From Bacteroidota bacterium (lineage in GTDB: Bacteria > Bacteroidota > Bacteroidia > Bacteroidales > FEN-979): DNA of 36,696 nucleotides. Where the stretch lies: the NCBI GenBank assembly GCA_014382125.1, contig JACNKI010000177.1, positions 1 to 36,696 of the forward strand. Reading direction: 5' to 3'. The notes under the pieces are model-generated. The model ran no database searches, was not told where the DNA came from, and saw only the letters and a program-made list of their open reading frames with translations. Shown here piece by piece: positions 1 to 36,696 of the stretch. How positions within the stretch are numbered: the first letter of the stretch is position 1; each line of letters starts with the position of its first letter. The translations under genes and the position numbers were made by a program.

Positions 1-1686
1 TGTTTTCGTCAGATGGATGATCAGCTCATTTTCCCGGATGGTATTGATGATCTCCAGTTTCTCTTCACCTTTCATGAGCCAGCCTTTGTCTCCGACCTGT
101 CCACCCGATTCAGCATAAAATGGTGTTTCAGCCAGTACAATCTGATAGAGCTCATCTTCATTGCTTTTTACGCTTCTGTACTGGGAAATAGTGGTTTCAC
201 AGGATAACGAGTCATATCCAATAAATGTAGACATACCTGCATTTGTATCAAGAAGAGTCCAATCAGAAGTATTTGTTGCCGATGCTTTCCGGGAGCGTGC
301 TTTTTGTTCTTCCATCCCTTTATTGAAGCCCTCCATGTCAACTGTCCAGCCAATCTCACGGGCCATGAGCTCGGTCAGGTCGACAGGGAATCCGTAGGTG
401 TCGTAGAGTTCGAAAGCGAAAGCGCCTTCAATAATCCTGGATGCTGGATCCTGGATCCTGGATGATTGATCTTTTTGACTGTGATCTGGCCCCTTCCCCT
501 TCAGGGGAGGGGGTTGGGGGTGGGGTGAGTCTACATATTGCTGAAACTTCTGAATTCCGGTCTCAAGTGTCCTGAAAAACGAATTTTCCTCTTCTTGAAC
601 TACGGTCTCAATCACCTTTTGCTGTGCCTTCAATTCCGGGAATACATCTCCCATCTGGTCGACAAGGAGAGGAACCAGTTCGAACATAAATGGTTCATGG
701 AAATTCAGAAAGACATATCCGTAACGTACTGCTCTGCGCAGAATCCTTCGGATCACGTAGCCAGCTTTGTTATTGGAAGGCAACTGGCCATCGGCAATGG
801 CAAAAGCGATGGCACGGAGATGATCTGCAACAACCCGCATTGCAATGTCGGTTTTAGATTCCGCGCCATATGGGATCGTTGATTTAGCTGCAATGGCTTG
901 AATGAGAGGTTGGAACAGATCAGTGTCGTAATTCGATGTTTTACCTTGAAGTACCATACAGAGTCGTTCAAATCCCATTCCCGTATCGATATGTTTGGAG
1001 GGAAGAGGAGCCAGTTTTCCATCTGCCTGGCGGTTGAATTCAATAAAGACCAGGTTCCATAACTCAATTACAAGAGGATCCTCTTTGTTAACCAGCTCTC
1101 TCCCGGAAACCAGATCCCTCTCTTTATCGTCACGGAGATCGATATGAATCTCAGAACAGGGGCCACATGGGCCTGTCTCTCCCATCTCCCAGAAGTTATC
1201 TTTTTTGGATCCAAAGAGGATCTGTTCTTCGGGAATGATTTCTTTCCAGTATGTATAGGCTTCAATATCTTTTCCGAGTCCGTTGGATTTATCTCCTTCA
1301 AATACAGTCACATAAATACGGGTTTTGTCGATTTTGCAGACTTCTGTAAGCAGCTCCCATCCCCATTCGATCGCCTCTTTCTTGAAATAATCACCAAACG
1401 ACCAATTGCCAAACATCTCAAACATAGTATGATGATAGGTATCGTGTCCAACCTCTTCGAGGTCATTATGTTTTCCGGAAACTCTCAGGCATTTTTGTGT
1501 GTCGGCGATCCGTTTGTATTTCCCCTCTTTGTTCCCTAAAAAAATATCCTTGAACTGATTCATCCCGGCATTGGTAAACATAAGTGTTGGATCGTTTTTG
1601 ACAACCATGGAAGCACTGGGAACAATATGATGTTGCTTCGACCTGAAGAAGTCGAGAAAGATTTGCCGTATTGTGGATGAGTCCAT
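1..1686 (-). CDS. alaS: Alanyl-tRNA synthetase, 3' end beyond window
   Basis: Class II synthetase that charges tRNA-Ala. I translated the minus strand from ATG 1686 and found 562 uninterrupted codons to the window edge; the ORF track misses it because no stop lies in the window. The start ([14 protein letters not shown]) and the class II core ([60 protein letters not shown]) are typical, as is [11 protein letters not shown] after the anticodon-side helices. Family members are about 870 residues, so roughly a third is missing. Residues about 384-418, between [15 protein letters not shown] and [14 protein letters not shown], are a foreign-looking Pro-rich plus [10 protein letters not shown] segment encoded by a GC-rich palindrome and a heptamer array, where relatives have a short loop. 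The gene is divergent from the M23 peptidase gene. Confidence 0.95.
434..468. repeat. Heptamer array inside alaS (ATCCTGG family)
   Basis: Five consecutive 7-bp units: ATCCTGG, ATGCTGG, ATCCTGG, ATCCTGG, ATGATTG. They lie in frame within alaS and encode the [10 protein letters not shown] stretch. The same family (ATGCTGG/ATACTGG) occurs in murG. Confidence 0.85.
491..534. repeat. GC-rich palindromic element inside alaS
   Basis: Contains CCCCTTCAGGGG (496-507) followed by G-runs (GGAGGGGGTTGGGGGTGGGG). On the alaS strand it encodes [11 protein letters not shown]. The identical 12-mer CCCCTTCAGGGG recurs at 31594-31605 upstream of mraZ, so this is probably a dispersed element and not local drift. 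Confidence 0.65.
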
Positions 1687-1767
1687 GTAAATTAAAGATT
1701 AGCAGGAGGTTAACTAACGATAACAAAAAATCAACCGGAAAACAGATGACAAAGTTAATTATTTACT

Positions 1768-1775
1768 TAATTTTG
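1768..1775 (+). promoter_or_regulatory. Bacteroidota -7 box, M23 peptidase gene
   Basis: TAATTTTG matches TAnnTTTG, about 47 nt before the ATG at 1822, in the alaS/M23 divergent region. No clear -33 TTG at standard spacing. Confidence 0.5.
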
Positions 1776-1821
1776 CACATGTCAGCCCCATTGTTTTAAA
1801 TGTTTCTTCACTTCTTTGTCA

Positions 1822-2793
1822 ATGAGCAAGGTTAAATACCGTTTCGATAAACACTCGTTAACATTTGACAAAGTTCAGACAACCATAAAAAAGAGGTTGC
1901 TTGTCTTTCTGTCTCATTTCAGCACAGCACTGGTTTTTGCGGCTGTGATCCTTGTAGTGGTTTACTATTTCGTTGATTCACCAAAAGAGAAAGCCCAAAA
2001 GAGAGAAATCGCTCATTTGCAACTTCAGTATGAGATCCTGAATGATCAACTGGATAACTTCACCACTGTCCTGAAAGATCTTCAGGCGCGAGATGATAAT
2101 ATTTACCGGGTTATCTTTGAGGCTGAGCCCATTCCCTCGTCTGTGCGCGAAGCCGGTATTGGTGGTATCGACCGGTATGAACGGCTGAAAGGGTACACCA
2201 ACTCCGAGATCATGGTCGAGACACATAAAAAAATGGACAAGATCATGGGGCAGCTCTATGTTCAGTCAAAGTCGTTGGATGAGGTCTTTTCAATGGCGAT
2301 GAATAAAGAGAAGATGCTGGCCAGTATTCCAGCCATACAACCTGTCAACAATAAAGATCTGACACGGATTGCTTCCTATTATGGATATCGTATGGATCCT
2401 TTCTATAAAGTGAAGAAGTTCCACGAGGGGGTTGATTTTACTGCTCCACTTGGGACTGAAGTCTATGCGACTGGAAATGGAGTGGTTACCAGGACAAAAA
2501 GAAGCAGAGGAGGATATGGCAGGCATATAATTCTGGATCATGGATACGGTTATTCTACAATGTATGCGCATTTGTCCAGATCCCTGGTCAAACGAGGAGA
2601 AAAAGTCAAACGCGGACAGTTGATCGGATATATTGGCAGTACCGGCAAATCAATGGCACCACATTTGCATTATGAAGTACGGAAAAATTCCCGGGCCGTG
2701 AATCCGATCTATTTCTTCTACAACGATATCACTCCAAAGCAGTTTGAGCTAATGCTCGAACTCTCCGCCCGTCCTTCGCAATCCATGGATTAA
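1822..2793 (+). CDS. Membrane-anchored M23 (LytM-type) metallopeptidase
   Basis: Predicted peptidoglycan endopeptidase acting in the periplasm. There is one N-terminal membrane segment (about residues 32-52, FSTALVFAAVILVVVYYFV), then a coiled-coil stretch (about 60-95), then the M23 domain (about 190-300). The zinc-binding pattern is complete: HEGVDFTAPLGT supplies the first His and Asp, and HLHYEV supplies the HxH. The reading frame opens at a TTG (1816), but ATG 1822 (MSKVKYRF) gives the usual start. The length of 323 residues is normal for the family. It lies head-to-head with alaS and 14 nt before a merR gene, so it probably heads the operon. Its exact cell-wall target cannot be read from sequence. 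Confidence 0.9.
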   Translation: MSKVKYRFDKHSLTFDKVQTTIKKRLLVFLSHFSTALVFAAVILVVVYYFVDSPKEKAQKREIAHLQLQYEILNDQLDNFTTVLKDLQARDDNIYRVIFEAEPIPSSVREAGIGGIDRYERLKGYTNSEIMVETHKKMDKIMGQLYVQSKSLDEVFSMAMNKEKMLASIPAIQPVNNKDLTRIASYYGYRMDPFYKVKKFHEGVDFTAPLGTEVYATGNGVVTRTKRSRGGYGRHIILDHGYGYSTMYAHLSRSLVKRGEKVKRGQLIGYIGSTGKSMAPHLHYEVRKNSRAVNPIYFFYNDITPKQFELMLELSARPSQSMD

Positions 2794-2807
2794 CAGGCAT
2801 CATCCAA

Positions 2808-3143
2808 ATGCTTAAGCCCGAGAAGAAAATAGAGAAATTGTACTATTCTATTGGAGAAGTGGCGGAACTCTTTGAGGTCAATGCCTCCCTGATCCGATAT
2901 TGGGAGAAGGAGTTCGACATCCTGAAGCCCATGAAAAACAAGAAGGGAAACAGGCAGTTCACCAAAGAGGACCTGGATAACCTCCGGATTATTTACCACC
3001 TGGTTAAGGAGCGTGGATATACCCTTCAGGGAGCAAAAGAGAAGATCCGTCAAAACAGAGATGACCTGGCCAGAAATGTCGAGATCGTAGATACGCTGAC
3101 CCACCTGAAAGAGTTTTTGCTTGAATTGAAGAAAGACCTGTAA
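2808..3143 (+). CDS. MerR-family transcriptional regulator
   Basis: Small DNA-binding protein of 111 residues. An N-terminal MerR winged helix (about residues 9-75; SIGEVAELFEVNASLIRYWEKEF, then GNRQFTKEDL) is followed by a C-terminal dimerisation helix (about 78-110). No cysteine-rich or other effector-binding domain is present, so the inducer is unknown. It starts 14 nt after the peptidase gene and ends 5 nt before the ATL gene, so it is probably co-transcribed. Confidence 0.9.
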   Translation: MLKPEKKIEKLYYSIGEVAELFEVNASLIRYWEKEFDILKPMKNKKGNRQFTKEDLDNLRIIYHLVKERGYTLQGAKEKIRQNRDDLARNVEIVDTLTHLKEFLLELKKDL

Positions 3144-3148
3144 TTGTT

Positions 3149-3499
3149 TTGAAGGACTCCTTTTTTGAATCAGTATACCATATCGTCAGTCAGATACCAT
3201 ATGGCCGGGTAACTTCGTATGGGGCGATAGCTGAATACCTGGGTAGCCGTGGTTCGGCGCGCATGGTAGGATGGGCGTTGAACTCTTCACACACTCAAAA
3301 GCAAAATGTGCCGGCTCATCGCGTAGTGAACCGGATTGGTTTGCTGACCGGGAAACGACATTTTGGCGGTCCTGATATTATGGAACAGTTGTTGACCAGT
3401 GAAGGAATCAATGTGGAAAATGATCAGATTGTCGATTTTGACAAGCATTTCTGGAATCCCATGGAGGAACTACGATTTACGAATGACGAATTCCCTTAA
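3149..3499 (+). CDS. Alkyltransferase-like (ATL) DNA-binding protein
   Basis: Related to the C-terminal domain of O6-alkylguanine-DNA alkyltransferase (MGMT/Ogt), about residues 3-85 of 116. IPYGRVTSYGAIA and the helix-turn-helix RMVGWALNSS are present, but the active-site PCHRV is PAHRV (residues 55-59). Ala replaces the alkyl-accepting Cys, which defines ATL proteins: they bind alkylated guanine and flag it for nucleotide excision repair. No ATG is available; TTG 3149 is the best start (upstream in-frame stop at 3122-3124; only an ATT at 3143 competes). The last residues (RFTNDEF) are encoded by a heptamer array. Confidence 0.85.
   Translation: MKDSFFESVYHIVSQIPYGRVTSYGAIAEYLGSRGSARMVGWALNSSHTQKQNVPAHRVVNRIGLLTGKRHFGGPDIMEQLLTSEGINVENDQIVDFDKHFWNPMEELRFTNDEFP
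3472..3492. repeat. Heptamer array at 3' end of ATL gene (ACGATTT/ACGAATT)
   Basis: Three units, ACGATTT ACGAATG ACGAATT, form the last sense codons of the ATL gene. The same family occurs at 31564-31591. Confidence 0.7.
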
Positions 3500-3524
3500 T
3501 AACCCAAATGACCTTAATGACTTA
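3498..3524. repeat. 9-bp tandem units upstream of mrp
   Basis: AATAACCCA, AATGACCTT, AATGACTTA fill the ATL-mrp gap from the ATL stop codon to 2 nt before the mrp ATG. Degenerate 9-bp period. Confidence 0.5.
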
Positions 3525-3526
3525 CA

Positions 3527-4612
3527 ATGAAAATCACCAAAGATAAAATCCAGAAAGCTCTGGGGCATGTCATGGATCCGGATCTTGGAAAAGATCTGGT
3601 GACCTTGAACATGATCGATGATATCCTGATCCAGGGAAAGAAAATCTCTTTCAAACTTGTATTAACAACTCCAGCATGTCCATTAAAGAATGAGCTTCGC
3701 CAGGCTTGTATCGATGAGATCCACCGTTACATCGGGAAAGATCTTGATGTGGAAGTAGAGCTCACTTCAAGGGTGACCACGCGGCGAAAGGAGACGGATG
3801 AGGTATTGAAAAATGTAAAGAACATCATTGCTGTCGGATCGGGAAAGGGAGGTGTAGGGAAATCGACAGTTGCCGTGAACCTGGCTGTTGCCCTGGCCAG
3901 AGCAGGTGCCCGTGTTGGATTGATCGATGGCGACATTTACGGCCCCTCAATTCCTATCATGTTTGGTCTTGTCGAACATCACCCTGCCGGGGAGGGGAAA
4001 GATGGAAAGATGGTTATTAAACCGGTAGAAAAATTCGGTTTGAAACTGATATCAATCGGTTTTTTTGTTGATCAATCGAAAGCATTAGTCTGGCGTGGGC
4101 CAATGGCTTCTACAGCTCTCCGGCAGCTATTTATCGATGTGGTGTGGGGTGAACTGGATTACCTGGTGATCGATCTTCCACCGGGTACGGGAGATATCCC
4201 GCTCACTCTGGTTCAGGATTTCCCGGTAACCGGGTCGATCATCGTCAGCACCCCGCAGAAATTGGCTTTGGCTGACGTTCGGAAAGCAGCCGATATGTTC
4301 ATGAATGATAAGATCCAGATACCTATACTGGGTCTGGTGGAGAATATGTCCTATTTCATTCCACCGGATGATCCGGAGAAAAGATATTATATTTTCGGCA
4401 AGGATGGAGGCAAGACCTTCTCAGATGAACTGAATATTAACTTCCTGGGTCAGATTCCGATCGTACCTGAGATCACCGAGTCGGGTGACACCGGCACACC
4501 TGTTGCAACCGATCCTGGCAAGCCTGTGACTGCCGCTTTCGACAAACTGGCATCGAATGTTGCACAGCAGGTAGCGATCAGCAATACGATCCGCGAAACT
4601 TTCCAGCCCTAA
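3527..4612 (+). CDS. mrp: Mrp/NBP35-family P-loop ATPase (Fe-S carrier) with DUF59 domain
   Basis: Cytosolic ATPase that binds and transfers iron-sulfur clusters. Residues about 5-80 are a DUF59/MIP18-like domain (HVMDPDLGKDLVTLNMI), and residues about 98-340 are the Mrp ATPase. The deviant Walker A SGKGGVGKST is at 105-114, with LIDGDIYGPS and DLPPGTGD following. The C-terminal CxxC that bridges a cluster in many ApbC/Nbp35 proteins is absent: the matching stretch reads YFIPPDDPEKRYYIFG. As I recall, this is common in Bacteroidota Mrp. It is followed by an Nfu-type carrier gene, which supports an Fe-S maturation role. Length of 361 residues is normal. Confidence 0.92.
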   Translation: MKITKDKIQKALGHVMDPDLGKDLVTLNMIDDILIQGKKISFKLVLTTPACPLKNELRQACIDEIHRYIGKDLDVEVELTSRVTTRRKETDEVLKNVKNIIAVGSGKGGVGKSTVAVNLAVALARAGARVGLIDGDIYGPSIPIMFGLVEHHPAGEGKDGKMVIKPVEKFGLKLISIGFFVDQSKALVWRGPMASTALRQLFIDVVWGELDYLVIDLPPGTGDIPLTLVQDFPVTGSIIVSTPQKLALADVRKAADMFMNDKIQIPILGLVENMSYFIPPDDPEKRYYIFGKDGGKTFSDELNINFLGQIPIVPEITESGDTGTPVATDPGKPVTAAFDKLASNVAQQVAISNTIRETFQP

Positions 4613-4620
4613 TCTCTAAT
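4607..4620. repeat. Two heptamer units spanning the mrp stop codon
   Basis: CCCTAAT CTCTAAT; the mrp stop TAA lies inside the first unit. Only two units, so weak on its own. Confidence 0.4.
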
Positions 4621-4630
4621 CCCTTTTTAT

Positions 4631-4638
4631 TATTTTTG
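4631..4638 (+). promoter_or_regulatory. -7 box, nfu gene
   Basis: TATTTTTG matches TAnnTTTG about 24 nt before the nfu ATG. No convincing -33 element. Confidence 0.5.
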
Positions 4639-4661
4639 CAAACCAAAAGAATTTGAATACT

Positions 4662-4907
4662 ATGTCAACAAAAGAAGAACTCGAGAAGAAAGTCGCAAAT
4701 GTTCTGGAACAGATACGTCCTTATCTACAAGCAGATGGCGGAGATGTAGAATTTGTGGAATTGTCGGATGATCATGTTGTTAAAGTTCGTTTAACCGGTA
4801 TGTGCGGCAATTGTCCTCACAGCCAGATGACCCTGAAAAACGGCATTGAGACTGCCATGATAAAAGCCGTTCCGGAAATCAAATCTGTAGAATCCGCCAT
4901 TCTGTAG
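4662..4907 (+). CDS. NifU C-terminal-domain (Nfu-type) Fe-S protein
   Basis: Small iron-sulfur scaffold/carrier of 81 residues. Nearly the whole protein is the NifU C-terminal fold: IRPYLQADGGDVEFVEL followed by the cluster-binding CxxC in GMCGNCPHSQMTLKNGIE. I take ATG 4662 (MSTKEELEKK) over the in-frame TTG at 4653. It sits behind mrp with its own candidate promoter. The stop codon lies in the left arm of a palindrome shared with the converging nadE side. Confidence 0.92.
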   Translation: MSTKEELEKKVANVLEQIRPYLQADGGDVEFVELSDDHVVKVRLTGMCGNCPHSQMTLKNGIETAMIKAVPEIKSVESAIL

Positions 4908-4932
4908 GGGCGATCGGGCCGGTCACCCCTAC
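4903..4932. terminator. Palindromic element between convergent nfu and nadE
   Basis: TGTAGGGG (4903-4910) pairs with CCCCTACA (4925-4932), with a partly complementary inner stretch (GATCGG/CCGGTC). It could terminate both genes. The TGTAGGGGCG...CCCCTACA form also looks like a dispersed palindromic repeat that has supplied the nfu stop codon. Confidence 0.6.
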
Positions 4933-4946
4933 AGGGACATACCCCA

Positions 4947-6644
4947 TCACCCCAGATAAAGGGCTACAATCGGCATGCGGCGCCCCATTCCAAAGGCTTT
5001 GGGAGAAACGCGCAGGATTGGTGGTGATTGGTTTCGTTTCCATTCGCTGCTGTTTACCAGGCGCAGGACCCGTTTAACAATCTCCTTGTCAAATCCCATT
5101 CCGATCAACTCTTCAGGTCCCTTTCGATGTTCAATATATTGATTGAGGATCTGATCAAGAATTTCATAATCGGGGAGCGAATCGGAGTCTTTCTGCCCCG
5201 GTTTCAGTTCGGCAGACGGAGGTTTCAAAATAGTATTCCCGGGAATGATCTCTTGTTTACTGTTTATGTATCGGGCCAGTTCGTAGACCTGGGTTTTATA
5301 AACATCTCCCAATACGGAGATCCCGCCGCACATATCTCCATAAATGGTTCCATACCCAACTGCAACTTCACTCTTATTGCTTGTATTCAGAAGAATGTAT
5401 CCAAATTTATTGGCCATAGCCATCAGGATCACGGCTCTGACTCTTGCCTGGATATTCTCTTCCGTCAGATTAAACGGGAGGTTCTGAAAAAACGGATCCA
5501 GTGTGACCTCAACTACGTTGAATGTATCATCAATGGGGATTATATCATGTGATACACCTGCTTTTTCTGCGAGATCCCGTGCATCGTTGATGCTGTGCTG
5601 GGAGGAATACTGTGAAGGGAGTAAAAGCGCTTTGATGTTCTGTTTTCCTAAAGCCTCAGTAGCAAGGACCAGGGTAACGGCTGAATCGATCCCGCCACTG
5701 AGACCTAAAATCGCTTTTGAAAACCCCATCTTGTGGAAATAGTCACGGATGCCCATGATGAGGGCGGAATAAATCAAGGGAGTTGATTCCTGATGCCTGA
5801 TTCCAGATTCCTGATAATGAATTTGGGATACATTAGAACTTTCCTTTTTATCCGGGATCCGGGATCCGGGATCCGGGATTATTATTCTTTTCAGATCAAA
5901 CACCTTCGTCTCCTCCTCAAACAGCTCCAACTCATCAACGATGGTTCCGTCAGGCGCAATCACCATTGAATCCCCGTCAAACAGCAACTCGGTTTGTCCG
6001 CCAACCTGGTTGACATTGAAGAGGGGCAGGTTGTATTTTTTTGCATTTTGTGAGAGAACATCTCTTCGGCTGGCTGGTTGCAAGTAATGAAACGGAGAGG
6101 CAGCGATGTTGATGATCACATCGGGGTGGAGCTTGATGAGTTCGTCCATGGGATTTCTGATATACAACGGGTCCTCATCAGTATTCCAGAGATCTTCACA
6201 TATGGTTAGGGCAAACCGGGTTCCCTGATATTCAATTAGTTTATAAGGTAATCGGTTGGGTTCGAAATACCTGTATTCGTCAAACACATCGTAATTTGGC
6301 AGGAGGGTCTTATGAGCGATCCCCAAGACCTTTTTTTCGGCCAGAAAATAGACTGAATTGTAAAGGGGTTTTCCTCTCTTGCCGGGATTTTCTGAAGGTG
6401 CTCCAACGATAACGGCAATGTCAGTACAGGAACGAGCAATTGTTTGGATGGCCTGATCACATTTCTTCATAAAGTCGTCAAACTCCAGGAAGTCCCGTGG
6501 CGGATAGCCACAAACAGCTAGTTCAGCAAAGACAACAAGGTCAGCTTCATCTTTTCTGGCTTGTTGAATACCCTCCAGGATCAGGCCGATATTGTGATCA
6601 AAATCGCCGACAATGTAATTCCGTTGTGCAAGAGCTATTTTCAT
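4947..6644 (-). CDS. nadE: Glutamine-dependent NAD+ synthetase
   Basis: Last step of NAD synthesis: amidation of deamido-NAD using ammonia released from glutamine. Residues about 1-250 are a nitrilase-type glutaminase with the Glu-Lys-Cys triad visible as FAEL (E41), HKTLLP (K112) and LTICEDLW (C149). Residues about 290-565 are the synthetase with its pyrophosphate loop LSGGIDSAVT (about 315-324). Between them, residues about 256-288 (PDPGSRIPDK, YQESGIRHQES) come from two heptamer arrays and look inserted into the interdomain linker. It starts 8 nt after the PorT-like gene and probably shares its transcript. Confidence 0.95.
   Translation of the reverse strand: MKIALAQRNYIVGDFDHNIGLILEGIQQARKDEADLVVFAELAVCGYPPRDFLEFDDFMKKCDQAIQTIARSCTDIAVIVGAPSENPGKRGKPLYNSVYFLAEKKVLGIAHKTLLPNYDVFDEYRYFEPNRLPYKLIEYQGTRFALTICEDLWNTDEDPLYIRNPMDELIKLHPDVIINIAASPFHYLQPASRRDVLSQNAKKYNLPLFNVNQVGGQTELLFDGDSMVIAPDGTIVDELELFEEETKVFDLKRIIIPDPGSRIPDKKESSNVSQIHYQESGIRHQESTPLIYSALIMGIRDYFHKMGFSKAILGLSGGIDSAVTLVLATEALGKQNIKALLLPSQYSSQHSINDARDLAEKAGVSHDIIPIDDTFNVVEVTLDPFFQNLPFNLTEENIQARVRAVILMAMANKFGYILLNTSNKSEVAVGYGTIYGDMCGGISVLGDVYKTQVYELARYINSKQEIIPGNTILKPPSAELKPGQKDSDSLPDYEILDQILNQYIEHRKGPEELIGMGFDKEIVKRVLRLVNSSEWKRNQSPPILRVSPKAFGMGRRMPIVALYLG
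5785..5819. repeat. Heptamer array in nadE linker (GATTCCT family)
   Basis: Five units: GATTCCT GATGCCT GATTCCA GATTCCT GATAATG. In frame in nadE; encodes the QESGIRHQES repeat. Confidence 0.8.
5850..5877. repeat. Perfect heptamer array in nadE linker (ATCCGGG x4)
   Basis: Four identical ATCCGGG units, 30 bp from the GATTCCT array. In frame; encodes PDPGSRIPD. Being perfect, it is probably the youngest or most slippage-prone array in the window. Confidence 0.9.
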
Positions 6645-6652
6645 CGAGGTTG

Positions 6653-7351
6653 CTAAAACAGTACGCCGAGGTTTAATTCGACGAAGTTTAACAGTGCTTT
6701 TTGGTTGAAGTTGGTATGTTTATTATGGCCCTTCAGGATATTGTTCAACCCATTGCTGTAGTTTACACCAAAAATGATCCGGGTGTTCTCATCCAGATGA
6801 TATTCAAGTCCGATCCCGAATAGCACCGCTTGCCGGATCAAGGTTGTTTCGGATGTGATATTTGTATTCTCTTCAGTGGGTTCTCCTCCACTTTCCGGTT
6901 CAAACGTCTCACGCGCTTTGGAACTAAGGCGGAAACCAGTAGAAAAACCTAACTGGCCAAAGAAAGAGAATTTTCCGAATGGATTTGTTCGTAACTTTAT
7001 CATATAAGGAATATCCAGGTAGAAGAACTTATATTTCCGGCTCATTTGACCGAGGTGTGTTGTCGTATCAATGGTTAACGAGTCGGCGTAAGTCAACCTG
7101 CCGTTCAGAAAAGCGAAATTAATTCCGGATGAAAAGGCATAGTTTTTAGCAAAGTAGAAATCGGCGACCAGGCCAATTGTAGCTGCCCCGGTGAGACCAT
7201 TATAATTGTAAGATTTTGTTTCAGGAGCCATCCACGACATGTTGGGGGCTGCCTTAAAGCCAAGTTTAACAGGGGAGTTCAGGGTGAACTGGCCAATGGC
7301 GCAGGAGAACACGAGAAAACTGATTAAGACGATGATACAGATCCTTTTCAT
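6653..7351 (-). CDS. PorT-family outer-membrane beta-barrel protein
   Basis: Predicted exported barrel of 232 residues: a signal peptide (MKRICIIVLISFLVFSCAIG), then alternating amphipathic strands (LGFKAAPNMSWM, FFGQLGFSTGFRL, AVLFGIGLEYHL, IIFGVNYSNGLNNIL) and an aromatic C-terminus (LNLGVLF) typical of barrels. It resembles the outer-membrane beta-barrel group named after PorT, a component of the type IX secretion system of Porphyromonas. Adjacency to gldB and the presence of a T9SS-sorted protein nearby support a T9SS link. A generic PorT-fold barrel remains possible. Confidence 0.75.
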   Translation of the reverse strand: MKRICIIVLISFLVFSCAIGQFTLNSPVKLGFKAAPNMSWMAPETKSYNYNGLTGAATIGLVADFYFAKNYAFSSGINFAFLNGRLTYADSLTIDTTTHLGQMSRKYKFFYLDIPYMIKLRTNPFGKFSFFGQLGFSTGFRLSSKARETFEPESGGEPTEENTNITSETTLIRQAVLFGIGLEYHLDENTRIIFGVNYSNGLNNILKGHNKHTNFNQKALLNFVELNLGVLF

Positions 7352-7387
7352 ACGTATGATTTTTCTGGATTATTTAGATGTTTTACG

Positions 7388-7395
7388 CAAAAATA
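7388..7395 (-). promoter_or_regulatory. -7 box, porT-like/nadE operon
   Basis: TATTTTTG on the minus strand, about 36 nt before the start codon at 7351. Confidence 0.5.
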
Positions 7396-7408
7396 TAACA
7401 TTTGATTG

Positions 7409-7416
7409 TAGATTTG
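7409..7416 (+). promoter_or_regulatory. -7 box, gldB
   Basis: TAGATTTG matches TAnnTTTG and faces away from the porT-like promoter. About 64 nt before the gldB ATG. Confidence 0.5.
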
Positions 7417-7480
7417 CTCACCGGATTCCGTGAAATATTATAAAGTTATTCACGTTCTGGGAACAACCAAAAAGACAGAT

Positions 7481-8479
7481 ATGAAAAGGCTTCTCATCTC
7501 TTTTTTCATGTTGTTGTTAATAGCAACAGCCTGTGACTGGTCAAAACCAAGATTGGATATAGATGTTTCGCATATTCCTCTCGAAGAGGTCAATATTCAC
7601 CGGTATGATCTGGCTCTTTTCAATATCCCGTTAGATCAGTTGCCTGAAGGACTTGATAAGATCAAACCGGAGTTTCTCTTTTTCCTGGATACAGACCTGA
7701 CAGATTCAGTAAAGATCTACAACCTGAAAGAGTACCTGACCCATATGCGTACCATTGAATTCTTTCAGGAAGTCGTCAGGAAATACCCTGGCCTGCCTTT
7801 GTTAGAAGCAGAGCTTACGGAAGCCTTCCGCCATTTGAAATACTATTATCCTGAAATCCGGATCCCGCGGGTTTATACCTATATCTCAGGAGGGGAATAT
7901 GATATGCCGGTACAGGTTATCGATAGTGTCTTGCTAATAGCCATCGATTCATACCTGGGAGCTGGATTTAAACCCTATGCAGCAGATCGCGTTCCGGTAT
8001 ACAGGATGCAGCGAATGGGGGCAGAGAATATTCTCCCGGACTGTATCCGGGCCATGCAGGAATCTTTATATCCTGTGCGATATCCAGGCAACACGTTGCT
8101 TGACCAGATGGTTGATGCCGGAAAGCGAGTCTACCTCATCGACGCTATGATTCCCGGGTATCCTGACAGGTATAAGATTGGCTACACTGAGAATCAGATA
8201 GATTGGGTGACAACCAACGAAGAACAAGTATGGGCGGCGATCATTGAAAACCAGTTTCTTTATTCTTCATATGGTTCTACGATCCGTGCATTTCTTGCTG
8301 ACGGGCCTTTCACAGCTGATTTCTCTGCAGAGTCGCCTCCCCGTCTGGGTGAGTACCTGGGATGGCAGATCGTCGCGGCCTATATGGAACAGAACCCGGA
8401 TATCACATTGGAGGAATTGATCAATGAACCGGATGCCCAAAAAATTCTGGCCGGATCAAAATACAAACCAAAAAAGTGA
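7481..8479 (+). CDS. gldB: Gliding motility lipoprotein GldB family
   Basis: Predicted lipoprotein of 332 residues. The signal peptide MKRLLISFFMLLLIATAC ends in a lipobox-like Cys. The body has the GldB look: IHRYDLALFNIPLDQL near the start, VIDSVLLIAIDSYLGAG in the middle, and PPRLGEYLGWQIVAAYM near the end. GldB is required for gliding in Flavobacterium, and homologues occur in non-gliding Bacteroidota with a T9SS. ATG 7481 is chosen over the upstream in-frame GTG at 7430 because it places the signal peptide at the N-terminus. gldC, which often follows, is not here; a strong terminator follows instead. Confidence 0.82.
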   Translation: MKRLLISFFMLLLIATACDWSKPRLDIDVSHIPLEEVNIHRYDLALFNIPLDQLPEGLDKIKPEFLFFLDTDLTDSVKIYNLKEYLTHMRTIEFFQEVVRKYPGLPLLEAELTEAFRHLKYYYPEIRIPRVYTYISGGEYDMPVQVIDSVLLIAIDSYLGAGFKPYAADRVPVYRMQRMGAENILPDCIRAMQESLYPVRYPGNTLLDQMVDAGKRVYLIDAMIPGYPDRYKIGYTENQIDWVTTNEEQVWAAIIENQFLYSSYGSTIRAFLADGPFTADFSAESPPRLGEYLGWQIVAAYMEQNPDITLEELINEPDAQKILAGSKYKPKK

Positions 8480-8505
8480 TATCATAAGTATATACTTCAT
8501 TCATG

Positions 8506-8536
8506 AAAGCCCGGAGATCTGATCCGGGCTTTTTTG
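8506..8536 (+). terminator. Rho-independent terminator after gldB
   Basis: Stem AAAGCCCGGA / TCCGGGCTTT with a 7-nt loop, running into a T-tract. Strong classic form, 27 nt after the gldB stop. Confidence 0.85.
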
Positions 8537-8609
8537 TTTATAAAAAATTGTTTGAAAGATATAACCTTTTGCCACTTAACCCGATTAATAGAATATTAAA
8601 ACAGATAGT

Positions 8610-10148
8610 ATGCTGGTAAAAACATTCGGCTGTGCCTTGTTTGGCGTCTATGCCATTACGATTACAGTGGAGGTGAGTATTGACATAGGGATCAATTTTT
8701 CGATGGTTGGACTCCCCGACAATGCTGTTAAGGAGAGCCAACAGCGGATCGATTCCGCGATGCGCAGTGTAGGATTGAAGATCCCCGGGAAGAAGATCGT
8801 GATCAATATGGCTCCAGCCGATATTCGGAAGGAAGGATCTTCTTATGACCTGACGATAGCAGTAGGGATCCTTGCTGCGAATGAGCATCTTAAACCTGAT
8901 CAGGTGGGGGAATTTATCATTATGGGGGAACTCTCTCTGGATGGCACCATCCGCCCGATTAAAGGTGCACTGCCTATTGCGATCGAGGCACAGAAGAGAA
9001 AACTCAAAGGTGTGATCCTTCCCCGGCAGAATGCGTCAGAGGCAGCTGTCGTCGACGGTCTGGAGGTATATGGTGTAGAACATCTAAGTGAAGTGTTGGG
9101 ATTCCTGAATGGAGAGATTTCACTTCAACCAATGGTCGTTGATTGCCAGAAAGAGTTTTTAAACAAGGCTGAAGCATATGAGCATGATTTTTCGGAGGTA
9201 AAAGGGCAGGAAAACATCAAGCGGGCACTTGAGATTGCTGCTGCAGGAGGACATAATGTGATCTTGATCGGACCTCCCGGAGCAGGGAAAACAATGCTGG
9301 CTAAACGGTTGCCTACTATCCTGCCTCCATTCAACCTGCAGGAGGCGCTGGAGACAACAAAGATCCACTCTGTCGCCGGTAAAATGAGAATGCATCACCC
9401 GCTGGTCTCTGTAAGGCCATTCCGTTCGCCACACCATACAATCTCCGATGTAGCTCTCGTTGGTGGAGGAGGGATTCCTCAACCAGGAGAGATCTCCCTG
9501 GCTCACAATGGTGTGTTATTCCTGGATGAGTTGCCTGAGTTTAAGCGGACTGTGTTGGAGGTGTTAAGGCAACCGATGGAAGACAGGGTAGTAACCATAT
9601 CACGGGCCCGGCTCAGTGTAGAGTTCCCTGCGAGTTTTATGCTCATCGCAGCGATGAATCCCTGTCCTTGTGGATACTACAACCATCCACAGATCGAATG
9701 CAAATGTGGCTCGGGAATTGTGCAGAAATATTTAAACCGGATTTCCGGCCCCCTCTTCGACCGGATCGATATACATGTGGAAGTGATCCCGGTTCCTTTC
9801 AAAGAGTTGAGCGAATCAAGGCAATCAGAAACAAGTTCCTCTATCCGGGAGCGTGTTATTTACGCCAGGCAGGTTCAACAAAAGCGATACGAAGGGATTC
9901 ACAAGATCTATTGTAATGCACAAATGACAGCTAAAATTCAGCGGAAATATTGTTCTCTCGATGAGAATTGCAACCAGATCCTGAAAAACGCCATGGAAAA
10001 ACTGGGGCTATCGGCACGTGCGTTTGACCGGATCATCAAAGTATCACGTACCATCGCCGACCTGGAACAAGCAAAAAATATTCTGTCTGCACACCTTGCC
10101 GAAGCGATCAACTACCGTTCACTTGACCGTGATAATTGGGGGGAATAA
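8610..10148 (+). CDS. comM: YifB/ComM-family Mg-chelatase-like AAA+ ATPase
   Basis: 512-residue AAA+ protein. An N-terminal S16/Lon-protease-like domain (about 1-165; SMVGLPDNAVKESQQRI) is followed by a Mg-chelatase-type ATPase (about 190-395; Walker A LIGPPGAGKTMLAKRL, FRSPHHT, Walker B VLFLDELPEF, CPCGYY zinc-like cysteines) and a C-terminal helical domain (LSARAFDRIIKVSRTIADL). In Haemophilus and other competent bacteria ComM extends heteroduplex DNA as a helicase during natural transformation. The family is also widespread in species not known to be competent. Full length and intact. Confidence 0.9.
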   Translation: MLVKTFGCALFGVYAITITVEVSIDIGINFSMVGLPDNAVKESQQRIDSAMRSVGLKIPGKKIVINMAPADIRKEGSSYDLTIAVGILAANEHLKPDQVGEFIIMGELSLDGTIRPIKGALPIAIEAQKRKLKGVILPRQNASEAAVVDGLEVYGVEHLSEVLGFLNGEISLQPMVVDCQKEFLNKAEAYEHDFSEVKGQENIKRALEIAAAGGHNVILIGPPGAGKTMLAKRLPTILPPFNLQEALETTKIHSVAGKMRMHHPLVSVRPFRSPHHTISDVALVGGGGIPQPGEISLAHNGVLFLDELPEFKRTVLEVLRQPMEDRVVTISRARLSVEFPASFMLIAAMNPCPCGYYNHPQIECKCGSGIVQKYLNRISGPLFDRIDIHVEVIPVPFKELSESRQSETSSSIRERVIYARQVQQKRYEGIHKIYCNAQMTAKIQRKYCSLDENCNQILKNAMEKLGLSARAFDRIIKVSRTIADLEQAKNILSAHLAEAINYRSLDRDNWGE

Positions 10149-10151
10149 CAG

Positions 10152-10187
10152 TTGGTGAGTTGGTGAGCTAGCTCACCAGTTCACCAA
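10152..10187. terminator. 36-bp inverted repeat between convergent comM and ubiA
   Basis: A perfect 18-bp palindrome, TGGTGAGCTAGCTCACCA (10161-10178), is flanked by a second paired arm (TTGGTGA/TCACCAA) with a 2-nt mismatch. The right arm includes the last Trp codon and the stop codon of ubiA. It probably acts as a two-way transcription end. The arms are 8-bp GGTGAGTT-type units, the same family as the array at 33162. Confidence 0.65.
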
Positions 10188-11044
10188 TTAACGTATAGAT
10201 CTGCGATTACGAAACAGGCAAACAAAACACTGGCGATGCCATTCAGGGTAGCGAAAGCGAGGTTGACTCTGGAGAAGTCGGAAGGTTTGACGATCAGATG
10301 CTGGTATGTGATAAGGACCGTGAAAATAACCAGGCCGATCCAGTAAACCAAATTAAATGGTCCGATGATGCCGGCAGCAATGAGCATAGATAATGCGATC
10401 AAATGGAAAAAGGCAGAGAGGATCAGGGAGTTTCGGGCACCCATGGTTACCGGGATCGATTTCAGGTTCTCATCCCGGTCGAACTCTATATCCTGTAGTG
10501 CATAGATGATATCGAATCCTGCTACCCAGAACAACACACAGAAGGAAAATAGTAAAGGCAGCAACGCGAACTCTCCGGTAACAGCCAGGTAAGCCCCGAT
10601 AGGAGCCAGAGCTAATCCTAATCCCAGAAAAACATGACTCAGGTATGTAAACCGCTTGGTAAAGCTGTAGCCTAGTACAACCAGCAAAGCAACAGGGGAG
10701 AGGATGAGGCAAAGGGGATTAATAAATGCGGTAGCGGTTATGAATAGAACCGAATTCAGGATAACAAACAACAGGGCCGACCTCGGGCTGATGATTGCAT
10801 TTGGAATCTCCCGGAGTGCGGTACGGGGATTTTTTTGATCAAATTCCCGATCGATATACCTGTTAAAGCCCATAGCAGCGTTCCGGGCAAAAAAAACACA
10901 CAAAAGAACCAGGAAGAGAATAATGAAATCGATATTTTCTACGTTCTCTCTGATCGCAAGGAAGAATCCGATCATGGCAAATGGGATGGAGAAGATCGTG
11001 TGGCTTATCTTTACCAGAGAGAAATAGTTCTTAATAGTTGACAT
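10181..11044 (-). CDS. UbiA-family polyprenyltransferase
   Basis: Integral-membrane aromatic prenyltransferase of 287 residues with about eight or nine hydrophobic helices. Both Asp-rich motifs are present: NRYIDREFDQKNPRT (about 63-77) and DIEFDRDENL. The first binds Mg-prenyl diphosphate. In Bacteroidota this type (4-hydroxybenzoate prenyltransferase-like, including MqnP of the futalosine route) serves quinone synthesis; the exact acceptor is not readable. I use ATG 11044 over the in-frame TTG at 11062, because a -7 box would overlap the longer form. Confidence 0.88.
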   Translation of the reverse strand: MSTIKNYFSLVKISHTIFSIPFAMIGFFLAIRENVENIDFIILFLVLLCVFFARNAAMGFNRYIDREFDQKNPRTALREIPNAIISPRSALLFVILNSVLFITATAFINPLCLILSPVALLVVLGYSFTKRFTYLSHVFLGLGLALAPIGAYLAVTGEFALLPLLFSFCVLFWVAGFDIIYALQDIEFDRDENLKSIPVTMGARNSLILSAFFHLIALSMLIAAGIIGPFNLVYWIGLVIFTVLITYQHLIVKPSDFSRVNLAFATLNGIASVLFACFVIADLYVNW

Positions 11045-11048
11045 TTGA

Positions 11049-11056
11049 TAAATTTG
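11049..11056 (+). promoter_or_regulatory. -7 box, methyltransferase gene
   Basis: TAAATTTG matches TAnnTTTG, 25 nt before ATG 11082. It faces and nearly abuts the ubiA box at 11060-11067. Confidence 0.5.
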
Positions 11057-11059
11057 CAA

Positions 11060-11067
11060 CAAAATTA
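11060..11067 (-). promoter_or_regulatory. -7 box, ubiA
   Basis: TAATTTTG on the minus strand, only 15 nt before the ubiA ATG, implying a very short leader. Confidence 0.5.
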
Positions 11068-11081
11068 ACGCAATTCACTGA

Positions 11082-11879
11082 ATGATCCATAAATTGAAAT
11101 ACCTGTTTCTGTTTCTTGCCCATTTTTTACACGTACGTTCTAAATACCGGATTCATTCACCTTTTGTTTATAATTTCTACAAATATGTTTTAGCCGACAG
11201 GACTCAATATCCTGATTATGAAGAGATAGAAAAAGTCAGGAAAGATCTTTTGTCCCGGGCAAGATTCATCAAACGGGTCGATCTGGGAGCCCGGTCCTTA
11301 GAGTTTCCCTACTCCCAGCGATTCGTCCGTGTACGCGATATTGCCAGAAAATCTTCTGTATCACCGCCAAAAGGACGATTTCTCTACAAGCTGGTTAAGC
11401 ACTATAAACCCCGGTCCATCATCGAATTCGGAACTGCCTTTGGCATAAGTACGATGTATATGGCGATGGGATACCGAAACAGCCATATCTATACCATGGA
11501 AGGGTGCACAGATACAATAAATATCTCAACGCACAATTTTTCCAGATTGGGTTTAGGAAATATCGAAGAGTTGTGTGGGAATTTTGATGACCTGTTGCCA
11601 GGAATCTTTAGCAAGACTGATACGGTTGACCTTGTTTTCTTTGATGGAAATCACAGAAAAGAGGCAACATTGAGGTATTTTGATGAATGCCTGAAACATG
11701 TTCAGAACAGTACAATCTTCGTTCTCGATGACATCCACTGGTCTAACGGGATGAAATCAGCCTGGGAGAATATTCGTCAGCATCCGAGCGTGACAATCAG
11801 TATCGATCTGTTCATACTCGGAGTTGTCTTTTTCCGAAAAGAACTCAGCAAAGAAGATTTTATCCTTCGCTTCCATTAA
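11082..11879 (+). CDS. Class I SAM-dependent O-methyltransferase-like protein
   Basis: 265 residues. A basic N-terminal part (about 1-95) is followed by a Rossmann methyltransferase fold: SAM motif I RSIIEFGTAFGISTMYMA (about 108-125), the acidic strand end IYTMEG, VDLVFFDGNHR, and STIFVLDDIHWSNGMKSAW. It resembles methyltransferase family 24/O-methyltransferases. The substrate is unknown, and neighbours (UbiA, ABC ATPase) do not settle it. Confidence 0.8.
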   Translation: MIHKLKYLFLFLAHFLHVRSKYRIHSPFVYNFYKYVLADRTQYPDYEEIEKVRKDLLSRARFIKRVDLGARSLEFPYSQRFVRVRDIARKSSVSPPKGRFLYKLVKHYKPRSIIEFGTAFGISTMYMAMGYRNSHIYTMEGCTDTINISTHNFSRLGLGNIEELCGNFDDLLPGIFSKTDTVDLVFFDGNHRKEATLRYFDECLKHVQNSTIFVLDDIHWSNGMKSAWENIRQHPSVTISIDLFILGVVFFRKELSKEDFILRFH

Positions 11880-11884
11880 TTTAG

Positions 11885-11892
11885 TACTTTTG
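11885..11892 (+). promoter_or_regulatory. -7 box, ABC ATPase gene
   Basis: TACTTTTG matches TAnnTTTG, 38 nt before ATG 11931. Confidence 0.5.
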
Positions 11893-11930
11893 TTCATGTC
11901 TGATGTAAAATAATCTGAATAACTTAACTG

Positions 11931-12647
11931 ATGGAAAAAGAGATCATTCGACTTGAGAAGATTGTAAAAAATTACAAAATAGGGACAGTCATCGTAGAGG
12001 CCCTTCGTTCCGTTTCAATCGTGATTGAGAAAAACGAGTTTGTAGCGATCATGGGGCCTTCCGGTTCCGGGAAATCCACACTTATGAATGTAATTGGCTG
12101 TTTGGATACAGCTACCAGTGGCAACTATATTTTGAATGGCAATGATGTTTCCCAACTGGATGATAATGACCTTGCAGAGATACGGAACCGGGAAATTGGT
12201 TTCGTGTTTCAGACCTTTAACCTGTTACCACGATCCACCGCTCTTGAAAATGTAATGTTGCCATTGATTTACGCGGGAATCAGGAAGGGCATGAGGTTGG
12301 AACGTGCTACTACAGTTCTGGGTGAGGTGAAACTCTCTGACCGGGTGACGCACAGGCCCAATGAGCTATCAGGTGGAGAGCGCCAGCGGGTTGCTGTGGC
12401 CCGCGCCCTGGTGAATAATCCGGCAATCATTCTGGCGGATGAGCCCACCGGGAATCTCGACTCCAAAACATCCATTGAAATCCTTGGATTACTGGAAGAT
12501 ATTCACAAGAATGGAAATACCGTCCTCGTGGTCACACACGAAGAGGATATTGCAAAACATGCACACCGGATAATCCGGTTAATGGATGGCGAGGTAGCAT
12601 CCGATATCCGCAATACGGAGATTAAAACCGTTGCCGATTATCAATAA
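11931..12647 (+). CDS. ABC transporter ATP-binding protein (LolD/MacB type)
   Basis: 238-residue nucleotide-binding subunit. Walker [10 protein letters not shown] (about 42-50), Q-loop VFQTFNLLP, signature [15 protein letters not shown], Walker [14 protein letters not shown] and the switch His in VVTHEED are all intact. Sequence style ([28 protein letters not shown]) fits the LolD/MacB/FtsE group that works with FtsX-like permeases for lipoprotein release or efflux. No permease gene adjoins it, so its partner is encoded elsewhere. Confidence 0.9.
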
Positions 12648-12661
12648 ACCATTTAACATTC

Positions 12662-13669
12662 ATGACGAAAGAAGGAAAGTATAAACAGCTTTTCCAGGAT
12701 TTCGACGAGCTGAACGTGATGATCATTGGCGACGTGATGCTTGACTCCTATTTGTGGGGGAAGGTGGATCGCATCTCCCCTGAAGGTCCCATTCCCATTG
12801 TGGCTTTGAAGAAGCGTGAAAACCGGATGGGAGGAGCTGCAAATGTTGCACTCAACGTGAAAGCGCTCGGGTGCAAACCTATCCTCTGTTCTGTGATCGG
12901 AAAAGATGACAAAGGAGATCAGTTTCGTGAATTGTTGCAGAAAGAGAAGATTGAAGAAACAGGTATCGTAAGTAGCGACAAGCGGGTCACCACAACCAAA
13001 TTCCGGATCTTCGGGAACAACTATCAGATGCTGCGCGTGGATGAGGAGGATGATCACGATCTGGAGGAGTCGGATCGTCTGAAATTGCTTGAACGGATTG
13101 AAAAAATCATAGCCGGGGAGCAGGTTGATTGCATCATCTTTCAGGATTACAATAAAGGAATTATTACAGAGCAGTTGATTCGAAAAGTAGTGAATCTGGC
13201 TGGAACACGAGATATTCCCGTTACTGTTGACCCGAAACGAAGAAATTTCACCTCTTACAAAGGAGTAACGCTTTTCAAACCTAACCTGAAGGAGCTTACA
13301 GAAGGATTGAAACTGGAGTCGGGAACCGAAAACCAGGAAGCCATTATCCATGCTGCCCAGTTGTTACTGGAGAAGTTAAATTGCAAGTACATCATGACAA
13401 CCCTTTCAGAGAAAGGAGTGATGATGAGCCTGATCGATAACCTTGCTGAGAAGAATATATTTGTTCCGGCACATACCCGCTCGGTAGCCGATGTTTCCGG
13501 TGCGGGTGATACTGTGATCAGCGTAGCTTCCGCCTGCCTGGCGAAAGCGTGTACGCCTTACGAGATTGCTTATATCTCCAATCTTGCCGGCGGCCTGGTA
13601 TGTGAAGAAGTAGGTGTGGTTCCGTTGAACAAAGAGAAACTGTTGCAAGAGGTCCTTTCCCTCTTATAG
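12662..13669 (+). CDS. hldA: D-glycero-beta-D-manno-heptose-7-phosphate kinase (RfaE domain I)
   Basis: PfkB/ribokinase-family sugar kinase of 335 residues, likely phosphorylating heptose-7-phosphate at C1 for LPS core heptose synthesis. It shows the HldE N-domain signatures MIIGDVMLDSYLWGKVDRISPEGPIPI (quoted in part: GDVMLDSYLWGKVDRISPE), RMGGAANVALN, VDPKRRNF, FKPNLKEL and the catalytic DVSGAGDTV (about 281-289). No cytidylyltransferase domain follows, so it is the stand-alone kinase form. It starts 14 nt after the ABC ATPase and ends 5 nt before the next gene. Confidence 0.88.
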   Translation: MTKEGKYKQLFQDFDELNVMIIGDVMLDSYLWGKVDRISPEGPIPIVALKKRENRMGGAANVALNVKALGCKPILCSVIGKDDKGDQFRELLQKEKIEETGIVSSDKRVTTTKFRIFGNNYQMLRVDEEDDHDLEESDRLKLLERIEKIIAGEQVDCIIFQDYNKGIITEQLIRKVVNLAGTRDIPVTVDPKRRNFTSYKGVTLFKPNLKELTEGLKLESGTENQEAIIHAAQLLLEKLNCKYIMTTLSEKGVMMSLIDNLAEKNIFVPAHTRSVADVSGAGDTVISVASACLAKACTPYEIAYISNLAGGLVCEEVGVVPLNKEKLLQEVLSLL

Positions 13670-13674
13670 CATTC

Positions 13675-14859
13675 ATGCAATACGATGCAGATGTGATTAT
13701 CGCTGGTGCCGGTCCTTCAGGCACCATTGCTGCTTTTAAGCTGGCCCGTCAGGGAGTAGATGTGTTGATCCTTGAAAAGGCTGAGTTTCCAAGATATAAA
13801 GTATGTGGTGGTGGCCTCACCCACAAGATCCTGCAGGAGATTCAATCTGATATCGATTCCGTTATTGAGAGAGAGATTTTTTCCATACGGTTCTCCTGTA
13901 ACTTTACGGATTCATTCACACGGACAGCAACGGAACCGTTGATTTATTGTACCATGAGGGACAAGCTTGATCAGCTTCTCCTCAGGAATGCTGTTGAAGC
14001 CGGATCCCGGGTAATGTTTGGTGAACACATTTCGGGGATTATCCAGGTACATTCCGGCATAGATATCAAGACCCACAGGGGATCCTGGAAATCCCTCTAT
14101 CTTATTGGTGCTGATGGAGCCTCATCGGTTGTTGCCAAAGCTACCGGACTGTGGAAGAATATCATGCCGGGCATGGCTTGGGAAGCAGAGATGGAGGCTG
14201 CACCGGAGGATATTAAGAGATTGAGTCAGACTGTTTTCCTCGATTGGGGAACAATTCCCGGAGGTTATGGATGGATCTTTCCAAAGAAAAATCATTTCTC
14301 TGTAGGTATTGGAGGGCCTGCTTCGTTATCGAAACAGTTGAAGACCTATGGCGAAAAATTTATCCGTTCATCCGGCATCCGGTTTTTGGGGACGCAGACA
14401 ATGAAAGCCTGGCCTATTCCTGTAAAGACGAAAAAGGGTCCGTTCCATTCAGGCAGAACCCTTATTGCCGGTGATGCCGCGGGATTGACCGATCCGATGA
14501 CAGGGGAGGGAATCTATTATGCTGTGAAAAGCGGAAGACATGCAGCCAAGGCAATATTCGATCAATTGCAGGGAGATCCGAATGGTCTGATCAGATACAC
14601 AGATGAGATCAACAGCGATCTGATGCCGGATTTGATGGAGGCCGAACAGATCAAAGCGGTTTTTAATGCAGTTCCACTGTTCATTCACAGGAAAGTAAAA
14701 GAAAGGGACCGGGTATGGAGAGCTTTTTGGAAAATTCTCCGAGGTGAACGGAATTATCTGGATGTGAAGAGGGGATTTGGAATGTGGCGATTTTTATGGG
14801 GAACAACTTGTTGGGTTGCGAAACGATATCATTTCCTCAGAACAGGACTTCGAAGGTGA
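13675..14859 (+). CDS. Geranylgeranyl-reductase-family FAD-dependent oxidoreductase
   Basis: 394-residue flavoprotein. The N-terminal FAD fold DVIIAGAGPSGTIAAFKLA (residues 5-23), the family hallmark PRYKVCGGGLTHK, the DG motif IGADGASS and the second FAD motif LIAGDAAGLTDPMTGEG are all present. Relatives reduce isoprenoid double bonds (archaeal lipids, chlorophyll or menaquinone side chains); the substrate in Bacteroidota is not established. It directly follows the heptose kinase gene by 5 nt and converges on the cytochrome gene. Confidence 0.85.
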   Translation: MQYDADVIIAGAGPSGTIAAFKLARQGVDVLILEKAEFPRYKVCGGGLTHKILQEIQSDIDSVIEREIFSIRFSCNFTDSFTRTATEPLIYCTMRDKLDQLLLRNAVEAGSRVMFGEHISGIIQVHSGIDIKTHRGSWKSLYLIGADGASSVVAKATGLWKNIMPGMAWEAEMEAAPEDIKRLSQTVFLDWGTIPGGYGWIFPKKNHFSVGIGGPASLSKQLKTYGEKFIRSSGIRFLGTQTMKAWPIPVKTKKGPFHSGRTLIAGDAAGLTDPMTGEGIYYAVKSGRHAAKAIFDQLQGDPNGLIRYTDEINSDLMPDLMEAEQIKAVFNAVPLFIHRKVKERDRVWRAFWKILRGERNYLDVKRGFGMWRFLWGTTCWVAKRYHFLRTGLRR

Positions 14860-14903
14860 AACATGTGTTGATAAAAGGAGCGGAGGAAGCTACGATAAGT
14901 GGT

Positions 14904-16409
14904 TTACTGATAGAGATTTTGATGGCACTCTGAACAGAAAACAACTTTCCAGATGTCATTACGCAGAGGTACCGGATGCCGGAATTCGAGTGTGTCAAAC
15001 ACAGATGCCATTTCCATCGCACCTTCTGGACCCTGTCCCACAATGGTATGACAAAGGTCACAGTCTTTTGAAATCACCTTTCCATCTTCACTGGCATGCA
15101 GATCAGAATGACACCGGAAACAGCCATTTGTTTCCATATGTCCGATATGATCAGGGTAAACGGTGTTATTCGCTTTCATATAGGGGAATTCATTCAGGTT
15201 GAAGGCATCCTGAATCCCGGTGATCGCCTGCTCGATCTTATCCTGATGTGATGCATAATAATCAGGATAGTCAGTTTGATAGAAGGTGGTAATCACGCTG
15301 TCGATATACATCATAGCTGTATCCTGAGTGGGGAACGGTTCCTTTAAAGCGTCCATCGCAATGTATTTGATCTGCGGAATCTCTTTCGAAACTTTGCCTG
15401 ATATCAGCGCATCGTCGACATATTCGGATGGAGATTTGTACTTGTGCGAAGGACGGTTATGACAGTCGATACAATCCATTGTACGAACCGTCAATACAGC
15501 AAGCAGGCTATCGTCGATCGGGTTCTCTTCATCCATATAGACGATTGTGTCACCTGTTTTCAGATTGGTGTATCTGACCCACGGGATCGTTTCACGACTT
15601 TCATCACCAGCAATATACTCAACCTGGATATCCGGATTGATGTGCCAGTGACTGCCCTCTTCCAATCCTAGTGCACTGTATAGGGGGCTTATCTTCATCT
15701 GAAGGATGACATCCCATTCGGTATTGGTATCATCAGTAAGAAAGTCTTTCTGAACCCGTAGGTTCTGGGCGTAAAATTTTTCAGGCCAATGACATTTTTC
15801 ACATGTCTCCCTTGCTGGACGCAGATCCTGGATAGGTGTGGCGATGGGGCGGGGATATCTGCCAAACAGCACCGAAAAAACCTGGTACAATCCGGAAACC
15901 TTGGATCGGGCATACCAGCCGGCTCCGGCTCCAACATGACATTCAACACAGGCGACATGGGCATGGGAAGAGTGCTCGTAGGTTACGTATTCAGGCTTCA
16001 TAACAACATGGCATAGTTTTCCGCAAAACTTAACAGATTCCGTGTAGTGAAACGCTTCATAGCTGCCAATACTTGTCAGGAAGAGGAAGACCATTGATGA
16101 GAAGATAAAGATGACAAAGGCGTTCCGGTGACGTCTATCATTCAAATCCAGATAAGGTCTTCGACGTTTCTTGTCTCCCTCCATCTGAGCATACTTTTTT
16201 AAGTTAAGCGCCATTCCAAGAGGGATCAGAATGAGTCCGAAAACCATTAATCCCGGTAGCGCGATGTAAATAAATAGTCCCAGGTAAGATCCCCCCTGGT
16301 CAAAGACAACGGAGATAAGGAACAAAACGAGAATCATTAAAAGACTGACAAAAGCAACCAGGGAACCGATCAGGGACATCCAGTTGTAATACGCTTTAGG
16401 AAGCTTCAT
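14904..16409 (-). CDS. NapC/NirT-type multihaem cytochrome c
   Basis: 501-residue membrane-anchored electron carrier. Three hydrophobic N-terminal segments (about 11-35, 45-68, 97-115) precede a periplasmic domain with seven haem-attachment sites. One is CGKLCH (C-X3-CH, residues 129-134), as seen in some relatives. The other six are CxxCH: CVECH, CEKCH, CIDCH, CFRCH, CDLCH, CSECH. The first half (FCGKLCHVVMKPE, VECHVGAGAGW, PARETCEKCHWPEKFY) matches NapC/NirT quinol dehydrogenases. The longer tail carries the last haems. No reductase gene adjoins it, so the terminal acceptor is unknown. Confidence 0.9.
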   Translation of the reverse strand: MKLPKAYYNWMSLIGSLVAFVSLLMILVLFLISVVFDQGGSYLGLFIYIALPGLMVFGLILIPLGMALNLKKYAQMEGDKKRRRPYLDLNDRRHRNAFVIFIFSSMVFLFLTSIGSYEAFHYTESVKFCGKLCHVVMKPEYVTYEHSSHAHVACVECHVGAGAGWYARSKVSGLYQVFSVLFGRYPRPIATPIQDLRPARETCEKCHWPEKFYAQNLRVQKDFLTDDTNTEWDVILQMKISPLYSALGLEEGSHWHINPDIQVEYIAGDESRETIPWVRYTNLKTGDTIVYMDEENPIDDSLLAVLTVRTMDCIDCHNRPSHKYKSPSEYVDDALISGKVSKEIPQIKYIAMDALKEPFPTQDTAMMYIDSVITTFYQTDYPDYYASHQDKIEQAITGIQDAFNLNEFPYMKANNTVYPDHIGHMETNGCFRCHSDLHASEDGKVISKDCDLCHTIVGQGPEGAMEMASVFDTLEFRHPVPLRNDIWKVVFCSECHQNLYQ

Positions 16410-16441
16410 GGTAAAACAGGTTGGTTTCTTTTAAATTTTGG

Positions 16442-16449
16442 CAAATGTA
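16442..16449 (-). promoter_or_regulatory. -7 box, cytochrome gene
   Basis: TACATTTG on the minus strand, about 32 nt before the start codon at 16409. Confidence 0.5.
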
Positions 16450-16512
16450 TAAAAAAGAGACCTAGAGTTTCAGTCTTCTGTTAAAATAGAATCAATACGA
16501 ATAAGTGGTGCG

Positions 16513-18192
16513 CTAGTCTACAGTCTTATGGAGAAACGAATTTTCACTCCGGATCTCCAGCCCGTTCTCGCTATTTTCAGATACGCTCATCCCGGGGATC
16601 TGTGATTCAGCTGAGGGTGTTGCCTCTGGCAGGTCTACATTTCTTCTTTTATAAGCCGGAACACTTTCGATCTCATACAGGTTATTTTCGATCGGGGTAT
16701 GGTTCTTCAGTTTTTCACTGAGAGCTTTCAGTTTCTGGATCCTTTCACCCCCCATCTTATTCCATTCAGGCTGCTCGTCGTCAGAACCTGTATCAGGTAC
16801 TATCGATGGTGGTGTTGGTTGCTTCTCTATATCGGAAGATACTGTTTCCACCTGCTTGTCGATGATATATATCTCTTCCTGCTCTGGTTTTGGGGTGTCC
16901 AGATCGAAAACGATCTCACGCTGGATAAAATCACTCTCTTTTGTTTCTATGACCCTCTCAATCTCCTTAACCTCTTCAACCTCTTCGGGCTCAGTGATCT
17001 TTGACTGTTCCACTTTCTCTTCTGCCACATCGAGCACGGGCTCATTTTCATCAGCTGCTGCTATGATGACCTCCGGTTCTGTCTCAGTAATCGGTTCCGG
17101 TTCCGGCATGACTTCAGGTTCAGGTTTTTCGATCCGGGTTTCCACTATCGGATCAGACTTCTCTTCTGAATAGAGATCCCGGATAACAACATCTTTTTTC
17201 CCTGGGCCGCCAGCCCGACGATGTTCGTCATCAAATCCCGTAGCAATAATGGTCACACTGATTTTCTCTTCCAGACTATCATCCAGTCCATTTCCCCAGA
17301 TGACCTCTGTAGAGGATTTTGTTTTTTCCTGAATGTAATCGGTGATCTCAGTTACCTCGTCCATGGTTATTTCCTCTTTTCCGGAAGAGATATACAACAA
17401 CAGATTAATGGCTCCTTCGATGTCGTTGTTGTTTAGAAGCGGAGAGCTAATTGCCTCTTCAACAGCTTGTAATGCCCGGTTTTCACCGCTGGCCACTCCC
17501 GTACCCATGATTGCAACACCGCTGTCTTTCATCACGGTCTTCACATCTTCGAAATCGACGTTGATATATCCGGTTACCGTTATGATCTCTGCAATTCCTC
17601 TGGCTGCAGTGGTTAGTACATTATCCGCCTGGCTGAAGGCTTCCGAAAGACGAAGATTTCCATATAACTCACGCAGTTTATCATTGCTGATGATCAGCAA
17701 TGCATCTACATGTTCTTTCAGATGTTTAATCCCTTCATCCGCATACAATTTCCGTTTGCGTCCTTCGAAAGCAAAAGGAAGGGTAACGATCCCAACGGTC
17801 AATATCCCTAACTCTTTTGAGATCTCTGCGATCACAGGAGCCGCTCCTGTCCCGGTTCCGCCCCCAAGACCGGCTGTGATAAATAGCATTTTCGTCTCTT
17901 TCTGCAGGATTTCCCTGATGTTATCTGCATCCTCCAGAGCAGAGTTTCGGCCAATAGAGGGAACTGCACCAGCACCAAGCCCTGATGTCAGATTGGTTCC
18001 CAGTTGTATCTTCACCGGGACCGGACTGGATTCCATCGCCTGGGCATCCGTATTGCAAATGATAAAGTCAACGCCTTTAATACCCTGGTTATACATGTGA
18101 GTGACAGCATTACTGCCACCACCTCCTACGCCAATAACTTTGATGATATTTGATTGATTTTTCGGAAGGTCGAATTTTAACATATCTGGCAT
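16513..18192 (-). CDS. ftsZ: Cell division protein FtsZ with long acidic linker
   Basis: Tubulin-like GTPase that forms the division ring. The GTPase core (about 15-325) has VIGVGGGGSNAV, NTDAQAM and the tubulin signature GLGGGTGTGAAPV (about 108-120). An acidic, low-complexity linker follows (about 326-505; EPEPEVMPEPEP, EEVEEVKEIERV). The conserved tail motif appears as VPAYKRRNVDLP (about 514-525) and is followed by another 34 residues. The final HKTVD and the stop codon come from two heptamer units (AGTCTAC/AGTCTTA on the plus strand). Last gene of the dcw cluster. Confidence 0.96.
   Translation of the reverse strand: MPDMLKFDLPKNQSNIIKVIGVGGGGSNAVTHMYNQGIKGVDFIICNTDAQAMESSPVPVKIQLGTNLTSGLGAGAVPSIGRNSALEDADNIREILQKETKMLFITAGLGGGTGTGAAPVIAEISKELGILTVGIVTLPFAFEGRKRKLYADEGIKHLKEHVDALLIISNDKLRELYGNLRLSEAFSQADNVLTTAARGIAEIITVTGYINVDFEDVKTVMKDSGVAIMGTGVASGENRALQAVEEAISSPLLNNNDIEGAINLLLYISSGKEEITMDEVTEITDYIQEKTKSSTEVIWGNGLDDSLEEKISVTIIATGFDDEHRRAGGPGKKDVVIRDLYSEEKSDPIVETRIEKPEPEVMPEPEPITETEPEVIIAAADENEPVLDVAEEKVEQSKITEPEEVEEVKEIERVIETKESDFIQREIVFDLDTPKPEQEEIYIIDKQVETVSSDIEKQPTPPSIVPDTGSDDEQPEWNKMGGERIQKLKALSEKLKNHTPIENNLYEIESVPAYKRRNVDLPEATPSAESQIPGMSVSENSENGLEIRSENSFLHKTVD
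16515..16528. repeat. Two GTAGACT-family heptamers at ftsZ 3' end
   Basis: AGTCTAC AGTCTTA on the plus strand (TAAGACT GTAGACT on the coding strand). The units supply the last codons and part of the stop codon. Same family as in murC and at 33201 and 35175. Confidence 0.5.
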
Positions 18193-18291
18193 GGGATCTG
18201 GTTTTTGGATTGTCTAAAATTAGGTTGTTTGCTAACTGAAACTAGTTCGTATTTTGATTTTTATTAACAAAGTAGTTGTTAATAGACGGCT

Positions 18292-19620
18292 TTATTCATT
18301 TTCCTCTTCGAACCAGTTCTTGATCCGTTCGAGAAAAATTTCGGTAAATTTTTTCCCTTCCCGGGTTCGGTCCTTCTCCTTTTTCTTCTTCGTTTTCTTG
18401 ACATTCTGACCATCTTCAGCAGCGTCTGTCACCTCTTCCAGTTCCTGCAGCTTTTGCTTCTCTTTCTCGTACCGTTCGCTTCCAACGATCACTAATCCCA
18501 CACTGGTGGCGAACATTGGACAGGCCATCTCCTCCAATACATTTTTAGCCAGATGTTCGTTCGGGTAACCGATCCGTGTATCCATTCCGGTTACAAATTC
18601 TGCCAGTTGAGCAACATGTTTCATCTGAGCTCCTCCACCCGTTAGTACTATCCCACCGATAAGTTTCTTCTCATAACCCGAACTCTTGATCTCATAATAG
18701 ATATGTTCAATGATCTCCTCCATCCGTGCCTGGATGATGTTGGCCAGGTTGCGAAGGCTGATCTCTTTGGGAGGCCTGCCCCGCAAACCGGGGATTGCTA
18801 CAATCTCTTCGTCTTTGTTTTCACTGGCAAGGGCAGATCCAAATTTGATCTTGAGTTCTTCAGCATGTTTCTTGATGATTGAACAGCCCTCCTTCACATC
18901 TTCGCTGATGATCTCACCTCCAAGCGGAATAACGGCTGTATGGCGAATGATCCCTTCGTGGAAAATGGCGATATCCGAAGTGCCTCCTCCAACATCCACC
19001 AGGACTACACCAGCTTCTTTCTCCTCATCACTTAATACCGCTTCTGCCGAAGCGATTGGCTCCAGAATCAGTTCTACAACCTCAAGTTCCGCTCGCCGTA
19101 CACATTTGTAGATGTTTTTGGCTGCGGCTGTCTGCCCTATGATGATGTGGAAATTAGCATCCAGGGAGCTTCCTATCATCCCTTTGGGTTGCCTGATGCC
19201 ATGTTCCCCATCTACACTGAACTCCTGCGGGACCACTTCCAGGATCTCTTCTCCGGGACTCATATTCAGGTTGAACATACTGTTACAGAGGCTGTCGATA
19301 TCCTCCTGGCTGATCTCCGTTTCGGTTTCGTCCCGGATCATGCTCCCCCGGTGCTGGAGGCTTTTGATATGTTGCCCCGCGATGCCGACATTCACGAACT
19401 GGATCTCTATTCCCGATTTCCGGGAGGCTTCGGCAACAGCCTCTTTAATCGACTGAACTGTATTCTCAATGTTGGAAACGACACCCCGTTTCACACCGAT
19501 CGACGGCACTTTTCCATATCCGATGATCTCTATCTTATCGAATTCATTCTTTTGACCAACGATAACAGCGATTTTGGTGGTTCCGATATCAAGACCGACA
19601 ATAATTCCTGAGTTTTTCAT
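18292..19620 (-). CDS. ftsA: Cell division protein FtsA
   Basis: Actin-like ATPase that tethers FtsZ to the membrane. It has the phosphate-1 motif IVGLDIGTTKIAVIVG near the start, VLVDVGGGTSDIAIF (phosphate 2) and GGIVLTGGGAQMK (adenosine). A Lys/Glu-rich stretch (KKTKKKKEKDRTREGKK) leads to the C-terminal amphipathic helix FTEIFLERIKNWFEEE, the expected membrane anchor. Start is ATG 19620; the track start (TTG 19626) adds two residues. It begins 6 nt after the ftsQ stop. Confidence 0.95.
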   Translation of the reverse strand: MKNSGIIVGLDIGTTKIAVIVGQKNEFDKIEIIGYGKVPSIGVKRGVVSNIENTVQSIKEAVAEASRKSGIEIQFVNVGIAGQHIKSLQHRGSMIRDETETEISQEDIDSLCNSMFNLNMSPGEEILEVVPQEFSVDGEHGIRQPKGMIGSSLDANFHIIIGQTAAAKNIYKCVRRAELEVVELILEPIASAEAVLSDEEKEAGVVLVDVGGGTSDIAIFHEGIIRHTAVIPLGGEIISEDVKEGCSIIKKHAEELKIKFGSALASENKDEEIVAIPGLRGRPPKEISLRNLANIIQARMEEIIEHIYYEIKSSGYEKKLIGGIVLTGGGAQMKHVAQLAEFVTGMDTRIGYPNEHLAKNVLEEMACPMFATSVGLVIVGSERYEKEKQKLQELEEVTDAAEDGQNVKKTKKKKEKDRTREGKKFTEIFLERIKNWFEEENE

Positions 19621-19626
19621 AGTCAA

Positions 19627-20436
19627 CTATATTTTTGAACAAACAACTTGATTCTTGTATTTGATATTGATGACATTGTATCTATTCCAGCCAATTTTAT
19701 TGAGTCCTCTTTTGTAGAAGATAAAAAGACGCTGAAATTTGTCCTCCAGATCCTCAACATTCCCGAGTAACACAATGTGATCCCCAACCTTCGGAATGAG
19801 CTCGTATTCACCATTTTTATTGACATAGATCTGGTCGACCTGAGCTTTGAAGAAGGGTTTCCGGTTGATAAATAGGGCCAGTTTATAAAGATCAGACAGA
19901 AGTCGGGATGAGTTAGCAGAGGCAGCCGGGTGCTGTTCTGATCCGGCAGAGGAGCCAACGAAACAAGCATCAGGAATATGTCCGGATGCAATGAGTACCC
20001 TGGCAGGGTGATCAGGATTGATTGGGAGAATCACTCCCTGGTCCCCAATATAATAACCCTTGTTGGTTTCAGTCATGATGCGCAGAGTGGGCTGGCGTTG
20101 GAAAACATGCACGTGGACATCGCCGGGATAGGTTTCAAATACATTTGCCTGCAATACATACGGCTGCTTGGTTATGGCTCGTTCAATTTTTTCCGTATTG
20201 ATCCTCCACATGGGTAACCCTTGTATCACTCCCGATTGTTGCCGGATCAGGGAGTCAATATCGGATTCAGGGATAAGTATCTCTGAATGGCCATAGTGCA
20301 TAATGATTTCAACTTTTTTGCAGATGGTTGCATTCTGTTCATAATCAACAAATCCCAGCATCAGCCCCATGCCTGTCAGGAGCAGCCCCAACAGGATCGA
20401 GTCAAAAATTCGCCGTATTTTCTTTTTCAATCTCAT
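19627..20436 (-). CDS. ftsQ: Cell division protein FtsQ/DivIB
   Basis: Bitopic divisome protein of 269 residues. It has a short cytosolic N-terminus (MRLKKKIRRIF), one membrane segment (about 12-30), then a POTRA/FtsQ region (SEILIPESDIDSLI, PYVLQANVFETYPGDVHVHVFQRQP) and VGDHIVLLGNVEDLEDKFQRL near the end. A Ser/Ala-rich stretch (GSSAGSEQHPAASANSS, about 165-181) looks longer than usual. It overlaps murC by 4 nt (ATGA) and is followed at once by ftsA. Confidence 0.92.
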   Translation of the reverse strand: MRLKKKIRRIFDSILLGLLLTGMGLMLGFVDYEQNATICKKVEIIMHYGHSEILIPESDIDSLIRQQSGVIQGLPMWRINTEKIERAITKQPYVLQANVFETYPGDVHVHVFQRQPTLRIMTETNKGYYIGDQGVILPINPDHPARVLIASGHIPDACFVGSSAGSEQHPAASANSSRLLSDLYKLALFINRKPFFKAQVDQIYVNKNGEYELIPKVGDHIVLLGNVEDLEDKFQRLFIFYKRGLNKIGWNRYNVINIKYKNQVVCSKI

Positions 20437-21848
20437 GTGGAAAAAGCATCCGTGATAGGTTCAACCAATTTAGCAATATCGCCCGCGCCCAGCGTTAGTA
20501 AAACTTCAGGCCGTTGTTGTTCCAGAATCCCTATCAGCTCCTTATTGCTACAAAGTTGCTTGTGATTACTATCGATCTTTGCTAATAGCATCTCAGACGA
20601 CACGCCGGGTATAGGTTGCTCACGTGCGGGATAGATTTCAAGCAGGATCATGTTGTCCAGATTGGATAATACAGCGGCAAAGTCATCCTCCAGATCTCTG
20701 GTTCGACTATAAAGATGTGGCTGGAATACCCCTGTGATCTGTCGTCCCGGATACAACTCTCTGACTGCCTGGATACATGCATTCAACTCCTCCGGGTGAT
20801 GGGCATAATCGTCGATATAGATAAAATCCTTTCTCCGGATCCGAATATCAAAGCGACGTTCAACACCCTGGAAACTACTTGCGGCCGACTTCAGTTCCGC
20901 AGCTTCAATACCTGTCAGGTATCCGACAGCCAGCGCTGCAATAGCATTCTCCAGGTTGAACATGCCGGGCATGCCTAAAACAAAACCAGGAATCGTTTCT
21001 GTAGGGGTAACGAAATCGAAATAGATCAATCCCTCTCGAATAAAGATATTCTTAGCAAAGAAGTTGGACTCCGTGTTGAGAGCATAGGTAAACCGGTTGT
21101 AGACAACATGGTCGTCAGGTTCGATAGCGATACCTTTTTTCATGATCAGCGAACCATTCTTCCGAATTTTTCCAGTGAATTTCGTGAAGGTTTTGATCAA
21201 CTGGTCGTGATCGTCATATATATCCAGGTGATCCGGATCAACTGACGTAATGATGGCGATGTCGGGGGAAAGCTGAAGGAAGGAACGGTCGTATTCATCA
21301 GCTTCGACAACAGCGTAGATTGGCGATTTGCGATCCGTGATTCGTGATTCGTGATCCGTGACTGAAGACTGTGGACTGAGAACTGAGAACTCTACAAAAT
21401 TGGTTCCGTAATTCTTGGAGATACCTCCCAGGAATGCCATGAGTTCCTTCCCGGCGGTACGTAGAATATGGGCAATGAAGGTAGAGATCGTGGTCTTACC
21501 ATGTGATCCGGCAACTGCAATGGTAGTGAATTGGGAAGTGATCTCTCCCAACACTTCTGACCGCTTTTTGATAGGGATTCCCTGCTGCATTAACTCTTGA
21601 TATCCTGCATGCTCTTTCGGTACCGCTGGTGTCCAGACAACCAGGTCAACTTCTTTAGGGATCAGATCCGTCTCTTCCTCAAAATGGATCTCAATTCCTT
21701 CCCGGATAAGCTGGTCGGTAAGAGGGGTGGAGGTTTTATCATACCCTGTTACATTGACCCCATTCCGTTTAAAATACCTGGCCAGGGCGCTCATCCCGAT
21801 GCCGCCGATACCCAGAAAATATACCGATTTGATTTGGTTAAGATCCAT
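20433..21848 (-). CDS. murC: UDP-N-acetylmuramate--L-alanine ligase
   Basis: Adds L-Ala to UDP-MurNAc in peptidoglycan synthesis. The nucleotide-sugar domain has FLGIGGIGMSALARYF (11-26), the P-loop AVAGSHGKTT is at 111-120, followed by VVEADEYDRSFL (180-191) and DYAHHPEEL. Residues about 153-176 (VLSPQSSVTDHESRITDRKSP), just before the conserved EADEYDRSF block, are encoded by ten heptamer units and appear inserted. Total 471 residues. It overlaps murG by 11 nt and ftsQ by 4 nt, so translation is probably coupled. Confidence 0.95.
   Translation of the reverse strand: MDLNQIKSVYFLGIGGIGMSALARYFKRNGVNVTGYDKTSTPLTDQLIREGIEIHFEEETDLIPKEVDLVVWTPAVPKEHAGYQELMQQGIPIKKRSEVLGEITSQFTTIAVAGSHGKTTISTFIAHILRTAGKELMAFLGGISKNYGTNFVEFSVLSPQSSVTDHESRITDRKSPIYAVVEADEYDRSFLQLSPDIAIITSVDPDHLDIYDDHDQLIKTFTKFTGKIRKNGSLIMKKGIAIEPDDHVVYNRFTYALNTESNFFAKNIFIREGLIYFDFVTPTETIPGFVLGMPGMFNLENAIAALAVGYLTGIEAAELKSAASSFQGVERRFDIRIRRKDFIYIDDYAHHPEELNACIQAVRELYPGRQITGVFQPHLYSRTRDLEDDFAAVLSNLDNMILLEIYPAREQPIPGVSSEMLLAKIDSNHKQLCSNKELIGILEQQRPEVLLTLGAGDIAKLVEPITDAFST
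21323..21392. repeat. Ten-unit heptamer array inside murC (two families)
   Basis: GCGATTT GCGATCC GTGATTC GTGATTC GTGATCC GTGACTG, then AAGACTG TGGACTG AGAACTG AGAACTC. The phase of 7 holds across the change from the GTGATTC family to the GTGGACT family. In frame in murC. Confidence 0.85.
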
Positions 21849-23034
21849 TGGGTTCGGGTTTCGTGTGAACTAGCTTAAACACCTCTTCTACAATCCTATC
21901 GGCGGCATCGTTGATTGCCATTTTCTTTATATTTTGGCTAAGCTGCTGTAGTTTTTTCCTATCATTGATCAATCCGGATATCAGTGCCGGCAATTGTGTT
22001 GGAGCCTCATTATCAGATATCATGATCGCTGCCTCTTTGTCGACAAGTGCAAGGGCATTCTTTGTCTGATGGTCTTCTGCCACATTGGGTGAAGGGATCA
22101 GGATTGTTGGCTTCCCTGCAACACACAGTTCTGAAATGGCAATCGCGCCGGCTCGTGTAATCACCAGATCAGCACAGGAATAGGCAAGGTCCATCCGGTC
22201 GATGAAAGGAACGATACTGGATGCTCGATGCTGGATGCTCGATACTGGATGCTGGATGCTGGATGCTGGATGACTGGATGACTGGATGCTTTTTCCTTGA
22301 ATTTTGAATTTTGAATCTTGAACCTGATTCATTATTTCTTCAAAATAATGTTTTCCTGTCTGCCAGAGTAATTGAATCCCATCCGGCAGGCCTTGTTCCA
22401 GCAATGCCAGCATGCTTTCATTGATGGCCCGGGCGCCACCGCTACCGCCCATGGTCAGAACAGTTTGTTTATCAGGATCAAGCTCGAAATGGCGATAGGC
22501 TTCAGGTATGTGATCCGGCAATGCGATCAGGTCTTTACGAACAGGATTACCGGTTAACACAATCTTCTCTTTCGGGAAATAGTCAGACATACCGTCATAG
22601 GTTACACATATTGTCTGGACTTGTTTTCCAAGCAAGCGGTTAGTGATCCCGGGGTAGGAGTTTTGTTCCTGGATCAGCGCAGGCTTTCCCATTGAAGTAG
22701 CTGCCCGCAAAGTGGGACCGCTGGCATACCCGCCAACACCAACCACTACATCGGGATTAAATTTTTTAATGATCGAACGGGCTTTAAAGAGACTTCCAAT
22801 CAGTTTGAATGGGAAGGTCAGGTTTTTCCAGGTCGCCCTGCGGATCAACCCGGCGACAGTTAATCCTTCAATGGGAAAACCGGCTGCCGGAACTTTCACC
22901 ATCTCCATCTTCCCTTTGGCGCCAATGAAGAGGATATCTGCTTCCGGCTCATTTTTTCTGATTGCCTGAGCGATAGCAATAGCCGGGAAGACATGTCCTC
23001 CGGTACCTCCTCCGCTGATGATGAACCTGCTCAT
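21838..23034 (-). CDS. murG: UDP-GlcNAc:lipid I N-acetylglucosaminyltransferase
   Basis: Makes lipid II on the inner face of the membrane. It shows the N-terminal ISGGGTGGHVFPAIAIA loop, VGVGGYASGPTLRAA, QEQNSYPGITNRLL, the second-domain MGGSGGARAIN, and the donor-binding ITRAGAIAISEL and PSPNVAEDHQTKNA. Residues about 237-274 (SSHPASSIQHPVSSIQHR and flanks) sit between KHYFEEIM and VPFIDRMD and are made of heptamer arrays. This explains the length of 398 residues against about 365 in relatives. It overlaps murC by 11 nt. Confidence 0.95.
   Translation of the reverse strand: MSRFIISGGGTGGHVFPAIAIAQAIRKNEPEADILFIGAKGKMEMVKVPAAGFPIEGLTVAGLIRRATWKNLTFPFKLIGSLFKARSIIKKFNPDVVVGVGGYASGPTLRAATSMGKPALIQEQNSYPGITNRLLGKQVQTICVTYDGMSDYFPKEKIVLTGNPVRKDLIALPDHIPEAYRHFELDPDKQTVLTMGGSGGARAINESMLALLEQGLPDGIQLLWQTGKHYFEEIMNQVQDSKFKIQGKSIQSSSHPASSIQHPVSSIQHRASSIVPFIDRMDLAYSCADLVITRAGAIAISELCVAGKPTILIPSPNVAEDHQTKNALALVDKEAAIMISDNEAPTQLPALISGLINDRKKLQQLSQNIKKMAINDAADRIVEEVFKLVHTKPEPNGS
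22214..22324. repeat. Long heptamer array inside murG (ATGCTGG and TTGAATT families)
   Basis: Eight 7-bp units (ATACTGG, ATGCTCG, ATGCTGG and so on, 22214-22269) are followed by two 8-bp units (ATGACTGG), then a short gap, then TTGAATT TTGAATT TTGAATC TTGAACC (22297-22324). About 110 bp in frame; the largest array in the window. Confidence 0.88.
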
Positions 23035-23036
23035 TA

Positions 23037-24227
23037 TTACGCTGTCACTGGTTGGTTTTCTTGTAAAATATCTATCTCTGTTCCGTTCTTTGTTTCAATT
23101 TCAATCCGCCTGCTTACACTCAGGATGATACCGATCGAGATGCAGGTGAACCAGATGGATGTTCCACCCATACTGATCAACGGCAAGGTCTGGCCGGTTA
23201 CCGGAAAGAGATTTACCGCAACAGCCATGTTGATCAAAGCCTGGAATACCAGGCTGAACCCGATCCCGACACTCAGCAGAGCCCCGAAATTGCCGGGGCA
23301 TTTATTCGCTATTCTGATCACCCGGAAAAAGAGGATCAAATAGAGCAGCATCACGACTCCACCTCCTACAATACCATACTCTTCTATGATGATCGCAAAA
23401 ATGAAATCGGAATAGGGGTGAGGCAGGAAATTCCGCTGGGTACTTTTTCCGGGAGATTTACCCAATAATCCTCCGGAAACAATAGCGATCTTAGCCTGAT
23501 CAACCTGATAGGTAGCATCACTGTTTGCTTTCTCTTTATTAAAAAACGTTTCGATCCTGTTTTTCCAGGTTGTACTTCTTGGCATAAGATTAGGCGCTAT
23601 CATGGCAATGGTCAGGATCAATATGATTACGATAAAACCTGCTCCGATCAATGCCATGATATACTTCAGGTTCACTCTGCCGATGAACATTAAAACAATA
23701 CTGGTGGCAAAAAGAATAGCGGCTGTTGAGAAGTTCGCCGGAAGGATCAGTGCACAGATGATACCGACCGGAAGAATGGCAGGCAGGAATCCTCGTTTGA
23801 ACTCTTTTATCTGCTCCTGATTTTTACTCAGCACACGGGCAACATACATGATCAGAAAGAGTTTGGCTACATCAGAACTCTGGAAGGTGATGTTGATGAT
23901 GGGCACCGTCAGCCAGCGGTTGGCTTCGTTGAGGTTGGTGCCGGAGATCAGGGTAACCAGCAGCAGTGGAACCGTCAGGATCAACCCGATCTGGGAGAGC
24001 CTCGAGTAGTAGGTATATTTGACCAGATGCATCAGGTACATCAGAGTGAACCCTAATCCCAGAATGATGAATTGTTTCATCAGGTAATATTCGGTGTTGC
24101 CGCCCTGCTTTTTATATGCAAGCAGACCGGTAGAACTGTATACAGCCAGAAGAGAAAAAAAGGAGAGGATGATCACGATGATCCAGATCACTTTATCTCC
24201 TTTGATATTTTTGAAATAGCTAAACAT
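23037..24227 (-). CDS. ftsW: Lipid II polymerase/division protein FtsW (SEDS)
   Basis: Polytopic SEDS glycosyltransferase (about ten helices, 396 residues) that polymerises lipid II at the septum with FtsI. Family blocks are visible: NEANRWLTVPIINITFQSSDVAKL (quoted in part: ANRWLTVPIINITFQSSDVAK), HPYSDFIFAIIIEEYGIVGG and NLFPVTGQTLPLISMGGTS. It begins 5 nt after the murD remnant and ends 2 nt before murG. Confidence 0.93.
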   Translation of the reverse strand: MFSYFKNIKGDKVIWIIVIILSFFSLLAVYSSTGLLAYKKQGGNTEYYLMKQFIILGLGFTLMYLMHLVKYTYYSRLSQIGLILTVPLLLVTLISGTNLNEANRWLTVPIINITFQSSDVAKLFLIMYVARVLSKNQEQIKEFKRGFLPAILPVGIICALILPANFSTAAILFATSIVLMFIGRVNLKYIMALIGAGFIVIILILTIAMIAPNLMPRSTTWKNRIETFFNKEKANSDATYQVDQAKIAIVSGGLLGKSPGKSTQRNFLPHPYSDFIFAIIIEEYGIVGGGVVMLLYLILFFRVIRIANKCPGNFGALLSVGIGFSLVFQALINMAVAVNLFPVTGQTLPLISMGGTSIWFTCISIGIILSVSRRIEIETKNGTEIDILQENQPVTA

Positions 24228-24232
24228 GTTTC

Positions 24233-24781
24233 TTAAAGTTTTGCTACAGATTTCCGAAAAGCCTCTCCTCGTTCTTCGAAATTTTCAAACATGTCGAAAC
24301 TGGCACAACCAGGTGATAACAATACAGCATCACCTTTCTTTCCCAGGTGGTACCCGATATCCACAGCCTCTTTCATATCCGTTACCTGGATGATGGGAAT
24401 GTCGGTCTTGTTGAATGTTTTCAGGATTTTCTGATTACTCTTACCCAGGCAGATTATCGCTTTCACTCTGCTGACAATCAATTCTTTGACCTCAGAATAG
24501 TCTGTTCCTTTTACACCTCCACCAGTGATCCAGATCACAGGACTGTTCATGTTCTCCAGCGCATACCAGGTTGAATTGATGGTACAGGCTCTTGAATCAT
24601 TAATGAACTCAATTCCATGGATGTTAGCAACCAACTCCATCTTATGATTGCCTGTATGTGAATCCAGGAGGGACTCTTTTATCAGCTCTTTCCGGAGTTC
24701 ATCGATCCTGTTTGTTACAGACGCTGCAAGCGAGGAGTAAGTTCTGGGGCGTCCTTGTAAAGCTAATGATTCTAAGGTCAT
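24233..24781 (-). pseudogene. murD: Truncated MurD: C-terminal domain only
   Basis: This sits at the murD position between mraY and ftsW but encodes only 182 residues (MurD is about 450). It matches MurD from the end of the ATPase domain onward. The UDP-MurNAc-binding domain and the GTNGKT P-loop are absent. There is no room for them: ATG 24781 lies 2 nt after the complete mraY stop. Residues that remain have drifted: the usual GKHNxYN block reads GRPRTYSS, HR reads HK, and DSKATN reads DSRACT. INSTWYALENM and PGCASFDMFENFEERG are still clear. It cannot be a ligase alone. It may be a decaying remnant or a retained domain with another role; a full MurD must exist elsewhere if muropeptides are made normally. 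Confidence 0.8.
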
Positions 24782-24783
24782 AG

Positions 24784-26037
24784 TTATCTGAGTTTGAGTG
24801 TTACAATGGATAAAACAGCCAGCATAATGCCGATGATAAAAAATCTGATTACGATCTTGGATTCATGATATCCAAGCATCTGGAAATGATGATGAAGAGG
24901 TGACATTTTGAAGACACGCCGACCTGTACCAAATTTTCGCCTGGTGTATTTAAACCAGCTGACCTGCAAGACAACCGACAGGTTCTCAGCGAGGAAGATT
25001 CCGCAAAAGATGGGGATCATGATCTCTTTCCGGATCATGATAGCGAATACGGCGATGATTCCCCCCAGAGCCAGACTCCCTGTGTCTCCCATAAAGACCT
25101 GGGCCGGATAGGAGTTGTACCAGAGGAAGCCGATGCAGGCACCCACGAAGGCGCTGATATAGATAGCCAGCTCGCCCGTTTTCGGGATATACATGATGTT
25201 CAGGTAATCGGCAATGATGTAGTTGCCTGACACATATGCCAGCACGGCTAGCGTGATCCCAATGATAGCAGAGGTCCCGGTCGCCAGGCCGTCAAGTCCG
25301 TCGGTGAGGTTAGCTCCGTTGGAAACAGCGATGATGATAAAGATCACCAGGGGGATGAAGATTAACCAGGTCCACTTTTTCGCTCCTTCACCCATCCAGG
25401 AGATGAGAGAGGAGTAGTCAAACTCATTATTCTTGACAAACGGGATAGTGGTTTTGGTTGATTTGACTGGTGTTTTGTTGAATATTAGTTTCTTTTCACC
25501 GGTGTTTTCCGTGCCAGGGACTTCATTTGATTGAGAAACAACCTCTCTGTCTATCCGTTCCCGGATGACGATGTTGTCGCTGTAGTACATAATAAATCCG
25601 ACGATCAATCCCAGGACAATCTGACCCATTACCTTGAATTTTCCCGCCAATCCTCTCTTTTCTTTTCGGAATACTTTGATGTAATCGTCCAGAAATCCAA
25701 TAAATCCAAGCCATACCGTTGCGATCAGGATAAGAATGATATAGATATTGTCGAGTTTGGCAAAGAGAAGTGTCGGGATGAGAATCGCTGCCAGGATGAT
25801 CAGGCCTCCCATGGTTGGTGTTCCCTTTTTGTTTTTCTGTCCTTCCAGCCCCAGGTCACGGACCTCTTCACCAACCTGTTTTCTACGGAGGAATCCGATC
25901 AATCGTTTTCCAATGATCATCGTAATAAACAGGGACGTGATCAACGCCGCGCCTGCCCGGAATGAGATGTACTGGAAAACTCCGGCGCCAGGGAAGTTAA
26001 AGGCTGTGTCCAGATATTCAAACAGATTATACAGCAT
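24784..26037 (-). CDS. mraY: Phospho-MurNAc-pentapeptide transferase
   Basis: Membrane enzyme making lipid I from UDP-MurNAc-pentapeptide and undecaprenyl phosphate. 417 residues, about ten helices. Motifs: [21 protein letters not shown], the catalytic [25 protein letters not shown] and the loop [19 protein letters not shown]. The extended extracytoplasmic insert (about 160-215, with [13 protein letters not shown]) is typical of Bacteroidota MraY. Intact to the C-terminus, which matters for judging the murD truncation next to it. Confidence 0.96.
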
Positions 26038-26040
26038 ATC

Positions 26041-27516
26041 TTACTCTTTGTTGATTACTGTGTTTATTCCAAATACTTCGCGCACCACGGTCTGGTCGTC
26101 AAATGGATGTTTCACCCCTTTGATCTCCTGGTATGTTTCATGCCCTTTTCCTGCTATCAGGATATAGTCGCCAGGCTGAGCCAGGGAACAAGCAGTTTTG
26201 ATCGCTTCTCTCCGGTTGCTGATCACCAGCAAATTTTTCATGAACTCTGCAGGAACACCTTTTTTCATCTCCTCCAGAATCGCTTCCGGCTCCTCATCCC
26301 GCGGATTGTCAGAGGTAAGGATGACCCGTGAGCTAAGCTGGGTGGCAATCTTTGCCATGACAGGGCGCTTCAACGGATCCCGATTTCCTCCGGCTCCGGC
26401 AATCGTGATCAACTGACCGACGCCCTGGCGGATATCATTGATTGTTTCAAGCACGTTTTGCAATGCATCCGGCGTGTGAGCATAATCTATCACAGCGATA
26501 ACCTTTTCCGGAGAGATCACATAGGTAAATCGTCCGTCAACAGGATACATCTGGCTCAATCCTGTCAGTATTTCTGTTCTCTCTAACCCAAGCAACACGG
26601 CGGTGGCATAGGTTGTGAGAAGATTATACGCGTTGAACCGGCCGATCAGGCGAAACCATACCTCCTGACCTTCAATAGTCATATGCAAGCCCTGAACCGT
26701 ATTCTCCAGAATTTTACACCGGAAGTTTGCCATAGAACTCAGACTGTATGTATAGGCGGAAGCAGGACAGTTCTGTAGAATTACCTTCGCGTGTTTATCG
26801 TCTTTGTTGACCAGCGCAAATGCTTCCGGGCTAAGCTGGTCGAAAAAGGTTTTTTTGACATTGATATACCTGGCAAAGGATTTATGGTAATCAAGGTGAT
26901 CATGGGTCAGGTTTGTGAAGATCCCTCCTGCAAAGGTCAGCCCGGCAATCCTTTGTTGATCAATGGCATGCGAACTGACTTCCATGAAACAATACCGACA
27001 GCCGGCTTCCACCATTTGTCTGAGCAGTTGGTGAAGTTGAATGGTATCAGGTGTGGTATGAGTGGCTTCAATCGTCTTCTGATGAACCTTGTTCCTGATC
27101 GTAGAGATCATACCGGTCTTGATCCCGAGCTCTTCAAAGAGTTGATAAAGCAGGGAAACAGTGGTTGTCTTTCCGTTGGTTCCGGTGATACCAATGAGTT
27201 GCAATGCCTGTGAAGGGTGATCGAAGAAATTGGAGGCGATAATTCCCAGGGCATGAGCAGAATTTTCAACCTCGATATAGGTGATATTATTTTGTAGCTT
27301 TTTTGGGAGTGTTTCACATAAGATTGCATGAGCTCCTGATGAGATGGCCTGAGGGATGTATTGATGCCCGTCGGTTTGTGTTCCTCTGATGGCAGCGAAC
27401 AGGGTTCCCTGTTCCACCTTTCTGGAATCAAAGTGCAACAAAGAGATCTCCTTCTCATCACTTCCATGCATCCGAAGAACCTTCACACCTGTCAATATTT
27501 TTCTTAACGGCTTCAT
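26041..27516 (-). CDS. murE: UDP-MurNAc-tripeptide ligase, meso-diaminopimelate type
   Basis: Adds the third amino acid of the stem peptide. Mur ligase domains are complete: the N-terminal HFDSRKVEQGTLFAA, P-loop GITGTNGKTTTV (about 109-120), YAHTPDAL, AGAGGNRDPLKRP, and DNPRDEEP. The DNPR motif marks enzymes that use meso-diaminopimelate and not lysine. This intact, normally conserved ligase is a good internal contrast to the degraded murD two genes on. It overlaps ftsI by 4 nt (ATGA). Confidence 0.95.
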   Translation of the reverse strand: MKPLRKILTGVKVLRMHGSDEKEISLLHFDSRKVEQGTLFAAIRGTQTDGHQYIPQAISSGAHAILCETLPKKLQNNITYIEVENSAHALGIIASNFFDHPSQALQLIGITGTNGKTTTVSLLYQLFEELGIKTGMISTIRNKVHQKTIEATHTTPDTIQLHQLLRQMVEAGCRYCFMEVSSHAIDQQRIAGLTFAGGIFTNLTHDHLDYHKSFARYINVKKTFFDQLSPEAFALVNKDDKHAKVILQNCPASAYTYSLSSMANFRCKILENTVQGLHMTIEGQEVWFRLIGRFNAYNLLTTYATAVLLGLERTEILTGLSQMYPVDGRFTYVISPEKVIAVIDYAHTPDALQNVLETINDIRQGVGQLITIAGAGGNRDPLKRPVMAKIATQLSSRVILTSDNPRDEEPEAILEEMKKGVPAEFMKNLLVISNRREAIKTACSLAQPGDYILIAGKGHETYQEIKGVKHPFDDQTVVREVFGINTVINKE

Positions 27517-29675
27517 GCTTCCGGTTTGAACTGCTTCTTTTTGAGTTTGCGATTGGATTGCAGGTCGATCACAACTCGATTTCCTTTCGTAACAGGACTT
27601 CCCGGTTGGATGGATTGGCTGATTACTGATCCTTTTCCATGAGCAGTGACATGCAGTCCGTTTTGCTCCAGCAGGTAAACAGCATCTTTCAATCCCATCC
27701 CTGTCACATCAGGCATGATTCCCCTTGGAACCGATTCAGGGAGGAGAGAGATGGTTTCACTGATTATTTGGGGCCTTGACCAGGGGACGTTGGGATTGGC
27801 CGGTCTGGCATTCATGCCCAGCGCCAGGTATATCTCTTCCAGATCCTTGGTTTTTCCTGCTTTGGCATAAGGAATATGCGGAGCAATGGGATCTTTACTT
27901 GCATAGTACCTGATTCCGGGATGACGTGCGTAAAGATGATCGGCAATCTCTTTGAACACGGGAGCCGCAACATAGGCTCCATAATAGTGCTGCTTTGTGG
28001 GATTGTTGATCACTACGATGATAGAGTACTGCGGATGATCTGCCGGGAAATATCCTGCAAAGGAGCCCTTGTACTGAACGTTATTGCCCTCTTTTCCATA
28101 TCCCTGGTTGTTTTTTGCTATCTGTGCAGTACCTGTTTTCCCGGCGATCTTGTACAACGGACTTTTGATGATAGTTGCGGTGCCTCTCTCCACCACTCCC
28201 TGCAACATCTTTCTGGTTTTGGACAGGGTTGCCTGAGAGCATATTGAAGGATTGATCACCTCTGTCCCGAACGATTGGATCACCTGTCCGTTTCGTCTGA
28301 TCTCTTTTACCAGCAGGGGCCTTACCATGGTGCCGTTATTGGCTACAGCATTGTATAAAGTCAAGAGCTGAAGAGGTGTCATGGCAACTTCATATCCGAC
28401 AGACATCCAGGGAAGTGAGAGTTTTGACCAGTACTTGCTTTTTGTGGTTTTGATGTTTGGTTTTCCCTCTCCACTGATCTGTACCTTCAATGGATTCTGG
28501 ATTCCCAGTTTGTATAATCCGTCGATGAATTTTTGTGGTTCCTCCCTATATCCGTTATAAATGATCTGAGAGGTCCCGACATTGCTGGAATTCTCAAATA
28601 CCTCCTGAGCGGTGATGGTTCCATACCCTCCCCGGTGAGAATCCGACAACGTCCGCCCGCTATATTTGATCTTGCCTTTCCCTGTTTGAATTGGCGTATT
28701 GAGATCAATCCTGCCATCTTCCAGGGCTACCAGAAATGAAGCCAGCTTGAATGTTGATCCCGGTTCTGAGCTCTCCCCAATAGCATAATTGTATTGTTCC
28801 TCATAATGATTGCCTTTTATTCGTTTCAGGTTTGCAATCGCTTTAATGTGACCTGTTTGCACCTCCATAACCACTACGCAGCCGTGATCGGCACTGTCGG
28901 TGATCAGTTCTTTTTTCAACGCTGTCTCTGCAACATCCTGGATATTGATGTCAATTGTGGTAATGATGTCATCACCATTTTGCGGTTCCAGTTCATTTTC
29001 CAGGTCGACAGGCACCCAGGCTCCATTCCCCACTTTCCGCATCAGCCGTTTTCCGGTGATGCCCTGGAGGCTGTGACTGAAATAACCTTCAAGGCCTACG
29101 AACACTTTGCTGGCGTCATCTTTGCTTTCGTAGCCAATTGTTCGCATTGCCAGTTCCTGGTAAGGAAGTTCCCGCTGATAATGCGGAATGACGATCAGAC
29201 CTCCTTTGTATTTTCCCCGGCGGAAAATGGGGAATGTGCGGAGCTTTCTCAATTCGGGATAGGTAATCTTGCGCTTGATTAGGGAATATCGCGCTTCATT
29301 GCGTCTGGCTTCCCAGAGTTCATCGCGGTATTGAGATGCCGACCGGTCAAGGAAGAGCTTCGAGAGACAGTAGGCCAGAGAGTCCACATTGCGACGGAAG
29401 ATCACTTCTGTAAGAGAATCCGTACAGGCATCGAACCGGATATCGAAGATAGGGATAGATGTTGCAAGGAGAGTGCCATCATCAGAGCAGATATTACCCC
29501 GAATAGCTTCTACGTCGACCCAGCTCAGCTCCTGTTTCTTCGCTTTTGCCATCAGCTCCGTGCTTTCAAACGACTGAATGAGGATTGCTCTCCCAATGAT
29601 AGCCAGCGCAAAAAGCAGAATGCCAAGGTAAACCAGGTAAACACGAAGCAATATGGATTTCTTGGCATCTTTCAT
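27513..29675 (-). CDS. ftsI: Septal transpeptidase FtsI (PBP3/SpoVD type) with PASTA domain
   Basis: Class B penicillin-binding protein of 720 residues that cross-links septal peptidoglycan. One N-terminal membrane helix (about 8-32), a dimerisation/pedestal region, then the transpeptidase with SxxK at 307-310 (EPGSTFKLA), SSN at 363-365 and AGKTGTAQ (about 511-518). A single C-terminal PASTA domain follows (about 643-705; MPDVTGMGLKDAVYLLEQNG). The track start at 29741 lies inside ftsL. ATG 29675, 4 nt after the ftsL stop, places the membrane helix correctly. Confidence 0.95.
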   Translation of the reverse strand: MKDAKKSILLRVYLVYLGILLFALAIIGRAILIQSFESTELMAKAKKQELSWVDVEAIRGNICSDDGTLLATSIPIFDIRFDACTDSLTEVIFRRNVDSLAYCLSKLFLDRSASQYRDELWEARRNEARYSLIKRKITYPELRKLRTFPIFRRGKYKGGLIVIPHYQRELPYQELAMRTIGYESKDDASKVFVGLEGYFSHSLQGITGKRLMRKVGNGAWVPVDLENELEPQNGDDIITTIDINIQDVAETALKKELITDSADHGCVVVMEVQTGHIKAIANLKRIKGNHYEEQYNYAIGESSEPGSTFKLASFLVALEDGRIDLNTPIQTGKGKIKYSGRTLSDSHRGGYGTITAQEVFENSSNVGTSQIIYNGYREEPQKFIDGLYKLGIQNPLKVQISGEGKPNIKTTKSKYWSKLSLPWMSVGYEVAMTPLQLLTLYNAVANNGTMVRPLLVKEIRRNGQVIQSFGTEVINPSICSQATLSKTRKMLQGVVERGTATIIKSPLYKIAGKTGTAQIAKNNQGYGKEGNNVQYKGSFAGYFPADHPQYSIIVVINNPTKQHYYGAYVAAPVFKEIADHLYARHPGIRYYASKDPIAPHIPYAKAGKTKDLEEIYLALGMNARPANPNVPWSRPQIISETISLLPESVPRGIMPDVTGMGLKDAVYLLEQNGLHVTAHGKGSVISQSIQPGSPVTKGNRVVIDLQSNRKLKKKQFKPEA

Positions 29676-29679
29676 GGAA

Positions 29680-30045
29680 TCACTCTTCTTCTTTGGGTAT
29701 CTTATCAAGTTTTGAAAAGAATATCTTGTATGGCGGCACACTGGTCTCCTTCAAACCGAGCTTCTGCGCTTGTTTAAACAATTCAGTTTGTTTGCTCAGA
29801 TACATCAGTGTCGATTTGGTGGTGATGTATTGGTACCGGAGTTCTTTGAGCTCCTTTTTCGTAGCTTCAATCTCTTTGAAAGTCTTTTCCGCGGAATACG
29901 TGTTTGCGATATAGATGATTGCGATGACAGCCAGGAAAGCCAGGTAAGGGAGGTTTGTTACCACACTTTCCCGGGTAAGGAACTCTCCATCCAGAAGGTT
30001 CTGAATGGGTTTGGATCTCTTTTTTTTTCGTTTCTTTTCTGTCAT
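29680..30045 (-). CDS. ftsL: FtsL-like cell division protein
   Basis: Small bitopic protein of 121 residues: a very basic cytosolic N-terminus (MTEKKRKKKRSKP), one membrane helix (about 33-50, LPYLAFLAVIAIIYIANTY), then a coiled coil (SAEKTFKEIEATKKELKELRYQYITTKSTLMYLSKQTE region). This is the Bacteroidota FtsL type, which pairs with FtsB-like partners and FtsQ. I chose ATG 30045, 1 nt after the rsmH stop; the longer track start overlaps rsmH. Identification rests on topology and position more than on sequence. Confidence 0.82.
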   Translation of the reverse strand: MTEKKRKKKRSKPIQNLLDGEFLTRESVVTNLPYLAFLAVIAIIYIANTYSAEKTFKEIEATKKELKELRYQYITTKSTLMYLSKQTELFKQAQKLGLKETSVPPYKIFFSKLDKIPKEEE

Positions 30046-30046
30046 C

Positions 30047-30940
30047 CTAATTTTTTTTTGCGATGCGTAACCGGGCACTTCTTGCCCGTGGATTCTCCTC
30101 AATCTCTCTCTCGCCGGGAGTGATCGGCTTCCTGTTAATCACTTCCAGGGGTACGATTGCATTGCCGTAAAAATCTTTTGTCACTTCTCCCGTCCAGTTC
30201 CCGGCACGGAAGAAATGCTTGACGAGTTTGTCTTCCAGCGAGTGATAGGAGATTACCACCAATCTTCCTCCAGGCTTCAGAACTTCGACACACTGAACCA
30301 AAAACTCCTTCAAAGCTTCGAGTTCCTGGTTCACCTCAATCCTCAGCGCCTGGAAGATCTGTGCCAGGAATTTGTTCTCTTTCCCTCGTCCTGAGATTGG
30401 TTTCAGAAGGGATACCAGCTCTCCGGTTGTCTCTAGTGGTTGCTCTTTTCTATTGGTTACAATAAGTCCGGCAGCCCGACGGAAATTTCTTACCTCGCCA
30501 TACAGTTTGAAAACTCCCCTTAATTTCCCTTCTCCATATTCGTTAACCACCTGTTTAGCTGTTATCTTTTGCCGTTTATCCATCCGCATATCAAGGATGC
30601 CGTCATTCCGGGTGGAGAATCCTCTGTCTCCATCATCGATCTGATGAGATGAGATCCCCAGATCGGCCAGGATTCCATCCACCGGTAGTGCATTATAAAG
30701 CCTCAGGAAGTTTTTAAGATGCCTGAAGTTGCTGTGAATCATCGTGAGGTGTGGATCATCAACCTGGTTTTCTATCGCCTCCGCATCCTGATCGAAGGCA
30801 AAGAGTTTTCCCTGTTTCAGTCTTTTCAGGATTTCACGGGAGTGACCACCACCGCCGAAGGTGGCATCGACATAGATGCCGTCAGGGCGGATAGCTAATG
30901 CTTCCATGCTTTCAACGAGCATGACACTCCTATGGTACAT
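30047..30940 (-). CDS. rsmH: 16S rRNA m4C1402 methyltransferase
   Basis: Methylates N4 of C1402 in the ribosomal decoding centre. 297 residues with YHRSVMLVESMEAL at the start, SAM motif YVDATFGGGGHSREIL, ILADLGISSHQIDDGDRGFS, and the C-terminal VVISYHSLEDKLVKHFF and NPRARSARLRIA. ATG 30940 (MYHRSVML) is the family start and overlaps the mraZ end by 11 nt, suggesting coupled translation. The track form adds 24 residues inside mraZ. Confidence 0.95.
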   Translation of the reverse strand: MYHRSVMLVESMEALAIRPDGIYVDATFGGGGHSREILKRLKQGKLFAFDQDAEAIENQVDDPHLTMIHSNFRHLKNFLRLYNALPVDGILADLGISSHQIDDGDRGFSTRNDGILDMRMDKRQKITAKQVVNEYGEGKLRGVFKLYGEVRNFRRAAGLIVTNRKEQPLETTGELVSLLKPISGRGKENKFLAQIFQALRIEVNQELEALKEFLVQCVEVLKPGGRLVVISYHSLEDKLVKHFFRAGNWTGEVTKDFYGNAIVPLEVINRKPITPGEREIEENPRARSARLRIAKKN

Positions 30941-31412
30941 CGTCAGGTTCTTCGGTTCTTTCAGGTTTCCCCATGACCTCTTCTGCCAGCAAGGCAAAGT
31001 CTTCCGGCTCATCAGTCATGAGTTGTTCATACTTATCTTTCGACCACACCTCAATGCGGTTGGAAAATGCAAACAGGATTACCTCTTTCTCAATACCGGC
31101 ATAGTTCATCAGGGTTTTTGGCAGCAACAACCGGGAACTTGCATCAAGGGTCAACTCGGTAGCTCCTCTGTAGAAGTAGCGGGCAAAATTCCGGTTCTTC
31201 CTGTTGTAGAGGTTCAGCTGATTGATCTCTTCGCTGATGACGGTCCATTCATTCATTGGATAGAGGCAGAGGCAGTTCTCAAATCCGCGATTGATCACAA
31301 ACATATCCTTCGCCTCAGGAGAGATCTGTTTCTTCAGGTTAGAAGGCAGAATCACCCGTCCTTTCTGGTCTAGCTTGCATTCGTATTCACCGATGAGGTT
31401 TGTTTCCGACAC
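30930..31412 (-). CDS. mraZ: Transcriptional regulator MraZ
   Basis: Double-SpoVT/AbrB-like DNA-binding protein, 160 residues, that represses its own dcw operon in studied bacteria. Two repeats are visible: GEYECKLDQKGRVILPSNLKK and ATELTLDASSRLLLPKTL, each with the DxxxRxxLP-type core. No ATG is available; GTG 31412 (VSETNLIGEYE) puts the usual few residues before the first repeat. The longer track start (TTG 31481) would translate through the operator and promoter and is rejected. Confidence 0.93.
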   Translation of the reverse strand: MSETNLIGEYECKLDQKGRVILPSNLKKQISPEAKDMFVINRGFENCLCLYPMNEWTVISEEINQLNLYNRKNRNFARYFYRGATELTLDASSRLLLPKTLMNYAGIEKEVILFAFSNRIEVWSKDKYEQLMTDEPEDFALLAEEVMGKPERTEEPDDVP

Positions 31413-31434
31413 GCTTGTTGCGGATTTAAGCGTG

Positions 31435-31442
31435 TAAATATA
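31435..31442 (-). promoter_or_regulatory. Probable -7 element of the dcw operon
   Basis: TATATTTA on the minus strand, seven of eight to TAnnTTTG if the two free positions are counted (final G is A). About 22 nt before the GTG start of mraZ and 10 nt downstream of the MraZ boxes. Confidence 0.45.
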
Positions 31443-31452
31443 GTATAAAATC

Positions 31453-31477
31453 CCCCACAATCTCCCACAATCTCCCA
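31453..31477 (-). promoter_or_regulatory. MraZ operator: three TGGGN boxes at 10-bp spacing
   Basis: Minus strand reads TGGGA-gattg-TGGGA-gattg-TGGGG (boxes at 31477-31473, 31467-31463, 31457-31453). Three TGGGN repeats with 5-nt spacers is the MraZ-binding pattern described for the E. coli mraZ promoter. The boxes overlap where the -33 element would be, as expected for repression. Confidence 0.85.
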
Positions 31478-31533
31478 CCAAATTAATAAATTGTTAATAA
31501 CTTTCTCGGGAATATCCACAAGATGATCACCCC

Positions 31534-31557
31534 AAAATCCCCTGACGGGGATTTTTT
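31534..31557. terminator. Hairpin terminator between the FG-GAP gene and mraZ
   Basis: AAAATCCCC-TGAC-GGGGATTTT, a symmetrical 9-bp stem with a 4-nt loop and T-tract on the plus strand and a T-rich 3' arm on the minus strand. Placed to stop transcripts from the FG-GAP gene before mraZ. Confidence 0.6.
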
Positions 31558-31563
31558 CAATGC

Positions 31564-31605
31564 CGAATTACGATTTGCGATTTACGAATTAAGTCCCCTT
31601 CAGGG
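31564..31605. repeat. CGAATTA heptamer array plus CCCCTTCAGGGG element
   Basis: CGAATTA CGATTTG CGATTTA CGAATTA (31564-31591) followed by CCCCTTCAGGGG (31594-31605). Lies in the 221-bp mraZ-FG-GAP gap, which otherwise holds only the operator, promoter and hairpin. The heptamer family matches the ATL gene end and the palindrome matches the one in alaS. Confidence 0.75.
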
Positions 31606-31633
31606 GATATAGGGGTAAACGGGAATAGGGATT

Positions 31634-33940
31634 CTAATGGCGAACAACCAGTTTCTGGGGAGAGAATGTGACGTTGTTGGATAGGTCGAGTAGCGTGATG
31701 ATATAGATGCCATTCGGAAGATAGCCGAATGAGATGGGAGCGGAATCCTGTATGGTGGTTGAAAAGAGAGATTGCCCGAAAAGGTTCAGTACCTCAACCT
31801 GGAGGGGGTTAATATAGGTGTCAGGGGGCAGTTTGATGAATAGGATCTCGCTTGCCGGATTCGGGAAGATCTTGAAGGATTCACCAGGTTTTGTTAGGAA
31901 ATAAGGCACTTCGAGTAAGACTTCCGGATAACTCTTGTTGCTGAAATAGTTCAGTCCGCCGGAGAAATTTCCAATAATAAGGTCCATCTTCAGAGAATCA
32001 GACAGGAAGCTGATGGAAGGAGCTGTTCGCCAGCCGCAACGAAGAGGAAATGGATCAGATGTGATCAGGTTGAATAAATTCCCGGAAGGGATATATGGAA
32101 CTTCCGGATCCGCTGGAATCGTATCAAAATACCAGATTTTCCCATCTTCACTACCAACCAGTAGTTGGTCGGTACCCAAATGATCCTTGAAAAAGCAGGG
32201 AATGGAGTAACCGGAATAGGATAACTGATAGTTGGTGACATTGACTTTACCAAGACTATCAGTAACATATGAGAACACTGGGATTGCCGTTATTCCTGTA
32301 TTCTCATAATAGGTTAGGTTACCATTTCGCTCACCGATAATCAGATCCAGCAATCCATCATGGTTAAAATCATATAGTTGAGGTGTGCTGTTCTCTCCGA
32401 CATCAATTCCCTGATAGTGCCACTGAGGAGAGAGAAATCCGGGAGGGTGAGAACCTGTTCCATCATTTTCCAGCAATGCAAGCGTGCCGTCCTCCTGTCC
32501 GATAATCAAATCCGGGTATTCATCTCCCGTAATATCTCCAAAAGCCGGAAACAAGCCTGTCAGCTTCAATGATGACAATCCTGCCAGGTCATCTGTTTTG
32601 CAGGAGAAAACGGGTGACGAAAGGTTTCCGGTATTTTCAAAATAGGCAATCCGGCCGGTAAATACAGAGTGAAGAGTGGCTTCCATGTAGTAGGAAGAGT
32701 CATATTTGCCCCAGCATCCGATCAGCAGATCTTTCAATCCATCACCGTTCAGGTCATAGAGGAGCGGATAGCTGTTAGAGCCTACATCGATCATCAGATC
32801 CTGGAAAAATCGCTTTGTCTGGAATTCAAATTGAGGCTGTTCATGGTTCCCTATGTTTTTATAGTGCCAGACAGAGTTGTAATTGTCTGCAATATCGAGG
32901 GTTGGATTGAATGGAGAGACAATGAGGTCCTTTAACCCATCTTGATCTGTGTCGACCCGGGAGGCAACAGGAAAATCAAAGAGATGAACAGGTTGAGTAT
33001 TAGGTGGAAAGAGTGTATCCATGGTGGTCATGAACGCACTGTCAATGGTCCCATTATTATAAAGAGCAATCAGGTTTGGGAAATCAATATCTGCCAGGAT
33101 CAGGTCTTTGAGTCCGTTGTTTGTTAAATCGATAGCGAGAAGGGTGGAGCCGGTATGTTTTGGTGAACTGGTGAATTGGCGAACTGGTGAGTTGGTGATT
33201 GTGGACTGTGGACTAAAGACTGTGGACTGGTAAGCAAGTGAACTTGGGCAATCAGCGTTGAGGGTAATCTTATTTGATCCTTCGTTCTCTTTGAACTTTC
33301 CCCAGCAATTGGTCTCCAGGCGATAATCCAGACTATCGCAAGTCCCGTATTTCTCCATAGAGAGGTTTTTATGATACTCGAGGAATGATCCGAGCCCAAA
33401 AAAGGTCAGCAGATCTAGGTCTCCATCCCCGTCGATATCTGATAATGCAGGATACTCGACTGGCGTGACAAGGATTCCGATATATCCCGAATAGAACCAT
33501 GACGTCAGCATGTTTGTGATCAGTTCGAATTTCAATATCGAATCTGAAACATTCAGGAATACCCTGATTCCTCCAAGTCCATATGTGAACAGATCCATTT
33601 TTCCATCACAGTTATAATCAGCTGTCATCACCCAGTCGTGGAGATCAGGAAATCTACTGATGAAAGAGGTGTCTAATTGATAGTCAACCGAGCCGGCATA
33701 TCCGATGTAGATGAGTGGCAGCAGTCTATTGCCATGACGATCAAAAACCAGCAGATCATTCACGCCATCAAGATCCATGTCTACGGCACAAAACTGACAG
33801 GAATTCATCCCTCCGGCCCAAGCCAATGGCGTAAATGGGTTGACTATTGTTTGAGCAGATGCCTGTTGCCAGATACCTGATAAGGCGATAAATGACGCTA
33901 AAGTAATCTGAATCCAGCTGTTGATATTCAATTTCCTCAT
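31634..33940 (-). CDS. Secreted FG-GAP/VCBS-repeat protein with T9SS sorting tail
   Basis: 768-residue predicted secreted or surface protein. Signal peptide MRKLNINSWIQITLASFIALSG...ASAQ (about 1-29). The body holds many FG-GAP-type Asp-rich blades (DMDLDGVNDLLVF, DYNCDGKMDLFTY, DIDGDGDLDLLTF, DLNGDGLKDLLIG, DFNHDGLLDLIIG), which would form calcium-binding beta-propellers. The C-terminal 80 residues (FKIFPNPASEILFI...GIYIITL...QKLVV) are a type A T9SS sorting domain. Residues about 237-260 (STVFSPQSTITNSPVRQF) come from a repeat array. Its ligand or enzyme activity is unknown. Confidence 0.88.
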   Translation of the reverse strand: MRKLNINSWIQITLASFIALSGIWQQASAQTIVNPFTPLAWAGGMNSCQFCAVDMDLDGVNDLLVFDRHGNRLLPLIYIGYAGSVDYQLDTSFISRFPDLHDWVMTADYNCDGKMDLFTYGLGGIRVFLNVSDSILKFELITNMLTSWFYSGYIGILVTPVEYPALSDIDGDGDLDLLTFFGLGSFLEYHKNLSMEKYGTCDSLDYRLETNCWGKFKENEGSNKITLNADCPSSLAYQSTVFSPQSTITNSPVRQFTSSPKHTGSTLLAIDLTNNGLKDLILADIDFPNLIALYNNGTIDSAFMTTMDTLFPPNTQPVHLFDFPVASRVDTDQDGLKDLIVSPFNPTLDIADNYNSVWHYKNIGNHEQPQFEFQTKRFFQDLMIDVGSNSYPLLYDLNGDGLKDLLIGCWGKYDSSYYMEATLHSVFTGRIAYFENTGNLSSPVFSCKTDDLAGLSSLKLTGLFPAFGDITGDEYPDLIIGQEDGTLALLENDGTGSHPPGFLSPQWHYQGIDVGENSTPQLYDFNHDGLLDLIIGERNGNLTYYENTGITAIPVFSYVTDSLGKVNVTNYQLSYSGYSIPCFFKDHLGTDQLLVGSEDGKIWYFDTIPADPEVPYIPSGNLFNLITSDPFPLRCGWRTAPSISFLSDSLKMDLIIGNFSGGLNYFSNKSYPEVLLEVPYFLTKPGESFKIFPNPASEILFIKLPPDTYINPLQVEVLNLFGQSLFSTTIQDSAPISFGYLPNGIYIITLLDLSNNVTFSPQKLVVRH
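33162..33228. repeat. Composite 8-bp and 7-bp array in the FG-GAP gene
   Basis: GGTGAACT GGTGAATT GGCGAACT GGTGAGTT (8-bp units), GGTGATT, then GTGGACT GTGGACT AAAGACT GTGGACT (7-bp units). In frame. The 8-bp family matches 10152-10187, and the 7-bp family matches murC, ftsZ and 35175-35209. Confidence 0.85.
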
Positions 33941-33945
33941 TTTTT

Positions 33946-33961
33946 ATCCAGTCATCCAGTT
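33946..33961. repeat. Two 8-bp units in the FG-GAP gene leader
   Basis: ATCCAGTC ATCCAGTT just upstream of the start codon; related to the ATGACTGG units in murG (reverse complement). Confidence 0.4.
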
Positions 33962-33964
33962 TCA

Positions 33965-33972
33965 CAAAGTTA
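33965..33972 (-). promoter_or_regulatory. -7 box, FG-GAP gene
   Basis: TAACTTTG on the minus strand, 24 nt before ATG 33940. Confidence 0.5.
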
Positions 33973-33985
33973 TTCAAACTTTCCC

Positions 33986-33993
33986 TACCTTTG
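33986..33993 (+). promoter_or_regulatory. -7 box, response regulator gene
   Basis: TACCTTTG on the plus strand, 17 nt before ATG 34011, giving a short leader. Divergent from the FG-GAP promoter. Confidence 0.5.
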
Positions 33994-34010
33994 ATCCAAA
34001 CTCTCCGATA

Positions 34011-35171
34011 ATGGCCAGAATACTTGTAATCGATGATGAAAAAAGCATCCGGAACACCCTTCGTGAGATCCTGGAGTATGAGAAGTTCATGATAGAGGAT
34101 GCTGCAGACGGGAAGGAGGGGATTAAAAAAGCCAGAGAGCAGTTCTTTGATGTCATCCTTTGCGATATCAAGATGCCAAAAATGGATGGTCTGGAGGTGT
34201 TGGATCAGTTACTGATCATCAGCGATGCACCTGTGATTATGATCTCCGGCCATGGAACAATCGAGACCGCTGTGGAAGCAATTAAAAAAGGGGCGTATGA
34301 TTACATTGCCAAACCGCTGGATCTCAACCGCTTGCTTGTGACAATCCGCAACGCCCTTGATAAAGCCAACCTGATGGATGAAACCAGGCGATTGCGCAGC
34401 AAGGTGGAACAACGATACAAGATGGTTGGTGAATCAGATGCGATGATTGCAGTGAAGGAGATGATCGGAAAGATTGCACCTACGGATGCCCGGGTACTGA
34501 TTTCAGGCGCTAACGGTACCGGAAAAGAGCTGGTTGCCCGTCATATTCATGAGTTGAGCACCCGGTGTGATGGACCTTTTGTGGAAGTAAATTGTGCGGC
34601 GATCCCATCTGAACTGATAGAAAGCCAGCTTTTTGGTCATGAAAAAGGTTCTTTTACCTCAGCGGTGAAACAACACAAAGGCGCGTTTGAAAGTGCAGAT
34701 GGTGGTACGCTTTTTTTAGATGAGATTGGCGATATGAGTTTAGCTGCTCAGGCCAAAGTACTGAGAGCCTTGCAGGAGAACAAGATTACACGCGTAGGAG
34801 GAGAAAAGGAGATACCGGTGGATGTCCGGGTAGTGGCCGCCACCAATAAAAATCTTAAAGAGGAGATCAACCGGAAAACGTTCAGAGAAGATCTCTACCA
34901 TCGCCTAAGCGTGATCATCATTCAAGTACCATCGTTGAAAAACCGTCTGGATGATATCCCTTTGCTTGTTGATAACTTTATCAATGAATTCTGCGAAGCA
35001 CAGGGGAAACAGGCAATGACAATCACTCCGGAAGCTATCGGAGAGCTACAAAAGTTCAATTGGACAGGAAACATCCGTGAACTCCGCAATGTGGTTGAAC
35101 GGCTCGTAATCCTTTGTGGCGATCCGATTCAGGGTGAGGATATCGGGCGGTATGCGGCACCGTTGTTTTAA
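34011..35171 (+). CDS. NtrC-family response regulator lacking a DNA-binding domain
   Basis: 386 residues. The receiver domain (about 1-120) has the acidic pocket VIDDE, phosphoacceptor D52 in LCDIKMPKMDG, and KPLD. An AAA+ sigma-54 activator domain follows (about 135-375), with Walker A SGANGTGKEL (about 165-174) and GGTLFLDEIGD. The sigma-54-contact loop GAFTGA reads GSFTSA. The protein stops at GNIRELRNVVERLVILCGDPIQGEDIGRYAAPLF, so the Fis-type helix-turn-helix is missing; a heptamer array begins 3 nt after the stop. As I recall, a similar HTH-less form is conserved in Bacteroidota, so this may be normal for the subfamily. ATG 34011 is chosen over the upstream track start. Confidence 0.88.
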   Translation: MARILVIDDEKSIRNTLREILEYEKFMIEDAADGKEGIKKAREQFFDVILCDIKMPKMDGLEVLDQLLIISDAPVIMISGHGTIETAVEAIKKGAYDYIAKPLDLNRLLVTIRNALDKANLMDETRRLRSKVEQRYKMVGESDAMIAVKEMIGKIAPTDARVLISGANGTGKELVARHIHELSTRCDGPFVEVNCAAIPSELIESQLFGHEKGSFTSAVKQHKGAFESADGGTLFLDEIGDMSLAAQAKVLRALQENKITRVGGEKEIPVDVRVVAATNKNLKEEINRKTFREDLYHRLSVIIIQVPSLKNRLDDIPLLVDNFINEFCEAQGKQAMTITPEAIGELQKFNWTGNIRELRNVVERLVILCGDPIQGEDIGRYAAPLF

Positions 35172-35174
35172 GAC

Positions 35175-35209
35175 CTCAGTCCGCAGTCCACAGTCTACAG
35201 TCTTCAGTG
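35175..35209. repeat. Five-unit heptamer array after the response regulator gene
   Basis: CCTCAGT CCGCAGT CCACAGT CTACAGT CTTCAGT; reverse complement is the GAAGACT/GTGGACT family. It starts 3 nt after the stop codon. The rest of the 199-bp gap holds only a promoter box. Confidence 0.85.
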
Positions 35210-35288
35210 TTTCTTTTGAAGTGTGATTTCCTAACATTAGATTTCCAAGCTCAATGGGAAAAGAAGATGATAATTTTTTTGTTGTGAA

Positions 35289-35321
35289 TTGCTTAACAAT
35301 TAGAAAAAAAGAGTAATTTTG
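35289..35321 (+). promoter_or_regulatory. Promoter of the hydroxyacyl-CoA dehydrogenase operon
   Basis: TTG at 35289-35291 and TAATTTTG at 35314-35321, spaced 22 bp, close to the TTG-N19-21-TAnnTTTG consensus. The best full promoter match in the window. Confidence 0.6.
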
Positions 35322-35370
35322 CATTTCTAGAGCCTTTGCTTTATGAATTATACAAATTCATCATTTAATT

Positions 35371-36336
35371 ATGGAAGACATTCAAATTGAACCGATTGAA
35401 AAATATGGCCTTAGCAAAGAAGCCCGGCCAAAAGTTCTCTTTTCAAAAATTGGCATTGTTGGTTGCGGAACAGTCGGACAGGATCTGGCCATCACTGCTT
35501 CCAAGCACGGACTTGAAGTTATTTTTCTGGAAATCAATGAGGAAATGATCAAGAGATCCCTTTGTGAAATTGGGAAAGAGCTGGATCGGCAAATAAACCA
35601 CTGGGGACTTACCCCAAGTGATAAGAGAGCTATCCTGTCGCGTATAACCGGCACGTTATCTTATGAAGATTTTCATGACCGCGAATTGGTAATCGATGCT
35701 GTTCGCTCCAAACAACGGGAATCGAGTTTAACTACGAGAAAGCAAATTTTCAGGAACATCGAGCAGCATGTGAGCAACGAGTGTATCATCGCAACAAATT
35801 CTTCTACCCTGGTAATCACGGAGATGTCGTCGGAACTGAAATACAAGGAGAGATGTGTTAGTTTGCATATTTCGACAACTGCCCCGGGTGCCAGCGTGGC
35901 AGAAGTAGCAAGAGGGTTATATACTTCCCAAGAAGCGTATGATAAAATAATGAAATTTGCCCAGCTGTTGGATAAAGTATCTATTCCGGTGATCGAATCC
36001 CCTGGTCTTATCAGTGTCAGGCTTTTTGTTGTATTGCTCAACGAATCCTGTGCGGTGTTGATGGAAGGAGTGAGTTCCTTGGAAAATATTGATTTAACAG
36101 CTCGTGCCAGCTTTAGTATGCCTCTGGGCCCATTTGCTCTTGCCGATAAAATTGGTCTTGATAAGATACTCCGCTGGATGGAAAACCTCTATGGAGAATT
36201 TGGGAATACCAGGTATATCGCTTCACCTATTTTAAAGAAACTGGTAAGAGCTAACAAGCTGGGAAGAAGCACATTGTCAGGTTTTTATAACTACGACAGT
36301 GAAGGGAAGAAGATTGTTGAAGAAAAATTACAATAA
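35371..36336 (+). CDS. 3-hydroxyacyl-CoA dehydrogenase family protein
   Basis: 321-residue NAD-dependent oxidoreductase of the 3-hydroxybutyryl-CoA dehydrogenase family. The Rossmann motif is GIVGCGTVGQDLAITA (about 28-43), then NSSTLVITE, and the C-terminal domain has MPLGPFALADKIGLD and LGRSTLSGFYNYD. The usual HFFNP block is replaced by LHISTTAPGASVAEVARG: His and Glu of the catalytic pair remain, but the Asn of the SPGFVVNR block is Val (SPGLISVR). It may be a divergent dehydrogenase subfamily. It stands 25 nt before acetate kinase, suggesting a fermentation operon. Confidence 0.82.
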   Translation: MEDIQIEPIEKYGLSKEARPKVLFSKIGIVGCGTVGQDLAITASKHGLEVIFLEINEEMIKRSLCEIGKELDRQINHWGLTPSDKRAILSRITGTLSYEDFHDRELVIDAVRSKQRESSLTTRKQIFRNIEQHVSNECIIATNSSTLVITEMSSELKYKERCVSLHISTTAPGASVAEVARGLYTSQEAYDKIMKFAQLLDKVSIPVIESPGLISVRLFVVLLNESCAVLMEGVSSLENIDLTARASFSMPLGPFALADKIGLDKILRWMENLYGEFGNTRYIASPILKKLVRANKLGRSTLSGFYNYDSEGKKIVEEKLQ

Positions 36337-36361
36337 CGTGTTTATCCAATAAATTATTCCA

Positions 36362-36696
36362 ATGAATATTCTTGTTCTGAATTGTGGTAGCTCCTCAATA
36401 AAATACCAGCTTTTCAATTTTGAAAAACAGGTCATTCTTGCCAGAGGAATTGTAGAAAAGATCGGGTTGAAAGGTTCTTTTATGATGTACGAAAAGACGA
36501 AAGGTGAGAAAATCCGGTTCGAGGGTGAGGTGATTGATCACCAGGTGGGAATTGAATATATTCTGGGTGTTCTGATCAGCAAGGAGCACGGGTGCATCTC
36601 TTCATTGTCGGATATCCAGGCTGTAGGACACAGGGTTGCTCACGGGGGCGAACAGTTCAAGGAAAGTACCTTGATTGACGAAGAAGCCCTTAATTA
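36362..36696 (+). CDS. ackA: Acetate kinase, 3' end beyond window
   Basis: Interconverts acetate + ATP and acetyl phosphate. The first 111 residues are present: the ASKHA phosphate-1 motif ILVLNCGSSSIKYQLF (residues 3-18) and the substrate-pocket block AVGHRVAHGGEQF (about 89-101) are characteristic. The frame is open to the right edge. Butyrate kinase is related, but the GHRVxHGGE form favours acetate kinase. Confidence 0.9.
   Translation, partial: MNILVLNCGSSSIKYQLFNFEKQVILARGIVEKIGLKGSFMMYEKTKGEKIRFEGEVIDHQVGIEYILGVLISKEHGCISSLSDIQAVGHRVAHGGEQFKESTLIDEEALN

Follow-up and report, generated by a model that had tools for sequence, protein, structure and literature searches.

murD is an essential cell-wall gene, and the locus described here has only a short stretch of it. 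In the window (the whole 36,696-nt stretch of DNA analysed, which is contig C14 of genome G000, a 2.7-Mb assembly of 243 contigs that is 84% complete), the murD slot of the dcw cluster is filled by an open reading frame of 182 amino acids. Two questions follow: which enzyme adds glutamate to the peptidoglycan precursor, and why is part of murD still there?

A MurD C-terminal domain under selection

The frame lies between intact mraY and ftsW genes (Table 1), with the mraY stop codon 2 nt before it and the ftsW start 5 nt after it. The other dcw genes are open and in order: rsmH, ftsL, ftsI, murE, mraY, ftsW, murG, murC, ftsQ, ftsA and ftsZ. The MurD model TIGR01087 matches the frame over positions 265-440 of 441 (E 5e-47), i.e., over the last 40% of the model, with the frame beginning at position 265, and at 161 bits the match fails the membership cut-off of 211.95. 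Mur_ligase_C (PF02875, E 1e-8) is the only Pfam domain present, the N-terminal and P-loop domains being absent. An AlphaFold2 model of moderate confidence (pLDDT 74) has a 26-residue helix at the domain-2 end, and in a Foldseek comparison every one of its best PDB matches is a MurD (among them that of P. aeruginosa, E 1.2e-10). The protein therefore passes as a homologue by descent of the MurD C-terminal domain (CTD), being like domain 3 of canonical MurD in sequence, fold and operon place. It differs from canonical MurD in lacking the first two domains and in changes at N268, N271, R302, K319 and T321.

A first-pass annotation, made from the DNA letters of the window, had described a tightly spaced murD-slot frame lacking the N-terminal and P-loop domains in an otherwise intact cluster, with altered motifs. 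This description holds, and the motifs read GRPRTYSS, NHKME and NDSRACT. Its phrase "reduced to its C-terminal domain" is right for domain 3 but needs amending, since about 45 residues from the end of the central domain are also kept.

Table 1. Features of the window and of the murL-murD2 locus (L038) of the same genome.
Feature	Position	Strand	Basis
Stand-alone MurD CTD (last helix of domain 2 + domain 3), catalytic residues eroded	24233..24781	-	TIGR01087, PF02875, Foldseek, dN/dS
First 45 residues of the remnant, with the conserved start MTLExLALQG and last central-domain helix; R/S at the N268/N271 positions	24647..24781	-	
mraY, intact	24784..26037	-	marker gene
ftsW, intact	23037..24227	-	marker gene
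murE, intact	26041..27516	-	NF001126, 627 bits (above cut-off 373)
murC, intact	20433..21848	-	TIGR01082, 364 bits (above cut-off 335)
murG, intact	21838..23034	-	marker gene
murL, 462 residues	L038:7559-8947		NF041275, E 2.7e-76
murD2	L038:8940-10271		TIGR01087, 298 bits

An assembly artefact, i.e., a murD segment missing from the contig, would suit a genome this fragmented and incomplete, but the same locus in relatives speaks against it. A CTD-only frame occupies the murD slot in 24/25 genomes of the family. In these 24 the frames have 184-227 residues (against 450 for MurD), contain no stops and are 47-71% identical to the window protein. The 25th genome (G001, 69% complete) has no dcw contig and lacks mraY too. 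Other families show the truncation in the corresponding position as well, with mraY and ftsW on either side and contig ends at a distance. Because it recurs inside the contigs of other assemblies, it is not a misassembly, and we consider the artefact scarcely credible. The findings that the first-pass annotation had named as fatal to its reading (a missing segment, a misassembly, or relatives with full-length murD) did not appear, full-length murD being found only outside the family. The named contigs sharing the structure are MAGs labelled Bacteroidales or Bacteroidetes, whose isolate names suggest samples from lakes, the Black Sea, fen or permafrost; one MAG with the family's dcw locus (L153) is labelled Alphaproteobacteria, probably in error.

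Eight residues (N268, N271, R302, D317, K319, T321, K348 and S415) are invariant in 103/103 full-length Bacteroidia MurDs, and the window protein has R, S, K, D, R, C, K and S, respectively, at these positions. Among the family's remnants, D317 is kept in 25/25 and S415 in 21/25, with lower counts for K319 (8/25), K348 (3/25) and N271 (0/25). Genus g8 has E and H in place of S415 and F422, which several other lineages have lost too, and K319, T321 and K348 vary freely. Selection, a check suggested by the first-pass annotation, was measured as dN/dS in within-genus pairs of the family with unsaturated dS: the CTD gives 0.06-0.16, as against 0.03-0.09 for the neighbours mraY and ftsW, indicating purifying selection on the remnant. 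Relative to mraY and ftsW combined, the CTD evolves approximately 1.5-1.9 times faster in CTD-only genomes than in full-length ones. Since its catalytic residues are lost and yet it remains under purifying selection, the protein is kept, but not as a ligase; that it is a pseudoenzyme, without residues for ATP and D-Glu handling, is well supported by these substitutions.

Probable glutamate addition by MurL and MurD2

The first-pass annotation had suggested that a full murD might lie elsewhere in the genome or that another ligase might perform the step. Seven Mur_ligase_M proteins occur in the window genome and all can be assigned (MurE, MurF, MurF-Alr, MurC, an Mpl-like protein, FolC and MurD2), so the assembly contains no second canonical murD and no split MurD or orphan N-terminal/central fragment. 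This removes the first option. The second gains support from the one MurD-type ligase that the search found: MurD2, whose gene sits directly behind murL on contig C219. The glutamate racemase gene murI gave no TIGR00067 match in this genome (84% complete) and none above the cut-off in 24 family relatives. Every family member checked has the same neighbours around the murL-murD2 pair. This common synteny assigns the contig to the window genome and rules out binning contamination. murL and murD2 were not detected in G011 and G022.

MurL of the window genome scores 257 bits with NF041275, a Xanthomonadales-specific model with a cut-off of 700, and is therefore placed on a distant branch of MurL. 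MurD2 has its own complete C-terminal domain. In 12/12 MurD2 proteins compared, the window genome's own included, D182E and K348R are present and the other catalytic residues are intact, except for K319, which is Ile in all 12. In Xanthomonas oryzae, MurD2 adds L-Glu, which MurL then inverts, and E197 and R358 of MurD2 (E. coli D182 and K348) set the preference for L-Glu; K319T in E. coli MurD also admits L-Glu (PMC8788868). Gene content thus gives good support for a D-Glu step in the window genome in which MurD2 would add L-Glu and MurL would invert it.

The pairs known from X. oryzae (XOO_1319/XOO_1320), Micromonospora and Salinispora share with the one described here the adjacency of murL and murD2, the D182E and K348R changes and the lack of murI. 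Unlike the Xanthomonas system, the present one has a distant MurL, Ile for K319 in all MurD2 proteins and a MurD remnant kept in the dcw cluster. Published accounts place the MurL-MurD2 route in Gamma- and Alphaproteobacteria and in rare actinobacteria (PMC8788868, PMC5808125), and neither of these two reviews has an order of Bacteroidia in its taxon list. One order of this class therefore joins the organisms that appear to use MurL-MurD2.

Distribution and recurrence of the truncation

Our order-wide sample numbered 148 genomes, namely those with a completeness of 85% or more and the window genome. MurL was present in 52/148 and murI in 90/148, with no genome having both and six having neither. 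A CTD-only murD occurred at 22/49 readable dcw loci of MurL-positive genomes and in 0/90 murI-positive genomes. The 22 consist of 21 genomes in which the frame was verified between mraY and ftsW and off contig ends, plus G288 with a diverged CTD; short frames at contig ends (G319, G363 and G271) were left out. The other 27 MurL-positive genomes have full-length MurD (25 complete or nearly so, two cut by a contig end), and three were unreadable: G239 and G340, which lack mraY, and G294, with mraY outside the cluster and no murD found. MurL was not found in 196 other genomes sampled from the class. Mutual exclusion of MurL and murI, together with the restriction of CTD-only murD to MurL lineages, supports replacement of the MurD-MurI route. 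One genome in the order, G039 (L052, 98% complete), has a CTD-only murD yet lacks MurL, MurD2 and MurI and has only four Mur_ligase_M proteins.

In approximately half of the MurL lineages (e.g., L198-L219), the MurD is still full-length and its catalytic residues are intact, and no glutamate racemase was found in them. These MurDs are slightly relaxed in all domains, the CTD not being specially protected compared with the others. An intact MurD without murI is outside what our best explanation accounts for; D-Glu for these enzymes could come from a D-amino acid transaminase or from salvage.

To count truncations, a tree of the CTD itself has too little resolving power (AU p 0.61 for a single clade), so independent events cannot be read from it, and we used a state tree built on the neighbouring genes mraY and ftsW, with murD left out. 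On this tree the state (full-length or CTD-only) changes 13 times (12-14 in bootstrap trees), and at least 10 changes are forced by well-supported branches; a quick version of the tree gave 13 changes, 8 of them forced. Pairs from the same genus can have opposite states (G253 vs G357, G268 vs G365), and the N-terminal junctions vary by lineage, e.g., MTLEALALQG, MSITLEKLASQG, MNSIEKKLVRER and MSIVIKEKK. Some remnants look young, such as that of G350, which keeps all nine CTD residues examined. Tree counts alone give no direction, but repeated loss is likelier than repeated in-place regain of the full gene; some lineages may have regained a full murD by transfer. Approximately 99% of full-length Bacteroidia MurDs have the Met with which the remnant begins. 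An internal translation start that would yield a CTD isoform from ordinary murD was considered but is not supported, the A-rich start context being absent at -6 and -5.

Free CTDs also occur by another path. At least 11 further Bacteroidia families have a stand-alone MurD CTD that is separate from a full-length murD and immediately follows it. In six of these families, for which the locus was fully read, and in several named MAGs, the CTD lies between murD and ftsW; in the other five, its adjacency comes from match coordinates. Examples are L058:948-1454 (-), L068, L106, L119 and L130. Several "Chitinophaga pinensis" MAGs (L103, L106 and L112) scatter across the MurD tree, and their labels may be wrong. 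These "tandem" CTDs resemble that of the window in being frames of 160-240 aa with a MurD CTD only, directly before ftsW in the dcw cluster, with eroded catalysis and purifying selection (dN/dS mostly 0.04-0.16 where measurable). They differ in adjoining a full-length murD, in forming a clade of their own (97/84), in lacking most of the domain-2 helix region and in occurring in genomes without MurL, so a free MurD CTD beside ftsW is not peculiar to the MurL route. Descent of the window remnant from the tandem clade is disfavoured, as the remnant groups with full-length Bacteroidales MurDs (97/96) and keeps the upstream helix; an AU test did not reject a single clade of the two (p 0.215).

Why the domain is kept

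Our best explanation has three steps, and we give the whole account a probability of roughly 60%. The first step, which is well supported, is that MurD2 would add L-Glu to UDP-MurNAc-L-Ala and the ATP-dependent epimerase MurL would invert it to D-Glu on the nucleotide, making canonical MurD and the racemase MurI dispensable, with loss of murI. The second, also well supported, is that once MurD2 and MurL performed the D-Glu step, murD would have been shortened from its 5' side as far as a conserved internal Met slightly ahead of the boundary between domains 2 and 3, so that domain 3 and the final domain-2 helix remained, in approximately ten independent events in MurL lineages. Such repeated trimming in relatives, together with selection, suggests a second job for the CTD. 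In the third step, the CTD would serve as a docking module in a cytoplasmic Mur/divisome complex (MurG, MraY, FtsW, MreB), a job that the CTD of MurD2 would not do, and other Bacteroidia would separate the same domain through a tandem partial copy of murD between murD and ftsW. We infer docking from the operon place and from the reported binding of Thermotoga maritima MurD to MurG and MreB (PMC6420597), and we hold this step tentatively, at a little short of even odds. The more general proposal, that the Bacteroidia MurD CTD plays a non-catalytic and separable part in the dcw-encoded cell-wall machinery, exposed by MurD2-MurL and split off elsewhere by tandem partial duplication, stands at about evens. 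The first-pass suggestion of a new role thus draws support from selection and recurrence, with docking as its proposed form.

Our ranking puts docking ahead of four other readings. The nearest of these makes the CTD a regulatory or trans-acting subunit that binds MurD2, MurL or another Mur ligase and adjusts or completes the activity of its partner, as its fold (that of a ligase substrate domain) and the strict tie of the CTD-only form to MurL/MurD2 lineages would allow. MurD2, however, already has a complete C-terminal domain, the genome offers no orphan N-terminal/central fragment to complement, tandem CTDs exist in genomes without MurL, and N268, N271 and K348 are eroded, so we regard such a subunit as unlikely. 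Less probable again is that the DNA rather than the protein is kept, for translational coupling or as an ftsW promoter. The 2-nt and 5-nt spacing and the constant place between mraY and ftsW fit a cis element of this kind, but coupling does not need approximately 180 residues with a preserved fold, and it is the amino acids that are conserved (low dN with high or saturated dS).

Retention of D317 and S415 in most of the family's remnants might instead point to a ligand sensor, i.e., a CTD with a retained site for glutamate or UDP-MurNAc-peptide that signals how much precursor is present. Against this, lineages such as genus g8 have lost S415 and F422, and the free variation of K319, T321 and K348 is hard to reconcile with a maintained site; we rate a sensor marginally below a cis element. 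The lowest place goes to a passing relic, a decaying pseudogene en route to loss once MurD was redundant. Catalytic residues do decay after truncation (young cases like G350 are nearly intact) and the CTD evolves faster than its neighbours, but the 24 family copies contain no stops or frameshifts, their dN/dS is low, and the same domain is always kept, none of the 49 readable MurL-positive mraY-ftsW loci having lost it. A relic is therefore very improbable, and docking remains our preferred reading of step three.

Mur ligases are believed to act in complexes, and their structural roles are hard to separate from their essential chemistry. Repeated truncation provides a natural separation of one MurD domain, making a non-catalytic role of MurD directly testable. 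A known case of a Mur-ligase-derived protein with another job is MurT, the MurD-like partner of GatD and, like other proteins of its kind, a non-canonical Mur ligase homologue. MurT still has both the central, ATP-binding domain and a C-terminal domain of its own, whereas the window protein retains only domain 3. Our literature search returned no paper on a stand-alone MurD CTD, and nothing on point for truncated or paralogous MurD; its coverage lacked most subscription journals, so an earlier report may exist. One "truncated MurD" paper mapped the MigC contact outside the CTD, to a minimal region of residues 53-103. For annotation, a "murD" label in a dcw cluster does not guarantee that a MurD enzyme, or a drug target of that kind, is present.

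Other features of the window genome were seen in passing. In-frame insertions of degenerate short repeats (CATCCAG/TCACCA-like) occur in murG (22213-22317), murC (21318-21386) and an FG-GAP protein (33146-33226), and MurL and the MurF-Alr protein contain inserts of a similar kind. Directly downstream of ftsZ lies a gene for a multihaem NapC/NirT-type cytochrome (14904-16409, minus strand).
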